64,000 nucleotides of DNA from Anaerolineaceae bacterium (GTDB taxonomy: Bacteria > Chloroflexota > Anaerolineae > Aggregatilineales > Phototrophicaceae). The stretch's first letter is position 1; each line of letters opens with the position of its first letter. Where the stretch lies: positions 248,001 to 312,000 of the forward strand of contig WGMX01000028.1 in NCBI GenBank assembly GCA_016124855.1. Reading direction: 5' to 3'. A program made the translations under genes and the position numbers. The notes under the pieces are model-generated. The model ran no database searches. It saw only the letters and a list, made by a program, of their open reading frames with translations, and was not told the DNA's origin. Positions 1-64,000 of this stretch are shown here, in pieces.

Positions 1-1148
1 CGCAAACCGCCAGCCACCTTCTTCATGGCTTTGGTCTGAGCATCACCACCGACGCGGCTAACGCTGATACCAACGTTAATTGCCGGACGTGTACCTGCAT
101 AGAACAGTTCGGGTTCCAGATAAATCTGACCATCGGTAATCGAAATAACATTCGTTGGAACATATGCGGAAACGTCGCCCAACAGTGTTTCAATGACAGG
201 AAGAGCGGTCAAGCTGCCACCACCACGCGCATCACTCAATTGTGCGGCGCGTTCCAGCAAACGGCTGTGGAGGTAGAATACATCGCCGGGATACGCTTCA
301 CGTCCCGGTGGGCGGCGCATGAGCAGCGATACTTGCCGATATGCCCACGCATGTTTGGAAAGATCGTCGTAGACGACCAGTGCATCCTTTTTGTTTTCCA
401 TGAACCATTCGCCAATCGCACAACCAGCATATGGGGCGATGTAGTTCATAGCCGCTGAGTCAGAAGCGGAGGCCACGACGATGGTGGTGTATTCCATTGC
501 GCCCTGTTCTTCCAACAAAGCTACCAAACGGGCAACTTCACCGCGACGCTTACCGATTGCAACATAGATGCAGTAAACATCTTTACCCTTCTGGTTAATG
601 ATGGTATCGATGGCAATTGCGGTCTTACCAGTTTGACGGTCGCCAATGATTAATTCACGCTGACCGCAGCCGATGGGGGTCATCGAGTCGATAGCGACAA
701 TACCTGTTTGCAAAGGACGGCCGACATTCTTACGTTCGATAACGCCGGGAGCAATACGCTCGATGTTATAGAATTCAGTGGCAGCAATCGGACCTTTACC
801 ATCAACCGGATTACCCAGTGCGTCCACGACGCGCCCAACCATACCCATGCCGACCGGGATAGAAGCGATACGCCCCAAAGGACGCACTTCGTCGCCTTCC
901 TGAATGGTGTCATACTCACCCATGATGATGATACCGACGTTGTCTTTTTCGAGATTGAAGGCGATGCCGGGCGTTCCGTTGGCGAACTGAACCAATTCGC
1001 TAAACCGGATGTTTTCCAAACCTGAAATGCGGGCGATACCGTCACCAACCTCTAGCACACGCCCGACTTCAACTGACTCAACTTTCTTGCCATATCCTTC
1101 GATTTGTTTGAGCAATGACTCATAAATATCGTTGGAGATCACAGCCAT
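1..1148 (-). CDS. atpA: ATP synthase F1 subunit alpha, N-terminal 382 codons (cut by window start)
   Basis: Alpha subunit of the F1 part of ATP synthase, the non-catalytic nucleotide-binding partner of beta. Reading the minus strand from the ATG at 1148 gives an uninterrupted frame to the window edge. The N-terminal beta-barrel has the usual [14 protein letters not shown] pattern, the P-loop reads [13 protein letters not shown], and further on are the conserved [12 protein letters not shown] and [23 protein letters not shown] blocks (given here in pieces of one continuous stretch). A strong GGAGG lies about 6 bases before the ATG. The C-terminal third is outside the window, and the rest of the atp operon is expected beyond position 1. 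Identification is secure from sequence. Confidence 0.97.
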
Positions 1149-1364
1149 TGAGGCCTCCTTGCTACCTTTAGCTAATATTCTCACTATGCTAACAGCGTAT
1201 TCGCTGGTTTAAGCCGAAACTGAGGATACAATATCAATATACAATGAATTGTAACTGATGGTCGGTCATCTGTCCACTTTTTCACAAACGGAAGTAACAC
1301 TGATTCGTATAACTTGTCTATACAGCATATTTACTATCAATTTACCAGTAAGAAATAGAAACAT

Positions 1365-2225
1365 CTACCGGTCACCTTCGAGTGTATCAGGGTTACGAAC
1401 AGGCTTACCACCACCCAACGCCACCGACCTTTGGAAAGCAGCCCAAACCGCCCTCGAAATTACAGTGCGGAGACCACCCTTTTCCAAATGATAAATGGCT
1501 TCTGCCGACGTTCCACCGGGGCTAGTAACCTGATTTCGCAGCTGCGCTGGATGCAAACCGGATTGTTCGGCATATTCAATCGAGCCACGCATGGTTTGCA
1601 GTACCAAGCGTTCTGCATCTCTACGAGAAAAGCCCATATGAACACCTGCATCAATCAGCGCTTCCATAAACATGAATACATAGGCCGGCCCAGTGCCGCT
1701 CAAGGCGGTTGCCATATCCAGATAACGTTCGTCGTCAAGAAAAATCTGGTCGCCCAGCGCACCAATCAACGCTTTTGCCTGCTCAATTTGCAGCGGTTGC
1801 ACTTCTGGCGTCGCTGTCCAAACAGTGATTCCTTGCCCAATTTGAGCCGGTGTGTTCGGCATTGCCCGCACTACGCTCGGATTAGCTACCCCTTCAGCAA
1901 TCGTTTTGATTTTCGCCCCGGCAATGATGCTTAGGATCAGTTTTGAAGAACGTGCACCATTTTGAAGTTCGGGCATAACATGACTTAACACCTGCGGCTT
2001 AACTGACAATACCAGAATATCTGCGGCATGTGCTGCCTCATCATTATTGGTTGTTCCCTTGAGACCGTACGTCGCGCTCAGATGCTGAACGTGGTCAGCA
2101 CGTGGATCAGAAGCAATAATTTGTCCGGCAGGCAGCAGATTTTCATTCAGAAGTCCTTTAATCATCGCCTCCGCCATGACACCACTGCCGATGAATGCGA
2201 CTGTCATATCTCCTAAAGACATCAT
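1365..2225 (-). CDS. proC: pyrroline-5-carboxylate reductase
   Basis: Last step of proline synthesis: NAD(P)H-dependent reduction of pyrroline-5-carboxylate, in the cytosol. The N-terminal Rossmann motif FIGSGVMAEAM starts about residue 10, followed by the family blocks VRAMPNTPA and SGTGPAYVFMFMEALIDAG in the C-terminal helical domain that forms the dimer. Length 286 is slightly over the usual 265-280 because of a short N-terminal extension. Two adjacent ATGs (2225, 2222) follow an AGGGGGAA ribosome site; a third ATG at 2207 matches the family start but has AGGAG only two bases away. It lies 6 bp downstream of the enolase-superfamily gene, so the two are probably co-transcribed. Confidence 0.95.
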   Translation of the reverse strand: MMSLGDMTVAFIGSGVMAEAMIKGLLNENLLPAGQIIASDPRADHVQHLSATYGLKGTTNNDEAAHAADILVLSVKPQVLSHVMPELQNGARSSKLILSIIAGAKIKTIAEGVANPSVVRAMPNTPAQIGQGITVWTATPEVQPLQIEQAKALIGALGDQIFLDDERYLDMATALSGTGPAYVFMFMEALIDAGVHMGFSRRDAERLVLQTMRGSIEYAEQSGLHPAQLRNQVTSPGGTSAEAIYHLEKGGLRTVISRAVWAAFQRSVALGGGKPVRNPDTLEGDR

Positions 2226-2231
2226 TTCCCC

Positions 2232-3389
2232 CTAAAAATAGTTTTCGTAAACATGTTCAATTGTCCAACGGCGAGCAGCAGCTTCGAGTCTGTTCGTATT
2301 TACTTCGACACCAATTCCCGGCGAGGTCGGCGCGGAAATGCGGCTCTTTGTCCCTAAATAAAACGGTGGCTCAGTCAAATCTGGATCATAATAACGATCC
2401 GTTGCAGAAATGTCGCATGGAAGGTTCACAGCGGGCAGTGATGCGAAGGCCAAATTAGCAGCGCGCCCAATTCCGGTTTCCATTAAGCCACCGATCCACA
2501 GCGGAAGATTATGTTCCACACAAATTTTATAGATCTCAAGACTTTCAGTATAACCTCCGACTCGCGCCGGCTTCAGATTCAAAATACGAAGCGCACCCAA
2601 TTCCAGCGCCAGACGTAAATCATTGGCAGAGCAAATGCTTTCGTCCAAGCAAATCGACGTTTTGAGTTGGGGTTGCAGCTTGCTATGCTCATAGATATCA
2701 TCGTGACCGAGTGGCTGTTCAATCATCAACAAGTTAAATTCATCGAGCTGCTTCAAATGATCCGCATTAGCCAATGTATATGCGCTGTTGGCATCCAACA
2801 TCATCACTATATCGGGAAAAACTTTTCGCACACCACGTGCCAATTCCACATCCCAACCGGGTTCGATTTTAAGTTTGATACGCCCATATCCCTGCCCCAA
2901 ACGCTTTTCGATGACTTGCAACGTTTCCTCAATACTAGGCTTAATGCCAATGCTCACGCCGACATTGGCATATCCGCGCGGCTGCTGGTTGTCAGGTAAA
3001 TGCGCCGCGAAAAGCTGCATCAGTGATAATGCGTTAGTCTTTGCCAATGCATCCCAGACCGCGGCTTCGAGACCGTGTTTCGCTAAATCATGACCGCGTA
3101 CGCGACCAAATAATGATGGGACTTCGGTTGCACTTTGGAGCGTCTTGCCAAGCAGTGCGGGTACAAGAAACTCACTCATGATATGGAGTGCTGTGCCAAC
3201 AGTCTCGTAATTATAACCGGGCGCAATTTCTGGTGAAGCTTCTCCCCAACCGATCACCCCATCATCAGTCTCAAGCCGAGCAATAATCCCCGTCTTGAAT
3301 GGTTCGTCACCTGAGCTAGTTTTTAAGGTTTCAACCAATGACATCGCAATCGGATAAAGTTTGATAGCTTTTACTGTGATTGGCTTCAC
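2232..3389 (-). CDS. enolase-superfamily enzyme: N-acylamino acid racemase / o-succinylbenzoate synthase
   Basis: Member of the muconate-cycloisomerase branch of the enolase superfamily, 385 residues, GTG start. The barrel carries the expected catalytic set: the Lys pair in RIKLKIEPG, metal ligands in MLDANSAY, MIEQPLG and CLDESI, and the opposite Lys in NLKPARVGG. Known members make o-succinylbenzoate for menaquinone, racemise N-succinyl amino acids, or do both, and sequence alone does not separate these. No other men gene is in the window. The next gene upstream is a GNAT acyltransferase, and in Geobacillus a GNAT/racemase pair of this kind converts D- to L-amino acids through N-succinyl intermediates, which favours the racemase reading here. 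The family is sure; the substrate is inferred. Confidence 0.85.
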   Translation of the reverse strand: MKPITVKAIKLYPIAMSLVETLKTSSGDEPFKTGIIARLETDDGVIGWGEASPEIAPGYNYETVGTALHIMSEFLVPALLGKTLQSATEVPSLFGRVRGHDLAKHGLEAAVWDALAKTNALSLMQLFAAHLPDNQQPRGYANVGVSIGIKPSIEETLQVIEKRLGQGYGRIKLKIEPGWDVELARGVRKVFPDIVMMLDANSAYTLANADHLKQLDEFNLLMIEQPLGHDDIYEHSKLQPQLKTSICLDESICSANDLRLALELGALRILNLKPARVGGYTESLEIYKICVEHNLPLWIGGLMETGIGRAANLAFASLPAVNLPCDISATDRYYDPDLTEPPFYLGTKSRISAPTSPGIGVEVNTNRLEAAARRWTIEHVYENYF

Positions 3390-3418
3390 GATAAATTCCC
3401 TATTTGTAGGACAAGCAG

Positions 3419-4324
3419 CTAATTATTACTAAAATCGACCCGTTCAAAGGCCTTATCGGCTTGGCTGAAAAGATAAAATGCACGTTCTCGTCCATCATGC
3501 GTGTCGCGTACAAAGTCAGTAATGGTAAAACCATGTGCCAACATGCGGCCCATAACCTCGCGGCTGTGTAACCGCCACTTTTGAGCTACGTCGGTATTTT
3601 GGCCGACCACTCCATCATAGTTCACCGGAATCTCGACCAATCCTAATGAACTATCCGGCACTTCAAATGAAGGAGCAGGGATAATCAAGCCCGATTGATC
3701 GACAACTGCGGGGTTTACGATGGTCGTATCCGCTTCTAAATATTGGTTGAGATTAATTAAGCCGCGCGAACCGTTAATCCGTTCTTCGACGCGCCTGTTT
3801 GTTACCCACCACTCGACCAACAAGCGATCTGACGAACCTACACGGGTCAAACCACCTTCAGTTGAGGTTCCATAATAATCTTGAAGGTAAGATGTGCTGA
3901 TTGCACCTAACTTGCGGATATTCAACTGTGCATTAGTCGCCAAAAGCGGATCAAAAGTCCATGTAACCAAGCGGATACCTTGGCGGATGGCAAACTCTCG
4001 CTGACGTTTCTTTAACTTAAATCCGACTCCCTGCCCTCGATATTCGGGCAGAACGAGCATACGTTTAGAAACAATCCGCAGATTTGCCATTGCAGGTCGA
4101 TTCGGTTCCTGAACGTCTGTACCCAAAAATCCGATGAGTACCGCGACCATCTTGTCGCCATCAAACGCAGACAGTACATGCCCACCGGACGTCGCTAAGG
4201 AAAACAGCATATGTGCGGGTACAACAGACTCGATATCGTTACCCCAATACGTCTTCTGCAAATTAACAGCGTCGTGCATCTCATCTAGATTGTGCAGCAG
4301 TCTGATGCTCGTTATTTCAGCCAT
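3419..4324 (-). CDS. GNAT-family acyltransferase (COG3375-like)
   Basis: About 302 residues, roughly twice a minimal GNAT. The N-terminal half has the acyl-CoA binding region (RMLVLPEYRGQGVGFKLK, an R/Q-x-x-G-x-G/A type loop) and the downstream WTFDPLLATNAQLNIRKLG stretch seen in the predicted acetyltransferase group COG3375. The C-terminal half has no motif I can name. I chose the ATG at 4324; an in-frame TTG at 4333 is less likely and GAGG lies upstream. It sits 29 bp before the enolase-superfamily racemase on the same strand, so it could supply the N-acyl (perhaps N-succinyl) amino acid that enzyme uses. That partnership is known for some relatives; for this pair it is inference. Confidence 0.75.
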   Translation of the reverse strand: MAEITSIRLLHNLDEMHDAVNLQKTYWGNDIESVVPAHMLFSLATSGGHVLSAFDGDKMVAVLIGFLGTDVQEPNRPAMANLRIVSKRMLVLPEYRGQGVGFKLKKRQREFAIRQGIRLVTWTFDPLLATNAQLNIRKLGAISTSYLQDYYGTSTEGGLTRVGSSDRLLVEWWVTNRRVEERINGSRGLINLNQYLEADTTIVNPAVVDQSGLIIPAPSFEVPDSSLGLVEIPVNYDGVVGQNTDVAQKWRLHSREVMGRMLAHGFTITDFVRDTHDGRERAFYLFSQADKAFERVDFSNN

Positions 4325-4376
4325 CCCAGTCAAAAACCTCGTTCCTACTAAACTTGTAATCGTAATACTGGATGAA

Positions 4377-5324
4377 TTAAGCGCTGCGCGGACGGCGGCG
4401 CAGTGTGTAGCGCAGCATCGGCAGCCAATATCGCTTTTCAGGCATATAGGTTAACAATGTATCTTCGAAGCGCTTAGGGCGAATGCCAAAATAGTTGTAT
4501 ATATTCCCTAATGGTGCAGTTCGATTGGTCGCCAATATATCTAACCACTGCGGAGTCATCAGCGCCCTAGGGAAAATACGGCTGTAGACGCTAGAAAGAG
4601 AACGCAGCAAATATGGCGGTGTCGGAATGACAGTACGGTTCACGCGAGAGACACGCATTACTGTATAAATCAAATCCTCAACCGTAATGTACTCCGGTCC
4701 ACCAATGTCAAGGGTAGCATCAACAGTATCAACAAGCTCCAAACTGCGGACAACGGCTTCAACTAAGTCAGCGATGTAAATAGGATGCAGAACAACTTCA
4801 CCACGTCCCGGCATCAGATAAACCAATGGCGAAGCGCGTAGCATCATCGCGATATGGTTTATAAATGCATCATCCTCGCCGAAAACTATTCCTGATCGAA
4901 TAATTGTATACGCAAGACCACTGGTACGGATGACTTCCTCTACCATACCTTTGACCCGCAAGAGCGTGTAAGCAGAGGATAACGAAGCACCTAACTGACT
5001 CAGTGTTATGATCCGCCCTACCCGTGCCGAACGCGCTGCCATGACCAGATTCCGTGTGCCAACTAACTCCACACGTTCCAGATCATTAGCTCTCCCCCAC
5101 CACTGTGCACTCTCCAAATGAATAATAGTGTGGGCACCGCTCACGGCTTTAAAGGCAGTTTCTTCATCACGCAAACTGCCAGCCACAATTTCAACGGGCT
5201 GTGACCATGGCAGACTATCGTTACGGTTTTCGGGCAAGAGACAACGTATTTGTTGACCATCTGCCAACAACCGCGCCGTTAAATGCCGCCCAATAAAACC
5301 GGTACTGCCTGTGACAAGAATCAT
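4377..5324 (-). CDS. NAD(P)-dependent epimerase/dehydratase, atypical SDR
   Basis: 315 residues. It opens with the Rossmann signature TGSTGFIGRHLT at about residue 5 and continues in the pattern of the atypical SDR group that includes the complex I assembly-type NDUFA9-like and sugar epimerase proteins. The YxxxK catalytic motif is not clean (AYTLLRVKGM is the nearest), typical for atypical SDRs that bind NAD(P) without classical chemistry. LRASPLVYLMPGRGEVVLHPIYIADLVEA (in pieces) matches the family's middle region. It is divergent from fabF with about 170 bp between them, an expected site for two promoters. Substrate unknown. Confidence 0.75.
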   Translation of the reverse strand: MILVTGSTGFIGRHLTARLLADGQQIRCLLPENRNDSLPWSQPVEIVAGSLRDEETAFKAVSGAHTIIHLESAQWWGRANDLERVELVGTRNLVMAARSARVGRIITLSQLGASLSSAYTLLRVKGMVEEVIRTSGLAYTIIRSGIVFGEDDAFINHIAMMLRASPLVYLMPGRGEVVLHPIYIADLVEAVVRSLELVDTVDATLDIGGPEYITVEDLIYTVMRVSRVNRTVIPTPPYLLRSLSSVYSRIFPRALMTPQWLDILATNRTAPLGNIYNYFGIRPKRFEDTLLTYMPEKRYWLPMLRYTLRRRPRSA

Positions 5325-5495
5325 GTAGCCTCCGTAAACGGTGGATTATAACATCCGTGACATGAGGATAAAATCCCGCAATACTGCAACCACAGCCCTT
5401 GTGAGGGGTTTAATGGAATAGATATAATGCACACATTAACTAACTGAACAGATTCATGCGATTGACAACTATGAATCGCTGTCTGGAGGGACATT

Positions 5496-6755
5496 GTGGA
5501 ACGAAGGCGGGTAGTTGTAACAGGTATGGGCATAATATGTCCTACTGGCAACACAGTTGAAGAAGCATGGGCAAATGCGGCAGCCGGAAAAACGGGCATC
5601 CGCACAATTGAACGGTTTGACACCTCTCATCTCGAAAATCACTTTGGGGGCGAGGTCAAAGATTTTGACCCGAACGAAGTTTTGGGACGGCGAGAAGCAC
5701 GACGGACAGATCGCGTAACCCAACTTGGATTAGTTGCCGCGCAGCAGGCAATGACTGATTCAGGTTTAGAAATTACAGAAGATAACCGTTACGATATTGG
5801 CTGCATTATGGGCAGTGGTATCGGTGGAATTGGTTCCATTTTTGAGGCCGTAAAATCATTTCTGGAGCGTGGGGCCAAAGCGGTCAGCCCATTAATGGTT
5901 CCGATGATGCTGCCGGACAGCCCATCGTCAAAGGTCGCAATGACCTACGGATTGCGCGGCCCCAATTTTGCAATCTCCACTGCTTGTGCGACCGGTAACA
6001 ACAGCATTGGCGAAGGCACAGAAATTATTCGTCGCGGCGGAGCCAAAGCGATTTTGGCAGGCAGTGCCGAAGCAGGTTTGGTTGAAATCGCGATGGCAAG
6101 CTTTAACAATATGACCGCCATCTCACGCCGTAATGATGAACCTGAAAAAGCATCCCGTCCGTTCGACATTGATCGGGATGGTTTTGTTGTAGCCGAAGGT
6201 GCAGCGCTGATAATGCTTGAAGATTTGGAACATGCTGTTGCGCGTGGCGCCAAAATATATGCTGAAATTCTTGGCTACGGCCAGACCTGTGATGCTTATC
6301 ATGTTACCGCACCCTTAGAAACAGGCGAAGGTGCCGCTAAAGCGATGGAATTAGCGCTGGCAAATGCAGGACTTAAGCCAGAAGACATCAGCTATATCAA
6401 TGCACACGGCACAAGCACTCCTTTAAACGACAAGAGCGAAACTGTCGCCATTAAAAAGGCTCTCGGCGAAACCGCTTATGAAATTCCGATTAGCTCTACC
6501 AAATCTGTAACCGGACACTTGATGGGAGCTGCCGGAGCCGTCGAAGCCGTATTTTCCATAATGGCTCTACGCGAAAATTTCATACCGCCCACTGTAAACC
6601 TTGACAACCAAGACCCCGAATGTGACCTTAACTACACACCGCATGTAGGTGTTAAACGTGAATTAACAACGGTCATGAGCAACTCGTTTGGGTTTGGTGG
6701 ACACAATGCCGTTGTAATATTTGGCAAATACGGACAAAATGGCCACATCAAATAA
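5496..6755 (+). CDS. fabF: beta-ketoacyl-ACP synthase II
   Basis: Elongating condensing enzyme of type II fatty acid synthesis, 419 residues, full length for the family. The nucleophile is Cys164 in STACATGNNSIG; the two catalytic histidines are in NAHGTSTPLND and SVTGHLMGAAGA; the C-terminal NSFGFGGHNAV is also present. GTG start with a good GGAGGG ribosome site at 5484-5490. The downstream fabH start overlaps its 3' end, so the two condensing enzymes are translationally linked. No acpP or fabD is in the window. Confidence 0.96.
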   Translation: MERRRVVVTGMGIICPTGNTVEEAWANAAAGKTGIRTIERFDTSHLENHFGGEVKDFDPNEVLGRREARRTDRVTQLGLVAAQQAMTDSGLEITEDNRYDIGCIMGSGIGGIGSIFEAVKSFLERGAKAVSPLMVPMMLPDSPSSKVAMTYGLRGPNFAISTACATGNNSIGEGTEIIRRGGAKAILAGSAEAGLVEIAMASFNNMTAISRRNDEPEKASRPFDIDRDGFVVAEGAALIMLEDLEHAVARGAKIYAEILGYGQTCDAYHVTAPLETGEGAAKAMELALANAGLKPEDISYINAHGTSTPLNDKSETVAIKKALGETAYEIPISSTKSVTGHLMGAAGAVEAVFSIMALRENFIPPTVNLDNQDPECDLNYTPHVGVKRELTTVMSNSFGFGGHNAVVIFGKYGQNGHIK

Positions 6756-7947
6756 TGATATGCCGCCTATCCCCACCGTTCGGTATGCACATATTGTCGG
6801 TTGGGGAATGGCCGTACCAGATACAATTCTGACGAATCACGATCTCGAAGCCATCGTCGAAACTAGCGACGACTGGATACGCTCCCGCACAGGTATTAAA
6901 GAACGCCGGATTGCGGGTGAAACAGAGTCAACTGCGAGCCTCGGTTTGAAAGCTGCTCGAAAAGCCTTAGAAGTGGCGGATATTCTGCCCACTGCTATTG
7001 ATTTGATCGTCGTTGCAACCTCAACGCCTGAGAATATTTTCCCCAGCACAGCCTCACTCATACAGAATTGGTTAGGGGCAACTCGTGCCGGGGCATTCGA
7101 CTTGAGCGCCGCCTGTTCAGGATTCGTCTACGGTCTCGATATGGCGGCCCAAGCTATTCGTTCCGGCAGCATGCAGGTCGCACTGGTCATTGGTGCCGAA
7201 ACGATGACCCGCGTTATGGATTGGCAAGACCGCGGAACCTGCATTCTTTTTGGTGATGGCGCCGGAGCAGTCGTACTCAAAGCCAGTAATGTAGAAGGTG
7301 GTGTACTGTCAGCAGTACTGCGTTCAGATGGTTCAGGTGGGGAGATGCTGGGCATCCCAACTGTTGGCAGTGAAGACCTTTATCATTCTGATTTTTCGTC
7401 TAACGGTCACAAAATGCATAAGATGCATATGAACGGTGGCGAGGTCTTCAAATTCGCCACGCGGGTGATCGCAGAAAGTATCCAGCAAGCCTTGGTTAAG
7501 GCTGAAGTTGGCATTGAAGATTTGTCGCTAATTGTGCCTCATCAAGCCAATATGCGCATTATTCAGGCCGCCGCCCGGTCCCTCAAAGTGGAACCAGAGC
7601 TGTTTGCGGTTAACTTAGATCGCTACGGCAACACATCAGCTGCATCAATCCCAATAGCATTGTGCGAAGCTATCGACCAAAAGCGCCTAAAGTCCGGTGA
7701 ATATGCGGCTTTCATTGGCTTTGGCGGCGGTCTTACGTGGGCTTCTATGATTATTAAGTGGACGGGTGCAAAAACTCCAGATGCTCGTTCAGGCATTAAC
7801 CAGCAGCGGCGGCAGTTTGGCTATATGCGGGTACGTTTCCGTACCCAGTGGAAGCGGTTGAATCAGCAAATAAGCAACTTCATAGATCGCATTACTTTCC
7901 GTCGCAATCGTATTCAACGTTTGCGCGATAAAGTCGATCAACTGTAG
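6739..7947 (+). CDS. fabH: beta-ketoacyl-ACP synthase III with a basic C-terminal extension
   Basis: Initiating condensing enzyme: joins acetyl-CoA (or another short acyl-CoA) to malonyl-ACP. The triad is visible: Cys126 in SAACSGFVYGL, His in VPHQANMRII, Asn in RYGNTSAAS. SDDWIRSRTGIKERR near residue 40 is the family hallmark. Typical FabH ends soon after the GFGGGLTWASMII strand at about residue 335; here 65-70 more residues follow, rich in Arg/Lys/Gln (FRTQWKRLNQQ, RRNRIQRLRDK) and probably helical. Start is uncertain: ATG 6739 (17 bp overlap with fabF), ATG 6760 or TTG 6721. The frame stays open through the extension, so it is not a simple readthrough of noncoding sequence. Confidence 0.93.
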   Translation: MATSNNDMPPIPTVRYAHIVGWGMAVPDTILTNHDLEAIVETSDDWIRSRTGIKERRIAGETESTASLGLKAARKALEVADILPTAIDLIVVATSTPENIFPSTASLIQNWLGATRAGAFDLSAACSGFVYGLDMAAQAIRSGSMQVALVIGAETMTRVMDWQDRGTCILFGDGAGAVVLKASNVEGGVLSAVLRSDGSGGEMLGIPTVGSEDLYHSDFSSNGHKMHKMHMNGGEVFKFATRVIAESIQQALVKAEVGIEDLSLIVPHQANMRIIQAAARSLKVEPELFAVNLDRYGNTSAASIPIALCEAIDQKRLKSGEYAAFIGFGGGLTWASMIIKWTGAKTPDARSGINQQRRQFGYMRVRFRTQWKRLNQQISNFIDRITFRRNRIQRLRDKVDQL

Positions 7948-8060
7948 CAAAACCGCTTCAGAACCATCGACTTTTTGCTTCTCTCCATGTTAATGGTACT
8001 AAAGTCCTAGTCACCAGCTGCGAAACCTTTTTTCATTTTCTCCGTCGCTATGGATGTAAA

Positions 8061-8074
8061 GACCCACGTGGGTC
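8061..8074. promoter_or_regulatory. perfect 14-bp palindrome upstream of the DUF5666 gene
   Basis: GACCCACGTGGGTC is perfectly self-complementary and ends 32 bp before the ATG at 8107. It lacks a T-run, so a terminator is unlikely; it could be an operator for a dimeric regulator or an element of the 5' leader. A GTAGGAG ribosome site follows at about 8092-8098. No second copy was noticed in the window. Confidence 0.4.
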
Positions 8075-8106
8075 TTGATCTATCCAATAAGGTAGGAGAT
8101 TGAAGA

Positions 8107-8958
8107 ATGGTTAAACATTCAGTTCGTACTGCATTGATTGTCACGCTGTTTGCAGCGATGTTGGCCTTTGTTGGTCAATCGTTCGTCATGGCACAAACGC
8201 CAACCCCTACAGCAACTGCAACTGTTGAAGTTGAAATCGTCGGTATAGTTACGGCTGTTACCAGTCAAAGTATAACCATCGGCAGCCAAACCTTTGACAT
8301 CAGCACAGCAGAAATCAAAGCGAGTATCACGGTTGGTTCGCTGGTCAAAATACACGCAACCCAAGTTACAACCGGTCAATGGGTTGCCCGTGAAGTTGAA
8401 CTGGCACGACCAACAGCGTCCCAAACACCCACTCCACAATCACCAGAAGTCACTCCTGACGCTACAATAGCGGGTGAGTTTGAAATCACCGGTTTCATTA
8501 CCGATTTCAACGACAATTCCATCGTTATCGCGGGTCAAGTCATTGATATATCCAATGCTGAAATCAAAGATGCGCTTACCGCGAACAATCTGGTAAAAGT
8601 CCATGTGTCGATTGTTGACGGCGTATGGGTTGCGAGTGAGGTTGAAACCGCGACCAATCGCCTCAATCCCAATGGAACTCCTGTTGCGACCCTTCAAGGT
8701 AACGATGGCCGGCATGGTCAAGATGATGGCCCCGGAAATGACCTAAACGACGATCACGGGGGGAATAACAACAATGATGATCGTGGTGGCAACAACGGTA
8801 ATAATAATAATGGCAACAATAACTCAAACGACGATCATGACAATCGCGGAAACAATAACGGCGAGAATAACAACAGTAGTGGTGGCAGCAATAATGACGA
8901 CAATAGTGGTCATGGAGGTGGCGGTGACGACTCCGGTGGCGGTCATGGTCACGGATAG
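8107..8958 (+). CDS. secreted protein with two DUF5666-like domains and an Asn/Asp/Gly-rich tail
   Basis: 283 residues. A signal peptide covers about residues 1-30 (hydrophobic core, cut near SFVMAQT), followed by a short TPTPTAT linker. Two homologous beta-rich units then occur at about 38-100 and 122-185; each has the pattern (E)(I)xGxxTxxxxxSIxIxxQxxDISxAEIKxxxxxxxLVKxHxxxxxGxWVAxEVE, matching DUF5666. The last 85 residues are low complexity (N, D, G, H), probably an extended surface tail or metal-binding region. It precedes an ECF sigma factor and its membrane partner, whose outer part also carries a DUF5666-like stretch, so all three probably form one envelope-sensing unit. Exact function unknown. 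Confidence 0.8.
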   Translation: MVKHSVRTALIVTLFAAMLAFVGQSFVMAQTPTPTATATVEVEIVGIVTAVTSQSITIGSQTFDISTAEIKASITVGSLVKIHATQVTTGQWVAREVELARPTASQTPTPQSPEVTPDATIAGEFEITGFITDFNDNSIVIAGQVIDISNAEIKDALTANNLVKVHVSIVDGVWVASEVETATNRLNPNGTPVATLQGNDGRHGQDDGPGNDLNDDHGGNNNNDDRGGNNGNNNNGNNNSNDDHDNRGNNNGENNNSSGGSNNDDNSGHGGGGDDSGGGHGHG

Positions 8959-8986
8959 GGTCATCCGCTAAACTTGCGTCTACGCC

Positions 8987-9016
8987 GCTGAGGAGAGTCC
9001 AAAGGCTCTCCTCAGC
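8987..9016 (+). terminator. strong hairpin between the DUF5666 gene and the sigma factor gene
   Basis: An 11-bp perfect stem (GCTGAGGAGAG at 8987-8997 pairing with 9006-9016) encloses an 8-base loop that can pair further. No U-tract follows, so it may be a weak or Rho-assisted terminator, or a transcript-processing hairpin reducing sigma factor expression relative to the gene before it. Confidence 0.5.
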
Positions 9017-9042
9017 TATGATCTTAACCGACAGGCAGGGTA

Positions 9043-9624
9043 ATGATACTTATCGTTCTTCCCGATATTACAATTGAAGATCGTTTGTTGGCCCACGCCA
9101 AACAGGGTGACCGGGAAGCCTTAATGCGTATTTACGACACTTATTTTCCGCCAATATATAACTTCATACGCTTGCGTGTAGATGATGCGCTTCTCGCAGA
9201 AGACCTCGCCACTGATGTATTTATAAAGCTCGTCGAAGCTCTTCGCCGCAGAAATGCCCCCAACCACAGCCTGCGTGGATGGTTGTTCAAAGTGGCACGT
9301 AACCGTATCCACGACCATTATCGCCAAAACCGAAACTTTACATCAGAAGCGTTGGAAGAGTGGACACCCGGACCAAGCGACGATGAACCAGAAGAGCAGT
9401 TCCTGCGTACCGTTCTGGTCGAGCAGGCAAGAGCAGCACTGCTTAAACTCTCAGCAGATCAGCAAGAAGTACTCATCCTGCGTTTTGGTCAAGGACTTGG
9501 ACTACAAGAGACAGCCGACATCATGGATCGACAAGTCAGCGCGATCAAATCTCTGCAATTTCGGGCGGTAAACGCGTTACGGAAAATCTTGGGCGAAACC
9601 AGACAGGAATTTGGTAATGGCTGA
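9043..9624 (+). CDS. ECF-type RNA polymerase sigma factor
   Basis: 193 residues. Region 2 is visible at about residues 25-95 (LMRIYDTYFPPIYNFI, then LAEDLATDVFIKLVEAL and LRGWLFKVARNRIHDHYR) and region 4 at about 125-180 (LSADQQEVLILRFGQGLGLQETADIM, quoted in part, then the recognition helix around SAIKSLQFRAVNALRK). No region 1.1 or 3, typical of group IV sigma factors. It shares 8 bp with the next gene, an integral membrane protein with an intracellular N-terminus, the arrangement expected for an anti-sigma partner. Likely role: switching on envelope genes when the partner releases it; the regulon cannot be seen here. Confidence 0.92.
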   Translation: MILIVLPDITIEDRLLAHAKQGDREALMRIYDTYFPPIYNFIRLRVDDALLAEDLATDVFIKLVEALRRRNAPNHSLRGWLFKVARNRIHDHYRQNRNFTSEALEEWTPGPSDDEPEEQFLRTVLVEQARAALLKLSADQQEVLILRFGQGLGLQETADIMDRQVSAIKSLQFRAVNALRKILGETRQEFGNG

Positions 9625-10858
9625 ACTTGATTTGACAAATGCCTTCAATGACTGTGTTGACCGCCTTGCTCAAGGTCAGTCTATTGATGATTGTCTCCGG
9701 CGTTATCCGCAGTTTGAGTCCAGTTTACGTCCCATGCTAGAGGCTGGACTCCTCGTACGACGAATACACACGCAGCCTGAAGAAGTTCTGGCCGCCCAAG
9801 CCCATGTGAGGCGACGATTCGAAGACGCATTACGTGCGCCTGCCCCCAAACGCCAGACTAATTTTAGTCGATTGATTTATGCCCTAGCAGCCATTTTGAT
9901 AATTGCATTCATTTCGGTTGGCAGCTTAACAGCCGTTTCGCAGAACAGCCTACCGGGTGATCCTTTATATAGTGCAAAACGGTTTTCCGAATCCTTGCAG
10001 CAGTCTATTCTTAACAGCGACGATCTTGAATCAAGTTTTAATCAACGCCGTGTTCAAGAGATTCAGCAGCTTCTGGCACTGGGACGGACAGAGCTTGTCA
10101 CATTTAAGGGTGTTATTACCAATAAGAACGGAACCAATTGGACAGTTGGTTCGCTGCTCGTCTATGTTGAATCGACCATTTCTGATGCGGCCTTCGCCCA
10201 TATAGGCGATGAAGTGATTGTGATGGGACACACAACTGAATCTCGAACTGTTGTTGCGACGGCTATCCAAATCTTAAAACCTGCCTCAACACCGGTTCCA
10301 ACAGCTCTCATCCCGACGCAAACGCTGGACATAACGGCAACGCCTACACCCGGTCCATCACTGACCATTTCCACAACCCAACACGTCGCAACTGAAACGA
10401 TTATTCCAACGACACGAACGCCGGTTCCAACTTTGACTGTCCGCCCGCTGCCGACGGTTCTGACCCCGACGGTTTGCGCGCCAGTACAACCAAATGGCTG
10501 GGTGTCATATCAAATTCGATCGGGTGATACACTGTCTGGCTTAGCAAGCACTACATCCATAACCATGGCAGAACTTATGCTGGTCAATTGTATTACAGAT
10601 GCCAGCCGCATCTTTGTGGGTGAGACGATTTATCTGCCTCGAATACCAGCAGTCTTGCCATCAGCAGCGGCAACTGCGACTACTAATCAAAGTTCAGGAA
10701 ATAATAGTTCGAGCAGCAACAATTCAAATCAAGACAGCCCTAAGCCAACTGACGACCATGGAGAGGATAACCACAGCGGCAGCGGAAACAGTGGCTCCGG
10801 TAGCGGGAGCGGAAGTGACAGTGGGAGCAGTCACGACGATGATCCCGATCACGGTTAA
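9617..10858 (+). CDS. membrane anti-sigma-like protein with DUF5667, DUF5666-like and LysM regions
   Basis: 413 residues from ATG 9617 (AGGA upstream; the TTG at 9611 is a longer alternative). Order: cytosolic N-terminus (about 1-80) with the ECF-associated pattern DCLRRYPQFESSLRPMLEAG; one membrane helix (about 85-107); a DUF5667 signature SLPGDPLYSAKRFSE; a DUF5666-like stretch (about 155-218); a Thr/Pro-rich linker; a LysM domain (YQIRSGDTLSGLAS to FVGETIYLPR, about 292-340); and a Ser/Gly/Asp/His tail. The design suggests a sensor with a peptidoglycan-binding outer part that holds the sigma factor inside. No HxxxCxxC zinc anti-sigma motif is present, so the sigma-binding mode is inferred. 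Confidence 0.75.
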   Translation: MAELDLTNAFNDCVDRLAQGQSIDDCLRRYPQFESSLRPMLEAGLLVRRIHTQPEEVLAAQAHVRRRFEDALRAPAPKRQTNFSRLIYALAAILIIAFISVGSLTAVSQNSLPGDPLYSAKRFSESLQQSILNSDDLESSFNQRRVQEIQQLLALGRTELVTFKGVITNKNGTNWTVGSLLVYVESTISDAAFAHIGDEVIVMGHTTESRTVVATAIQILKPASTPVPTALIPTQTLDITATPTPGPSLTISTTQHVATETIIPTTRTPVPTLTVRPLPTVLTPTVCAPVQPNGWVSYQIRSGDTLSGLASTTSITMAELMLVNCITDASRIFVGETIYLPRIPAVLPSAAATATTNQSSGNNSSSSNNSNQDSPKPTDDHGEDNHSGSGNSGSGSGSGSDSGSSHDDDPDHG

Positions 10859-10860
10859 TA

Positions 10861-10891
10861 AAAAGGCCGGACTCAAACTATCCGGCCTTTT
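10861..10891. terminator. bidirectional rho-independent terminator
   Basis: AAAAGGCCGG at 10861-10870 pairs perfectly with CCGGCCTTTT at 10882-10891 around an 11-base loop. The A-run on one side and T-run on the other let it act on both strands, fitting its position between the anti-sigma gene and the convergent protease gene. Confidence 0.93.
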
Positions 10892-10911
10892 CTCAAACAA
10901 GTGTGGCAGGT

Positions 10912-11625
10912 TTAACGGCGGCGTCCACTCAGCAAGCTAATGTAATAGAGCAGGTTCAAGAGTGCAGTTACAGCAGCTGCAACATAGGTCAGTGCGGCAG
11001 CCGTTAACACCTGTCGAGAACCCCCAACATCGTCATTATCCTGCATTAATCCGCTAGCATTCAATAAGCGCAAGCCTCGCATACTGGCATCAATCTCAAC
11101 CGGCAAGGTGAGCAGCATAAACGCAACAACTACGCCATAGAACAATATACCAAGCTGCAAGAAGCCTGCTACATTGAATAGCAAACCGATGAGAATCAGT
11201 GCATAAGAAATCATCGGACTAAACTGCATGGCTGGAACCAAAAAGCTCCGCAACTGGATAAAGATTGATTTTTCAGCATATTGCTGAGCATGACCAAGTT
11301 CATGTGCGACGACTGCCATTGCCGCAACCGACGGCGTTGTAGCCACATCTTGCGACATACGAACGACATTTGAAGACGGATCAAAATGATCAGTGCGGAC
11401 TCCAGCAATGCCCTCGAGCTGTACGCCTTGTAATCCTGCGGTTTGTATAATACGTCGGGCAGCCTGTTCACCCGTTACACCGGCACGATTACGCACTTTT
11501 GTCCACTTGCCAAAGGCGCTAGCAACGAGAAACTGTGCGCCGAGAGACAGAATTATTGCAGGTATGAAAACCAGCAAGAAATAGCTTGAACTAAACAATC
11601 CCCCAAAACCTAAACCGTATCCCAT
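10912..11625 (-). CDS. membrane zinc metallopeptidase, YugP family
   Basis: 237 residues. The zinc-protease motif HELGHAQQ lies about residue 111 in VVAHELGHAQQYAEK, and several hydrophobic segments are seen: one at the N-terminus (about 10-35), two around 140-185 and one at the C-terminus (about 210-230). This matches the neutral zinc metallopeptidase family typified by Bacillus YugP; substrates are not established. The N-terminal FGGLFSSSYFLLVF region is probably a membrane anchor. It is convergent with the LysM protein and shares a terminator with it. Confidence 0.9.
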   Translation of the reverse strand: MGYGLGFGGLFSSSYFLLVFIPAIILSLGAQFLVASAFGKWTKVRNRAGVTGEQAARRIIQTAGLQGVQLEGIAGVRTDHFDPSSNVVRMSQDVATTPSVAAMAVVAHELGHAQQYAEKSIFIQLRSFLVPAMQFSPMISYALILIGLLFNVAGFLQLGILFYGVVVAFMLLTLPVEIDASMRGLRLLNASGLMQDNDDVGGSRQVLTAAALTYVAAAVTALLNLLYYISLLSGRRR

Positions 11626-11718
11626 ATTCCAAACTCCATTTGATGGAAAACTACCCTTTTATCTTATACGTATGCACATAAGAGTTGTTTTAATAATTAG
11701 CTGAGAGCTAGGTGAGAA

Positions 11719-12603
11719 TTATGCCCCACCTAACGTATCAGTTAAACCATCAATAGTATTGTGTGCAGCAGGGAGCAAAATATTATCTAATAAGTGTGTT
11801 CCACCCATATTCACAACCAGCGAGATCAATAGCGGGTCATCCGTTTGTATCTCAATTTCATGCAGTGTGACAGCGTTAGCGATTGAAATATAATCAACTT
11901 CCACCAATGGCTCAGTTTCTAAGACATGTTCAATGACTATGCGAATGTCATCCGCGTTACGTTCACCGTTTTCATACGCTGAGCTTGCTGCCAATAATGC
12001 TCGCCTGATAACCGCCGCCGCTGCCCGGTGTTCAGGGTTCAGATAAACATTTCGCGAACTCATTGCCAATCCGTCTGGTTCTCGAACCGTCGGACAAATC
12101 CGAATGACTATCGGGAAATTCAGATCGCGTGTCATGCGTTTAATCACGACGGCTTGCTGTGCGTCTTTTTGTCCAAAATACGCTCGCTTTGGCTGAGTAA
12201 GATTGAACAATTTTGCAACCACGGTCGTAACGCCACGAAAATGCCCCGGTCTGCGTTCACCTTCTAAGCCTTGAGACACTTGCTCAACGTTGACCCATGT
12301 TTGAAAGCCTTCCGGGTAAATCAATTCCGGTGTCGGCGTGAATACTAAGTCAACATCCTCTTGTCGAAGTAACTCTAAGTCGTGCGGGATGTCGCGTGGG
12401 TATTTTGACAAATCCTCATTTGGATTGAATTGAGTCGGATTGACGAAGATCGAGACAATGACTACATCATTCTCCGCTTTCGCCTGCCGTACCAATGCAA
12501 GATGTCCGTCGTGAAGCGCCCCCATTGTCGGCACCAATCCAACTGTGCCTTTCATTTGCTGTCTTGCCTGCCGTAACGCGTCAATAGTGTCAACAACATC
12601 CAC
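11719..12603 (-). CDS. panC: pantothenate synthetase
   Basis: ATP-dependent joining of pantoate and beta-alanine, the last step of pantothenate (vitamin B5, CoA precursor) synthesis. Recognisable blocks: LVPTMGALHDGHLALV with the HxGH nucleotide-binding motif, SIFVNPTQFNPNEDLSKYPR, FGQKDAQQ, and MSSRNVYL (KMSKS-like). 294 residues, in family range. It lies 3 bp after panB on the same strand. A small oddity is that panD (aspartate decarboxylase) is not nearby. Confidence 0.97.
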   Translation of the reverse strand: MDVVDTIDALRQARQQMKGTVGLVPTMGALHDGHLALVRQAKAENDVVIVSIFVNPTQFNPNEDLSKYPRDIPHDLELLRQEDVDLVFTPTPELIYPEGFQTWVNVEQVSQGLEGERRPGHFRGVTTVVAKLFNLTQPKRAYFGQKDAQQAVVIKRMTRDLNFPIVIRICPTVREPDGLAMSSRNVYLNPEHRAAAAVIRRALLAASSAYENGERNADDIRIVIEHVLETEPLVEVDYISIANAVTLHEIEIQTDDPLLISLVVNMGGTHLLDNILLPAAHNTIDGLTDTLGGA

Positions 12604-12606
12604 AAG

Positions 12607-13449
12607 TCACCTCCAAAGGCGGTGAATTTCATCTATGATTTCTTGACTCATTTTTGAACTGTTCTCGGCTGTTGGGAACTGCGCCGCCTTAACTTCACTC
12701 ACATATTGTGTAAGAGCGTCTTTCATGACCTGTCCTGCATCGGCATATTTCTTGGAATGGCGCGGCCCAAAAGATGGAAACAACCCCAACAAATCATGAA
12801 ACACTTGTACCTGCCCGCTGCAATGTGGCCCAGCCCCAATACCAATCGTCGGGATTTTAAGTTTATTAGTAATTTCCTCCGCCAATTCAGTTGGAACGAG
12901 TTCAAGTACAACCGCGAAAGCACCTGCATCCTGAACAGCCTGTGCATCACAAATCAATTGTTCAGCGGTATCTTTGTCTTTCCCTTGCACCCGAAACCCG
13001 CCAAATTGATTGACACTTTGGGGTGTGAGTCCGATATGTGCCATCACTGGAATGCCTGCCCGCACCATATGTTCAATCGTTGGTGCAATGAATTCTCCCC
13101 CTTCCATTTTGATCGCTCCCACACCCGCTTCTTGCATCAACCTCGCACCATTCTGCATCGCCTGTTCGGTACTGACTTTGTAGCTCATAAAAGGCATATC
13201 CCCAATAACCATCGCCTTTTCTGTTGACCGTACTACAATCTGCGAATGATAAATCATATGCTCAAGTGTTACTGGAATCGTCGATTGATGGCCTTGAATG
13301 ACCATGCCCATTGAGTCGCCGACCAAGAGCATCGGTACACCCGCTTGTTCACCCAAATAAGCGCTTGTGGCATCGTATGCCGTCAGCATTGGGATGAGTT
13401 CCCCTGCCGCTTTCATTTTCTGGATATCACGTATGGTTATCCGCATCAT
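12607..13449 (-). CDS. panB: 3-methyl-2-oxobutanoate hydroxymethyltransferase
   Basis: Makes ketopantoate from alpha-ketoisovalerate using methylenetetrahydrofolate. Motifs: MLTAYDATSAYLGEQAG, the metal-binding LLVGDSMGMVIQGH region, VIGDMPFMSY, KMEGG, and GIGAGPHCSGQVQVFHDLLG. 280 residues. Two adjacent ATGs (13449, 13446) follow an AAGAAAG site; the start overlaps the 3' end of the DUF2520 gene by 23 bp, indicating coupled translation. Its folate donor links it loosely to folD at 54 kb. Confidence 0.97.
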   Translation of the reverse strand: MMRITIRDIQKMKAAGELIPMLTAYDATSAYLGEQAGVPMLLVGDSMGMVIQGHQSTIPVTLEHMIYHSQIVVRSTEKAMVIGDMPFMSYKVSTEQAMQNGARLMQEAGVGAIKMEGGEFIAPTIEHMVRAGIPVMAHIGLTPQSVNQFGGFRVQGKDKDTAEQLICDAQAVQDAGAFAVVLELVPTELAEEITNKLKIPTIGIGAGPHCSGQVQVFHDLLGLFPSFGPRHSKKYADAGQVMKDALTQYVSEVKAAQFPTAENSSKMSQEIIDEIHRLWR

Positions 13450-14308
13450 CCAACTTCTTTCTTAAAATGGTCTCAATGAGTCCTGTATCAATACCCCGTG
13501 CCGCAACCAGCAGCAGTGTTTGCATTGCTAATTGGATATACAAATCCGCCAACATTGGATTAGTTGTTCGAAGTGCCTGTATATGGGATTCAATCGTTAC
13601 CACATCTCCACGAACTAATGGGCCAGTCAGGGCATTGGGTATCCCTTGCTTCCGCAGATTTTGCAGCATACCCGACATTAGCGTATCAATCGCTTGCGCC
13701 GACGCATCCCTATCAGCACCTATCTGCATGAGTAACCGCTGCGCGATTGCGTATAAAGTCACTCCATAATTGCTGGCAAAGACCAATGCGCTGTGGTAAA
13801 GCGCTTTGTTTCCATCGGTAATCTGCAAAATTTGTCCATCAAGTGCAGCTACAATGTCCTCAAGCCAGCCTCGACGTACCTCGGATTGGGTTTGCAGTCC
13901 AAACACTGCCCCCGGCAAACCGCTTATTGATAGTCCAACATCTGCAAAAGGATAAATAGGATGCAAAGAACCAACCATAGCGCCGAAACGCTCCGGGACT
14001 CTCAATATTGATGCCTCATGGACTCCAGAAGTATGAACGACAGCTTTTCCTGTCAAGTCCAGTTTGGCTAGTTCTTCGGCTACCGAGCTTATCGCATCAT
14101 CAGAAACGGTCAGGAACAAGAGATCAACCGCTGATGCCGCATCCGCTATCGATCCCGCGACCATTGCCTCTACACTGTTCCCTAACACTTCGGCATGTGT
14201 TCTGTTGCGACTGTAAACAGCAGCGACAGCAAATCCACGTGCAGATAATAGACGCGCCAATACCGTTCCGACTTTCCCGGCTCCGATAAATCCGATGGTA
14301 GGTCGCAA
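13427..14308 (-). CDS. Rossmann-fold/DUF2520 oxidoreductase, candidate ketopantoate reductase
   Basis: 293 residues. The N-terminus has an NAD(P)-binding fold (GFIGAGKVGTVLARLL at residues 5-20), followed by the DUF2520 signature pieces GSLHPIYPF, KALYHSALVFASNY and ALTGPLVRGD. It is upstream of and overlaps panB, with panC next, so the order reductase-panB-panC spans the pantoate branch. No panE is visible. DUF2520-type reductases have been reported to replace PanE in some bacteria (PanG type), so reduction of ketopantoate to pantoate is the most likely job; this is inference from position and fold. Confidence 0.8.
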   Translation of the reverse strand: MRPTIGFIGAGKVGTVLARLLSARGFAVAAVYSRNRTHAEVLGNSVEAMVAGSIADAASAVDLLFLTVSDDAISSVAEELAKLDLTGKAVVHTSGVHEASILRVPERFGAMVGSLHPIYPFADVGLSISGLPGAVFGLQTQSEVRRGWLEDIVAALDGQILQITDGNKALYHSALVFASNYGVTLYAIAQRLLMQIGADRDASAQAIDTLMSGMLQNLRKQGIPNALTGPLVRGDVVTIESHIQALRTTNPMLADLYIQLAMQTLLLVAARGIDTGLIETILRKKLDDADNHT

Positions 14309-14321
14309 GACGAGCTGCCTC

Positions 14322-15122
14322 TTATTGTGGTGCGATGGGAGTCGCTGTTGGCACAGGCAAACTGATGGTTATGTTGACCATACACGCCGCTTTTAATGCA
14401 TTTGTGATGTCAAATACAGTCAAGCGGAACTGATATGCACCGGGGTCATAAAATGAGGGTACAAATTGCCCTAAATCGCCCGTTTCAGTTACAGGGACTG
14501 TATATTCACCAAGTACCGCGAATTCCCCTTTTGTGGACGGTCCATTTAATTCGAAGCGATAAGCCGAAAAGTTATCAGTGAATGCCGTTCCTATGATACG
14601 AGTCGGGTTAAATACGAGCTGCCCATTACCGGGAATTTGAAGCTGAGCTTGTGGCGAATCACACCCTTGTGCCGCTGGCGGATTAGGTAATATTGTTCCA
14701 ACAGGCGTGGGCGTAGGCACATCGGTTGATTGAATTTTATTCGCGTTCGGGTCATCACTCAACACGACGCCGCTCGAATCAATCGGCGACTGGGCGAAAT
14801 TCACGTCGGGTGCAACAGGCGTTTCAAATTTCGGTTCAATGGCAACGGTGTTGTCGGCGCTGTCTACGGCATTGGCCCGTATAGTCGGTGCAACCACCGT
14901 TTGAATCCCCACGACAATCAGGGCAGCCTGAACCAACAAAATCAAGCTCGTTATCGCATTCGCGCGTTTGTAACGGTACATATCCCGTTCGTATTCAAAC
15001 TGGGTTGAGCGTAAGTTATATCCCGCCTGTGCCCAACGCCGCAGCATCCAAAAAATACCGAGGCCAATCAGAATATATAACCCGACCGCGATCTGCTCGA
15101 TAAAGAATACTATCGTCGTCAT
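14322..15122 (-). CDS. hypothetical membrane-anchored protein
   Basis: 266 residues, not recognised. Two hydrophobic segments near the N-terminus (about 5-25 and 55-78) flank a charged cytosolic stretch (RSTQFEYERDMYRYKR). After a Ser/Pro/Thr linker (TPTPVG region) comes a beta-rich, probably extracellular domain (about 155-250) that reads like an Ig or fibronectin-type fold: QLQIPGNGQLVFNPTRIIGTA, then YRFEL and GAYQFRLTVFD. It ends in another PVPTATPIAPQ linker. The start overlaps the punA stop as ATGA and it is followed after 13 bp by the DUF2520 gene, so it is read within that operon. Confidence 0.7.
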   Translation of the reverse strand: MTTIVFFIEQIAVGLYILIGLGIFWMLRRWAQAGYNLRSTQFEYERDMYRYKRANAITSLILLVQAALIVVGIQTVVAPTIRANAVDSADNTVAIEPKFETPVAPDVNFAQSPIDSSGVVLSDDPNANKIQSTDVPTPTPVGTILPNPPAAQGCDSPQAQLQIPGNGQLVFNPTRIIGTAFTDNFSAYRFELNGPSTKGEFAVLGEYTVPVTETGDLGQFVPSFYDPGAYQFRLTVFDITNALKAACMVNITISLPVPTATPIAPQ

Positions 15123-15961
15123 AGAGAACGAATCACACCTTGCAAAATGACCGTCAGTTTCGGTACAAGTATTTTGCCCGCATCTAAAACTTCTTCGTGA
15201 TTCGTTTCAACCTCCGCATCAACTTGATCAATGCATTCGTTGGTAATACCGGAACATGCCATCACACTCATTCCGGCATGGCGGGCTACTAATGCTTCAT
15301 GCACGGTGGACATACCAACCGCATCAGCACCAATTGCACGGAGCATTCGAATTTCGGCAGGTGTTTCAAAGTTCGGGCCGGATAAACAGGCATAAACACC
15401 TTCATGTAACTGAATTCCTTCTGCCTTTGCAACTTGCTTGGCAGTATTCCGCAAATCAGCATCATAAGTATGCGCCATACCTAAGAAACGCGGGCCAATA
15501 CTGTCATCATTTGGACCCATCAAGGGATTATTCCCGACCATACCCACAAAATTGATGTGATCATTTAAGAGCATCAAATCACCTGTATGGTATGACTTAT
15601 TTACACCACCTGCTGCATTAGTCAAGATTACCTTTTTAACACCCATAAAATGCATAATGCGCATGGGGAAGGTCACCTGCTGCATGGTGTAACCTTCATA
15701 AAAATGGGCACGTCCCTGTTGAGCAACGACAATTTTGCCTTCTAGATACCCAATAACCAACTTCCCGCTGTGACCGACAACCGTGGACTGCGGCCACCCG
15801 GGAATATCGTGGTAAGGAATTGCAACCCCGTCTTGAATCTGGTCAGCCAATCCGCCTAGACCGGAGCCAAGAACCAATCCGACTACAGGCTGCATAGTGG
15901 TCTTTGCCCGAATAACCTTTACGGCCTGCTCATAATCGGTGTGTGTGTAATTCATTTGCAT
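15119..15961 (-). CDS. punA: purine nucleoside phosphorylase I
   Basis: Phosphorolysis of inosine/guanosine to hypoxanthine/guanine plus ribose 1-phosphate. Motifs of the trimeric PNP family are plain: LGSGLGGLAD, VGHSGKLVIGYLEG, QGRAHFYEGYT, TNAAGGVN, GPNFETPAEIRML and GMSTVHEALVARH. About 280 residues from ATG 15961; a GTG at 15973 and an ATG at 15955 are alternatives and no strong ribosome site decides. It heads the run that continues into panB/panC. Its products feed the purine catabolic genes found from 18 to 46 kb. Confidence 0.95.
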   Translation of the reverse strand: MQMNYTHTDYEQAVKVIRAKTTMQPVVGLVLGSGLGGLADQIQDGVAIPYHDIPGWPQSTVVGHSGKLVIGYLEGKIVVAQQGRAHFYEGYTMQQVTFPMRIMHFMGVKKVILTNAAGGVNKSYHTGDLMLLNDHINFVGMVGNNPLMGPNDDSIGPRFLGMAHTYDADLRNTAKQVAKAEGIQLHEGVYACLSGPNFETPAEIRMLRAIGADAVGMSTVHEALVARHAGMSVMACSGITNECIDQVDAEVETNHEEVLDAGKILVPKLTVILQGVIRSL

Positions 15962-16137
15962 TCTGCCCGGCACTATATAAAAATAATGGCTGTCATTATA
16001 CCGTGCCAGTTGCGCACTGGGCTATTCTCGATATAAAAATTACGACATATCCGTGTAGAGGTAGGTAAATAGTACTTTTTTAGGGCGCCGATAGTAATTT
16101 GAGTTAATATTGAATCAAATAGTAGGAGGTCATTTAT

Positions 16138-16374
16138 ATGGATACGGGGCATGACCAAGTTATAGCCCATTACGCAGATGCATACCAAAAGCTTTATAAT
16201 CGCCAGCCACGTGATCTCCAAAATCTGGACAACGGTTGGGTCATTGTCAATGGCGCCCGAATGAAAGTTTCTGAACTCGAATATTTGACCTATCAACTAC
16301 AACAAGAAATTAATCAAGATCTATATAAGCGGCGCAATGTCGTAACCCGTTTATTGAAGTGGCTCAAACAGTAA
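16138..16374 (+). CDS. small hypothetical protein, 78 residues
   Basis: Not recognised. An excellent ribosome site (TAGGAGG, about 16123-16129) precedes the ATG, supporting real translation. The sequence is soluble, with a helix-rich C-terminal half (SELEYLTYQLQQEINQDLYKRR), and a central NGWVIVNGARMKVSELEYL stretch that looks like a short beta hairpin leading into the helix. Not attached to a neighbour: punA diverges on its left and the K+ channel gene follows after 187 bp. Confidence 0.75.
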   Translation: MDTGHDQVIAHYADAYQKLYNRQPRDLQNLDNGWVIVNGARMKVSELEYLTYQLQQEINQDLYKRRNVVTRLLKWLKQ

Positions 16375-16481
16375 ACAAAATATTTCAACCGGCAATTTCG
16401 CCTGATAATTTGAATTTTCAGTATTTATTTGTTTTCCTAGGTTAGAAAACGGTTTGTATCCCCCGTAACTACTGTAATTAG

Positions 16482-16511
16482 TTAGCTGTCTTTCGTATCT
16501 CCCTCTATAAT
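16482..16511 (+). promoter_or_regulatory. possible sigma-70-type promoter for the K+ channel gene
   Basis: A perfect TATAAT at 16506-16511 lies 50 bp upstream of the channel ATG. A weak -35 (TTAGCT, 16482-16487) is 18 bp away. Support is mainly the -10 box and position. Confidence 0.4.
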
Positions 16512-16561
16512 ATCATTTCACAAATCCACTCAATCACATCCGGTCATTAAAGAAAGTTCGC

Positions 16562-18478
16562 ATGAATTCTTTTCTAGAAAACCAGCGTCAGATTCGCATT
16601 GCTATCATCGCTGTCGCCATCATCTTTACCATTGGCGTAGCGGGATTCATGATATTCGAGAAGTTTTCGCTTCTGGATTCGATCTGGTTAACGGTTATTA
16701 CGCTCGCCACGATTGGCTATGGGGACATTGTCGCCCACAGCCCTGCAGGTCGCATCTTTACAATTTTGCTCATCCTCTTCGGACTTGGCGCGGTTGCCTA
16801 TGGTTTACAAGCGACAGCCGGCTTTTTCTTGAGTCCTGCTGTGCGCGATTTGCGCCAACGCCGCCGCACACAACGTCACATTGATAAACTCAAAAACCAC
16901 TTCATCATATGCGGTGCTGGGAAATTGGTCGACGAAACGGTTAAGACTCTGCTTGAAAGTGCAAATGCCGATTCTCATGCGCGTCACTATTTCTTGAACT
17001 TATTTCATACCCGTGAAAGTTTATTAGACATCGTCGTTATCGTAACGCCTGATCCGACATTCGCTGTACACCTTCGTGAAAATAATCTGCTCGTGGTGGA
17101 AGGCGACCCAACCGATGATGATGTACTCAAGCGCGCCGGCGTAAATCACGCGCAAGCCATGATGGTTATGCTGGACGATGATACGGAAAGTCTGTTAACT
17201 GTTTTGACTGCTCGCAATCTTAATCCGGAATTGGATATCACGGCTGCCGCACTAGATGAACAACTGGCTGCCAAAATGATTCGTGTTGGCGCAAATGGCG
17301 TTATTGCCCACTATGACTCGGCAGCCCGTTTTCTCAATAATGCCACATTACGACCTGCTGTAAGTGAATTTTTCTCTACCATACTGTTCACCCATAACTC
17401 CGCTATCACGACTATTCCACTCGATCTCGCTGAAGATTCTCCTTGGATCGGTCAATACCTCAGCAACCTCGAACTGTATCAGCATTTTGAGGCCGGCGTC
17501 ATCGGCATCAGGCAAAGCGACGGAAATTATCTATATGCACCGGATGAAAAGAGTCTTTTGCATGAAAATGAGGTGTTAATAACGGTCGTTCCCGTTCAAA
17601 ATGTCGCGCAGTTAAGAGCCGCTTGCCGCGCGCCGGGTGCACCTCAACCCAGACTGTCTAATTGGCAGCGTTTGCCATTGCAATTAAAGCCTCACCTATT
17701 ACCTGATCATATTTATAGTCTGGAAGACAGTGAAAAAATTGTAACGGAAATGTCTCAACACTTTATCATTTGCGGCACAGGGCGGGTGGCTCGTAATGCC
17801 GTCAACCAGCTCGATCCCAGTCGCCCATTTGTCATCATTAGTGACGATGAACTGTATTCCGACGAACTAATCGAACGTGGCTTCCGTGTAATTCAAGGCC
17901 AACCCTCACAAGATTCGATTTTGCGTAAAGCTGGTGTTGAGCGTGCTTTGGCCATCATGGTCGCCTTAGATGATGATGCCACCAGTGTATTAACAGTCTT
18001 GAACTGCCGTGGATTTAGCAAACGCCTGCTCATTACTGCAACTGCCCAAACCGAAACAATGATTCCAAAGCTGCGTCGTGCTGGTGCAGATCGGGTCATT
18101 ACCCATTTCCAAGTCGCCGCGCAGTTCACGTTACTGGCAACTACGCGCCCGGCTGTCAGCGATTTTCTCCAATACGTGGTCTATAACTATCACGCACAAA
18201 TCGAAACCACCGAACTTTACATGCAAGATGATTCGCCATGGATTGGCTCAACGATTGCTGACCTAGACTTGACTCGATTCAAAGCAGGTGTCATCGGGGT
18301 ACGAAAAGCAGACGGACATTATCACTATGCACCAACATCGCAGTTCATTCTCAAACAGAATGATGTGTTAATTGTCGTCACACCGATGATGTACGCCGAC
18401 GAATTACGGACCCTCGCGCACGGCAGTATCACTCGTCGGCCAACTTCCTTGCGAACGGGCCACCTAAAAGATCGCTGA
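16562..18478 (+). CDS. two-transmembrane potassium channel with two RCK (TrkA-N/TrkA-C) units
   Basis: 638 residues. Membrane part: helices at about 12-32 and 66-90 with the selectivity filter TIGYGD at 50-55 between them, the MthK/Kir type without a voltage sensor. Then two complete cytosolic regulator units: a Rossmann-like TrkA-N beginning HFIICGAGK (about 117) with its TrkA-C near 280-365, and a second TrkA-N beginning HFIICGTGR (about 400) with TrkA-C near 540-620. Each has the EGDP/QGQP and MVMLDD/IMVALDD strands. Two RCK units in one chain mean four subunits can build the gating ring without extra soluble RCK, as in BK and GsuK-type channels. Converges on the yqeC-mocA gene with a 1-bp gap. 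Confidence 0.92.
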   Translation: MNSFLENQRQIRIAIIAVAIIFTIGVAGFMIFEKFSLLDSIWLTVITLATIGYGDIVAHSPAGRIFTILLILFGLGAVAYGLQATAGFFLSPAVRDLRQRRRTQRHIDKLKNHFIICGAGKLVDETVKTLLESANADSHARHYFLNLFHTRESLLDIVVIVTPDPTFAVHLRENNLLVVEGDPTDDDVLKRAGVNHAQAMMVMLDDDTESLLTVLTARNLNPELDITAAALDEQLAAKMIRVGANGVIAHYDSAARFLNNATLRPAVSEFFSTILFTHNSAITTIPLDLAEDSPWIGQYLSNLELYQHFEAGVIGIRQSDGNYLYAPDEKSLLHENEVLITVVPVQNVAQLRAACRAPGAPQPRLSNWQRLPLQLKPHLLPDHIYSLEDSEKIVTEMSQHFIICGTGRVARNAVNQLDPSRPFVIISDDELYSDELIERGFRVIQGQPSQDSILRKAGVERALAIMVALDDDATSVLTVLNCRGFSKRLLITATAQTETMIPKLRRAGADRVITHFQVAAQFTLLATTRPAVSDFLQYVVYNYHAQIETTELYMQDDSPWIGSTIADLDLTRFKAGVIGVRKADGHYHYAPTSQFILKQNDVLIVVTPMMYADELRTLAHGSITRRPTSLRTGHLKDR

Positions 18479-18479
18479 T

Positions 18480-19832
18480 CTAACCATCCAATCCAGCCAA
18501 TCGGCGTTCTTGTCGGTAATCTTCCGGCGTATCAACATCGCGCAAGACACTGTCTGTATCGACATTGACATAGGCAATACGGTTTTTGTGACGGTCAATG
18601 ACCTCACGAGGAGACCCGTCATCTGGTAAATCGAGTATTTCAGGCCAATAACGTCTATCAATCAAGATCGGGTGACCACGGCGCATTTGATAACTTGGCG
18701 CGACGATGTCCCCGGTGCCTTCCGCATAAGACATCATTACCTGCGAGATGACTTTGGGTTGAATACGGGGTTGATCGCCCAATACGACTAACGCGGCACT
18801 GATATATTCAGGCATTGTCCGCAAACCCGCCTTGAGCGATGACAGCATTTCACCGGTCGTATATTTATCGTTATGAATCACATCTGCACCGGCACGAGAC
18901 GCTACCTGACGCACCTCGCCAGCGCGATGCCCTGTTACAACTTTTATGTTCGGGACACGCGCTAATGAAAGCTGCTCAATAATATGCTCGAGTATCGTTC
19001 TACGACCACCCCAAGGCAGAAGCACCTTTGGCTGTCCCATCCGACGCGACATTCCCGCTGCCAACACGACAGCACCGATATGTTTTTGTACTTCATAAAT
19101 GGGTTCGCCGCTGCGCACTGAACCCATTGCAACCCCATGAATACGAGACGACCGCAGTATAAGTTGGGCGATGAGTCGCGCTCGTCCCCGCGCATACCCA
19201 TGCGGCGGGGTCTGGTTGAGCAGCGAGACAATTCGCGCCGTAGAAGGTACGCCGCGCAGTCCCAATTCCTCATCACGTAGCACTTGTGCTACCCAAGGTG
19301 ACCGCACGCGGTTGCCGAGTAAAAATCCATATCGCTCATCGATAGCACTTGCGTTATAAACATGTTCTTCATCAAGTGGCTGACCTAACACCGCCAGTGA
19401 GGCCATGGGAACAACCAGAGTTGTCTCTGGTGGGATATAGGGTTCATCCTTCATTGGAGCTTTCAAAGGCAGACCGCCGGCATAATCCGCTTCAATGAGC
19501 ATTACGTCCGAATCGACGGTGTCGAGCAATCGGGGTATCCATGATGCGTTCGGCCCATAAACTAGATTATTTTTGATGTCACCATAAAGAAACACAAAAC
19601 GGTTTTCGCCCAGCGCAAGGGAAAGATGCGCCATACCTGCATCAAATGTCGTAGCAAAGGGCATCAAACCAAGTTCATCGACCGCAATCTGGGAAGTTGT
19701 GGTTGCGACTACCCGCAGTCCTGCTTGCGCTAGTTCATGACCCAGCGAAATGAGCGTAGCAGTTTTCCCACCACCGCCTACGAAAGCGACAACATCGCCG
19801 GGAACAATTTCAAATGCTTTTTGAAGTTTCAT
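18480..19832 (-). CDS. YqeC-MocA fusion: selenium/molybdenum hydroxylase accessory factor and cofactor nucleotidyltransferase
   Basis: 450 residues in two parts. Residues 1-230 match YqeC, the factor tied to selenium-dependent molybdenum hydroxylases, with a P-loop FVGGGGKTATL at about 17-27 and IEADYAGGLPLKAP. Residues 250-450 match the MocA/MobA-like nucleotidyltransferase fold, opening with VVLAAGMSRRMGQPKVLLPW and containing LVVLGDQPRI, which in MocA transfers CMP to molybdopterin to give the cytosine dinucleotide form used by xanthine dehydrogenase-type enzymes. It is the last gene of the xdh operon, 82 bp after the Mo subunit, consistent with maturing that enzyme. In E. coli YqeC and MocA are separate proteins. 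Confidence 0.9.
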   Translation of the reverse strand: MKLQKAFEIVPGDVVAFVGGGGKTATLISLGHELAQAGLRVVATTTSQIAVDELGLMPFATTFDAGMAHLSLALGENRFVFLYGDIKNNLVYGPNASWIPRLLDTVDSDVMLIEADYAGGLPLKAPMKDEPYIPPETTLVVPMASLAVLGQPLDEEHVYNASAIDERYGFLLGNRVRSPWVAQVLRDEELGLRGVPSTARIVSLLNQTPPHGYARGRARLIAQLILRSSRIHGVAMGSVRSGEPIYEVQKHIGAVVLAAGMSRRMGQPKVLLPWGGRRTILEHIIEQLSLARVPNIKVVTGHRAGEVRQVASRAGADVIHNDKYTTGEMLSSLKAGLRTMPEYISAALVVLGDQPRIQPKVISQVMMSYAEGTGDIVAPSYQMRRGHPILIDRRYWPEILDLPDDGSPREVIDRHKNRIAYVNVDTDSVLRDVDTPEDYRQERRLAGLDG

Positions 19833-19914
19833 TACCCGGCTCTCATCATGACTGACTCAATTTCAATTACGGTGATTAGAATCCTCGCCAAGAATCATAA
19901 AGTAAATACGCTTC

Positions 19915-22149
19915 TTAAAGGATACCTATTCCTTGTTTTCGCAGCGCTGCAACGACGCGCTCAGGAGTCATGGGTAATACATCAATCCAAACCCCTGTTG
20001 CGTCAAAAACTGCGGCAGCAACAGCCGGAGCAAGCGGCAAAAATGGCATTTCCGCCATTCCACGCGCCCCCCATGGGCCAATTGGATCAGCGTATTCTAA
20101 CACAACTGACTTGACTTCTTCTGGCACATCCAGCACAGTGGGAATCAAATAGGTCGAGAGATAGGGATTACGAATTTTACCCTCAACGGAGATTAAATTC
20201 TCCATAATGGCGTAACCTTGTGCCTGTACCACGCACCCTTCAATCTGGGCTTTCACCAATTCGGTGTTGACCGCCTTGCCAACGTCATTAGCCGAAATTA
20301 CCCGAACGACCCGTATATGTCCGGTTTCAATATCCACTTCGACTTCCACAGCTTGCGCCACATATCCATAGGCGAAATTCGGTTCACTACGTCCGGTCAT
20401 AGGATCATAAGGCGTTGTCTTAGGAGGCTGATACTGATAGGTCGCTATCGCGGGACGTTCTTCACGTCGCCACATTTCCATTGCCAGTTCAGCTGCACCT
20501 TTAATCGCATTCCCTGCCATAAAGGTCAAACGTGAAGCAGAAGCGCTGCCAGAAGTTTGGGCCTCGGCAGTGTCATGCCCCATCAACTTGACGCGCTCTA
20601 AGGCCACTCCGGTTGCGGCAGCGGCCATCTGGACAAATACGGTATGCGCGCCCTGCCCTACATCCGCGCCGGCTGCTCGCACAATCACCTGTTCAATATC
20701 GCCCTTGCCATGCAGTTCAATCGTAGCCCAGCTCTGCTCAGGGAAGCCAAAACTATAGCCAACGTTTTTAAATCCGCAAGCAAATCCAATGCCATGCCGT
20801 AACGCTGGATTAGTCGGCTGCTGCGCCTTTTTATGTGACCAACCTCTTGAACTATCCTTCGCCCAATAACTCTCGACTGCACACTTTTCCACTACTTCGG
20901 GCATTGAAACGCCTTTGGGAAACGGTGTTCCAACACTGGCAATGCTGCCTTCACGAATCACATTTCGCATGCGCACTTCTACAGGATCCATACTAAGTGC
21001 TTCTGCCAATCGATTCATTTGTCCTTCAGCGGCTAATGCGCCCTGTGGCCCACCAAACCCTCTGAATGCCCCTGTGGGGATGTTGTTGGTCAAAACACCG
21101 TAGGTATCAATATGGATATTTAGGATTTCATACGGCCCGGTACATGTCAAATTAGCGTTTCCCATAACCTTAGTCGTAGTGTAGTTATAAGGTCCGGCAT
21201 CGCCGATAACGGTTGCCTCCGCAGCCACGACTTTTCCGTCTTTGGTTGCACCCCATTTTGCACGAATAGAAACAGGGTGCCGCTTATGGTGATTTTGAAT
21301 CGATTCTTCACGACTCCAGATTATTTTCACCGGACGGCGCAGATTTTGTGCAGCTAAAGCCAGCACAATTTGTACTGACATATCCTCCCGACCACCAAAC
21401 GCCCCACCAATCGCGGGATAAACCACCCGCACTTGTTCTTGCGGTAAACCCAGCGCGTGATAAATCTGTTCTTGGTCTTCATGAACCCACTGCCCTGCTA
21501 CCACCACAGTTACTCGACCTTGTTCATCGATGTAACCTAAACCAGCCTCAGGTTGTAAAAAAGCATGTTCCTGATACCCTGTGCTATATTCACCTTCAAC
21601 CACGACTTCTGCGGCAGCCCATCCCGCCTCCATGTCGCCTTTCCGAATCCGATAGTGGCAAAGAACGTTGTTGGGATTCCCCACATGTATAAGAGGAGCA
21701 CCTTCCTCCATTGCAGCCTCAGGCGAAAACACAGCAGGCAAATCTTCATATGTAACATTAATAAGCTTTGCCGCTTGTGCGGCGATGGCTTCTGATTCCG
21801 CCACTACGGCAGCAACATAATCCATATAACACCGAACAGTATCCGCACCGGGTACTTGGCTGTTGCTACCGGGTCCGCACATAACTGGTTGATCTTTTGT
21901 GACCAAGCCATATTCATTATGAGGCACATCTTTTGCCGTGAAAATGCGGACTACTCCCGGCAGTGCTTCGGCGTTCTGTGTATCAATTGCGACTACCCGT
22001 GCATGAGCGCGATCACTGTAGCGCAGCTTCATCCAAAGCTGCCCTTCCTTTTCAACATCGCCGGGGTAAGCGGCCTCTCCGGTCACTTTGCTCACGGCAT
22101 CGAGCCGTTTAATGTTATCGCCGATGGCAACCATGTTCTCTTGCGACAT
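19915..22149 (-). CDS. xanthine dehydrogenase-type molybdopterin-binding subunit
   Basis: Large catalytic subunit, 744 residues, of a molybdenum hydroxylase. The N-terminal domain starts RLDAVSKVTGEAAYPGD; the cofactor domain shows GGAFGGREDMSVQ, AFRGFGGPQGA, the Q-loop region GADVGQGAHTVFVQMAA, and the C-terminal ARGMAEMPFLP where the Glu is the expected catalytic base. It needs the FAD/2Fe-2S partner encoded at 24.3-25.8 kb, separated from it by two unrelated genes. YqeC in the operon hints that the enzyme may be of the selenium-dependent type (labile Se ligand, not selenocysteine). Substrate likely a purine, from the gene neighbourhood. Confidence 0.93.
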   Translation of the reverse strand: MSQENMVAIGDNIKRLDAVSKVTGEAAYPGDVEKEGQLWMKLRYSDRAHARVVAIDTQNAEALPGVVRIFTAKDVPHNEYGLVTKDQPVMCGPGSNSQVPGADTVRCYMDYVAAVVAESEAIAAQAAKLINVTYEDLPAVFSPEAAMEEGAPLIHVGNPNNVLCHYRIRKGDMEAGWAAAEVVVEGEYSTGYQEHAFLQPEAGLGYIDEQGRVTVVVAGQWVHEDQEQIYHALGLPQEQVRVVYPAIGGAFGGREDMSVQIVLALAAQNLRRPVKIIWSREESIQNHHKRHPVSIRAKWGATKDGKVVAAEATVIGDAGPYNYTTTKVMGNANLTCTGPYEILNIHIDTYGVLTNNIPTGAFRGFGGPQGALAAEGQMNRLAEALSMDPVEVRMRNVIREGSIASVGTPFPKGVSMPEVVEKCAVESYWAKDSSRGWSHKKAQQPTNPALRHGIGFACGFKNVGYSFGFPEQSWATIELHGKGDIEQVIVRAAGADVGQGAHTVFVQMAAAATGVALERVKLMGHDTAEAQTSGSASASRLTFMAGNAIKGAAELAMEMWRREERPAIATYQYQPPKTTPYDPMTGRSEPNFAYGYVAQAVEVEVDIETGHIRVVRVISANDVGKAVNTELVKAQIEGCVVQAQGYAIMENLISVEGKIRNPYLSTYLIPTVLDVPEEVKSVVLEYADPIGPWGARGMAEMPFLPLAPAVAAAVFDATGVWIDVLPMTPERVVAALRKQGIGIL

Positions 22150-22220
22150 CGCAAATCCCCAATCAGATGCTACCTATAATGAGCGTATAGATCGTCAAAG
22201 TAGTGATGTTGATTACTGTT

Positions 22221-23978
22221 TTATACTTCTGGGACAAGATTTGCACGTACAGTCGCCTTCTGTTGTAAGCGACGAACTTCTTGACCAAAAATACGACGCA
22301 AAATCGCTATTGCAGTGGCGTATGTGGGATCAACACCCGCATAGCTTAAGTTACTGCTACCCAAGTTCTTCCCCTTGCTCATCGGGGTGTCTGAGGCGTA
22401 ATGCAAGAAACCGACATCAAATGGCACACCATACAAATTCACAATTTCATTAAAAGGATGCAATTTGGGACGGAATGCCTCATAAATAGACGACAAAAAC
22501 GGCCCCGCTTCCATCTCAATATCGGTGTAACCTTCTCGATAAAACACTTCCATATAACGGGGATTTTGCAGAAACGTTCCCGGTACGCTGATGCCTTTTT
22601 GATTATCCAACACCATGCCGTATGTCAGGTAGGGGGCTACATCCATCGCCGAAAAACAGTTCTCAAATAAATAGGTGTTTTGTGAATGTTCATCATGAAT
22701 GACGCTTGGGATCATGACATCGCCTACGCGTCCATTCAAAGTCGCAGACTTCCCCATAATATATACACCACGCAAACTGCCCACCCGTTCTGTGACACGA
22801 TTAAGCAGTTCATAGGCCGCCAATCCTAACGGATAATCGATATTTAGAATTAGGGCATCACTGCTGGCAAACCGCGAAACATCCGCTAGATCTTGGATCC
22901 GTTTATCCATCCAATCCCGACGCAACCGCTTCAGATCAATGACCTGTGCTTCAACATCAAAACCATGTCGGCTCGGTACACGGTAAATACCAATGGTTCG
23001 TTCATCTGCAAGCTGCGAATCACGTGCCTTCTGACCGCGATCAGCTAAATATTTTTTAAGCACATAATACAGCAGATTATCGAGTCCCTTACGGTCACCG
23101 CTGTCTCGAATCGCTTGATATTCGGCAACCAATTCACCTTTGCTAAATTGCTCGATATACTCAGCTAAATTGTGTTCCTCGCGTTGGGCAAATCCAGTTA
23201 ATAAATTCGCCAGACAATGAGTATTGCTAGACACAAAATAAACAGGACGATTTTCTAAATCAATATCGTCCATTTGGGAATCGACTTCAGACCACCAATA
23301 GGCTGTCGCGCGGCGATAATCCGCTAATGATCCAGCCAGCATTCGCAAACCAATTTGTTTACGCCGTTGTGAAATCTGGTACAGGGTTTCAGTAAATCGG
23401 TCGCCCCAGATGACTTCTAAGCGCCGCAGTTCCTCATTATTCAAGTAGAGGGTTTCAGCAATTAACGCGTATTCCTCTTCACTAAGTTTTTCCCCGCGCT
23501 TTGCCTCTAGCACAGCCTTCGCATCATCCACCTGTAGCAGCAGGTGCAGCTTGTTCCATTCAATCTGGTAAGCCGTCAATGTCGGCACAAGGTCATCAAT
23601 ATCAGACCGGCTGGCAATGAATACGGCAAGCGAACCTTTACTATCGAAATGCATACGCCGCCGTCTACCCGGCGCGCTCACCCGCTGCCATTCTTTGATA
23701 TCCGTAAAGCCCGCCTCAACAAACGAGCGTTCAATTTGCCCAATGAGCACTTGCTCGGTATCCAACATACAGTCCGGCAGTCGTAAACTGGCATAGGTCA
23801 ACGCCGATGTATCTGGTTCGGTACTTCGCGCTAACGGATGCAGAGACGACTCCATCGCAAGGTGACTCTCAACCAACGTCTCAATCTGAATCAAATGACT
23901 CGACCGCAGCAGCGAATAGTACGTTCGCATATATAGTTGAATTTCTTCGCTGCCGGTCTTAGGTACAGTGCGATCCAT
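22221..23978 (-). CDS. uncharacterised protein with a nucleoside phosphorylase-like C-terminal half
   Basis: 585 residues, no assigned family that I can name with confidence. Residues 1-330 are helix-rich, with no catalytic motif I recognise; SSNTHCLANLLTGF near 255 is the most distinctive stretch. Residues about 370-570 resemble the nucleoside phosphorylase superfamily: a parallel strand followed by GVYIMGKSATLNGRVGDVMIP (compare the GxAGGL...GDVVIP block), and further on KGISVPGTFLQ and then DIEMEAGPFLSSIYEA, matching the (V/I)EMEAAA block that binds ribose. It is 71 bp upstream of the Mo subunit and 5 bp after a small membrane gene, inside the xdh operon. A nucleosidase/phosphorylase feeding the hydroxylase is a reasonable guess, unproven. 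Confidence 0.7.
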   Translation of the reverse strand: MDRTVPKTGSEEIQLYMRTYYSLLRSSHLIQIETLVESHLAMESSLHPLARSTEPDTSALTYASLRLPDCMLDTEQVLIGQIERSFVEAGFTDIKEWQRVSAPGRRRRMHFDSKGSLAVFIASRSDIDDLVPTLTAYQIEWNKLHLLLQVDDAKAVLEAKRGEKLSEEEYALIAETLYLNNEELRRLEVIWGDRFTETLYQISQRRKQIGLRMLAGSLADYRRATAYWWSEVDSQMDDIDLENRPVYFVSSNTHCLANLLTGFAQREEHNLAEYIEQFSKGELVAEYQAIRDSGDRKGLDNLLYYVLKKYLADRGQKARDSQLADERTIGIYRVPSRHGFDVEAQVIDLKRLRRDWMDKRIQDLADVSRFASSDALILNIDYPLGLAAYELLNRVTERVGSLRGVYIMGKSATLNGRVGDVMIPSVIHDEHSQNTYLFENCFSAMDVAPYLTYGMVLDNQKGISVPGTFLQNPRYMEVFYREGYTDIEMEAGPFLSSIYEAFRPKLHPFNEIVNLYGVPFDVGFLHYASDTPMSKGKNLGSSNLSYAGVDPTYATAIAILRRIFGQEVRRLQQKATVRANLVPEV

Positions 23979-23983
23979 TTTCG

Positions 23984-24340
23984 CTACCGTGCCCTATTTT
24001 GGCGGTTAATTTCCCGCTGACGAATTTTGCGTGCTGCTTTTTCGTTTACCATAACTTTCCGGTTCTTAGCCACTTGAATCTCGGTTACACCGCTCTTTTT
24101 ACGCGGCACGGCAAAAGCCACAATCAGCGAAAAAAACATCGCAATCAAGAAGAACAAAATGACCCCAACGATAATGGGAACTTTAGGGTCATTTGGCAGA
24201 CCTCTTAGAACAGATTTTTTAAGCTCAACAATTAACGGATTTGTAAATACGAGGGCCAACGCCGCCGATGACAGCGCCAACAAAAATCCGAGCACAGGCC
24301 AAAATGCTTTACCGCGGGGTTGAGGTTTCCGGTTTGTCAT
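23984..24340 (-). CDS. small two-helix membrane protein
   Basis: 118 residues, not recognised. Two membrane helices (about 13-33 and 54-75) separated by a short loop with Lys and Asp/Pro, then a strongly basic C-terminal tail (about 80-118, VMVNEKAARKIRQREINRQNR). Its start lies inside the 3' end of the FAD/2Fe-2S gene (32 bp overlap) with an AAGGAGA site just before the ATG, so it is translationally linked to that subunit. It could anchor the enzyme or electron acceptor at the membrane; this is only a suggestion from position. Confidence 0.7.
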   Translation of the reverse strand: MTNRKPQPRGKAFWPVLGFLLALSSAALALVFTNPLIVELKKSVLRGLPNDPKVPIIVGVILFFLIAMFFSLIVAFAVPRKKSGVTEIQVAKNRKVMVNEKAARKIRQREINRQNRAR

Positions 24341-25763
24341 ATGATTCTCCTTGGGTCAGTTTTTTCTTACTGGCTTCTTCAAACGCCTGCAAAATTTTGT
24401 AATAGCCGGTACAACGGCACAAATTCCCGGTGATACTTTGCTGAATTTGTTCACGTGTCGGTTCAGGGAATTCTTCTAACAGCTTGGCTCCTGCCATCAA
24501 AAACCCGGGTGTGCAGTAACCGCACTGAACCGCGCCTTGTTCGACAAAAGCCTCTTGAATGGGATGCAAATGTCCTTCCTGCTGCAAGCCTTCTACTGTC
24601 TCGATTATTGCACCATCTGCGCGCGGAGATGGAACCATACAAGCCATCACCGCCGCGCCATCTAAAAATACAGTACATGCACCGCACTCACCTTCTGCGC
24701 AGCCTTCTTTAGTTCCTGGCAAACCGGCATCTTCCCGTAAGAATCGCAGTAGTGTTTTCTCTTGTCCGGTTTGAATCGTATACGGCTGACCGTTGATAGT
24801 CGTGGTAATTGCCTGCTGACCATCAATTCGTCGTTGAACCGCAATTGAAGTTGGTGACTCATTTGCTCCCCGTAACATCGGCGGACTGTCCGGCCAATTG
24901 TCACGCTCCGTTCCAGAGGCTAAAGCTCGCAATGCCCGTGCCACTAGAACACGAATCATCTCACTCCGATATTCCGCTGTGCTGCGAATGTCGTCAATCG
25001 GCGTGGGTGCAGCCGCTGACAACCGTGCCGCGTCTGCAATGACATCTACTGTAAGTTTCCGCCCAATTAGTGATTGTTCTGCTACTAGAACACGAATTAT
25101 CGTCGGCGCGACACATCCTAGTGTAATAGATGCGCGGGTCACTTTTTCGCCATCGAACTGGAGTAACACTGCCACATTAATGACCGAAATCGCCTGCGCC
25201 CGACGCAGACCCAGCTTAATAAAAATGCCGCGTTCATCGCTCGAGAGTGCCGGAAATGTAATGGCTGTCAACATCTCATCGGGTCGCATCACGTTGCGTC
25301 GCAATCCAGTATAAAAGGCATTCAGTGGGACGCTGCGCTCTCCCTCTAGAGATGTTAATGTAACTTCCGCACCTAAAGCCATCAAAGGGGTTATCGTGTC
25401 ATTGGCCGCAGATCCAGTAATCACATTTCCGGCTACCGTCGCACGATTTCGAATTTGCGGCGCACCAACCTCCCAAGAAGCCTGCGCCAGAGGAAATCCA
25501 CGCTCAACCACCAGCCGACTATCAACAACTTGATTATGGGTAACTAATGCACCCAACCGGATGTGGTCGCCGTGCAAAGTAATTGCATCTAAACCAGCAA
25601 CCCGACTAATGTCAATCAGCGCGTCTATTCCCTGTCGCTGTTGCCGCTCAAGTTCGATTAAGATATCGGTTCCGCCAGCAATTATCCGTGCCTTCTCGCG
25701 ATACTGGGAAAGCAGTTCCAGAGCTTCTGCTACTGAACTGACGTTAAAATATTGACTCCACAT
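24309..25763 (-). CDS. fused FAD-binding and 2Fe-2S subunit of a xanthine dehydrogenase-type enzyme
   Basis: 484 residues joining two subunits usually separate. Residues 1-290 are the FAD subunit (RIIAGGTDILIEL near 25, RNRATVAGNVITGSAANDT near 105, and the CO dehydrogenase flavoprotein C-terminal domain around 180-280). Residues 315-470 are the 2Fe-2S subunit: plant-type cluster GCAEGECGACTVF...C and helical-domain cluster QCGYCTPGF...CRCTGYY. Order here is FAD then Fe-S, the reverse of the Fe-S, FAD, Mo order in eukaryotic xanthine dehydrogenase. Electrons would pass from Mo through both clusters to FAD and then NAD or another acceptor. It pairs with the Mo subunit at 19.9-22.1 kb. Confidence 0.93.
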   Translation of the reverse strand: MWSQYFNVSSVAEALELLSQYREKARIIAGGTDILIELERQQRQGIDALIDISRVAGLDAITLHGDHIRLGALVTHNQVVDSRLVVERGFPLAQASWEVGAPQIRNRATVAGNVITGSAANDTITPLMALGAEVTLTSLEGERSVPLNAFYTGLRRNVMRPDEMLTAITFPALSSDERGIFIKLGLRRAQAISVINVAVLLQFDGEKVTRASITLGCVAPTIIRVLVAEQSLIGRKLTVDVIADAARLSAAAPTPIDDIRSTAEYRSEMIRVLVARALRALASGTERDNWPDSPPMLRGANESPTSIAVQRRIDGQQAITTTINGQPYTIQTGQEKTLLRFLREDAGLPGTKEGCAEGECGACTVFLDGAAVMACMVPSPRADGAIIETVEGLQQEGHLHPIQEAFVEQGAVQCGYCTPGFLMAGAKLLEEFPEPTREQIQQSITGNLCRCTGYYKILQAFEEASKKKLTQGESYDKPETSTPR

Positions 25764-25842
25764 AGCAACCGCTAACCCGCCCTTCCACCATGTTTAAACC
25801 ACTATAGCACAGGTTATCGATGCGCTGCGAACGAGAGACCGT

Positions 25843-26463
25843 TTATACGGCTGCGGCAGGTTCTATCGTGAGCAGCATCGACGGATTTATGTTGTAAATT
25901 TCAGTACCCGCATATTGAGAGTGCGTTACGGTTCGTCGATCATACGTATGCACATGCCCGTGTACCATATAGCGCGGATGATACCAATCCATGAACTTGA
26001 GCAGCGCACCGAAGCCTCGATGTGGCACATCATCCGCGTCATGAATACCCCGGGCTGGCGAATGAGTCACCAACATATCAACCCCAAAACCAAATTTCAT
26101 CCGCCGGTAACGCAATCGCAATCCCGCGCTTAAAACCATCCGCGACATTTCGCCTTCCGTGTATTGAATGGGACTCTTGTTATAACGAATTGACCCTTCA
26201 AGTCCGTAAAACGATAATCCACCGTATTCAATCAAGCGCCCTTGTAAATCCTCGCCGCCGGGAGGAGAGTCTTTATACGACTCGTCATGATTTCCCCGCA
26301 CATAAAACAGCGGCACGTTTAAAACCGAGGTGATAAACTCCAAATAAACAGATGGCATATCGCCACAGCTGATTAACAGCTCCACATCGGAATATTGTCG
26401 CCTTAGATTTACCGCACTTTCCATCTGCGGCATCACCGTATCACTTACACATAAAATTTTCAC
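25843..26463 (-). CDS. calcineurin-like metallophosphoesterase
   Basis: 206 residues. The metal-binding motifs are in order: SDTVMP near residue 7, SCGDMP near 33, RGNHDES near 56, LVTHSPARG near 131 and HGHVHTY near 168. The first motif is normally D-x-H; here it is D-T-V, so one metal ligand is changed, while the others are intact. It lies between the FAD/Fe-S gene and xdhC, 26 bp after xdhC, so it is co-transcribed with the xdh operon. Substrate unknown; a purine nucleotide is possible from context. Related short phosphoesterases cleave cyclic nucleotides or nucleotide monophosphates. Confidence 0.85.
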   Translation of the reverse strand: MKILCVSDTVMPQMESAVNLRRQYSDVELLISCGDMPSVYLEFITSVLNVPLFYVRGNHDESYKDSPPGGEDLQGRLIEYGGLSFYGLEGSIRYNKSPIQYTEGEMSRMVLSAGLRLRYRRMKFGFGVDMLVTHSPARGIHDADDVPHRGFGALLKFMDWYHPRYMVHGHVHTYDRRTVTHSQYAGTEIYNINPSMLLTIEPAAAV

Positions 26464-26490
26464 GCGCGTACCTAAAAAAAGATATTTGAA

Positions 26491-27345
26491 CTATTGTTTT
26501 TCAGCCGTTTGCAGTTCATCTGTGGTCAACGGCGTTTCAACTATCCTGCGCATTACTTTACCATCTCCACCATAACGTAACATAGTAACCTGCGCCATAA
26601 TACTTATCGCAATTTCTTGCGGTGTCTCAGCATTTAATTCTAAACCAATTGGCGCATAGATACGCTTAAAATCGCTGTCTTGCAGCCCCCGTTCTTCCCG
26701 CAGCGCTTTCATCGTCAAAGCCCACCGGCGCCGACTGCCAATCAAACCAATATATGCCGCTTCCGTCGCCAGCAGTGCCGGTATCAAATCAATATCGACC
26801 GGTAAGCCGCGCGTTACCGCCGCGATGTACGTTTGTGCATTAATGTTGACTTGTTCTGTAACTTGGCTCGGCTTGCAAACAATATATCCAGCCAAATCTT
26901 TTACATAGTCTGGATTGCAGAATGCAGCCCGATCATCCGACAAAATAACACGCCATCCCGACCACAAACCCAGTTCCGCCAGCGCCTTGCCAACATGTCC
27001 ACCACCGATAACCAGCAGGGTTGGCGAAGCCCCTACAGGTTCGATAAACACCTGCACGGTTCCGCCACAAATACCCGGGTCTCCATTTGCCAGATCATTT
27101 AAGCTATAACTTGGCAAGCGTGTTCTGCCATCTTGAATCGCCGCCAGCGCCTCTTTTATCACCAGCGATTCCATCGCACCGCCACCCACCGTACCGACAA
27201 TCGTGCCATCCTGTCGCACCAGCATTTTGCTGCCCGCATGGCGTGGCACACTGCCAGTAACATTCACCACGGTGGCCAATGCTACCCGTTCCCCTCGCTC
27301 CTTTGCCGTCAAGGCAGCCTCAAAAACGGCGCGGTCTTCGCTCAT
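26491..27345 (-). CDS. xdhC: XdhC/CoxI-family molybdenum hydroxylase maturation factor
   Basis: 284 residues. XdhC proteins bind the molybdenum cofactor, protect it and support its sulfuration before insertion into xanthine dehydrogenase. The N-terminal domain shows LATVVNVTGSVPRHAGSKMLV and GTVGGGAMES; the C-terminal Rossmann domain shows LLVIGGGHVGKALAELG and IGLIGSRRRWALTMKAL. This matches full-length XdhC. Starts with an ATGA overlap with the preceding glycosyltransferase-like gene (27342-27345). Position in the xdh operon fits its role. Confidence 0.93.
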   Translation of the reverse strand: MSEDRAVFEAALTAKERGERVALATVVNVTGSVPRHAGSKMLVRQDGTIVGTVGGGAMESLVIKEALAAIQDGRTRLPSYSLNDLANGDPGICGGTVQVFIEPVGASPTLLVIGGGHVGKALAELGLWSGWRVILSDDRAAFCNPDYVKDLAGYIVCKPSQVTEQVNINAQTYIAAVTRGLPVDIDLIPALLATEAAYIGLIGSRRRWALTMKALREERGLQDSDFKRIYAPIGLELNAETPQEIAISIMAQVTMLRYGGDGKVMRRIVETPLTTDELQTAEKQ

Positions 27346-29948
27346 CCTTTGATTTTGACCTCACCAATAAACAAACGTCCTTGTTCATCGCCACCGGTTG
27401 GCTGTAGCCGTTCAAAGGTTACAGGATCATACATCCCGATGGCAACTTGATATGTACCTGCTGCTACCCCATTTAAGTCTACCGTAATTGTGTCTCTAAG
27501 CACACCCGGCAGCCAATTTCCCGGCGGCAGCGTCCCATTGCCCGGTCGCATATCTAATTGTGCAACCGGCGGTTGGCCCTTGTCACCGTAAAGATGTACA
27601 AAAACCTTATAATCTCCTTTGGCGCTCCCATCGGTATACCACTCAAAATTGACGTTGAGCTTTGCTAAGTCGGCTTGATAATCTAGTTTCGCTGAACCGA
27701 GTTGTATCGCGCCATTTTGGAACATACTTTGAGGATTATTCGGTGCTGATCCTTCATTTGGACAAGTATATAGCCAATGATAATAAGGCATATAGTACCC
27801 ACCAGAAATATGTGGAACGATCCGAATATGAATTGTGCCATCAGCAAAGGAACTAGCTGAACCAGTCATAATAGATGCTGGTATACACATTGCAACTTCA
27901 AGCCACTTTCCGGGAATAGCCGGAATCCAACGGGTTCCAACCAACTGCCCATCGGCATAAATATCTATTGTGCCTTCATTTTCAGGGTGTAACCGAGTTA
28001 CAAGTGCCATCGCATAATAGTCACCGGAGTCGAATCCAGTAGACATATCAAAAGATTCCTCACCGTTTATTAAACGTCCCCCGTCTATTAATTGGCAGTT
28101 GTCAATCACACAGCTTAGATAATCAAATTCATGCACTTCAGTTGAAAAGCCAGGCAAACGTTCGGCATTATGCCACGAATAGTTTGCGGCTTTTTCACTA
28201 TCAATATTCCCAACATTTACTGCTCCCATATACAGCGCTTGATTGAATTCAAATGGAAACAAAGTTGGCTGTAAAGCTCTACTAGATTCTTGATTAAACG
28301 TCCAGTCTGGCTTATAAATCCCCTGAAAATTTGCCGCCAGCGCTACATTCGCATTGTTATCCAGTTCAACCGGAAAACTCGCTAACGGCTTTCCATAAAT
28401 ATCCGTATCCGCGATCATCCCCAACCCATAACCATGTCCATATCCGTAGGACGCAATATAATCCGGCTTCTCCTGCATCAAAAATTCAGCCACTGAACCC
28501 GGCCCATTCCGCCAATAATCCGCTGCGCCTTTAGTTGTTAGACCAACAATATCCAGTGTCGTCCGCCCGCCCATGTAGCGCATCATACCCACATCATGTA
28601 CTGCAATGACTGCATTATCGGGCGTATTCGCTTGTAACCACCGTGCCATCTGTAATGGCTGTGCATAGACATAACCTACGTTCAAACCGTAATACCGCAA
28701 AAACTGCACACTCGTCACCGCGCCTACTATCATCATTGCTATAACAACTACATTCCCTAACCATGTTCTCTCTGAGTCTCTGTGGTTAATTCCTGTATTG
28801 TTTTCTTTTGTAACTTGCCGCTTGTAACTTGCAACTACCCCAATGCCCCACCCCGCCAGTGGAAACAGCAGCGCTATAAACGGCATCTGATAACGCTTAA
28901 AATGCCAGAAAACCGTGTCTAAAGTCGCCAGCATTGCCGTCCCACCAAAGAACCACAACATCAACATTACGCCCACCGACCGCAATTTGCGATCAGCAAG
29001 AAACAGTCCGATGCCGACTGCCGCCAAAATCAACAGCAGCGGCATAATATACAAACCCTCGCGCGGACTAATCCCTGTTCCAAACTCCACCCAAATTCGC
29101 ACAAAATTACCGAGAATACGTTTGATAACCTCATCCCAGTAAAACGGCACCGTTCCTAGAATCGATTTCGCCGCATTCCCCGATGCCACCACCGAACCCG
29201 TCAGCAGCCAATTCACCAACGGTTGTACCGCCACCGCCAAAATCGGAATCACCAATTGAATTTGTCGCTGTAGGGGTTTGCCGCTAGCAAATCCTTTCTT
29301 CGGTCGCCGTTCCCACCACACAACCCCTATTGCTACAACCGCCAGCATACCGCCCTCAGGCCGGATGAGTGCCAATCCAGTTACCCACAAAATCATGGAG
29401 ACAAGCGACACATTTTCATCAGTCATAACCTGAATAACTGCATACAAACTCCCCAGCGTAAGCAGCATTGCCAAACCAGTTTCCATGCCACTCATAAAAT
29501 GCCAAGCTACTGCCCCATCTAGGCCAAAAGCAACCGCCACTAAAGCCGCAGGCCAATCGCCTGCACCCAACAACCGCACCAACTTATAGATCAGCCACAT
29601 CGCTGAGACAAAAGCCAACGTGCCGACAATCATTGCCCATAAACCGAGCTTGAGTCCGTGGAAGCCCGCTAAATATCCAACAGCCAGTATATAAGGATAG
29701 AGGAAACTGGTTGCGCCGGAGGTCGCTGGCAAACCGGGGTTATAAATATAAGGCTGCCCCATCGCCATCTGTCGCGCATATTGGAAGTGGATGTAAACAT
29801 CATCCAGCGGCATCACGAACTCGCCATGTCCGTTCGCCAAACTAGTGAGTGTATATGCCAAGAACGTCGCGCCGGCAATCACGCAAAACAACGTCCAAAT
29901 AAAAAGCGAGCGTCTACCGGAGACGCTCAAAGAAAATTGAGTATTCAT
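27342..29948 (-). CDS. large polytopic membrane protein, GT39/PMT-like glycosyltransferase
   Basis: 868 residues. About ten membrane helices occupy residues 15-410. The first outer loop has MPLDDVYIHFQYARQMAMG, and the paired acidic residues there match the catalytic loop of lipid-linked sugar transferases of the ArnT/PMT/GT39 kind. The C-terminal 450 residues are outside the membrane and include a mannosyltransferase-type region (HDVGMMRYMGG, LDIVGLTTKGAADY) and a beta-rich terminal domain (AGTYQVAIGMYDP). It is the first gene of the xdh run, overlapping xdhC by ATGA; no functional link to purines is apparent, so it may simply share the promoter. Confidence 0.75.
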   Translation of the reverse strand: MNTQFSLSVSGRRSLFIWTLFCVIAGATFLAYTLTSLANGHGEFVMPLDDVYIHFQYARQMAMGQPYIYNPGLPATSGATSFLYPYILAVGYLAGFHGLKLGLWAMIVGTLAFVSAMWLIYKLVRLLGAGDWPAALVAVAFGLDGAVAWHFMSGMETGLAMLLTLGSLYAVIQVMTDENVSLVSMILWVTGLALIRPEGGMLAVVAIGVVWWERRPKKGFASGKPLQRQIQLVIPILAVAVQPLVNWLLTGSVVASGNAAKSILGTVPFYWDEVIKRILGNFVRIWVEFGTGISPREGLYIMPLLLILAAVGIGLFLADRKLRSVGVMLMLWFFGGTAMLATLDTVFWHFKRYQMPFIALLFPLAGWGIGVVASYKRQVTKENNTGINHRDSERTWLGNVVVIAMMIVGAVTSVQFLRYYGLNVGYVYAQPLQMARWLQANTPDNAVIAVHDVGMMRYMGGRTTLDIVGLTTKGAADYWRNGPGSVAEFLMQEKPDYIASYGYGHGYGLGMIADTDIYGKPLASFPVELDNNANVALAANFQGIYKPDWTFNQESSRALQPTLFPFEFNQALYMGAVNVGNIDSEKAANYSWHNAERLPGFSTEVHEFDYLSCVIDNCQLIDGGRLINGEESFDMSTGFDSGDYYAMALVTRLHPENEGTIDIYADGQLVGTRWIPAIPGKWLEVAMCIPASIMTGSASSFADGTIHIRIVPHISGGYYMPYYHWLYTCPNEGSAPNNPQSMFQNGAIQLGSAKLDYQADLAKLNVNFEWYTDGSAKGDYKVFVHLYGDKGQPPVAQLDMRPGNGTLPPGNWLPGVLRDTITVDLNGVAAGTYQVAIGMYDPVTFERLQPTGGDEQGRLFIGEVKIKG

Positions 29949-29975
29949 ACCCCTATTTTACCCTTTGCCGGGGAG

Positions 29976-30004
29976 TTGACAGAGTGAAACTTTTGTTCTA
30001 CAAT
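29976..30004 (+). promoter_or_regulatory. near-consensus sigma-70 promoter reading rightward
   Basis: TTGACA at 29976-29981, exact 17-bp spacer, TACAAT at 29999-30004. This is the best consensus match I found in the window. It points away from the glycosyltransferase gene into a stretch without a recognised gene; a GGGGTGA ribosome-like site (30018-30024) and an ATG at 30034 follow. Confidence 0.6.
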
Positions 30005-30033
30005 TTAAATGCGAATTGATGGGGTGAAAACAG

Positions 30034-30351
30034 ATGACATTTCAAGTATTTACCCATAAATTAACCACAGTTTTCACACATAAAAGTTTCAATGTAGGGT
30101 ATATCATCCGCTTTAACCCGCAGCTTACTGCACTTATACAACATTTCGGTGGCATTTTCCCTCACAACCACTGCAACGGCACAACAATATTCACGCGGTG
30201 GCATTACGGCAACGATCCGCTTCAAAAGTGTCATTTCAGCGCCTGTAGCCAAGCATCCCGCCGACACAAAATGTCAATTCAGCGGCTTCTCGGTAGTGTC
30301 CCGCCCATCATTTCAGCGGATATATTGCACAAAATGCAAAATATGCAATAA
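30034..30351 (+). CDS. possible small gene behind the strong promoter, 105 residues
   Basis: Weakly supported. In favour: consensus promoter at 29976-30004, GGGGTGA nine bases before the ATG, and a hairpin just past the stop. Against: no family resemblance and base periodicity that does not look strongly coding. The product would be His/Cys-containing (FTHK twice, FPHNHC, QKCHFSAC). On the opposite strand, 30061-30267 encodes a 68-residue peptide with more coding-like codon structure that ends YKCSKL...MCENCG, like a zinc ribbon that has lost one cysteine, with a stop three codons before its GTG; that could be a decayed gene. The rest of 29949-30396 holds nothing else I can support. Confidence 0.25.
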   Translation: MTFQVFTHKLTTVFTHKSFNVGYIIRFNPQLTALIQHFGGIFPHNHCNGTTIFTRWHYGNDPLQKCHFSACSQASRRHKMSIQRLLGSVPPIISADILHKMQNMQ

Positions 30352-30373
30352 AAAGGCGACCTTGCAGCCGCCT
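30347..30373 (-). terminator. rho-independent terminator of the F420/ssnA operon
   Basis: On the minus strand a 7-bp stem (AGGCGGC/GTCGCCT with one G-U pair; 30354-30360 and 30367-30373) with a 6-base loop is followed by TTTTTATT. It lies 24 bp past the LLM gene stop, closing the operon that runs leftward from 36.5 kb. Confidence 0.85.
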
Positions 30374-30396
30374 CATATCACTCGGGAATTCCCACC

Positions 30397-31404
30397 CTAG
30401 TTCGAATAACCGTCGGAGAATGCGTCAATCATCAACCGAACGTCATCACCTAAAGGATAAAGTATAGGGCATGTTGCTCCATGCTGGATATACTCGCGCA
30501 CCTTTGCCCGTACTTCCTTCGGTGTACCCGAAGCCGTAATCATCTGTACTACGTCATCCGGTACAAGATGCATCGCTTCTTCGATTTGTTCTTCGGTCGC
30601 GGGCCACGTCAACACCTGTCCAATTTCGTCAAGAAGTTCTTGCTTAACGCCGCTGGCCTTCATAATGTGGGGCTGCTGCCCTAAATATTGGGTCACCAGC
30701 TTACGTGCGTTATCCAACGCTTTCTTGCGGTCATGGTCTACTGAACATACTACTAATTGTGGACGGTCAATATCATCAAGGTTTTTACCAGCCTGTTTCG
30801 CACCTGCTTCTAATTGGGCTAATGCACCCTCATTATATTGAGGCGAAACTAAGTAATTCAATACGGCCCCATCTGCGATTTCGCCCGTCAGTGCCATCAT
30901 CTTCGGCCCCGTCGCGCCAATATATATCGGAACATTGCGTGGTTCTTTACGCCCATGAACAACGTCTAGTTCCACATCATTCAAGTTGACAAACTCTCCA
31001 TGAAATGTGACCCGCTTCCGCGCCAATAAATCACGCACGGTCGAAACGACTTCACGCATCGCCAGTAACGGCTTGGTACGATTGATACCCACCTTTTGCG
31101 CCAATGGATCCCACCACGCACCGATGCCACAAATTATCCGATCCGGCGCGAGATCATCCAATGTTAGGAAGGTCGCCGCAATCACTCCCGCATTCCGCGT
31201 CCAGTTGTTGATCACACCCGAGCCAATCTTGATGCGTGTGGTTGTTGCTGCAAAAGCTGCCATAGGTACAACTGCGTCCCGTACCAGTCGACTTTCAGCC
31301 TGCCACACCGCTTCAAATCCGCGTGCTTCGGCATACTGCACATATTTGATTGCGTCTTGAAGGGAATGAGCATCCTGCAAATAAAGTGCAACGCGGTCAG
31401 TCAT
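30397..31404 (-). CDS. LLM-class flavin/F420-dependent oxidoreductase
   Basis: 335 residues with the luciferase-like TIM barrel of the F420-dependent Mer-type group: [70 protein letters not shown] (in pieces). The conserved GATGPKM segment and the position at the end of the F420 synthesis operon support F420 rather than FMN as cofactor. Substrate unknown; Mer-like proteins reduce methylene-tetrahydromethanopterin, but many bacterial members act on other compounds. 41 bp after cofC. Confidence 0.88.
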
Positions 31405-31445
31405 AATTTCTCCCGTAATTTCGTAAAAATCGAGCTGACTTCAGA

Positions 31446-32060
31446 CTAAGAAGAAGCATAGCCTTTAGATAACTCACTATAAAATTTTAGATCAGCTGGC
31501 ATGTCGATATCCAGTGATAAACGCTCCGACTCAAGCACGTGAACCTCTGCGCCAACCGCACGACCTTTTTCGATATGGCGGTTAAAACTTCCGGGGCCAT
31601 AAGCGTATTCAATTAAACCCGGAGGACGAATAAAAAGCGCATTTGTTCCGTCATGATGTTGATCAGTCGCAATAACCAATGAAGGTTCGTTGACACCCAT
31701 CTGAATAATAGACTGTATATCCTCACGCTCCAATAAGGGCAGATCTGCCGGCAGAATGAGGATAGCGCTGCCATTCAGTCGGCTGATTACCTGTGTGGCC
31801 CGCATTAACGCTGAATTCAGTTCTGGCGCACCACTTTCCTGTACCGTTCGCGCGCCATATTCACGCGCTATTGCCAGCGCCTTATTATCTCGGCTGATTA
31901 CAAGCGTCCCCATCAATTGGGGAACATGTTGAACTACTCCTAAGACGTGACGGAGCATCGTCTCGGCAAGATTTTGACGTTCTTGAGGAGTCAGAACTTG
32001 CGAAAGACGCGTTTTTGCCTGATTCAATGGTTTTACAGGAACAACAACCCAGACACCCAT
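31446..32060 (-). CDS. cofC: 2-phospho-L-lactate (or phosphoenolpyruvate) guanylyltransferase
   Basis: Activates the three-carbon side chain donor of coenzyme F420 with GTP. The nucleotidyltransferase fold shows VPVKPLNQAKTRLS at residue 7, VISRDNKALAIAREYGA in the middle, LILPADLPLLEREDI near 100, and HHDGTNALFIRPP and YGPGSFNRHIEKG near 140-160. 204 residues, in range. Bacterial orthologs (FbiD) prefer phosphoenolpyruvate; the nitroreductase gene in this operon fits that route. 86 bp after cofD. Confidence 0.93.
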   Translation of the reverse strand: MGVWVVVPVKPLNQAKTRLSQVLTPQERQNLAETMLRHVLGVVQHVPQLMGTLVISRDNKALAIAREYGARTVQESGAPELNSALMRATQVISRLNGSAILILPADLPLLEREDIQSIIQMGVNEPSLVIATDQHHDGTNALFIRPPGLIEYAYGPGSFNRHIEKGRAVGAEVHVLESERLSLDIDMPADLKFYSELSKGYASS

Positions 32061-32146
32061 ATAATTTGGTGTATTTTCAGCAGATGATTATCCGACGAAA
32101 ACCACACATACCCCCTTTCGCTATATCTTGATTGCGAAAGACATTG

Positions 32147-33070
32147 TTACCAGTCCTGAATCCACTCTAACACACTTCGCGCTAGAGCGACCTTAACTTC
32201 ATCGTTCTTCATAATTGTTTCAAATTTCGTCACGTGTTCTTGGGGAATTTCCACAATTCCATCCATACTGTCAAACACAAAGCCATTCAACAACGTGTCG
32301 TAATAGCTAGCCACAGCTTGTGCCGAAGCTTCGAAGCCTAGTTCAACCATAAGTTTAGCTGCCGGACCCTTTATGGCTTCCCCACCAACAATTGGACTAA
32401 TTGCCACCCGTGGAATATCGCGACTCAAAATCAACTCCCGCATTCCCGGCACAGATAAAATGGGATTGATGGAAAGCCACGGGTTAGATGGCCCCACAAT
32501 AAGTGCCTCTGCATGTTGAATTGCGATTTCGATTGCAGGAGTGACGACTGCTTTTTCGATGCCCTCTAAACGCAAACTTTTTACCGTTGGCTGCCAGCGA
32601 TGTTTGACGAAGTATGTTTGGAAGTCAATCTCGCCATACTCTATTGTATCAACAATAGTCGCAACTGCGGAATCCGTCATTGGCAAAATCTGCTGATGAA
32701 TACCTAGTTTTTTTGTTAGGATACTTGTCACATCTGTCATCGTTTTTCCCGCGTGCAACAAACGTGTTCTCAAAATATGAGTTGCCATATCTTGATCGCC
32801 CAAGCCAAACCAAGCGTCTTCACCATAACGTCGCATCGCTGCAATCATCTCGAAGGTATCGCCAGCTATGCCCCACCCGTTATCCTTGTTCACCAAATCC
32901 GACAACGTATACATGATTGTATCAAGGTCAGGACAAATCCTCAGGCCATACATCCATGTATCGTCCGCCGTATTCACAATTACCGTCAAATCTTCAGCCG
33001 GCAAAACTCGTGCCAAACCGAGTGCCAGTTTCGCACCGCCAACACCACCTACCAACACTACGATTTTCAT
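32147..33070 (-). CDS. cofD: 2-phospho-L-lactate transferase (F420-0 or dehydro-F420-0 synthase)
   Basis: Transfers the phosphoenolpyruvyl/phospholactyl group to the flavin precursor FO. It starts IVVLVGGVGGAKLALGLA and contains the family blocks VNTADDTWMYGLRICPDLDTIMY (in part), GDQDMATHILRT, IVGPSNPWLSINPIL and SPIVGGEAIKGPAAKLM. 308 residues from the ATG at 33070, which overlaps the nitroreductase stop as ATGA; a GTG at 33076 is a longer alternative. FO synthase (cofG/H or fbiC) is not in the window. Confidence 0.95.
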   Translation of the reverse strand: MKIVVLVGGVGGAKLALGLARVLPAEDLTVIVNTADDTWMYGLRICPDLDTIMYTLSDLVNKDNGWGIAGDTFEMIAAMRRYGEDAWFGLGDQDMATHILRTRLLHAGKTMTDVTSILTKKLGIHQQILPMTDSAVATIVDTIEYGEIDFQTYFVKHRWQPTVKSLRLEGIEKAVVTPAIEIAIQHAEALIVGPSNPWLSINPILSVPGMRELILSRDIPRVAISPIVGGEAIKGPAAKLMVELGFEASAQAVASYYDTLLNGFVFDSMDGIVEIPQEHVTKFETIMKNDEVKVALARSVLEWIQDW

Positions 33071-33702
33071 CGCCACATTACACTCGTTTCTAATGGCTTT
33101 CTTGTCTTCTCGCGTGTTTCAGCCGGATAACCTATGGTTAAAAGCGCCTGTGGCTGCCAATCATCCGGCAGTTTAAGCACCGCTTTAACCACATCAGGGC
33201 AAAATAACGGCGCACACATCCAACACGCGCCAAGTCCTAAATCATGGGATGCAAGCAGTATATTTTGACCTGCCATCGCAACGCTTTGGACAGCCATAAG
33301 GTATTCTTGATGACTACGCCTTTCGTCGGCATAAACATCCATATCCACCATCGACAAACACAATAGAATGAGTGTCGGCGCGTTTGTAATCCGCAAATAG
33401 GAACGACCTGCATCCGCCTCAATCACATCCACAGGTACGCCATCAGCGGCTAAATCTCGCCGTAATCGTGCACCCATCGCCTGTGCAAGTTCAACTTTCT
33501 GCGCTTGAGTTTCAACAACCGCAAAACGCCACGGCTGCCGATTATGGGCAGATGGCGACCAAATCGCAGCTTGCAGTAACTCCTCGATAATTTTGTGCGG
33601 AACTGGTTCAGAGCGATACCGACGAATCGAACGTCTGCTATAAATCACCTCACGAAATCCATGATTTGATTCCGCCGACGCCTCGTTATTCTGCTGGCTC
33701 AT
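33067..33702 (-). CDS. nitroreductase-family FMN protein, FbiB C-terminal domain homologue
   Basis: 211 residues of the nitroreductase fold: YSRRSIRRYRSEPVPHK at the N-terminus, IWSPSAHNRQPWRFAVV, a middle helix region, and GLGACWMCAP near residue 155. In mycobacteria this domain is fused to the C-terminus of CofE (FbiB), where it reduces dehydro-F420-0 with FMNH2. Here it is a separate gene between cofE and cofD, overlapping each by ATGA (33699-33702 and 33067-33070). Position makes a role in F420 assembly the likely one, though nitroreductases as a class have many substrates. Confidence 0.88.
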   Translation of the reverse strand: MSQQNNEASAESNHGFREVIYSRRSIRRYRSEPVPHKIIEELLQAAIWSPSAHNRQPWRFAVVETQAQKVELAQAMGARLRRDLAADGVPVDVIEADAGRSYLRITNAPTLILLCLSMVDMDVYADERRSHQEYLMAVQSVAMAGQNILLASHDLGLGACWMCAPLFCPDVVKAVLKLPDDWQPQALLTIGYPAETREKTRKPLETSVMWR

Positions 33703-34472
33703 CGATACAAATCCTGTTCAGGCGCACGGTACAAGTCGGTAGATTTGCCACTAATTGTAGGATAACGGAGCCCGCGCACCAATACAATCGGTCGACCTTC
33801 GTCAGCTTCGCCTGTCAGCAAATTGGCCGCCGAAGCCACTAAATCAGCATAGCCCTGAATACTGATTTTCAGTTCACGTCCAAACAAATCGGCCCGTCCA
33901 CGCAAATCCCAGATGGCTGGCATTCCAGCTACACCTATCGCTACGCCTACGTTGCCCATTCGAAATGGTCGGCCATGCGAATCGCTGATGACAATACCAA
34001 CTTCTGCGCCAGTTGATTGCTTCAGTTGTTCATGCATTCTTAAGGCTGACGCGTCTGGATCAAGCGGAAGGAGCAGCACCTTATTCTCGCTGCCATCCAC
34101 ATTCGATTGGTCAATACCAGCGTTCGCACTCACAAATCCAAGCCGATGTTGAACCACCAATACGCCTACTGATTGCCGTGAGATTTTCAGACTCTCGCGC
34201 AGAACTAATTCTACAATGCGCGCGTCTTTTCGTGTTTCATCCGCAAGTCGTTGAGCTTCAGCGCTTGGCTCCACTTCTCGCAGGTCAAATAAGCGACCTT
34301 CCGCCTTCGAAACCACTTTCGAGGTTACAACTAATGCATCACCTGTTTCCAGTTGAACTCCAAGTTTTGAAAGACCATCCAGAATAATTTGCGAAAGATC
34401 ATCCCCTTTTTGAATAAGGGGAACACCCGGCAGCGCCATAATATGAAGTGAACTAATTGAGTTATCTGCCAT
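33699..34472 (-). CDS. cofE: coenzyme F420-0:L-glutamate ligase
   Basis: Adds glutamate tails to F420-0 using GTP. 257 residues with MALPGVPLIQKGDDL at the start, ALVVTSKVVSKAEGRL, the metal/GTP region VSANAGIDQSNV, ISDSHGRPFRMGNVGVAIG, and DLFGRELKIS. This is the single-domain form as in archaea; the nitroreductase partner follows as its own gene. 3 bp after npdG and overlapping the nitroreductase start by ATGA. Confidence 0.95.
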   Translation of the reverse strand: MADNSISSLHIMALPGVPLIQKGDDLSQIILDGLSKLGVQLETGDALVVTSKVVSKAEGRLFDLREVEPSAEAQRLADETRKDARIVELVLRESLKISRQSVGVLVVQHRLGFVSANAGIDQSNVDGSENKVLLLPLDPDASALRMHEQLKQSTGAEVGIVISDSHGRPFRMGNVGVAIGVAGMPAIWDLRGRADLFGRELKISIQGYADLVASAANLLTGEADEGRPIVLVRGLRYPTISGKSTDLYRAPEQDLYR

Positions 34473-34475
34473 GTG

Positions 34476-35141
34476 TTAAATTCCGGTAATGCGAATACCA
34501 GAACCCTTAATGCCATAGGCTTTGTTAATCCACAGAAGAACAGGCGTAAGGGCTTCCACAGCAATGGAATTTGGCAATGATCCGGCATCCACACCTTTCA
34601 TGCCAGTGTCGGCTACGAGTTTAATAACAGTCGCTCTCGCTTCAGCATCATTTCCACAAACCAAGACGTCACAATCCACGACATGATTCGGATCAACCAA
34701 TTGTTCCGCGCTGACGTTCTGGAAAGCAGCCACGACTTTTACACCTTCGCCTAATAAAGCTTGGGCTTCTAAAGCTGCTGACTTTCCTTCAGGCAAATGC
34801 ACGGTTCGCACTTTAGGTGGTTGTAAAGGAACTGTGATGTCCACTAAAATCTTGCCTGCCAACTGCTCTTTTACACCTTCGAGTGTCGCCTGATGTGCCG
34901 AATATGGCACACTCAATACCACTAGATTAGCTTGTTTAGCTGCCTCAGAGTTACTCATGCCTGTAACCGGCTTTCCCTCCAACTTAGCGCTCATCTCTGC
35001 TGCATAAGCTGCTGCACGGTCGCCATCCCGCGAACCGATAATGACCTTATAGCCATTTATTGCCCATCGCATCGCCAAACCAGAACCTTCTTTACCAGTA
35101 CCCCCCAAAATAGCGATGCTCATTGCTTGATAGTCTGTCAT
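34476..35141 (-). CDS. npdG: NADPH-dependent F420 reductase
   Basis: Exchanges hydride between NADP(H) and coenzyme F420. 221 residues: Rossmann motif ILGGTGKEGSGLAMR at about 10-24, IIGSRDGDRAAAYA (the arginine supports NADP), VVLSVPYSAH, and the C-terminal GMKGVDAGSLPNSIAVEALTPVLLWIN block typical of F420-dependent NADP reductases. Start ATG 35141 with AAGGATT upstream; an internal ATG at 35123 is possible. 29 bp after ssnA and 3 bp before cofE. Confidence 0.93.
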   Translation of the reverse strand: MTDYQAMSIAILGGTGKEGSGLAMRWAINGYKVIIGSRDGDRAAAYAAEMSAKLEGKPVTGMSNSEAAKQANLVVLSVPYSAHQATLEGVKEQLAGKILVDITVPLQPPKVRTVHLPEGKSAALEAQALLGEGVKVVAAFQNVSAEQLVDPNHVVDCDVLVCGNDAEARATVIKLVADTGMKGVDAGSLPNSIAVEALTPVLLWINKAYGIKGSGIRITGI

Positions 35142-35170
35142 AAATAATCCTTAATGAGGTGAAATGCTCT

Positions 35171-36511
35171 TTAGAGCGCGTTGATGTTAGCGTGGTGACG
35201 TTCCCAAACTTTCGGGGCAAAGTCGAGTGCTTCCCGCGCGATTTCAGATTCATCGAGCGTCAATAACTGACCGTCTCGCATCAATACCTGTCCCTCAACA
35301 ATCGTGCTCGTTACCATCGAGGACTCGAACCCGAACAAAATATGCCATGGCAAATTACCGCCATGCAACGGCGTGAAGGGATGATAATCGACAAAAATTA
35401 AATCTGCTGCCGCACCAACACGAATCTCGCCTAAGGTGACGTCGGGGAAAAATTGCTCAGCAAGACGTGCATTATTGTACACTCCAGCATGCACAATATC
35501 CTCACCGTTGGCCTTACGTGGATCACGGTTAGAAACTTTGTGCAGTAAGTAGGCGGCTTTCCAATCTGCCCACATGTTATTGCTAAAGCCATCATTGCCG
35601 ATGCAAATCTTCATGCCCTGAGACATCATATCGTCAAAGGCCATCGCGCCAACCGCATTGTTCATATTCGATCGTGGTTGATGAGTAACCCATATCCCTT
35701 GGTCCCGTAGAATTTGTCGTTCGGCTTCGTCAATATGGACGCAGTGTGCTGCTATTGTCTTATCTCGCCAAATGCCAAATTCACCTAGACGCCGCACAAC
35801 CCGCTTCCCGCTACGACGCAGGCTGTCTTCTTCATCGGCTTCGTGTTCGGCTACATGAATGTGAAAACCTGAACCCTGTGGAACTGCTTCCACACACGCC
35901 TGTAAAGCCGCGTCATTTAAAGTTAGGCTGGCATGTAAACCAAATGTCGCACCAATTCGTGAGCTTTGTTTCGCTTTTATGAAGCGTACATTTTCTGCAA
36001 TCCCTGCTCGCATCTTTTCATCGCCATCACGGTCAGTTACTTCGTAGCACAGAACAGCCCGTAACCCCGACTGATCAACTGTTTCGGCGATGACATCCAA
36101 ACTGCCGTCTATAAAATTCGGGCTGGCATGATGGTCAATCAGTGTAGTTGTCCCGTGTTTAACCGCGTCAACAAGCGACACCAACGCACTTGCCCTAACT
36201 GTATCTCTATCTAACGCTTTGTCCAGCGGCCACCACAAACGTTCTAGTATCTGAGGGAAGTTTGCAGGGGCTGCACCGGGTATCGCCATACCACGGGCAT
36301 ACGCACCATAGAAATGAGTGTGCGCGCAAATATTCCCCGGCATCACCAACTGCCCTTTTGCATCGATACGCTCTGCTTCAGGATATTGGGCAATCAGATT
36401 GGATGTCTTTCCAAGAGCCGCAATTTTGCCATCTTTGATATAAACAGCATAATCCGAGAGAATCTGGTTAGGTTCGCCCCATGTAACAACAGTAGCATTG
36501 GTTATGAGCAA
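35171..36511 (-). CDS. ssnA: SsnA-type putative aminohydrolase
   Basis: 446 residues of the cyclic amidohydrolase fold, TTG start. Metal-binding HTH near the N-terminus (NICAHTHFYGAYARG), then LWWPLDKALDRDT, IDHHASPNFIDGSL, FHIHVAEHEADE, AAHCVHID, RSNMNNAVG and GNDGFSNNMWADWK. These blocks match E. coli SsnA and separate it from ordinary guanine or SAH deaminases. SsnA belongs to the anaerobic purine (urate) degradation gene set together with YgeW, YgeY, YgfK and HyuA; its exact reaction is not settled to my knowledge. It is the first gene of the minus-strand run that continues into F420 genes, and divergent from the deaminase at 36.7 kb. Confidence 0.9.
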   Translation of the reverse strand: MLITNATVVTWGEPNQILSDYAVYIKDGKIAALGKTSNLIAQYPEAERIDAKGQLVMPGNICAHTHFYGAYARGMAIPGAAPANFPQILERLWWPLDKALDRDTVRASALVSLVDAVKHGTTTLIDHHASPNFIDGSLDVIAETVDQSGLRAVLCYEVTDRDGDEKMRAGIAENVRFIKAKQSSRIGATFGLHASLTLNDAALQACVEAVPQGSGFHIHVAEHEADEEDSLRRSGKRVVRRLGEFGIWRDKTIAAHCVHIDEAERQILRDQGIWVTHQPRSNMNNAVGAMAFDDMMSQGMKICIGNDGFSNNMWADWKAAYLLHKVSNRDPRKANGEDIVHAGVYNNARLAEQFFPDVTLGEIRVGAAADLIFVDYHPFTPLHGGNLPWHILFGFESSMVTSTIVEGQVLMRDGQLLTLDESEIAREALDFAPKVWERHHANINAL

Positions 36512-36608
36512 GGCCGCTTACCTTCAAGATGAATGAGTACTCAAGCCGCTAAGTGTAACGCATAGATGTTTGAACTTCACATACGATGACATTACAGCGT
36601 TGTTACGA

Positions 36609-36638
36609 TTGTCAAGTTATTCAACACCGTGCTAAACT
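36609..36638 (+). promoter_or_regulatory. likely sigma-70 promoter for the plus-strand purine operon
   Basis: TTGTCA at 36609-36614 and TAAACT at 36633-36638 with an 18-bp spacer, the latter preceded by TG one base away. It ends 24 bp before the ATG at 36663 in the divergent space between ssnA and the 8-oxoguanine deaminase gene. Confidence 0.5.
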
Positions 36639-36662
36639 CCCTCAATCCAAAGAGGAACCATT

Positions 36663-38015
36663 ATGCCAACTCTGCTAGTCAAGAACATTCATACCCTGCT
36701 AACCATGGATGCCAGTCGTCGCGAAATCAAAAACGGCTACATTTTGGTTAGGGACGGTGTAATCGAAGCTCTCGGGTCATCCTCCGACCTGCGGGAAGGA
36801 TTAACTGATGAGATGATTGATGCCAGTCATCACATCGTCCTGCCGGGGTTGATTAATACCCATCATCATATGGTGCAAAGCCTCACGCGAGTGATTGCCC
36901 AAAATGACGAGCTGTTCGGTTGGCTCAAAGCACTTTACCCCATTTGGAGTGGTCTCTCGGGCGAAGCGGTATACACGGCCTCCAAACTAGCGATGGCTGA
37001 ATTAATGCTCTCCGGTTGCACAACATCAAGTGACCACCTTTATATCTTTCCGAATGACGTTACACTCGATCATCAAATCCAAGCAGCAAAGGAAATGGGC
37101 ATCCGTTTTCATGCCGCACGGGGTGCGATGAGCGTTGGCGAGAGCAAAGGCGGTTTGCCACCGGATAAGGTCGTCGAAGATGAAGAGTTCATCCTCAAAG
37201 ATACACGCCGTTTGATTGAGCAATATCATGACGCCACCCCTCAGGCGATGCTGCGTATAGTGGTTGCGCCCTGTTCGCCCTTTACCGTGTCCCAAGATTT
37301 GATGCGTGAGTCAGCGGCGCTTGCACGCAGTTACGGCGTGAGTTTGCATACTCATCTCGCCGAAAATGACAATGACATCGCCTATGGATTAGAGCAGTTC
37401 GGTCAACGCCCCGGTAATTATGTCGAATCCGTTGGTTGGATTGGCGAGGATGTGTGGCACGCTCACTGTGTCAAACTCGACTCTCGCGAAATCAATCTGT
37501 TTGGGCATACACATACAGGAGTATGTCATTGTCCATCATCTAATATGCGGCTTGCGTCTGGTATCGCCCCGATTCGCCAGATGCTTGATGCTCGCGTCAA
37601 CGTTGGATTGGGTGTAGATGGTTCTGCATCTAACGACGGCGGTCACTTGCTCAATGAGGCACGACAAGCGATGCTTCTTCAACGGGTTTCAGGCAGCCCA
37701 TCGGCTCTCTCAGCACGTGAAGCACTGGAGATTGCAACACTCGGCGGTGCATCCGTTCTTGGTCGAGATGATATTGGTGCGCTGGCCGTTGGCATGTCAG
37801 CCGACTTCATTGCCTTTCGGCTGGATACAATTGGTTTTGCGGGCGCAGTGCATGATCCGGCCTCTGCACTCACCTTTTGCGCCTCACCTCATGTAGATTT
37901 TTCAGTCATTAATGGGCGTGTCGTCGTCAAAGAAGGGCAGATTCTAACCGTTGATGTTCCGGTGATGGTCGAACAACACAATAAGATTTCGCGTAAGCTC
38001 ATCAATGGTGAATAA
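36663..38015 (+). CDS. 8-oxoguanine deaminase
   Basis: 450 residues of the AtzB/TRZ-like amidohydrolase group. The features of the 8-oxoguanine deaminase subgroup are clear: NTHHHMVQSLTR, DELFGWLKALYPIWSGL, RFHAARGAMSVGESKGGLP, VVAPCSPFTVS, THLAEND, AHCVKLD, and GLGVDGSASNDGG carrying the catalytic Asp. The reaction is hydrolytic deamination of 8-oxoguanine to urate and ammonia. Good ribosome site AAAGAGGA before the ATG. First gene of a plus-strand run that continues with adenine deaminase and the urate degradation genes, which fits urate as an intermediate. Confidence 0.92.
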   Translation: MPTLLVKNIHTLLTMDASRREIKNGYILVRDGVIEALGSSSDLREGLTDEMIDASHHIVLPGLINTHHHMVQSLTRVIAQNDELFGWLKALYPIWSGLSGEAVYTASKLAMAELMLSGCTTSSDHLYIFPNDVTLDHQIQAAKEMGIRFHAARGAMSVGESKGGLPPDKVVEDEEFILKDTRRLIEQYHDATPQAMLRIVVAPCSPFTVSQDLMRESAALARSYGVSLHTHLAENDNDIAYGLEQFGQRPGNYVESVGWIGEDVWHAHCVKLDSREINLFGHTHTGVCHCPSSNMRLASGIAPIRQMLDARVNVGLGVDGSASNDGGHLLNEARQAMLLQRVSGSPSALSAREALEIATLGGASVLGRDDIGALAVGMSADFIAFRLDTIGFAGAVHDPASALTFCASPHVDFSVINGRVVVKEGQILTVDVPVMVEQHNKISRKLINGE

Positions 38016-38078
38016 TGTATGGCAAAACAAACGGTACTATCATAGTGAAAATAATTCCCACCTCAGGGAGAAGATTTA

Positions 38079-39785
38079 ATGACTCTTGTAGATCGTTTAG
38101 CAATTGCACGAGGTGATATTCCGGCTGATTTGGCGCTGCGAAACGCCATGTTGGTCAATGTCTGGTCAGGCGAAATTTATCCAACCGACATCCTCATCCA
38201 TGATGGTCGTATTGTTGCGCTTGGAGGCGACTACACTGCTAAACAGGAAATTGACCTCGAAGGCCATTACGTATGCCCCGGTTTCATTGATGCCCACGTA
38301 CATATCGAAAGCAGCCTTTGCACGCCACCGGAATTTGCCCGTGCGGTTGTTCCACATGGCGTCACCACTGTCGTCACCGATCCCCACGAAATCGCCAACG
38401 TTCTTGGAATTCAGGGGATTAATTTTATGCTTGAACGTGCGAAAGACGGCCCATTGAGCGTATTCGTCAATGCGCCGAGTTGTGTTCCGGCTACCGAAAT
38501 GGAAACCAGCGGCGCCCGACTAGAAGCGGATGATCTTGCCCCACTGCTTGCCAATCAATGGGTCACGGGTTTGGCGGAAGTCATGAATTACCCCGGCGTG
38601 ATCTTCGGTGACGAAGGCATGTTAGATAAACTCGAACGCTTCCAATCCAAAGTGATGGATGGGCATTGTCCCGCGCTCACCGGAAAACAACTGAATGCTT
38701 ATGTCTCGGCTGGCATCGGCAGCGAGCACGAATGTACAACTGTCCAAGAAGCACTAGAAAAGCTGCGACTTGGGTTAACCATCTTCATCCGTGAAGGCAC
38801 AACCACACGAAATTTACGCCCATTGCTGCCATTAGTTACTCCGCAAAATCACACCCGAATTTGTTTCTGCACAGATGATCGTCAGCCGAACAGCCTGATG
38901 GACGAAGGCTCAATCGACTTTATGGTTCGGACGGCGATAGAACTAGGCATTGATCCAGTGATGGCAATCCGTATGGGTACACTCAATACGGCGCAGTATT
39001 TCCGCCTGTACGACTACGGGGTAATCGCACCCGGCAAATGGGCGGACATGGTCGTGTTTTCTGATTTATTTCATTTTCAACCCGAGATGGTATTCCGTCG
39101 CGGGGAATTGGTTGCCCAAAACGGCATGATGGTCACGACAAAACCTGTACAACGGCCTATCAAACTAACGCCTTCAGTAAATTTAAATCTCGATCATCTA
39201 GACCTTCGTATTCCGGCTAAAGCAGGCCATATTCGTTTGATTGGAGGTGTTGGAGATCAGGTAGTTACGCATCATCTCATTGAAGAAGCAAAAATCCTCG
39301 ATGATCAAGCAATCGCGGACACCGAACGCGATATACTAAAGATGGTGGTGGTCGAACGTCATCATGCTACGGGCGGTATTGGCAAGGGTTTTATCAACGG
39401 GTTCGGATTGAAACGGGGAGCAATCGCAGGGACTGTCGCACATGACCATCACAATCTTGTAGTGATTGGTGTGGATGATGATAGCATACGCCGAGCTATT
39501 CAAGCAGTAATCGAAATTGGTGGTGGCTTGGTTGCGGTTGACGGCGAGACAGTTCTCGGCACATTGCCCTTACCTGTTGCCGGACTGATGACTGAAATCC
39601 CGCTGGAACAGGTACGATATGAATATGACTTGATGATTGCTCATGCCCAAACACTGGGCAGCACTATGCCTGACCCTTTCATGGCAATGAGTTTTATGGC
39701 ATTGGAAGTCATCCCCAAACTGAAGCTCACTGACGTGGGTTTGGTAGATGTCGAACAATTTAAAGTCGTGGACTTATTTGTCTAG
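38079..39785 (+). CDS. ade: adenine deaminase
   Basis: 568 residues, the COG1001 type. N-terminal amidohydrolase domain with FIDAHVHIESSLCTP (metal site), VVTDPHEIANVLG, EVMNYPGV, and DDRQPNSLMDEGSIDF; C-terminal domain with VERHHATGGIGKGFINGFGL, GAIAGTVAHDHHNLVVIGV and a final IPKLKLTDVGLVDV. Converts adenine to hypoxanthine with release of ammonia. GGGAGAAG site before the ATG, 63 bp after the 8-oxoguanine deaminase gene. Confidence 0.97.
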   Translation: MTLVDRLAIARGDIPADLALRNAMLVNVWSGEIYPTDILIHDGRIVALGGDYTAKQEIDLEGHYVCPGFIDAHVHIESSLCTPPEFARAVVPHGVTTVVTDPHEIANVLGIQGINFMLERAKDGPLSVFVNAPSCVPATEMETSGARLEADDLAPLLANQWVTGLAEVMNYPGVIFGDEGMLDKLERFQSKVMDGHCPALTGKQLNAYVSAGIGSEHECTTVQEALEKLRLGLTIFIREGTTTRNLRPLLPLVTPQNHTRICFCTDDRQPNSLMDEGSIDFMVRTAIELGIDPVMAIRMGTLNTAQYFRLYDYGVIAPGKWADMVVFSDLFHFQPEMVFRRGELVAQNGMMVTTKPVQRPIKLTPSVNLNLDHLDLRIPAKAGHIRLIGGVGDQVVTHHLIEEAKILDDQAIADTERDILKMVVVERHHATGGIGKGFINGFGLKRGAIAGTVAHDHHNLVVIGVDDDSIRRAIQAVIEIGGGLVAVDGETVLGTLPLPVAGLMTEIPLEQVRYEYDLMIAHAQTLGSTMPDPFMAMSFMALEVIPKLKLTDVGLVDVEQFKVVDLFV

Positions 39786-39802
39786 CTTTTGATAATCTGC
39801 AG

Positions 39803-41101
39803 GTGCTTATCTTGCTTGAATCTGTTCGCAATTGGTTTACGCCGACTCGAACAACGGCGATTTTGTTGTTCATCGTCGCCTTCGTGTTATTCCAACCAAT
39901 AGTTGCCTTTCTCGTCCACGAACAGGTGGATTACGCCAACCACCTGTCCTACTTGCACGATCCAATGGATATACAAGCGATCTCGCAAGTGCTATCCATG
40001 TTCCCCCATTTTCTATTTCATCTGTACGTTTACATCACCTATAAAATCTTCTCGCTGAGTTCGTTTGCAGATGCGGCACTATTTGTTTCAACCTCCGTTT
40101 ATATTATCGGCACACTCATCACATTCTGGCTAATGACACGCATCCTCGGCAAGCCGCGCACTTATATCAGTGGCCTCATCTACGGCGCGGTTGCGATTGC
40201 AGTCATGCTGCTGATGCCGATTGATATTTTTACGCCAACCAACTTATTTGTCGGTTATATAGGTGTCAACGCTTATCACAACCCGACGATTGTGCTGCTC
40301 AAACCCACAGCAATGGTACTTTTCTGGTGCGCGTTAGCCATCTTTAAAAGTCCCTACACTGTTGATGGCAAGAAACGCCGCGCAATACCCGTATTAGTCT
40401 GCTGTGCCGCCAGTATCCTCTGCGTGATGACAAAATCCAGCTATATGATTGCCCTGCTGCCAGCCATGATTGTCGCAGTCACATTTCGAGCAATTCGTCG
40501 TCAGCCGGTCGATTGGGTGTTGTTCATTGAAGGCATTTTGCTTCCGGCAGTTGTGACTTTGGGGCTGCAAATCCTGTTATTTAGCAGCAGTGAGGGGTTT
40601 ATCTTTGCACCCTTAGCCGTTATCTACAGTTGGACGCGCATCAATCCGAACGCGCCAAACGATATATTCCTAAAATTCCTTCTTTCGATATTATTTCCCT
40701 TGCTGGTTTATGTCTTTTATCTCAAAAGGGCGATCAAAACCGCCTATCTCAATTTAGCGTGGGTGGTGTTCGCCTTCGGCGCAGCTTACATGTATTTGTT
40801 GGCGGAAGGTGGTGAACGTTTAGGTCATGCCAACTTCACATGGAGTACGATTTGTGCGCTTTTTATTCTGTTCATCGTTTCAATAGTCTTTTTTATTCAA
40901 CAAGTGAATTGGAAAATCATCACACCATCAGCAACAAGTGAGGCAGTCATACAAAAGAGCTCAAGTGAGCAGCTTCTCTCAAAAGCCAAAGTCGGCATTC
41001 TTGTGTGCGTGCTGGGGTTACATTTTATAAGTGGGATTTACTGGTATCATGTCCACGTTACAGCCCATTGGATGGGCGATATAATTAGTGGTAAGTGGTA
41101 A
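39803..41101 (+). CDS. polytopic membrane protein of unknown function
   Basis: 432 residues, GTG start, not recognised. About ten to eleven hydrophobic helices spread over the whole length (for example 18-38, 75-97, 108-128, 195-215, 240-265, 290-310, 325-345). The first outer loop includes HEQVDYANHLSYLHDPMD, where acidic residues sit like those of GT39-type membrane glycosyltransferases, but no other hallmark follows. It lies 17 bp after adenine deaminase and 31 bp before ygeY, inside the purine run, so a purine or ureide transporter is conceivable; the topology fits a sugar transferase equally well. Confidence 0.65.
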   Translation: MLILLESVRNWFTPTRTTAILLFIVAFVLFQPIVAFLVHEQVDYANHLSYLHDPMDIQAISQVLSMFPHFLFHLYVYITYKIFSLSSFADAALFVSTSVYIIGTLITFWLMTRILGKPRTYISGLIYGAVAIAVMLLMPIDIFTPTNLFVGYIGVNAYHNPTIVLLKPTAMVLFWCALAIFKSPYTVDGKKRRAIPVLVCCAASILCVMTKSSYMIALLPAMIVAVTFRAIRRQPVDWVLFIEGILLPAVVTLGLQILLFSSSEGFIFAPLAVIYSWTRINPNAPNDIFLKFLLSILFPLLVYVFYLKRAIKTAYLNLAWVVFAFGAAYMYLLAEGGERLGHANFTWSTICALFILFIVSIVFFIQQVNWKIITPSATSEAVIQKSSSEQLLSKAKVGILVCVLGLHFISGIYWYHVHVTAHWMGDIISGKW

Positions 41102-41132
41102 TATCTACCCAAATCATGTGAAAGTGAGCAAT

Positions 41133-42335
41133 ATGGTCGATCAAACAACGATTGATGCCATCAAATCGCGTGTCACGGCACAGCGAGAAGACATCATCGC
41201 CTTCCTAAAAGAACTCTGCGCTATTCCCAGTTATGACAGTCAAATCCGTGCCGTGGGCGAACGTGCCGAAGCCGAAATGAAGAAACTCGGTTTCGAAGAG
41301 ATTTGGTGGGATCGCATGGGTAATATCGTCGGACGCATCGGCAATGGTCCGACTAAACTCCTGTACGATAGCCACATTGATACGGTTGGCATCGGCGCAC
41401 CTGAAGAGTGGGAATGGGATCCTTTTACGGGCAAAGTCGAAGACGGCATCTTTTTTGCACGGGGCGCTTGCGACGAAAAAGGCAGCACACCCGGTATGAT
41501 TTACGGGTTGGCACTGGCGAAAGAATTTGGATTGCTTGAGGGCATCAGCGCCTATTACTTTGGCAATATGGAAGAGTGGAATGATGGTATCGCACCCCAT
41601 GCGCTGGTCGAAGTTGAAGGACTCAAACCAGATTTCGTGGTCATCGGCGAACCGACCAAGATGCAGGTCTATCGTGGTCACAAAGGCCGTGTTGAGATGC
41701 AAGTATTGGCACGTGGCAAGAGCGCCCATGCCGCCAGCAATTTCCTCGGCGACAATGCCATTTACAAACTCGTTCCCATCATTGATGCCCTGAGTAAAAT
41801 TGAGCCGGAGTTGGGTGATGATCCATTCTTGGGACACGGACGTATCACCGTAACCGATATGCATGTCAAAACTCCCAGCATCAACGCTGTCCCAAACGAA
41901 GCACTGATCTACATTGATCGACGTATAACTTTTGGCGAAGAACCGCAAGCCGTTCTTGAACATGTTAAAGGTGTCGTTGGCGACCGCAAGGATATTGAGA
42001 CTTCGATTCTGATTTATGACACCCCGAGTTATACAGGATTCGTTTTCCCGCTCGATAAGATTTACCCAGCTTGGGCGCTGCCTGAAAATGATCCTTATGT
42101 GCAAGCGGGTGTTCAAGCAGGTCAACTGCTGTGGGGCGAACCACTGCCAACCGGCAAGTGGGATTTTTCAACCAACGGCACGTATTGGTGCGGGAAAGCA
42201 GGCATCCCCAGCATTGGTTACGGGCCGGGGAACGAAATTCACGCGCATACCGTACTCGACCAAGTACCACTCGATGATGTAGTTAAGGCGACTGAATGGT
42301 ATGCACTACTTCCGGGACTTCTTCCGAGGAAATAA
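41133..42335 (+). CDS. ygeY: YgeY-type M20 family hydrolase of purine catabolism
   Basis: 400 residues from ATG 41133 (AGTGAG upstream; GTG/ATG options earlier overlap the membrane gene). M20 dinuclear zinc hydrolase: LLYDSHIDTVGIG, GRGACDEKGS-like CDEKGSTPGM, the glutamate region GNMEEWNDG, VIGEPTKMQVYRGHKGR, and RRITFGEEPQAVLEHV, DFSTNGTYW, GYGPGNEIHAH. The ITFGE and FSTNG/GYGPG blocks match E. coli YgeY. YgeY acts with YgeW, YgeX, YgfK and SsnA in anaerobic urate degradation, probably on a ureido/carbamoyl-diamino acid intermediate. Followed 4 bp later by a small phosphatase gene. Confidence 0.92.
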   Translation: MVDQTTIDAIKSRVTAQREDIIAFLKELCAIPSYDSQIRAVGERAEAEMKKLGFEEIWWDRMGNIVGRIGNGPTKLLYDSHIDTVGIGAPEEWEWDPFTGKVEDGIFFARGACDEKGSTPGMIYGLALAKEFGLLEGISAYYFGNMEEWNDGIAPHALVEVEGLKPDFVVIGEPTKMQVYRGHKGRVEMQVLARGKSAHAASNFLGDNAIYKLVPIIDALSKIEPELGDDPFLGHGRITVTDMHVKTPSINAVPNEALIYIDRRITFGEEPQAVLEHVKGVVGDRKDIETSILIYDTPSYTGFVFPLDKIYPAWALPENDPYVQAGVQAGQLLWGEPLPTGKWDFSTNGTYWCGKAGIPSIGYGPGNEIHAHTVLDQVPLDDVVKATEWYALLPGLLPRK

Positions 42336-42339
42336 ATCA

Positions 42340-42816
42340 ATGGACATCAGTTGGATTGAACCGAATCTGCTGGCGGCAAGTCCTCTACCGTCAAAAGAAG
42401 CGGATATAAGATCGCTACATGAACAAGGCATTCGTGCCATCATCACCCTCACCGAGCGTCCAATTACGGCGCAACGAGAGGTCACAACCGAACTCTTGGC
42501 TAAATTAGGAATTACACCGCTGCATCTATCGATTAATGACTTTGGTGTACCCGACAATCAACAGGTTGCGGAGGCTATGAGCTTTATCGAGCAGATGAAG
42601 GCGGAAAATAAGCCTGTGCTTGTTCACTGCAAAGTAGGTCAAGGGCGAACAGGGACGCTGCTTCACGCTTATTATCTGAACAAAGGTTGGAGTCTGGCTG
42701 ACACTCAATTTCAGGTCATCGAAAAACGTCCTTTATGTGACTTTAATAACCTCTCGGAAGAACAACAGGAATTCTTGCGCGAATACGCATCGACAGGACG
42801 TACTGTTCACATATAG
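42340..42816 (+). CDS. small tyrosine/dual-specificity protein phosphatase
   Basis: 158 residues from ATG 42340. The P-loop VHCKVGQGRTGTLLHAYYL carries the Cys-x5-Arg signature with the general acid Asp upstream in LSINDFGVPDNQQ. Length and pattern match small cytosolic DSP/cyclin-dependent phosphatase-like proteins common in Chloroflexota. Starts 4 bp after ygeY and precedes a small ABM-domain gene. Its presence in a purine operon is unexplained; it might act on a phosphorylated metabolite rather than a protein. Confidence 0.88.
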   Translation: MDISWIEPNLLAASPLPSKEADIRSLHEQGIRAIITLTERPITAQREVTTELLAKLGITPLHLSINDFGVPDNQQVAEAMSFIEQMKAENKPVLVHCKVGQGRTGTLLHAYYLNKGWSLADTQFQVIEKRPLCDFNNLSEEQQEFLREYASTGRTVHI

Positions 42817-42830
42817 GTCAAGTTAAGCCC

Positions 42831-43136
42831 ATGCTCATGCTGACAAGTCGGTTTTCGGTTGATCCAATGAAACGGGGAGCATACTTGCTTTTTGCAAAGG
42901 GCATGGTTCAGCGTACCCAAACTCAAGCAGGCTGCATAGGCTTTGGCATTTTTGAAGACATCAGCCTGCCGAACACCTTCATCATGTTGGAACAATGGGA
43001 AAGTGCAGAGCAATTTGAAAAGCATACAACCAGTAGCGGCTTTGTGCATGATGACGGTGTACTCATGACTTTCATTGTCGGTGAACCCAGTTACGATGAA
43101 TATGAGTTTGAAGATTCATCCGAGGCAGACGCATGA
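42831..43136 (+). CDS. ABM-domain (antibiotic biosynthesis monooxygenase-like) small protein
   Basis: 101 residues of the dimeric alpha/beta barrel fold. Typical features are LLFAKGMVQRTQTQAGCIGFGIFED (in pieces), then MLEQWESAEQFEKHTTSSGFV, the W-x-s-x-x-x-x-x-H pattern of putative quinol monooxygenases. C-terminal acidic tail (YDEYEFEDSSEADA). It overlaps the next gene by ATGA (43133-43136). ABM proteins include cofactor-free oxygenases and heme-degrading enzymes; nothing here points to a particular substrate. Confidence 0.82.
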   Translation: MLMLTSRFSVDPMKRGAYLLFAKGMVQRTQTQAGCIGFGIFEDISLPNTFIMLEQWESAEQFEKHTTSSGFVHDDGVLMTFIVGEPSYDEYEFEDSSEADA

Positions 43137-43747
43137 ACCTGATTTACGTCATGCGACATGGACAGAGTGTTCTGAATGTCGAACATCGCCTCAGTGGTGG
43201 CAAATATGACGGCGACTTGACAACACTCGGCCAAACACAAGCGCATCAGGTTGGGAATTGGCTGCGAGATAAAGGCATCACAAAAATCGCTCACAGCCCT
43301 TTCCACCGTGCAGTACAAACCGCAGAAATTATCGGTGAGCACCTTGGTTTGCCGATAACACCCGACAATGATCTAGCCGAAATCAATTGTGGTGATCTAG
43401 ATTGGCGCACTGATGAAGATAGTTGGGCAGCATGGCGAGCGATTTATGAACATTGGCTTCAATGTGATTGGCGAGCAACTTATCCCAGTGGCGAAAGTTA
43501 CCAACAAGGATTTGACCGATTCAACCGCTGCCTGATGGGCATCAAAGCGGATGACACACCTTTGTTGGTGACACATGGCGGGATTAGCACAACCGTGATT
43601 CCCTATCTATGTGTAAATGCGGCTGCATTACAGGGCAGTCGCATGTTGGATTACACCGGAATCATTGTCTTGGAACCTTACGGAGATGGTCGGTATATCT
43701 GCCGCGCTTGGAACCAAACCGAGCATTTACAACCCAAGCCGGCTTGA
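43133..43747 (+). CDS. histidine phosphatase family protein (phosphoglycerate mutase-like)
   Basis: 204 residues. The phosphohistidine motif is YVMRHGQSVLN at residues 5-15; SPFHRAVQTAEIIGEHLG, the glutamate in LAEINCGDLDW, and VTHGGISTTVIP supply the rest of the active site. Acts as a phosphatase or mutase on small phosphorylated compounds. Translationally coupled to the ABM gene; 29 bp before ygeW. Confidence 0.9.
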   Translation: MNLIYVMRHGQSVLNVEHRLSGGKYDGDLTTLGQTQAHQVGNWLRDKGITKIAHSPFHRAVQTAEIIGEHLGLPITPDNDLAEINCGDLDWRTDEDSWAAWRAIYEHWLQCDWRATYPSGESYQQGFDRFNRCLMGIKADDTPLLVTHGGISTTVIPYLCVNAAALQGSRMLDYTGIIVLEPYGDGRYICRAWNQTEHLQPKPA

Positions 43748-43776
43748 CTGAAACATTAACAGGAGAAAGATTGATT

Positions 43777-44757
43777 ATGCAGACTGATTTGAGAGGCCGT
43801 GACCTCATTACTGAGCAAGAATGGACACGCGAGGAAATTGACACGCTGCTTGATGTGGCATGGGATTTAAAGCGTAAACGTGCGCTCGGCGAACCTCATG
43901 CCCTGCTGCGCGACAAAGTTTTAGCGATGCTGTTCTTCTTTACCAGCACCCGTACCCGCGTCAGCTTTGAGGCAGGTATGGCGCAGCTTGGGGGTCATGC
44001 TCAATTTATCGACAGCGAAACCACCCAAATCTCACATGGTGATACGGCGATGGAAATCGGTGAAATCGTCGGACGTTACACCGATGGTATTGCTATTCGC
44101 CAATGTGATTGGAATTTTGGCAACAAATATATCCGTGAAGTAGCCAAGGCCAGCCGTGTTCCCGTTCTCAACATGCAGGATGATATTTATCACCCCTTCC
44201 AAATCTTGGCTGATCTGATGACCATTCAAGAGAAGTTCGGGCGTGATCTGCGCGGCAAGACGATTGACGTGAGCTATGCCTATGCGTCGAGTTATCAAAA
44301 GCCGCTGTCCGTCCCACAAAGTTTGATCTTGTTGATGACACGCTACGGCATGAATGTCCGTTTGGTGCATCCACCAGAATTTGCATTGATGCCGGATATT
44401 GTTGAGCAAGCGAAGGAAAATACGCGACGAAGCGGTGGTTCATTCGAAATGATGGACGACTTCAACGCGGGCTTCAAGAATGCCGACATCATTTATGCTA
44501 AGAGCTGGGGCTGCTGGATGACAACTGAGGATAAAAATGAGTCTTCTGTCATCGGCAAGAAATACACCAACTGGATTACCGACGAGCAGCGCATGGCAAC
44601 CGCGAACAAGGATGCGATTTATATGCACTGCTTGCCAGCCGACCGGAATATCGAAGTGACCGATGCAGTTATCGAAGGGCCACAAAGCGTGGTCTATGAC
44701 GAGGCTGAAAATCGTCTGCATGTTCAAAAAGCCGCAATGGCATTAACGATGCGCTAA
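43777..44757 (+). CDS. ygeW: knotted carbamoyltransferase YgeW
   Basis: 326 residues from ATG 43777 with AGGAGAAAG before it; an earlier in-frame ATG lies inside the phosphatase gene and is unlikely. Aspartate/ornithine carbamoyltransferase fold: FFTSTRTRVSFEAGMAQLG (carbamoyl phosphate site), HPFQILADLMTIQEKFG, and MHCLPADR. The stretch from YAYASSYQKPLSVPQ through GMNVRLVHPPEF to NTRRSGGSFE follows E. coli YgeW closely. The protein is about 70 residues shorter than E. coli YgeW, mostly at the ends. In the purine route it should produce carbamoyl phosphate by phosphorolysis, feeding the carbamate kinase encoded next. Confidence 0.92.
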   Translation: MQTDLRGRDLITEQEWTREEIDTLLDVAWDLKRKRALGEPHALLRDKVLAMLFFFTSTRTRVSFEAGMAQLGGHAQFIDSETTQISHGDTAMEIGEIVGRYTDGIAIRQCDWNFGNKYIREVAKASRVPVLNMQDDIYHPFQILADLMTIQEKFGRDLRGKTIDVSYAYASSYQKPLSVPQSLILLMTRYGMNVRLVHPPEFALMPDIVEQAKENTRRSGGSFEMMDDFNAGFKNADIIYAKSWGCWMTTEDKNESSVIGKKYTNWITDEQRMATANKDAIYMHCLPADRNIEVTDAVIEGPQSVVYDEAENRLHVQKAAMALTMR

Positions 44758-44776
44758 CTTCTCCGCGCGATAAAAA

Positions 44777-44805
44777 TTGGGGCATAAATATTTGCTATGC
44801 CCCAA
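44777..44805. promoter_or_regulatory. 10-bp perfect hairpin between ygeW and carbamate kinase genes
   Basis: TTGGGGCATA (44777-44786) pairs perfectly with TATGCCCCAA (44796-44805), loop 9 bases. On the plus strand no U-run follows, so it is more likely an mRNA-stabilising or attenuating hairpin; on the minus strand a T5 follows and it could stop antisense transcription. Confidence 0.55.
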
Positions 44806-44866
44806 CTCTCAGAAAATAAAATCACTTATAATTACTGAACTGAATTTAAAACTTGAGCATAATCTT

Positions 44867-45814
44867 ATGACTGGAAAATTGATTACGATTGCCATTGGTG
44901 GAAATTCACTGATTACAGATCCGAAGCAACCAGACGTGCCGCATCAGTGGGACGCGGTCAGAGAAACCTGCAAACACATCGCAGAGATGATTGCTGAAGG
45001 TTGGAATGTCATCGTCACACACGGAAATGGCCCGCAAGTCGGCTATATTCTGCGGCGGTCTGAAATCGCGGCGAAGTCAGGCATTCATGATGTGCCGCTT
45101 GACCTGATTGTGGCGGATACACAGGGTGCAATCGGCTATATGCTTCAGCAAGCGCTGGATAATTCGATGCGGCGATTGGGAATTAACCGCACAGTGCTGA
45201 CGGTCGTTACTCAAGTCCGAGTCGATCCTGACGATCCGGCTTTCCATAATCCAAATAAGCCCATTGGTGGGTTCATGAGTGAGCAAGAAGCCTACAAATA
45301 TGAGGCCGAAGGTTGGAATGTGATGGAAGATGCCGGACGCGGCTGGCGGCGTGTTGTCGCTTCGCCTAAGCCACTGGCGATCCATGAAATCAATGCAATA
45401 CGTGTACTCATCAATAATGATTATGTGGTAATTGCGGGTGGAGGCGGAGGCGTTCCGGTTGTCCGTAATGCACAAGGCGAACTGCGCGGGGCATATGCTG
45501 TCATTGATAAAGATCGCGCTAGCAGCCTACTCGCTCAAACCTTGCGGGCAGATTTATTCATCATTTCTACAGGTGTGGAAAAAGTCGCGTTGAACTTCAA
45601 CAAACCTAATCAACAACTTCTTGACCAAATTACATTAGCCGAAGCGCAGCAGTATATTGCAGAGGGTCACTTTGCTGCTGGAAGCATGCTCCCTAAAATT
45701 GAAGCGGCAGTCGAGTTCATCAAAATGGGTGGCCCGCAAGCGATTATCACTGACCCGCCCAATCTGGCGCGGGCATTGCGTGGTGAAACGGGTACACGCA
45801 TTGTGCCGGGGTAA
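44867..45814 (+). CDS. arcC: carbamate kinase
   Basis: Transfers phosphate from carbamoyl phosphate to ADP, giving ATP, ammonia and CO2. 315 residues from ATG 44867, normal length; an upstream in-frame start at 44777 lies in a hairpin and is unlikely. Blocks: AIGGNSL near the N-terminus, VTHGNGPQVGYILRRSE, TVVTQVRVDPDDPAF, VIAGGGGGVPVV, and the C-terminal FAAGSMLPKIEAAVEFI. Placed directly after ygeW, it completes the energy-yielding end of the predicted purine fermentation. Confidence 0.96.
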   Translation: MTGKLITIAIGGNSLITDPKQPDVPHQWDAVRETCKHIAEMIAEGWNVIVTHGNGPQVGYILRRSEIAAKSGIHDVPLDLIVADTQGAIGYMLQQALDNSMRRLGINRTVLTVVTQVRVDPDDPAFHNPNKPIGGFMSEQEAYKYEAEGWNVMEDAGRGWRRVVASPKPLAIHEINAIRVLINNDYVVIAGGGGGVPVVRNAQGELRGAYAVIDKDRASSLLAQTLRADLFIISTGVEKVALNFNKPNQQLLDQITLAEAQQYIAEGHFAAGSMLPKIEAAVEFIKMGGPQAIITDPPNLARALRGETGTRIVPG

Positions 45815-45916
45815 AGCGTTTCACCACAGAGATCATCATGCTGCTTAATCGCCTTTAGGTGTATGTATGTTGTTTCTTCTACTTTGAACTCACATATCCA
45901 GAAAGCTAAATGAGTC

Positions 45917-47161
45917 ATGGCAACGATTACAGAACTGCGTTGTCCAATATGTGGACGCAGTTATTCAGCAACCGAGGTTCAATATACCTGCCCTGTTTGT
46001 GGTTCAGTCGGCACGCTGGAAGTTCTCTACGATTATGAAGCGCTCAAATCGCAACTTGACCGAGATACGCTGCGTAATCAGCATGAACACTCGATGTGGC
46101 GCTATAAGGCGTTGCTACCAATTGGGGCCGAATCAAAAGTATCGCCGTTACGGGTCGGTATGACACCTTTATACTATACTTCGAGGGTGGCGGAACGCTT
46201 AAACTTAAAACAGGTCTGGTTGAAAGATGACGCACAAAACCCAACCGGATCGCTCAAAGACCGAGCGAGTGCAATGGTTGTGGCGCGTGCAATGGAACAA
46301 GGCATCCAAACGGTGAGTACGGCTAGTACAGGCAATGCAGCCGCAGCACTTTCGGGTATCGGTGCATCGGTAGGTATGAACATCATTATTTTTGTTCCAG
46401 CGACTGCCCCTGAAGCGAAAATCGCCCAACTGCTGGTTTATGGGGCAACCGTTTTGTTGGTTGAAGATACTTATGATGTCGCCTTCGAACTCTGTTCGGA
46501 GATGTGCTTGAGCGAAGGTTGGTACTGTCGTAATACAGGTATGAATCCCTATACCGTTGAGGGTAAAAAGACAGTATCGTATGAAATAGCCGAACAATTG
46601 AACTGGAATGTGCCAGACGTTGTAATGGTTGGTGTAGGAGATGGGAATATTATCGCGGGAGTCTACAAAGGTTTTTACGATTTACTGCAACTCGGTTGGA
46701 TACAGCGGATTCCACGCTTAATTGGTGTACAAGCAGAAGGCAGTTCAGCGCTGGTTCACGCATGGAAAAACAATCTGAAGCCCGAAGAAATGCAACCGAT
46801 GCCAGCAGACACAATCGCCGACAGCATTTCGGCAGGTGTCCCGCGCGATCGGGCAAAAGCATTACGAGCCGTTCGAGAAACGAATGGCGCATTTATGGCT
46901 GTGCCGGACTCGGAAATCTTAAGTGCGATACCAGAGTTAGCGCAGCTTACGGGCGTGTTCGCAGAACCTTCATGCGCGGCAGTTTACGCTGGAGCAAAAC
47001 GTGCTGTACAATCAGGGTTATTCGATAAAGATGAATCTGTTCTGTTGCTGATGACTGGTAACGGGCTAAAAGATATTAAACGCGCACAACAATCGGTCGC
47101 ACGGGGCTTGCGTGTGCAATCGACAATAGAATCTGTTCGGCAGGCTTTGGGTATTGAGTGA
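45917..47161 (+). CDS. PLP-dependent threonine synthase-like enzyme with N-terminal zinc ribbon
   Basis: 414 residues. N-terminal zinc ribbon CPICGRSY...CPVCGS (residues 10-32), then a fold-type II PLP domain: PLP lysine in NPTGSLKDRAS near residue 110, STASTGNAAAALSGIGAS, and the phosphate loop GVGDGNIIAGVYKG near 235. Threonine synthases of this class convert O-phosphohomoserine, but the substrate-specific residues cannot be checked by eye. No other threonine pathway gene is nearby. It directly follows carbamate kinase, so it may act on a diamino acid or related intermediate instead (see findings). Confidence 0.88.
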   Translation: MATITELRCPICGRSYSATEVQYTCPVCGSVGTLEVLYDYEALKSQLDRDTLRNQHEHSMWRYKALLPIGAESKVSPLRVGMTPLYYTSRVAERLNLKQVWLKDDAQNPTGSLKDRASAMVVARAMEQGIQTVSTASTGNAAAALSGIGASVGMNIIIFVPATAPEAKIAQLLVYGATVLLVEDTYDVAFELCSEMCLSEGWYCRNTGMNPYTVEGKKTVSYEIAEQLNWNVPDVVMVGVGDGNIIAGVYKGFYDLLQLGWIQRIPRLIGVQAEGSSALVHAWKNNLKPEEMQPMPADTIADSISAGVPRDRAKALRAVRETNGAFMAVPDSEILSAIPELAQLTGVFAEPSCAAVYAGAKRAVQSGLFDKDESVLLLMTGNGLKDIKRAQQSVARGLRVQSTIESVRQALGIE

Positions 47162-47167
47162 GGATAG

Positions 47168-48172
47168 ATGAGCGAACATCCACGGTATTCGATAGTCGCA
47201 CCAATTTATAACGAAGAAGGCAATATTCAGAAACTCTATGATCGTGTTTCACAGGTCATGGATTCAACAGGGGAAAGCTGGGAACTGGTTACGGTCAATG
47301 ATGGCAGCCGCGATAAATCGTTCGAACTCCTGTCAGCACTATCCCACAAAGATTCGCGTATCAAAGTGGTAAATTTTGCGCGGAACTTCGGTCATCAATT
47401 GGCTGTGACGGCTGGGTTACACAATACCTCCGGTGATGCAGTTGTGGTCATAGATGCGGACTTGCAAGACCCGCCAGAGCTGATCCTCGACATGATTGAG
47501 CGCTGGAAGGCTGGATACCATGTCGTGTATGCAGTGCGGCAGGAACGTAAGGGGGAAAGCTGGTTCAAGCTGTTTACCGCCAAACTTTTTTATCGCCTGA
47601 TTTACCGGATTACAGACGTTGATATCCCACTCGACACAGGTGACTTCCGGTTGATGGATCGCAAAGTTGTAGACGCGCTTAACTCGATGCCGGAGCATAA
47701 CCGTTTCATTCGCGGTTTAACCAGTTGGATTGGCTTCAAACAAACCGGCATAACCTATGTTCGTGAAGCGCGCGAATGGGGTGAAACCAAGTATCCACTC
47801 AAGAAGATGGTACGCTTTGCGATGGATGCTGTGACGGGATTCTCCTATTTTCCGTTACAGGTCATGGTCTATGTGTCTTTTGTACTTGGTGCGCTGGCAA
47901 TCCTTGCCATTCCTATTATTGCTATTCTGCGTCTAATTTTGGGCTTTCAGTTTTTGGGCGGGCAGGTAACTAACATCATCTTACTGCTGCTGGTTGGTGC
48001 CTTCCAGTTGTTCTTCCTGTTCATATTGGGGCAATATGTGGCGCGTATCTATGACGAAACGCGTGGTCGACCACTTTATATCGTCGCAGAGAAAGTCGGT
48101 TTTGACGAAACGACGGCAACGATTGTTGAAACTACAAAACAGACGGTGCCAGAACCACAACCGGAGTCGTAG
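47168..48172 (+). CDS. family 2 glycosyltransferase, dolichol-phosphate mannosyltransferase/GtrB-like
   Basis: 334 residues. N-terminal GT-A domain with SIVAPIYNEEGNIQKLYDR, VNDGSRDKSFELL, the DxD-containing VVIDADLQDPPELI, and RFIRGLTSWIGFKQTG; two C-terminal membrane helices (about 235-260 and 270-295). This is the layout of polyprenyl-phosphate glycosyltransferases that load sugars onto a membrane lipid. 6 bp after the threonine synthase-like gene; no cell-envelope cluster is around it. Confidence 0.93.
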   Translation: MSEHPRYSIVAPIYNEEGNIQKLYDRVSQVMDSTGESWELVTVNDGSRDKSFELLSALSHKDSRIKVVNFARNFGHQLAVTAGLHNTSGDAVVVIDADLQDPPELILDMIERWKAGYHVVYAVRQERKGESWFKLFTAKLFYRLIYRITDVDIPLDTGDFRLMDRKVVDALNSMPEHNRFIRGLTSWIGFKQTGITYVREAREWGETKYPLKKMVRFAMDAVTGFSYFPLQVMVYVSFVLGALAILAIPIIAILRLILGFQFLGGQVTNIILLLLVGAFQLFFLFILGQYVARIYDETRGRPLYIVAEKVGFDETTATIVETTKQTVPEPQPES

Positions 48173-48194
48173 GCGAATTGAATAAGGGGGTATC

Positions 48195-48425
48195 ATGTCC
48201 GAGGAGAAACGTGAACCGCTAGTTTTGGTACAGCAATATCAAGAACTTGTATTAGCCTACGAAGCGCTTGACAAAGAAATCGATTCCTTGATTATGGCTC
48301 ACGGGGGAAATTCGGAGAAAATGCCCCCTGAAGATTTCGATCGTTACCGACATCTTGCGCGCAAACGTGATGATATCAAGGGTGAGATGCATGAGCTTGA
48401 GATGGAACTAAATATCGACGAGTAA
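48195..48425 (+). CDS. small hypothetical helical protein, 76 residues
   Basis: Not recognised. AAGGGGG ribosome site before the ATG and a location between two same-strand genes support it. The sequence is almost entirely helical and charged (QQYQELVLAYEALDKEID, YRHLARKRDDIKGEMHELE), with a Gly/Pro turn (HGGNSEKMPPED) between two helices, suggesting a helical hairpin or coiled coil. Confidence 0.75.
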   Translation: MSEEKREPLVLVQQYQELVLAYEALDKEIDSLIMAHGGNSEKMPPEDFDRYRHLARKRDDIKGEMHELEMELNIDE

Positions 48426-48459
48426 CGATTACTGGACGCAGCAAAATTGGAGTCTACAA

Positions 48460-49851
48460 GTGATTACAGGTCCCACTTTTGAAGAGATGCTTCATCCGAA
48501 TAAGATTGCACCTGCAATCCGTGAGCAAGCACTTAAGTCGTTAAAGGGTGATCCTCTCAACCCGATCAATCTCTTCAACATTACTTGGCGTAACGCGAAC
48601 AACGAAGTTAACCACATTGTTCTGCCCCCTGAGCTTACAGGTGTAGAAGCAAACATCGTGGTACTTTACGGCAAAGAATTCCCATCTGGCAGCCACAAAG
48701 TCGGGGCGGCCTATTCGGTCTTGTTGGAAAAAGAACTATTTGGCGAGGTTGACCCCAGCAAAAACACGCTGGTGTGGCCTTCGACCGGTAATTATGGGAT
48801 CGGCGGCGCTTGGGTTGGTGGACGTATGGGCTGCAAGAGTGTAGTCGTGCTTCCGGCAGGCATGAGCCGCGAACGTTTCGAGCGCATAGAAAGTTATGGC
48901 GCAAGTGTGATCAAAACTATTGGCTCGGAAAGCAACGTCAAAGAAATTTATGACGAGACACATCGACTCCGGCAAGACCCGAATGTTCGCATACTGAACC
49001 AGTTCGAGCAGATGGGCAATTACCGATTTCATTATCATGTGACCGGGAATACTATCGCTGAATTGGCGGGCGAATTGCACGCCAAAGGAATCGGTAATGG
49101 TAAGGCTGCTGCCTTCGTTTGGGCGATGGGCAGTGGTGGCACAAACGCAGCGGCTGACCGACTCAAGCAGGTTTTCCCCGATTGCAAGCATGTTGGTTTA
49201 GAACCCATACAATGCCCTACCCTCTTCAATAACGGTTACGGAACACACGATATTCAAGGCATCGGCGATAAGCATGTGACGTGGATACACAATGTGCTGA
49301 ACATGGATGCGTTGATGTGCATCGACGATATGCAGTGTAAGAAGGGTTTGCAATTGCTGGCTGAACCTGTCGGACGAGAAACGCTGGTCCAGCGTTATGG
49401 CGCTAACCCCGAACTGATCGAGAAGATGGGCGACCTGTTTGGTATCAGTGGAATTTGCCACATTTTAGGGGCAATCAAGACCGCGAAATATTATGGTTTC
49501 GGTAAAGATGATGTGATTTATACAGCAGCCACTGACAGTCTTGACCGTTACTACTCGGTGATAGACGAAATGGCTGCGCACTACGGGAAACTGGATGATG
49601 CCGCAGCAGTTGGGCGTATTGAAGGTGTTTTTCATGCTGCAGGAACCGATTGGGTACTGGAAGGCACCAAAGATGTGCGTGAACGCTGGCACAACCTGAA
49701 ATACTATACGTGGGTTGAGCAGCAAGGGAAAACGGTTGAAGAACTGGATGCACAGCGTGAACCGCAATGGTGGATTGGTCACCAACAGCGGGTACAGGAA
49801 ATCGACAAACGGCTCAACGAGCTGCGTGTAGCAGAAGCCCAAAAGGCGTAA
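48460..49851 (+). CDS. PLP-dependent fold-type II enzyme (cysteine synthase-like)
   Basis: 463 residues, GTG start with GGAG nine bases before it. The PLP lysine is in FPSGSHKVGAAYSVL; STGNYGIGGAWVGG and VWAMGSGGTNAAADRL are the substrate and phosphate loops. Similar to proteins annotated only as PLP-dependent beta subunit. N-terminal and C-terminal extensions make it longer than CysK (about 310). It is 34 bp after the small helical gene and 4 bp before a hypothetical gene. Possible diamino acid lyase role in the purine pathway is discussed under findings; a direct cysteine/serine role is the main alternative. Confidence 0.85.
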   Translation: MITGPTFEEMLHPNKIAPAIREQALKSLKGDPLNPINLFNITWRNANNEVNHIVLPPELTGVEANIVVLYGKEFPSGSHKVGAAYSVLLEKELFGEVDPSKNTLVWPSTGNYGIGGAWVGGRMGCKSVVVLPAGMSRERFERIESYGASVIKTIGSESNVKEIYDETHRLRQDPNVRILNQFEQMGNYRFHYHVTGNTIAELAGELHAKGIGNGKAAAFVWAMGSGGTNAAADRLKQVFPDCKHVGLEPIQCPTLFNNGYGTHDIQGIGDKHVTWIHNVLNMDALMCIDDMQCKKGLQLLAEPVGRETLVQRYGANPELIEKMGDLFGISGICHILGAIKTAKYYGFGKDDVIYTAATDSLDRYYSVIDEMAAHYGKLDDAAAVGRIEGVFHAAGTDWVLEGTKDVRERWHNLKYYTWVEQQGKTVEELDAQREPQWWIGHQQRVQEIDKRLNELRVAEAQKA

Positions 49852-49854
49852 GAT

Positions 49855-50526
49855 ATGTTTGCGGAAGACCGCGTATTGGTTGGCGTGATTAACCGCAAAC
49901 GTGATCTTGAAACAGTTCTGGGGGAACACTGGTACCGAATCCCCCAGAACCAGATGAAGCGCGGTGTGAATGTTGAATACCTCGCATTTTTTCTGAGCAA
50001 AGCCTTTGGTGAACGCAACGGTGGTATTCACTATTATGCGGATCGTAAAGGTGTCGAACTCCTTTATCGAAAAGATTTACTCCCAAACGAACCCAATCAT
50101 CCCCGGGCGAACGAAGCCTATTACAAAATTCAGCTTGGCGAGATTTACCCCAAAGCTCCGCCTATCCTGAACACGAGCAAACGGACATTGAGCTTTGTCT
50201 ATACTACATGGGATCGGTTTGTCAACGCGACCGAAATCCGTGATTTATATAGCCAAGAAGATTACTTTGTTGACCGGATTTACCACGCGTTGCGAAATGC
50301 AGGTGTGCCAGCCGAGCGCAGTTGGTCAGCCGAGTATCGGAATGCTCCGACACGAGTGAGAGTGCTGTGCGAAAACGGAACCGTTACCGGTTCAACGCAG
50401 CCGGAAGATGGCAGCATGTACCTCGACAACAAGCATCATGAAGATTCAATTTTGGCCTCGATTCTGGCGGAAATTGCCAAGCAAGGCGGGCCAGTGATGA
50501 TTAATGTGTCGATTGACCAGCTTTAG
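49855..50526 (+). CDS. hypothetical protein, 223 residues
   Basis: Not recognised. Soluble, no signal peptide or membrane segment. Notable stretches: VGVINRKRDLETVLGEHWYRIP at the start (quoted in part), YLAFFLSKAFGERNGGIHYYAD, and LSFVYTTWDRFVNATEIRDLY. The alternating pattern of aromatic and charged residues suggests an alpha/beta fold. It starts 4 bp after the PLP enzyme gene, so they are co-transcribed and probably related in job; it ends the plus-strand run. Confidence 0.75.
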   Translation: MFAEDRVLVGVINRKRDLETVLGEHWYRIPQNQMKRGVNVEYLAFFLSKAFGERNGGIHYYADRKGVELLYRKDLLPNEPNHPRANEAYYKIQLGEIYPKAPPILNTSKRTLSFVYTTWDRFVNATEIRDLYSQEDYFVDRIYHALRNAGVPAERSWSAEYRNAPTRVRVLCENGTVTGSTQPEDGSMYLDNKHHEDSILASILAEIAKQGGPVMINVSIDQL

Positions 50527-50537
50527 AGGTATAAGAA

Positions 50538-50573
50538 CCCCACCCCAACCCTCCCCCGCAAGCGATGGAGGCA
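50538..50573 (+). repeat. dispersed repeat copy 1 (pyrimidine-rich, partly self-complementary)
   Basis: 36 bases sharing 29 with a second copy at 53740-53775 in the same orientation: CCCCACC..AACCCTCCC.CG.AA.CGA.GGAGG. The CCCTCC and GGAGG ends can pair into a small hairpin. It lies between the convergent ends of the 223-residue gene and the Rieske gene. Confidence 0.7.
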
Positions 50574-50637
50574 GCAAACCAACAGAAAGAAGTTGATTTA
50601 CAAAATTCTTCCCATTCTTCATTTTCACAGTGAAGTA

Positions 50638-51603
50638 TCAGGCTGTTCCGAAGGTTAGACCGAGTTCACCGAGCCATTTACGATAGGCAATACTGGTGCG
50701 ATCCGAGCGCAGATGGAGTTCGGCTTGTAAATCTAAGGGCAAGCGTTCGGGGCGCTGCGACTCGACGATGGGAATATCCTGTGCCGTCACTTCATCTTGG
50801 AAGGCAATCAACTGCGATTCGGGAATGTCGTAACCGTAGTTCATCGCCATGCACATCCAACCGATGCAGTGAAGATCATCAACCGGCGTGACCACGAAAT
50901 AAATAGAGAACTGCTGCTGCATCCGTTTGATGAAATAAACCGTTAACGGGCGAAAAACGCGATAGGTATAAGTCACTTCTTTGCCATGCCCCGTGCCATC
51001 AGGATCGGGCTGCCAGACGGTAATCGGTTCGGCAGTGATGCCATTCTCATCGGTGACGACTTCGTAGTCGGCAATTTCGGGATGAGCGCGATCTCCAAGA
51101 AAGCCTTCGTGAACAAAAGGAAAGTGAGCCACATCTAAGAAGTTCTCGACAGCGCGAGGTGCAGCGGCTTTGTAGACATATGGACCAGTGAAAATCTTGC
51201 GAAAGGTAGCATCGTGCCATTCGGGGAAAACCGGAATGTCGTGCGACGGTTCGCCGAAAGTGACCCAAATCCATCCGTAACGCTCGATACTACGATAGGC
51301 TTGGACACGGGCGCGAGTGGGTGGGGTTTGGTCAGGATGGGCGGGCATTTTGACACATTGACCATCGGCGCTATATGTCCAGCCATGATAAGGACACATC
51401 AATAAGTCGTCCTCGATGCTACCGAGTGATAGACGAGTCCCGCGATGGACGCACAAATCTTGCCAGACCATGATGCGGTCAGCGGTGCGCCAAATCACCA
51501 AATCTTCACCGAGTAGGCGGGCGCGAAGGGGTTTACCTTCGATTACATCAGTTGAGCGAGCGATGACGTGCCAATCGTTGATGAGAACCGAGTCGTTGAG
51601 CAT
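50638..51603 (-). CDS. Rieske 2Fe-2S non-heme iron oxygenase, alpha subunit-like
   Basis: 321 residues. Rieske cluster motifs CVHRGTRLS and CPYHGWTYS at about 47-70; the mononuclear iron site appears as ENFLDVAHFPFVHEGFLGD near 155, giving the D-x2-H-x4-H type ligands. Such enzymes add oxygen to aromatic or lipid substrates or demethylate them (vanillate demethylase and pheophorbide oxygenase-like). No reductase is adjacent. Oxygen dependence contrasts with the otherwise anaerobic flavour of the purine genes. Minus strand, isolated between repeat-containing spacers. Confidence 0.9.
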   Translation of the reverse strand: MLNDSVLINDWHVIARSTDVIEGKPLRARLLGEDLVIWRTADRIMVWQDLCVHRGTRLSLGSIEDDLLMCPYHGWTYSADGQCVKMPAHPDQTPPTRARVQAYRSIERYGWIWVTFGEPSHDIPVFPEWHDATFRKIFTGPYVYKAAAPRAVENFLDVAHFPFVHEGFLGDRAHPEIADYEVVTDENGITAEPITVWQPDPDGTGHGKEVTYTYRVFRPLTVYFIKRMQQQFSIYFVVTPVDDLHCIGWMCMAMNYGYDIPESQLIAFQDEVTAQDIPIVESQRPERLPLDLQAELHLRSDRTSIAYRKWLGELGLTFGTA

Positions 51604-51611
51604 GGGAATTT

Positions 51612-51639
51612 AGTCTTTAGTCGATAGTCAATAGTCGAT
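51612..51639 (+). repeat. four tandem 7-bp units
   Basis: AGTCTTT, AGTCGAT, AGTCAAT, AGTCGAT in direct succession, 8 bp upstream of the Rieske gene start (minus strand). A short variable-number repeat; a role in expression switching is possible but unsupported. Confidence 0.75.
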
Positions 51640-51921
51640 ATAGAATACAAGCGATTCGTAAAATAGCGTAACTCCGATGGAAAACCAACCGTCATTTGAT
51701 ACCAAAATTTTAGCTCGATTTTTATAGTCCGATTCATAAATTGATCGGCGGTGGCGGCGGTGACATTTTTGGCGGCGGCGATGGCGGCATTAGAATAAAG
51801 TACAAAATTTTGTAAATATTGCAGTTGTTGCAAATGTTGTTGTTGAGAATCGGTGGGTTTTGTCACATTTACAACGATTGGTGATTGTTAAGGTGCGCTA
51901 GGCGCAAATACAGGGCTCAAA

Positions 51922-51969
51922 GCCTTGCACCCCTACAATTGGGTCTGATGATTATTGTAGGACAAAGGC
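51922..51969. repeat. imperfect inverted repeat
   Basis: GCCTT plus CCTACAAT on the left pair with ATTGTAGG plus AAGGC on the right around a 14-base loop with small internal bulges. Likely a mobile palindromic repeat or RNA hairpin in the spacer; not followed by a U-tract. Confidence 0.6.
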
Positions 51970-52178
51970 AGGTATAATGGGTTACATTTTGGAAGAACAT
52001 TTTGTAACTGTTTGCGAGGTTCGGTGCTAACCGTTTTGAGGGAGTGAATGCGCCATAAATGTTGTAAGATGGTTGGAAATCGGTATGCCGACAAACCTAA
52101 AATAAACGTTGAGTCTAAAGTTGCAAGATACAATTTACAAGAAAATGCCATCTAGACGACATATATACCCACAAAATC

Positions 52179-52202
52179 GAGGAGCACACGCAGGTGCTCC
52201 TC
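52179..52202. repeat. 9-bp perfect hairpin
   Basis: GAGGAGCAC pairs with GTGCTCCTC around the loop ACGCAG. It lies about 100 bp past the clpP stop (clpP is on the minus strand), too far for a standard terminator and without a T-run immediately beside it. Confidence 0.55.
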
Positions 52203-52306
52203 TACGGCTGATTGTTTTGGTTGATAGGCTATGTCGAAATGATAGAGGAAAAGGCACTGCCATTTCCCAACAAAAACGCGATTGCTGTTGAATTTATCTC
52301 CTTTAA

Positions 52307-52948
52307 TTAGGGAGTGACAGGGACTTTAAGCGACTGCGGGATATTGACAAGGTGTCCGAGCGCGGGACGACGCAGGAGGACATTATCAATGAGGCCGTAT
52401 TCAACCGCTTGTTGGGCGTTGAGGAAAATGTCACGGTCGGTGTCTCGTTCAATCACCGAAAGGTCTTGGCCGGTGTGCAGGACAAAGATGTCATTCAGAT
52501 AGTGTTTGAGGCGTGTGTACTCGCTAATCTGGATGAGCATATCGGAGACCTGCCCCTGTGCGCCACCGAGGGGCTGGTGCATATGGATAGTGGAACTGGG
52601 TAATGCATAACGCAAGCCTTTGCGTCCGGCAGTTAAGATGACTGTGCCGAAACTGGCAGCGCGTCCGACAGCAACGGTACTGACGGGCGCGGAAATTTGC
52701 TGGATGGTGTCGTAGATGGCGAGTCCGGCATAGACTTCACCACCGGGTGATTGAATGTAGATTTGAAGCTGCTTGTCAGGGTCTTGACTATCGAGATAGA
52801 GCAGTTGGGCAATGATGAGGTTCGCAACCGAGTCATTGATCTCCGAGCCAAGCATCACGATGCGTTCTTTGAGGAGCAGCGAAAAAATATCGTAGGCTCG
52901 TTCGGACTGATTTTGTCCGTCGATGACCATTGGGATAACACCACTCAT
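52307..52948 (-). CDS. clpP: ATP-dependent Clp protease proteolytic subunit
   Basis: 213 residues from ATG 52948 with AAGGAG before it; longer in-frame starts are unlikely. Catalytic Ser in GRAASFGTVI, His in STIHMHQPLGG, Asp in the DRDIFLNAQQAVEYGLID region (normally the third member lies just after this His-containing strand). QSPGGEVYAGLAIYDTI is the substrate-strand block. The usual GQAASMGA around the serine is changed to GRAASFGT. No clpX or clpA is next to it, so it may be one of several ClpP copies in the genome. Confidence 0.95.
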   Translation of the reverse strand: MSGVIPMVIDGQNQSERAYDIFSLLLKERIVMLGSEINDSVANLIIAQLLYLDSQDPDKQLQIYIQSPGGEVYAGLAIYDTIQQISAPVSTVAVGRAASFGTVILTAGRKGLRYALPSSTIHMHQPLGGAQGQVSDMLIQISEYTRLKHYLNDIFVLHTGQDLSVIERDTDRDIFLNAQQAVEYGLIDNVLLRRPALGHLVNIPQSLKVPVTP

Positions 52949-53039
52949 GAGAATTCTCCTTTGAATAGACAACATTAAAGAGAGCCAATACTTTTAACCA
53001 CAGAGACGCAGAGGAAAACAGAGAAATACAATAGAGGAT

Positions 53040-53708
53040 TTAGACGGCGACGGCATCCAGTTCGTCAGACATGGCGCGATGGACGCGAATAAGTGTCGCA
53101 AGGGATTCGGTGAGCCAATCGTCGGGATAGGCTGTGTAAAGGGATTTGGGCAGATTCGACTCGCCGGATATGTGTGTATCAATCGTACGCGTAGATATGG
53201 CACTTACTGGATGATAGAGGGTGAGGTTTTCGGGAAGATGCATTCGTGGTCTATCACTGAAGCGATCCACAAGGTCATAAAGTTGTTCGGTTATGTCAGC
53301 GATTTGGCTGGGTTGAACAGCATCAAAGCCCATTTTATCAACGATCTTTTCAACTTCGCTAACCGAAACGCCGTTCCTGTGAATTCGCTTCAGCGAGTCG
53401 ATCAGAAATGATTCGGACTCGCGCAAAGCATCTAGAAAAGCCGGATAATATGTGCCTTTGCGGAGTTTCGGAATTTCGAGCATGAGTTCACCAAGACTAG
53501 TCATCCATGTGCGGCGGCGGTAACCATTGCGATAGGAACGACGATTGGAACTGCGTTCGTGCGGATTGGCTTCAATCACCTCGCTGATTTCCAGTTCGAT
53601 GAAGACCTGTACAAGGACGCGCAACCCTTCGCGCAGAAATTCAACATCGGCGGTGACATCAACTGTTTTGATTTGGACAGACGGTTTATCTTCTGATCGT
53701 GATGGCAT
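53040..53708 (-). pseudogene. IS256/Mutator-type transposase N-terminal region with an unrelated C-terminus
   Basis: 222 residues in one open frame. Residues about 20-115 follow the N-terminal half of IS256 transposases: FLREGLRVLVQVFIELEISEVIEA, then ERSSNRRSYRNGYRRRTW, LGELMLEIPKLRKGTYYPAFL, and GVSVSEVEKIVDKMG. The DDE catalytic domain (about 280 more residues) is absent; instead there is a 65-residue unrelated tail. No terminal inverted repeats or target duplications are seen around it. Either a truncated transposase remnant or a domain kept for DNA binding; the intact frame leaves both open. Confidence 0.7.
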
Positions 53709-53739
53709 CCCTGCGTTACCTCAATCCCTACGATTTTAC

Positions 53740-53775
53740 CCCCACCTTAACCCTCCCGCGTAAACGAAGGAGGGA
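53740..53775 (+). repeat. dispersed repeat copy 2
   Basis: Matches 29 of 36 bases of the copy at 50538-50573, same orientation. Here CCCTCCC and GGAGGG frame a short loop, giving a hairpin. It lies just upstream of the IS256-like gene. Confidence 0.7.
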
Positions 53776-53829
53776 ATAAATCCTGTGGGGATCATGCGTT
53801 TTATAGATCGCTTTGACAATCATGTAATA

Positions 53830-53847
53830 GACGCAACGTGGTGCGTC
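53830..53847. repeat. 6-bp hairpin in the folD/transposase spacer
   Basis: GACGCA (53830-53835) pairs with TGCGTC (53842-53847) around ACGTGG, followed by CCCTACG. This GACGCA...TGCGTCCCTAC form resembles short palindromes often scattered in Chloroflexota spacers, an impression rather than a database result. Confidence 0.5.
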
Positions 53848-53969
53848 CCTACGAAATCAATTATTTCTGCAAGAACAATTGATCAGCGTTTGATTGCATC
53901 GTCATTTTGCAATAATGATAGGGTAAATGGAAATGGATTGGGGTGCAAGAATTTACACCACTTTTGGCT

Positions 53970-54857
53970 TTATTCTCCGGCGATGCGCCATGCAGCTTTC
54001 ATAGTGTTTGCAAGGAGCATAGTAATGGTCATCGGCCCTACCCCGCCGGGAACTTTAGTGATGGCTCCAGCGACGTTTATGGCTGAGGCAAGATCAACAT
54101 CTCCTACAAATGTGTAACCTCCCTTGACAGTCGGGTCATCTACTTTATTCGTTCCAACATCAATGACAATCGCGCCGGGTTTGAGCCAATCACCCTTGAC
54201 ATAATTGGCATGACCGATGGCCGCGATGACAATATCCGCCTGTTTGACAATGGATTTCATATCACGCGTGCGACTGTGGCAAACCGTAACAGTGGCGTTT
54301 GCTTTCATCAACATGAGCGCAACCGGTAGACCAACGATATTGCTGCGTCCGATGACCACGGCGTTTGCGCCTTCAATTTGTGCGCCCGCTTCTTTGAGCA
54401 AGACCATACATCCGGTTGGTGTAGCCGGAGTAAACAAAGGTTCACGACCTTTCATGCCGAGCATACCTATGTTTATAGGGTGAAAGCCATCCACATCTTT
54501 ATCGAGGCTGACGAGTCGCAACGCGGTTTCCTCATTAATGCCTTTTGGCAACGGAAGCTGCACCAAAATGCCGTGAATTTTGGGGTCGGCATTGAGAGAA
54601 GCAATCGCCTCGTTAACTTCGGTTTGGGTACTGGATGCATTCATAAGTTTAGAGACAGAGCTAATCCCAACACGTTCACAGGCACGGCTTTTCATACGAA
54701 CATATTGGGCTGATGCGGGATCATCACCTGCTAGGACAGCTCCTAAACCCGGCGGATAGCCGTGTTTTTCTTTAAAACGGGCTGCTTGTTGAGCAATTTC
54801 CGTTTGCATACGGTCGGCAACATCTTTGCCGTCAATAATAATTGCGGTCATATCCAT
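53970..54857 (-). CDS. folD: bifunctional methylenetetrahydrofolate dehydrogenase/cyclohydrolase
   Basis: Interconverts methylene-, methenyl- and formyl-tetrahydrofolate for one-carbon metabolism. 295 residues with YVRMKSRACERVG (catalytic Lys), HGILVQLPLPKGIN, DVDGFHPINIG, PATPTGCMVLL, the NADP-binding VIGRSNIVGLPVALML, and PGGVGPMTITMLL. Two in-frame ATGs (54857, 54851) follow AGAGG. Alone between a spacer and the divergent pilin-like gene. Confidence 0.97.
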   Translation of the reverse strand: MDMTAIIIDGKDVADRMQTEIAQQAARFKEKHGYPPGLGAVLAGDDPASAQYVRMKSRACERVGISSVSKLMNASSTQTEVNEAIASLNADPKIHGILVQLPLPKGINEETALRLVSLDKDVDGFHPINIGMLGMKGREPLFTPATPTGCMVLLKEAGAQIEGANAVVIGRSNIVGLPVALMLMKANATVTVCHSRTRDMKSIVKQADIVIAAIGHANYVKGDWLKPGAIVIDVGTNKVDDPTVKGGYTFVGDVDLASAINVAGAITKVPGGVGPMTITMLLANTMKAAWRIAGE

Positions 54858-54957
54858 AATCCTCTCGTAAGGTTAATCGGGCAAAGGATACCATAAATGC
54901 TCAACTGTGAACGAAAAGTGAATTTTAACTGGTATTATTGAGGAATTGTCAACGCAT

Positions 54958-54986
54958 TTGAACAAGATGCCGACAAAAACTAAACT
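54958..54986 (+). promoter_or_regulatory. possible promoter for the giant pilin-like gene
   Basis: TTGAAC at 54958-54963 and TAAACT at 54981-54986 with a 17-bp spacer. It would give a leader of about 105 bases before the ATG at 55100, containing a CCGG...CCGG direct repeat and a GAGGGG ribosome site. Confidence 0.4.
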
Positions 54987-55099
54987 GACAATTGCCAATA
55001 GTCTAGTAAGATAGAGATAGTATTTAGGTAACGATTCCGGGATTCTTTATTCCGGTAACTAGGCAACGGATATATTTGATTGGATGAGGGGTTAGCAAT

Positions 55100-58000
55100 A
55101 TGGTGCAAGAACCGATAACCAGTACATCACCCCAAAAACCCACGCAACGTGGACAGGCGTTAATCGAATACGCCCTGATTCTCGTGTTGGTGGTAATGGC
55201 GCTGGTAGCAGCAGTAGCAGCAACGGGGCCAGCGCTGGGCAATGTGTTCAGCAATACGGTGTTCAATCTGGTGGGAATCACCGGAACGCCACAAGACCTT
55301 TATGCACGAGGCGGGCCAACCGCATTCTGGATGACGGTGACGTACGTCGCTCAAAATCCGCCGGCAGCGCGTTCGTTCCCGACCAGCCCGCCTAAACCGC
55401 CGACGGCAACATTTACGGCAGGGCCTTCCCCGACACCATCGCCTGTGACTCCCAGTGCGACTCCCAAGCCAACCAACACCTTGCCACCGACCCCCACGGC
55501 GGAGGATATCGCACATAATGTGCCGTATGATGACACCATTAACGAACCGGTATGGTGGCGTGTAGACAGCAGTGTGTATCTCGGCGGTCAAGACTGGTTA
55601 GGGCAATACTATCCTAATACTACTTTGTCGGGCACGCCTGACCAGACGCTATACAACCAGCAGATCGACCCTTCTTACCGTTTCTTAATGGATTTTAATT
55701 GGGGAACCGGTAGTCCATTGGACGGTTGGTTGACCGATAACTTCTCGATCCGTTTTACGCGTCAGATCGATGTACAGCCGGGGACAACACCCGTAAAACT
55801 GACCTTTAACCTGACATCTGACGACGCTTCTAAGCTGATTATTGATGGTGCAACCGTAATCGCTTCGGGAAGTGGCTCGCGATCCTTTACGCAAACTTTT
55901 ACTCCAAATGCAACCCAGACTACACCGCATACCATCGTGATCGAATATGTTGAGAACACGGGTAATGCAAGTCTTAGTCTTGCGATTACAGGCGAAAAAG
56001 GTAACGTATTAGATGATGATACTAAACCAACAGGTGGCGCAAAGAACTGCCCGTGGTCTCAAACAACCGGTACTCAACCCAATACATTGATGTACTCGTG
56101 GAAAGAAAATCTCTCGACCGTAACCAACGGTTTCCCCCAGAATATGAAGTGCAACCTAGAACTGCGCGGTTACGTCGACCTCACGGGCGTTTCAAGCGCA
56201 ACGATGAGTTTCTGGGATGTCTGGGATTTTGGCACGGCGACCGATACATCGGTGAAATTGATTCTTGCGGAATATGTACCCTATAACGCTGATCTTACCG
56301 GTGGCCCGAATTGGGGTGCTGGCACCAGCTTTACGTTACATACATCGGGCAAGAATTATGCTTGGACGCGCAATGAGCTAGCCATACCAGCGGGTCTGGT
56401 CAACAAAAAGGTGACATGGCGTTTCGTTATGGACAGTGGATCCGCAACGAGTATTCGACGCTGGTATCTTGATGACATCCGTTTGGCAGCAGCTACCGCG
56501 CCAAAAACGTTTGGTGTTTGTACAATCAGCAAATACACGTGCGGCAGCTACTGGAATTTGGATATTCCTGATCAAAAGGCTGACTTTATCACCTCAGGGC
56601 GTTGGGATTTGACCAACAAGATTGTCGCGTCAAATGACTCCGGCGGTACATCCATGAGTTGGGATATCAGCAGTGCCCTGCTCAATGGCAACACGACCTA
56701 TGCCAAATTTGGCAGTGAGCAAACGAGCAGTGATTATCGTATCCATTATGTGGCGCTCAACGGATTAGTTGACCTTCGAACGATTAACATAGATGGCACG
56801 GGCGGATTGCCTGACTGGGAAGGTGACAGCGGCTTCCCCATTCTGTCCTTCTATCAGGCTTACGGGTTAGAAGCTGGCGATTCAATCGAAGTCCAATATA
56901 CCCGCGACTCTGACACGCCCGGTGTTCCAGCTAACTGGACACGGGTTGGAACCAGCGCTATTAAGAGTGTTGGCACCAGCAGCAGCGCGATTTCAGCGCC
57001 CATGGGTAGATTCGATTTGCAGCTAAAGGATATTCCCAATTGGAATACTGTACCTTTCCGGCTGCGCTTCGCGCTCATCGTCAACAATAATAAAGAGTCT
57101 ACGGGCTGGTACATTGATAATATTGCCATCGAGCGTGAAGGTATTCTCAAGTATGCCAACTACCCATTCTGCGATGATGCCGAAAACGGTACTGATCAAT
57201 GGCTGATGGGTGGTCAATGGGGTATTGCAACCACCAGTGGTGCCTTCCAGACAGGGCGTTCATTCAGTGACAGCCCAAGTGGCAACTATGTGAATGGACA
57301 GGTGAGTTCGATGACTATGCGCTATGCCATCGACTTCAACAATGACACACCTGAAAACGTAACGATATGGGGCGGCAACAAGAGCTGCTTTGATGGATCG
57401 AATTCCGGGGCTGCCTCGCAACCGATCTTGTCCTTCTGGCATTGGCGCAAGCTAGGTTCCAGCAAGAGCTTCCGTATCGAATTGTTCCGTAATGCACGGG
57501 CGGCTTCATCCACTACGGCTATCGCACCGTTTACAGTATGGTCTTACAGTTACAATTCGGGCAACGCTAATCAGGTTGTTTGGGAACGTGAAGAAGTCAA
57601 CATGCGTGCCGCGATTGAAAAAGCGACGGGCGTTAAATGGGCAACCTTGATGAGCAATGCCGACAAGTATGATGATGATTTCTATGTCCAGATCACGTTC
57701 GATGCATCATCGGGTAGTTCAGTGTCGGACGGTATTTATATCGACAACTTGGTCATGCAAGAGTACAGCGAAACATCGTTTAAGCTGTGGTCAACTTCTA
57801 CCAATTACACAGCCAAGACGGGTGCACCGGTAGCTGGATTAGGTAATGGGACAAACTGGGTCGATAATATCGATACCCCTTCTGACTGGTACAGTCGATG
57901 GACAACTGGTGGTACGTGGACCGGCGTTACGTGGGATGCGCACAGTGGCATTACGTCAATGCACGACAGCGGTACAAGTGGACAAAAGTACTTGCATCAA

Positions 58001-59620
58001 AGCTTCAACGTACTCGAAATGAACAAGATTCTCGATTTACGTGGAACGAAGACTACTGATCTCCCGACCATGTTCTTCTGGAACCATTACAACATCTCAT
58101 CCGGGGATTCCATATCAGTCGATGTCGCGGTGCAAGACGAAACGGAAATGACATCAGCTACACCTCCACGCAACCTGATGGGCTATGACTATCAATATTT
58201 GTGGGGATCAGCTAACTCGTATGCAGGCGGCAGCGCCAATACGTCATGGGGCGGCGCCAGTTCGTGGGAATCAATCTGGAGTCTGGGAGCAAACAGTCGA
58301 AACGACGCTTGGGTTCGCCAACAGATTGACCTACGAAACTATGTGGGCAAACGCATTAAGGTTCGTTTTGTACTCAATGCTTATGCGAACTCAAACGTTG
58401 GACTCGGTTGGTGGTTAGATGATATTCAGTTCGTGTTCCGCACCAACGAAGTGTTCACAGTTGGCTTCAGCGATGATGCTTCAAATATGCGCTACTGGAT
58501 ACCTGAAGGCAAATGGGGTCTTGCACCTGACCAATGGCGTGGTTCAGGCGGTGGTGCAGCAGACATCGGAACAAATCCGTGGAGTGTCTTCTGGTTCGAC
58601 TGCATTGGATGGACAAAGAATCCGACAAAGACCGCAGCACAATTCCAAAGCAGCTATCTGAACGAGAGTAGCTGTGATCAAAATGCTTGGGGAACATTCT
58701 TCGACAACGTGACCCGCACTAAGGTGGGTACTGACGCCTGGATTGACTCTCGTACGGCCTCGAATATGTTAGTCGCCGGACAGCAGTTCATCAAGGACTT
58801 TACTGATGTCATCAACTATGACTTCGGCACTGATGGTCGACCGGGTTTCGCAAGTGATACATGGTACGACCAGTTTGGGGCGCGGTTCATACGGGATATT
58901 ACCGTAACGGGTGGCGTATACACTTTCATTACCACTTCAGATGATGGTGTCCGCGTACGCGTTGAAAATTCGGACGGTAGTGTACCGAGTGGCTTCCCAT
59001 CATCACCCTATTGGAATGTCATTAACAACTGGTCATTCCACGGCAGCACAGTAGACTATAAGAATGTGACACTGATCCCCGGTGCATACCGCATCATCAT
59101 GGAATACTTTGAAGGTGGCGGAGGCGCAGTCGCGCAGTTGCAGGTAGGCACAAACAAGTTCTCGTTCAGTGACAGCCCGAAAGCCGGTGCCAGCAGCGCG
59201 TTCCCTGTGATTAACTCGATACCGTATAGCGACTCGTCGTTGATTTTGAACGGTATTATTAATCTGAACATACCTGCGGGATATACGACGGCTCAGTGGA
59301 AACCACGGTTGGAATTCTATAATTTGTTCTACTTCGCCAGCAACACGTATGGTGCGGTTGAAGTGAGTACAGATGGCGGTTTCACGTGGCAGCAAAATAA
59401 CTTGACTGACAACTGTCCTTTAAGTGGATGGCAGTGTGATCCCAATACATGGGGGTATGCTGATGTTCGACCTCAAACCGGTAGTGACTGGATACTTCGC
59501 TCGCACGATTTGAGAGCGTATGCTAACCAGAATATCGGATTACGGTTCAAACTGCACACGAGCAGCAGTACACAGGATGGTTGGTGGATTACGGATATTG
59601 TCATCGGCAATATCGGGTAA
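55100..59620 (+). CDS. giant surface protein with Flp/TadE-type prepilin N-terminus, PA14 and jelly-roll repeats
   Basis: 1506 residues. Residues 1-18 are a short leader ending in Gly18; QALIEYALILVLVVMALVAA follows, with Glu at +5 and Tyr at +6 after the Gly, the Flp-type prepilin processing site, plus one hydrophobic helix. Then a Pro/Thr linker (about 93-138); a PA14-like domain (about 150-300, with TSDDASKLIIDG); at least five repeats ending in W(Y/W)(L/I)xDI-type strands at about 453, 669, 877, 1104 and 1494, like MAM/jelly-roll adhesion modules; and a second PA14-like region (about 1210-1360, TTSDDGVRVRVE). A small Flp pilin normally has about 60 residues, so this is probably an adhesin anchored in or displayed on a Tad-type pilus. 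No tad genes in the window. Confidence 0.85.
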   Translation: MVQEPITSTSPQKPTQRGQALIEYALILVLVVMALVAAVAATGPALGNVFSNTVFNLVGITGTPQDLYARGGPTAFWMTVTYVAQNPPAARSFPTSPPKPPTATFTAGPSPTPSPVTPSATPKPTNTLPPTPTAEDIAHNVPYDDTINEPVWWRVDSSVYLGGQDWLGQYYPNTTLSGTPDQTLYNQQIDPSYRFLMDFNWGTGSPLDGWLTDNFSIRFTRQIDVQPGTTPVKLTFNLTSDDASKLIIDGATVIASGSGSRSFTQTFTPNATQTTPHTIVIEYVENTGNASLSLAITGEKGNVLDDDTKPTGGAKNCPWSQTTGTQPNTLMYSWKENLSTVTNGFPQNMKCNLELRGYVDLTGVSSATMSFWDVWDFGTATDTSVKLILAEYVPYNADLTGGPNWGAGTSFTLHTSGKNYAWTRNELAIPAGLVNKKVTWRFVMDSGSATSIRRWYLDDIRLAAATAPKTFGVCTISKYTCGSYWNLDIPDQKADFITSGRWDLTNKIVASNDSGGTSMSWDISSALLNGNTTYAKFGSEQTSSDYRIHYVALNGLVDLRTINIDGTGGLPDWEGDSGFPILSFYQAYGLEAGDSIEVQYTRDSDTPGVPANWTRVGTSAIKSVGTSSSAISAPMGRFDLQLKDIPNWNTVPFRLRFALIVNNNKESTGWYIDNIAIEREGILKYANYPFCDDAENGTDQWLMGGQWGIATTSGAFQTGRSFSDSPSGNYVNGQVSSMTMRYAIDFNNDTPENVTIWGGNKSCFDGSNSGAASQPILSFWHWRKLGSSKSFRIELFRNARAASSTTAIAPFTVWSYSYNSGNANQVVWEREEVNMRAAIEKATGVKWATLMSNADKYDDDFYVQITFDASSGSSVSDGIYIDNLVMQEYSETSFKLWSTSTNYTAKTGAPVAGLGNGTNWVDNIDTPSDWYSRWTTGGTWTGVTWDAHSGITSMHDSGTSGQKYLHQSFNVLEMNKILDLRGTKTTDLPTMFFWNHYNISSGDSISVDVAVQDETEMTSATPPRNLMGYDYQYLWGSANSYAGGSANTSWGGASSWESIWSLGANSRNDAWVRQQIDLRNYVGKRIKVRFVLNAYANSNVGLGWWLDDIQFVFRTNEVFTVGFSDDASNMRYWIPEGKWGLAPDQWRGSGGGAADIGTNPWSVFWFDCIGWTKNPTKTAAQFQSSYLNESSCDQNAWGTFFDNVTRTKVGTDAWIDSRTASNMLVAGQQFIKDFTDVINYDFGTDGRPGFASDTWYDQFGARFIRDITVTGGVYTFITTSDDGVRVRVENSDGSVPSGFPSSPYWNVINNWSFHGSTVDYKNVTLIPGAYRIIMEYFEGGGGAVAQLQVGTNKFSFSDSPKAGASSAFPVINSIPYSDSSLILNGIINLNIPAGYTTAQWKPRLEFYNLFYFASNTYGAVEVSTDGGFTWQQNNLTDNCPLSGWQCDPNTWGYADVRPQTGSDWILRSHDLRAYANQNIGLRFKLHTSSSTQDGWWITDIVIGNIG

Positions 59621-59647
59621 TTAACAGATCAACTGTTCAAGTTTACG

Positions 59648-59682
59648 AGAGCAGACTCCGTAAAATGGGTCTGCTCTTTTAA
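59648..59682 (+). terminator. rho-independent terminator after the giant protein gene
   Basis: AGAGCAGAC (59648-59656) pairs perfectly with GTCTGCTCT (59669-59677) and is followed by TTTAATT. It lies 28 bp past the stop codon. Confidence 0.9.
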
Positions 59683-59761
59683 TTCTCTAGTAGACATACA
59701 AAGCCTTGCCATAGTATCATCCTTTACATCAACAAATAACTGCACACTCCCGGGGGACACT

Positions 59762-60397
59762 GTGCCAATAATTGATGAACAAGTGCGTGACTGGGGATTG
59801 TTGTTTGTAATGGTTGGCCCGGCTGGCGCAGGTAAAAATGCGATCATGAATGAGGTTTTGCAGCAGTTACCGGATTTACATCAAGTGCCAACAGCGACCA
59901 CACGCCCGATACGTAACACCGAAAAACAAGGCCGAGAACACCAATTTGTGAGTGAAGCTGAATTTCGCCAACTCGATTTGATTGAATCGCAAGTCGTACA
60001 TAATCATCTCTACGGAACACCACGGGTGACGATTGAAAACGCAATGCACGAAGGGCGTGATCTAATTGCCGACATTGATGTTTTGGGTGCAACTAAGCTT
60101 CATCATTCATATCCAAACAATACTGTTCTCGTTTTTGTCCAACCGCCGTCTGTGGACGAGCTCATTAAGCGAATGGGTATTCGAGGCGAAACTCAGGCAG
60201 AAATTGATACACGATTGAAACGGGTTGAAATGGAAATGGAGTATGCGCCACAATGTGATTATCTGATTACCAATTATCACAATCAGCTAACCCAATCAAG
60301 CGCGATCTTGTACGGGATCATCCTTGCCGAGCGCAGCCGTCGAGAACTGAACCGACTTCGCATAAAGACCGCTTCGCTGCAAGACCAAGCCTATTGA
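59762..60397 (+). CDS. guanylate kinase-like protein with an altered P-loop
   Basis: 211 residues, GTG start behind GGGGGAC. The GMP kinase pattern is clear: TTRPIRNTEKQGREHQFVSEAEF, LYGTPRVTIENA, LIADIDVLGA, VFVQPPSVDELIKRMGIRGET (all quoted in pieces under the length limit). The phosphate loop reads VGPAGAGKNAIMNEV, where the residue after Lys is Asn instead of the Ser/Thr that binds the magnesium ion. It may be a weak or specialised paralogue rather than the essential Gmk. It ends 1 bp before the ygfZ frame's first possible start, so the two are linked. Confidence 0.85.
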   Translation: MPIIDEQVRDWGLLFVMVGPAGAGKNAIMNEVLQQLPDLHQVPTATTRPIRNTEKQGREHQFVSEAEFRQLDLIESQVVHNHLYGTPRVTIENAMHEGRDLIADIDVLGATKLHHSYPNNTVLVFVQPPSVDELIKRMGIRGETQAEIDTRLKRVEMEMEYAPQCDYLITNYHNQLTQSSAILYGIILAERSRRELNRLRIKTASLQDQAY

Positions 60398-60409
60398 GTG
60401 AGTATAACC

Positions 60410-61495
60410 ATGAATTTACAAGACCTTTACCAACTTTCGGGCGCGATTATTGCCCCTGACGGTATTCCGCTTCATTTTGGGGATCAAAAAGCCGAATACG
60501 AAGCTGCACAACATGCTGCGGTATTGATGGATAGAAGCCACGAAGGCCGGCTGGAAACAACTGGTCGTGACCGTCTAGAGGTTATTCAGCGCATTTCCAC
60601 TAATGATATTGGGCATATGGCGCTAGGTGAAGGTCGTCCTACCATTTTGACAACACCGACAGGACGCATCATTGACCGTCTTATGGTGTATAACTTTGGT
60701 GAAAAAGCAATCGTTACATCTGAGCCGGGACGCGGGCAAATTGTACGCGATTTCTTACAGCGGCAAATCTTCTTCAACGATGATATGAGTATACAAGATT
60801 TAAGCACAACGACCCGACAATTCGCATTACATGGCGTTAATGCAGAAGCAGTTGTTCAACAATTTGTAGCTGATGCGGGAAAACAGCCGTATCTGGAATC
60901 AATAAATAGCGTAATTGGCGGCGTAGAAGTTATTTTTCTAAAGCGCAAGCCACTGGTAGGTACTCAATGGATTGTAATTGTTCCAACTGCCAACGCGGCT
61001 GAGGTCTGGCAAACGCTTTTGCTCGAAGGTCAAAACCATGGACTCGTACCAGCCGGTTCATTGACTTTCAATGTGCTGCGGATTCAAGCCGGTAGGCCGG
61101 GCGTGGGACGCGAACTGAGTACCGATTTCATTCCATTGGAAGCAGGATTATGGGATGAAGTGAGCTTCAAAAAAGGTTGTTACACCGGACAGGAAATCAT
61201 CGCTCGGATGGAGAGCCGCCACAAACTCGCGAAAACAATGGTGACCCTTAAACTGACGCAGATGGTCGAGACACCTAACTCATTACGGCTTGATGGCACA
61301 GAGACTGGCACCATTACTAGCAGTGTTTTAACGCCAGACGGCGAAGCCATCGGTATCGGTTTTGTAAAAGTTGCGGCAGCCGAACCGGGCAAAACATTCG
61401 CAGTCGGTGATCAGAAGGTAACTGCGCAAGTGCTGAGTCTCGCAGGGGCACAACCACCCATGCTAGAGAACCACGTTCAAACTTCAGTCGACTAA
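60410..61495 (+). CDS. ygfZ: folate-binding YgfZ/GcvT family protein
   Basis: 361 residues from ATG 60410 (a GTG at 60398 is possible). The YgfZ signature KGCYTGQEIIARM is at about residue 263; MDRSHEGRLETTGRDRLEVIQRISTND near 45 is the shared GcvT front. YgfZ proteins bind tetrahydrofolate and support repair or assembly of Fe-S proteins such as MiaB rather than cleaving glycine. No gcvH or gcvP is nearby, against a glycine cleavage role. Here many Fe-S and folate proteins are in the window, but no direct link is shown. Confidence 0.92.
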   Translation: MNLQDLYQLSGAIIAPDGIPLHFGDQKAEYEAAQHAAVLMDRSHEGRLETTGRDRLEVIQRISTNDIGHMALGEGRPTILTTPTGRIIDRLMVYNFGEKAIVTSEPGRGQIVRDFLQRQIFFNDDMSIQDLSTTTRQFALHGVNAEAVVQQFVADAGKQPYLESINSVIGGVEVIFLKRKPLVGTQWIVIVPTANAAEVWQTLLLEGQNHGLVPAGSLTFNVLRIQAGRPGVGRELSTDFIPLEAGLWDEVSFKKGCYTGQEIIARMESRHKLAKTMVTLKLTQMVETPNSLRLDGTETGTITSSVLTPDGEAIGIGFVKVAAAEPGKTFAVGDQKVTAQVLSLAGAQPPMLENHVQTSVD

Positions 61496-61932
61496 AATTG
61501 TGGTGGGGCTGAATCGAAGAAAAGTGCCCACCAAAGCTGCCATTTGGGTGGTTCTGGCGGCGTAGTTTGAACAACTGCTTGCTGAACAACCTCGGGAGTC
61601 GCTTCGGCAGCGCGTTGTGAACCAACTGGAATCACTAGATGTTCACCGGGAAGCAGCATTTTGCCCTCATCCCGCGCCCAACTTTCCACATAATCATCAC
61701 TTTGGACATAGTCACGCTCACGGGTCAAATCAGCTTGATCTTTTTCGAGTTGGGCAATATCAGTCGTCAACTGATTGTATGTCTGTTGCAGTGGCTGTCC
61801 GGCGCTAAACAGGCGGGTGAAATTGAGACCTAAGATCAACCCGATAGCCAAAATTGCAGCGAACATGATTTGTAAGCCGGAAAGTTGACTGGTACGTTTG
61901 CGTTCCTGCCGTTTAGGTTTCTCATCGACCAT
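61492..61932 (-). CDS. septum formation initiator (FtsB/DivIC-like) protein
   Basis: 146 residues: a basic cytosolic N-terminus, one membrane helix (about 22-42), a short coiled coil (LQQTYNQLTTDIAQLEKDQADLTRERDYV, in pieces), and YVESWARDEGKMLLPGEHLVIPV, the FtsB/DivIC ending. A Pro-rich tail follows. Acts at the division site with FtsL and FtsQ/DivIB. Converges on ygfZ with a 4-bp overlap. Confidence 0.88.
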   Translation of the reverse strand: MVDEKPKRQERKRTSQLSGLQIMFAAILAIGLILGLNFTRLFSAGQPLQQTYNQLTTDIAQLEKDQADLTRERDYVQSDDYVESWARDEGKMLLPGEHLVIPVGSQRAAEATPEVVQQAVVQTTPPEPPKWQLWWALFFDSAPPQF

Positions 61933-61989
61933 CGAAACCGAACCTCAACTTACATCTTTTATTAACATGATAGCGCAGGAATGGGGAAA

Positions 61990-62012
61990 TAAAAACCCGG
62001 TTTATACCGGGC
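61990..62012 (-). terminator. terminator of the tRNA-Leu gene
   Basis: On the minus strand CCCGG-TATAAA-CCGGG followed by TTTTTATTT (stem 61996-62000 and 62007-62011). It begins 6 bp past the tRNA 3' end. Confidence 0.88.
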
Positions 62013-62017
62013 TAATG

Positions 62018-62101
<84 letters not shown>

Positions 62102-62288
62102 TTGGAGTGGATGATATGGTAGCAGAACTCCCCTGACTGTCAACACCTACTTTGTTCAAATTATGTACAATAAGCCAGCAGAGTAAGTCCAATTTGCGTC
62201 ATAAAAATCAAGATGAGAGTCTTCTATTTTACTAAATGTGCGATTGCCCTACTCTCTTGAACGGTTCAGGAAATGGCATCAGCAACCA

Positions 62289-62297
62289 TGATATAAT
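62289..62297 (+). promoter_or_regulatory. possible extended -10 promoter for the secreted hydrolase gene
   Basis: TGATATAAT is a TGn-TATAAT extended -10 element 43 bp upstream of the ATG at 62340. No good -35 is seen. The rest of 62102-62288 contains nothing I can support. Confidence 0.35.
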
Positions 62298-62339
62298 CCG
62301 CATCTGGACGCATATGAGATAGGTCAGCAGGCACAGCCA

Positions 62340-64000
62340 ATGAGACGAACCCATATTTATTTCACAGCCTTTTTTGCATTCGTTTTATTCGTCGGTCTAC
62401 CGATTCTTACTTCTGCACAATCAAACGCTGTGACGGCCGAGGCAGTGGGACAAGCAAACCTGCGTTCCACAACAGATGTGAATGGCGATTTGCTAGGTGA
62501 AATTAAATCCGGGACACGTTATCCCGTTTTAGGTCGCAGTCAGTTTTATCCTTGGTATTTACTTGGTGATCCAGACACTCAGCAGCCGATTGGTTGGGTT
62601 TACGCTGATCTGGTTACAGTCGTGGGAAATGTCAATACATTACCGTATAGCGAAGTGGTCATTAGTAATGTGCCCGCAACTTTGACACCTGAGCCATCGC
62701 TGACACCTGATTCGAGTACTGGGATTAGTGCCACCAACAGCCTCATACCCGAAGCGGCGAATGAGGCAGTTGTAACTATAACCGCTACATCAGAACCGCT
62801 GAGCGGCGTTATAGGTGTCGCACAGGCTGAAATCAATATTCGGTACGGCCCCAGTGTAGATTACCCGCGAATCGGTGTAGGGGAAGCTGGCGAAAAATAT
62901 GAAATCACAGGCCGCCACAGTCAATTTCCTTGGATCCAAATCCGGTATCCCGCCGCGCCAAATGGCTATGGTTGGGTTGCTAATGACTTATTACAGGTAC
63001 AAGGCAATATCTATAATGTGCCAGTTATTACACAACTTTCCTTTAATTTACCGACGTTGACTCCTACGCCTCCCGTTGTATTGGCTAGCCATCTGCTCGA
63101 AAGTTCACCGGTTGTCATTAGTCCAGCATTTCAGGCACTTGGCGATAATTTGTGGGGGATGATGCTCAACGCAGGTTTTGCGCCTGAAACCAGTACACTG
63201 GCAGCGCTATTTGTGATGAACCTCAAGACTAATGAGGCGCTGACATTTGGCAATAACATTGCGTTCAGCGGGATGAGCCTAAATAAGATCGCGATTTTGA
63301 CAGCACTTTATGGCAGCTTCCAAGGGCCTCCTGACGAAGAAACAGCGCTTAACATCGCATATATGATGGTTTGCAGCGAAAACAGTGCGTCTAATGCATT
63401 ACTGCGCGAACTCGGAAACGGCGATGAATATGCCGGTGCGGCAAAAGTGACCGAGATGTTGCAAAAACTAGGTTTGGGCAACATGTTCATTATTGCCCCA
63501 TTCAAAGTGCCAAACGCAACACCTGCTCCCGTACGTGCGCCGACGACGAATGCTGATCAGACCCGCGCGCTACCTGATTATTCCAATCAGCTCACGGTTG
63601 ATAATATGGGATGGCTACTGGCTAGTATTTATCAGTGTGCTAACACAGGTGATGGAGCACTTATGACCAAGCTGCCGGGGCAATTCACGGCGCAGAAGTG
63701 CCGCCAAATGCTGAATATCATGAGTGATAATAACCTTGGCGAACCCCTGATGATGAGCGCTGGCGTGCCACCGAATACACGAGTTGCCCATAAGCACGGA
63801 TATATAGATGATACACACGGGAATGCAGGGATCGTCTTTTCGCCGGGTGGTGACTATGTGCTGGTGGTTGCAATGCATGGCCCAGTATGGTTGGAGGCCA
63901 CTAATACGTTTCCTTTGATTAGTGACCTCTCGCGTACTGTATATAACTACCTAAATCCGACAGCGACCGATGATGCTAACCTTCCATGGTCTATCGCAGG
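62340..64000 (+). CDS. secreted SH3b domain and serine hydrolase (penicillin-binding/beta-lactamase-like) protein, cut by window end
   Basis: 553 codons to the window edge, frame open throughout. Signal peptide about 1-26 (FAFVLFVGLPILTSAQS). Two bacterial SH3 domains at about 30-100 and 155-222 (both with the NxRxxx...G and GWVxxDL patterns), typical for binding cell wall peptides. Then a serine hydrolase domain: SLNK (SxxK nucleophile), SEN near 345, and KHG as the KTG-like box near 500. The class A beta-lactamase Glu166 region (ExxLN) is not evident, so a D-Ala-D-Ala peptidase-type or other hydrolase is more likely than antibiotic resistance. Thr/Pro linkers separate the parts. Confidence 0.88.
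   Translation, partial: MRRTHIYFTAFFAFVLFVGLPILTSAQSNAVTAEAVGQANLRSTTDVNGDLLGEIKSGTRYPVLGRSQFYPWYLLGDPDTQQPIGWVYADLVTVVGNVNTLPYSEVVISNVPATLTPEPSLTPDSSTGISATNSLIPEAANEAVVTITATSEPLSGVIGVAQAEINIRYGPSVDYPRIGVGEAGEKYEITGRHSQFPWIQIRYPAAPNGYGWVANDLLQVQGNIYNVPVITQLSFNLPTLTPTPPVVLASHLLESSPVVISPAFQALGDNLWGMMLNAGFAPETSTLAALFVMNLKTNEALTFGNNIAFSGMSLNKIAILTALYGSFQGPPDEETALNIAYMMVCSENSASNALLRELGNGDEYAGAAKVTEMLQKLGLGNMFIIAPFKVPNATPAPVRAPTTNADQTRALPDYSNQLTVDNMGWLLASIYQCANTGDGALMTKLPGQFTAQKCRQMLNIMSDNNLGEPLMMSAGVPPNTRVAHKHGYIDDTHGNAGIVFSPGGDYVLVVAMHGPVWLEATNTFPLISDLSRTVYNYLNPTATDDANLPWSIA

Follow-up and report, generated by a model that had tools for sequence, protein, structure and literature searches.

A giant Chloroflexota protein with an Flp pilin module and a PA14/jelly-roll ectodomain is probably a modular pilin of the Tad system

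The open reading frame at 55100..59620 of the window (the whole stretch of 64,000 nucleotides that was analysed) encodes, from an ATG start on the + strand, a protein of 1506 aa, here called the giant, which is probably a modular pilin of the Tad (type 4c) system, composed of an Flp module, a Pro/Thr linker and an ectodomain of about 1,350 residues, and acting as a minor filament subunit that would display an adhesin arm. The Flp module and its prepilin site are conserved, Tad genes are present in the genome, and the giant is co-distributed with Tad across the order. Although it carries an Flp module, the giant is not a classical Flp pilin, which is a short single helix. The first-pass annotation had given the coordinates and length of the frame exactly, and had described the mature protein as more than twenty times larger than short pilins, which understates a ratio of about 38-fold (1488 predicted residues versus 39 for a short Flp).

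A purine-rich GAGGGG, spotted by eye, lies at 55086-55091 upstream of the ATG, a promoter-like scan found 3 sites (0.8 +/- 0.9 in shuffles), to which no weight is given, and a search for tandem DNA repeats found none. The gene is divided into the following features.

55100..55153, + strand: variable leader, residues 1-18, ending in Gly18, after which the prepilin peptidase is predicted to cut (conservation 0.28 over residues 1-17 in 14 orthologs; G18 invariant)
55154..55273, + strand: Flp pilin module, residues 19-58, from QALIEYALILVLV to GPALGNVFSNTVFNL (Flp identity, shuffles, Flp_Fap, PDB profile, AF2)
55274..55522, + strand: linker, residues 59-141, a short helix at 72-85 and then a Pro/Thr/Ser-rich part (sequence; AF2 pLDDT 42-46 at 91-130)
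55577..56008, + strand: PA14 domain 1, residues ~160-303 (PF07691, 6.2e-9; profile match to RsgI3 PA14 6qe7, 3.4e-24)
56015..56509, + strand: jelly roll 1, residues ~306-470 (hhalign with jelly rolls 2-5; AF2; no Pfam match of its own)
56522..57145, + strand: jelly roll 2, residues ~475-682 (hhalign; AF2; no credible Pfam match of its own)
57161..57814, + strand: jelly roll 3, residues ~688-905 (hhalign; AF2; no Pfam match of its own)
57827..58483, + strand: jelly roll 4 (InhA-like MAM), residues ~910-1128 (PF20773; hhalign; AF2)
58607..58759, + strand: helical insert between jelly roll 4 and PA14 domain 2, residues ~1170-1220 (AF2 helices)
58772..59167, + strand: PA14 domain 2, residues ~1225-1356 (PF07691, 0.0083 alone; hhalign versus PA14 domain 1, 99%)
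59183..59620, + strand: jelly roll 5, residues ~1362-1506, with the stop codon (PF20773/PF21471; hhalign)

By hydropathy the sole membrane-like segment of the giant is the Flp helix (2.8), and no C-terminal membrane segment was found, the best Kyte-Doolittle window beyond residue 60 reaching 0.87. A pseudogene or an assembly fusion is ruled out, because orthologs occur across many independent assemblies and the match rows contain no internal stops; in 11 of the 91 genomes that match the giant, the frames are only 98-803 aa long.

The N-terminus reads MVQEPITSTSPQKPTQRG followed by QALIEYALILVLV, and the Flp-type site proposed in the first-pass annotation (Gly at -1, Glu at +5, Tyr at +6) is present as G18, directly followed by Q19, with E23 and Y24. 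None of these four residues varies among 14 orthologs, whose overall identity goes down to about 31%, or in any of the ortholog alignments that were made. Residues 1-58 comprise the leader and a complete Flp pilin module, whose homology spans the whole mature short pilin: 24 of 40 residues are identical in a 48-aa Flp of the same genome, and the alignment scores against two Flps exceed those of 2000 shuffles by 16.8 and 18.0 s.d. The module is the most conserved region of the giant (0.78, versus a mean of 0.28 for the leader, 14 orthologs), and the segment GPAxGNxFSN past the hydrophobic core is conserved in the giants as it is in short Flps. Flp_Fap (PF04964) matches residues 1-57 with E 3.1e-5 at 24.1 bits, short of the 32.2 bits that Pfam sets as gathering cut-off. 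The 48-aa Flp of the genome also falls short of it (27.5 bits), and in 4 of 18 modules, orthologs included, the match is absent even at E 0.01. The other Pfam matches to these residues are weak (DUF6480, 0.043; Class_IIIsignal, 0.065; TadE, 0.089), so that the module is not of the TadE type, and the N-methylation motif of IPR012902-type modules is absent among them. A PDB profile search with 16 giant modules and 2 short Flps as the query returned Tad pilins as its top matches (PilA 8u1k, E 0.0013 over 22 residues; 8u2b, 0.024), and AF2 places residues 19-58 in one helix with low to moderate confidence (pLDDT ~50-70).

As a control, the pattern G-x4-E-[Y/F] with a hydrophobic 15-mer was sought within the first 60 aa of 612 ORFs of at least 100 aa from the window and 46 loci. 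It was found in 34, namely the giant, its orthologs, one TadE-type relative and a 463-aa Flp protein of the same genome, and in none of the other 578, a few of which are Flp/TadE proteins listed with a start that is too far upstream (for instance in L021, L080 and L088). Together with the orthologs, this control rules out a chance motif.

The ectodomain had been described as PA14 with five repeat modules. PA14 is present (1.1e-10), in two copies instead of one, and the five modules are mutually homologous jelly rolls by profile comparison, with which the AF2 prediction is consistent in the jelly-roll parts: all 10 pairs of jelly rolls align in hhalign with a probability of 95.6-99.4%, and PA14 aligns with a jelly roll at 3.3% at most. 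Cys317 and Cys351 of jelly roll 1 are conserved in 14/14 proteins, and the Asp-Asp pair of PA14 domain 2 is kept (D1281 in 14/14, D1282 in 13/14). The closest solved PA14 by sequence is that of RsgI3 (6qe7, 3.4e-24). Further down the Foldseek ranking come other beta-sandwich proteins (glycosidases, meprin, Cry/Vip proteins). PA14/jelly-roll ectodomains are common on other surface proteins.

A search for tad/cpa genes, which the first-pass annotation had suggested as a check, found a Tad locus in the genome: TadB and TadC (both T2SSF), CpaF/TadA (T2SSE, 7.9e-64), CpaE/TadZ (REC and AAA) and CpaB/RcpC (1.1e-8). A prepilin peptidase gene lies on the window's own contig (1.7e-10), and the genome also carries short Flps, two TadE-type ORFs and one further ORF that reads, from its sequence, as TadG-like. 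The lack of Tad/Flp secretion genes, which the first-pass annotation had named as a refutation, was therefore not observed. The giant gene itself sits outside the Tad locus. The same genome encodes a second modular Flp, the 463-aa protein, which is malectin/cadherin-like; the modular-Flp strategy may thus recur.

Orthologs of the giant, mostly ~960-2000 aa long, occur throughout the order, usually as a single copy per genome as far as the matches show. Of 38 regions, by a count made by eye, 28 have folD and/or gmk next to the giant and 20 have both genes there, which makes recent acquisition of the giant gene unlikely. Two relatives (G039, G046) bear similar PA14/jelly-roll cargo on a TadE-type N-terminal module, with a TadE match of 4.3e-11 in G039, the one that was scanned. 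A scan of genome contigs found 94 relatives, the best 80 of which gave 73 loci, and an Flp/TadE-like start was found at 55 of these loci, at two of which it belongs to a different Flp protein (L132, in the flank, and L157). The other 18 comprise four contig-end fragments (L108, L133, L134, L139), three loci with only a short N-terminal match (L143, L149, L164) and 11 with only an internal or C-terminal match, one of the 11 (L153) lying at a contig end and 8 being from other phyla by title. Strong relatives titled Bacteroidetes (L095) and Pleurocapsa (L140) look like mislabelled MAGs of the window's own genus or family. Across the class, 298 genomes were surveyed with the N-terminal profile, at most 7 candidates being scored per genome; the matches listed from outside the order all begin at model position 79 or later, at PA14 and sometimes with the linker.

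Within the order, 154 genomes were surveyed, the giant being called at E<=1e-30 and Tad by TadB. Both were found in 90 genomes (including the two TadE-type relatives), the giant alone in 1, TadB alone in 25 and neither in 38, an association with a Fisher p of 4e-18, uncorrected for kinship; counting the TadE-type genomes as lacking the giant gives 88/1/27/38 and p 2.5e-17, likewise uncorrected. The sole genome with the giant only (G377) is in 1180 contigs, and its sister G024 has both. The giant appears to be dispensable for Tad, because it was not detected in 25 of the 115 TadB-positive genomes, in three of which (G033, G036, G040) pieces were seen. Among genomes with neither, a Peptidase_A24 gene is kept in all 15 that were examined; conversely, G022, which is 89% complete, has the giant and TadB and no Peptidase_A24 match. 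Independent events are few, since a single genus, g17, accounts for 15 of the 20 TadB-negative genomes that were listed, out of 39 in all. In a rough rpoB tree of 28 of 30 genomes, with a bad row (G031, branch ~10), weak forks near G017 and G027, and outgroup families that do not fall outside, the sampled genomes that lack both occupy four positions, of which two have good support (g17 next to G389; g19 next to G024 and G377), so that there are at least two, and probably four, lineages without the giant and TadB. Each of four Tad-less genomes examined still shows one Flp_Fap-like frame, and a more divergent filament system is possible in them.

In the mechanism that we consider probable, the Flp helix would direct an N-in/C-out insertion that leaves the ectodomain outside, the prepilin peptidase would cleave after Gly18 on the cytoplasmic side, and the TadB/TadC platform with the CpaF ATPase would build the mature helix into the Tad filament, where the giant would be a minor component, placed at the tip or thinly spread along the shaft, its long arm binding glycans or neighbouring cells and so promoting aggregation. 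The main competing account, which we judge unlikely, holds that peptidase cleavage leaves the Flp module with no role beyond membrane anchoring, the ectodomain remaining on the cell surface and never entering a filament. It would suit the lack of any other membrane-like segment, the distance of the gene from the Tad locus, and a subunit of 1488 residues, which is very large for a pilin; the peptidase alone would then suffice, however, and none of the 15 examined genomes that have the peptidase and lack TadB carries the giant. The conservation of GPAxGNxFSN beyond the hydrophobic core and the Tad pilin type (TadE) of the alternative module in two relatives also count against a simple anchor. 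The choice between tip adhesin and pseudopilin anchor that the first-pass annotation had left is thus partly resolved: because the giant is absent along with TadB and not along with the peptidase, its distribution favours a dependence on pilus assembly.

It is very improbable that the giant is an ordinary surface protein exported by Sec, with a signal peptide that is like Flp by chance. In 9 of 14 proteins, that of the window among them, AxA triplets do occur after the hydrophobic stretch, but they are missing in 5, so that an SPase I site is not conserved, and Glu+5 and Tyr+6 are invariant within what would be the hydrophobic part of the signal; neither the identity to a whole Flp nor the high conservation of the module suits such a signal. 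Given the variable leader, the most-conserved module and the invariant G18/Q19/E23/Y24, a class III site fits the N-terminus better, to judge from the sequences. There is a small chance, greater than that of Sec export and below that of the anchor, that the giant instead starts or caps Tad filaments as a tip or priming pilin like TadG/CpaL/KilN, with its arm a mechanosensor or spacer and not a glycan binder. Known Tad tip subunits are indeed described as large and modular (PMC12075869, PMC12607857), and there is usually one giant per genome; on the other hand, two TadE-type ORFs and a TadG-like ORF are already present in the genome, and the 25 TadB-positive genomes without a detected giant indicate that Tad does not need it in every genome. 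A more tentative extension of the modular-pilin reading is that the Tad shaft pilin has become a display platform for 150-kDa glycan-binding side arms, with cargo carried on an Flp or a TadE module; giants could sit anywhere in the filament because the helical Flp module lacks the globular part of TadE/F/G. If this is so, the Tad pili of these Chloroflexota would bear a long-range intercellular glue that aids flocs and granules. Tad pili have been proposed as a driver of Anaerolineae cell aggregation in sludge (PMC4877987, PMC9942424).

Adhesion by Tad pili is poorly understood, and the giant family, which is found almost only alongside pilus machinery, offers a candidate adhesin across the order, with a mechanism of attachment that can be tested; its distribution suggests that pili may display huge sugar-binding arms. 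No description of a giant Flp fusion was found among the titles and abstract openings listed, a body of literature with subscription papers and preprints mostly outside it, and searches for an Flp pilin with a PA14 domain, or for PF04964 domain architecture, gave no match.

Modular pilins are already known, both of type 4a and, as TadG/CpaL/KilN, in Tad systems; what is new here is an unusually large cargo on a shaft-type Flp module. Of the attributes by which modular type 4 pilins are recognized, the giant has a pilin module at its N-terminus, complete with the prepilin site and an alpha1 helix, and grafted domains that are not pilus-specific (2 PA14 and 5 jelly rolls). PilB and PilC of Streptococcus sanguinis are modular type IV pilins, adhesion having been shown for PilB, and PA14 is among the 15 most frequent modules grafted on type IV pilins (PMC8179133). 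Like PilB and PilC, the giant joins a class III pilin module and a linker to a domain that is not pilus-specific; unlike the census pilins, which are restricted to IPR012902 and whose most extreme multi-domain case cited there has 860 residues, its module is Flp (Tad, T4cP) and its length 1506 aa, with relatives to ~2000, which broadens the concept of modular pilins to take in the Flp module and lengths well beyond that example (PMC8179133). TadG/CpaL/KilN are likewise large Tad-pilus subunits with added C-terminal domains, for which display at the tip is proposed to serve adhesion, sensing or predation; their pilin-like fold includes a globular part built of beta strands, and they carry vWA or unknown domains (PMC12075869, PMC12607857). 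The giant differs from them in its shaft-type Flp module, its PA14/jelly-roll arms and its position outside the tad locus. With the Flp/Fap major pilins (PF04964, for example PilA 8u1k) it is homologous throughout their length, being some 38 times larger and scoring below the Pfam cut-off. The PA14 domains of RsgI3 (6qe7/6qdi) and of the Marinomonas primoryensis adhesin (6x8a/6xa5) match those of the giant in fold and differ in host protein and in anchoring. Reelin repeats and InhA-like MAM jelly rolls are the top Foldseek matches (8.8e-13 and 9.0e-14), the likeness to reelin being at about 10% identity and implying no reelin-like function.

The open reading frame at 55100-59620 (+) of the window encodes 1506 aa, and its start is that of a Flp-type prepilin, as the first-pass annotation had proposed: residues 19-58, behind a predicted class III (prepilin peptidase) site after Gly18, agree at 24 of 40 positions, spanning a whole pilin, with the genome's own 48-aa Flp, and alignments of this part with two Flps stand 16.8 and 18.0 s.d. 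over shuffles. Of 612 control ORFs, 34, the giant among them, have the class III pattern in the first 60 aa, and the remaining 578 do not. Pfam Flp_Fap is matched at E 0.006 by the entire protein and at 3.1e-5 by residues 1-57 taken alone, whose 24.1 bits lie under the curated 32.2, as likewise do the 27.5 bits of the 48-aa Flp. An N-terminal profile built from 16 giant N-termini and two short Flps, 14 of which 18 members match Flp_Fap at E<=0.01, has as its top PDB-sequence matches, which the two short Flps help to produce, PilA (8u1k, 0.0013) and then another Flp pilin (8u2b, 0.024). Conservation over 14 orthologs is lowest in the leader (0.28), highest in the Flp module (0.78) and 0.48-0.59 in the remainder, the pattern that would be expected of a prepilin.

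Among 61 genomes (the window's own and 60 relatives), 50 match the giant at E<=1e-10 and 11 have no match at that threshold. The N-terminal Flp part was seen, in rows read by eye, in 44 of the 50 (G025 via locus L072), the others having C-terminal pieces only (G033, G036), PA14 matches only (G037, G050) or a TadE-type relative recognized by its N-terminus (G039, G046). An ORF >300 aa with a prepilin site is present in 35 of 38 fetched regions (33 Flp-type, 2 TadE-type); the other three were beyond the script's limits, L128 and L110 showing a Flp start and L078 leaving the contig end. Frame lengths are mostly ~960 to 2000 aa, and shorter in 11 of 91 genomes; separately, G040 has a frame of 348 aa. 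The giant is adjoined by folD in 24 of the 38 regions, by gmk in 24 and by both in 20, several regions being truncated at contig ends. Among the matches listed in a class-wide survey of 298 genomes, only those from the window's own order reach into the Flp module. Two further genes of the window lie nearby:

53040-53708 (-), 222-aa ORF between clpP and folD, N-terminal part only of an IS256/Mutator transposase (Transposase_mut 7.3e-29)
62340-63998 (+), SH3_3 repeats and beta-lactamase-like domain (Beta-lactamase2 7.7e-21)

The second lies close to the giant in many of the relatives' regions. The first has relatives at 37-54% identity, likewise flanked by clpP and folD, in 5 of the 38 regions (L056, L057, L058, L062 and L065, the L065 copy having 302 aa and belonging to another genus), and is possibly a domesticated transposase fragment.

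The Tad/Flp genes for which a search elsewhere in the genome had been proposed are present in this 7.09 Mb MAG (97.7% complete, 9.1% contaminated): a single locus holds TadB, TadC, CpaF, CpaE and CpaB, short Flps are spread over several contigs, and the giant's own contig also carries a prepilin peptidase gene, ~300 kb away. About 35 kb from the Tad locus is a minor-pilin cluster, within L177:6581-13260 (G000:C77):

(+) TadE-type, 389 aa
(+) TadG-like from reading of the ORF, 1034 aa
(+) TadE-type, 806 aa, with long Pro/Thr linkers

The MAG also contains, on a 27-kb contig, an archaellum-like operon (L016, G000:C76:1-20000) with an archaellin (Pfam Arch_flagellin 3e-24), a prepilin-type peptidase and a T2SSF protein, its remaining fla gene names being assigned by reading ORFs; this contig may be binning contamination. 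For Litorilinea aerophila an archaellum has been reported (PMC13319060).

The first-pass annotation had left the choice between a pilus adhesin and a pseudopilin-type anchor, and the distribution of the giant across 154 genomes of the order favours a filament subunit. With its N-terminal profile and TadB each required at E<=1e-30, 90 genomes have both, 1 the giant only, 25 TadB only and 38 neither; two of the 90 (G039, G046) have the TadE-type relative, and their removal changes the table to 88/1/27/38. The Fisher p values (4e-18 and, after this removal, 2.5e-17) do not account for kinship. The sole genome with the giant and without TadB (G377) is an assembly of 1180 contigs whose sister, G024, has both. 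One genus supplies 15 of the 20 TadB-negative genomes listed, and there are 19 more beyond those. In an rpoB tree the sampled genomes with neither gene fall in four places: G032/G388/G395 adjoin G389, which has both (support 100%), G034/G382 adjoin G024/G377 (95%), and G027 and G017 are placed weakly. Within its genus (g17), G389 measures 8.5 Mb, the other listed members, without Tad and giant, 3.5-4.9 Mb.

If the giant were a mere membrane anchor outside any filament, processing alone could suffice for it; all 15 tested genomes lacking giant and TadB keep a Peptidase_A24 gene, so absence of the assembly platform goes with absence of the giant although processing is still possible, which disfavours the anchor. 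Against this argument, G022 has giant and TadB, yet no Peptidase_A24 match was found there; the A24 genes of Tad-less genomes may have another role; and a Flp_Fap-like frame in all four Tad-less genomes examined for it makes another filament system possible there.

The ectodomain of this favoured filament subunit has the predicted PA14 and five repeat modules. In the entire protein Pfam finds PA14 in two stretches (1.1e-10), InhA-like MAM in three (2.4e-12) and Reelin subrepeat B at 7.3e-4, under that family's cut-off. Profile-profile comparison resolves two families, five jelly rolls (95.6-99.4% probability in 10 of 10 pairs) and two PA14 domains (99.0%); matches between the families do not exceed 3.3%. 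AlphaFold2 models residues 19-58 as a single helix (pLDDT ~50-70), after which come a Pro/Thr linker, modelled as disordered, and beta domains; mean pLDDT and pTM are 74 and 0.57 for residues 1-757, and 84 and 0.74 for residues 691-1506. Reelin repeats are the first Foldseek match for each half, at model-normalised TM-scores of <=0.25, as expected of domains that sit like beads on a string, and the sequence profile matches the RsgI3 PA14 protein at 3.4e-24. In other PA14 lectins an Asp-Asp pair binds calcium and sugar; such a pair is conserved in PA14-2 (14/14 and 13/14 orthologs) and not in PA14-1 (4/14 and 10/14). The conservation of Cys317/351 (14/14) and of Cys1168/1192 (13/14) fits an extracytoplasmic fold.

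In G039 and G046, of another family, a PA14/InhA-MAM ectodomain stands behind a TadE-type N-module (L080, L081), and the Flp-borne giant was not found in these two genomes. The G039 protein (TadE 4.3e-11) has TSP3 and cadherin-like domains in addition. These relatives share 26% identity with the giant and have different gene neighbours, so that orthology is putative, but the presence of such cargo behind a second type of Tad pilin module suggests that the N-module would serve docking to a Tad pilus. Long Flp frames of 801, 798, 795, 618 and 2199 aa, among others, were also listed, and the following are of note:

L018:6166-7557 (G000:C60) (-), another modular Flp protein of the window's own genome (463 aa), in which a linker of (S/T)G-rich repeats joins the Flp module to TSP3, cadherin-like and malectin-like domains
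L157:5992-12153, Flp-start frame of 2054 aa, may be a further modular Flp family
G047:C24:26541, Flp-start frame of 2199 aa, may be a further modular Flp family

Earlier papers report a reliance of Chloroflexota on Tad pili (PMC7332563, PMC13319060) and propose a role of these pili in Anaerolineae aggregation (PMC4877987, PMC9942424). TadG, CpaL and KilN are large Tad tip pilins (PMC12075869, PMC12607857). No description of cargo on a Flp module, or of cargo of the giant's size, was found in the literature searched. The published modular-pilin census comprises >1,200 proteins in 264 architectures, with PA14 among the grafted modules (PMC8179133); all carry IPR012902, and the most extreme multi-domain example cited has 860 aa, whereas the giant has a Flp module and 1506 aa. 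Modular pilins are thus known already, and the Flp-borne cargo and its size would be the new part.
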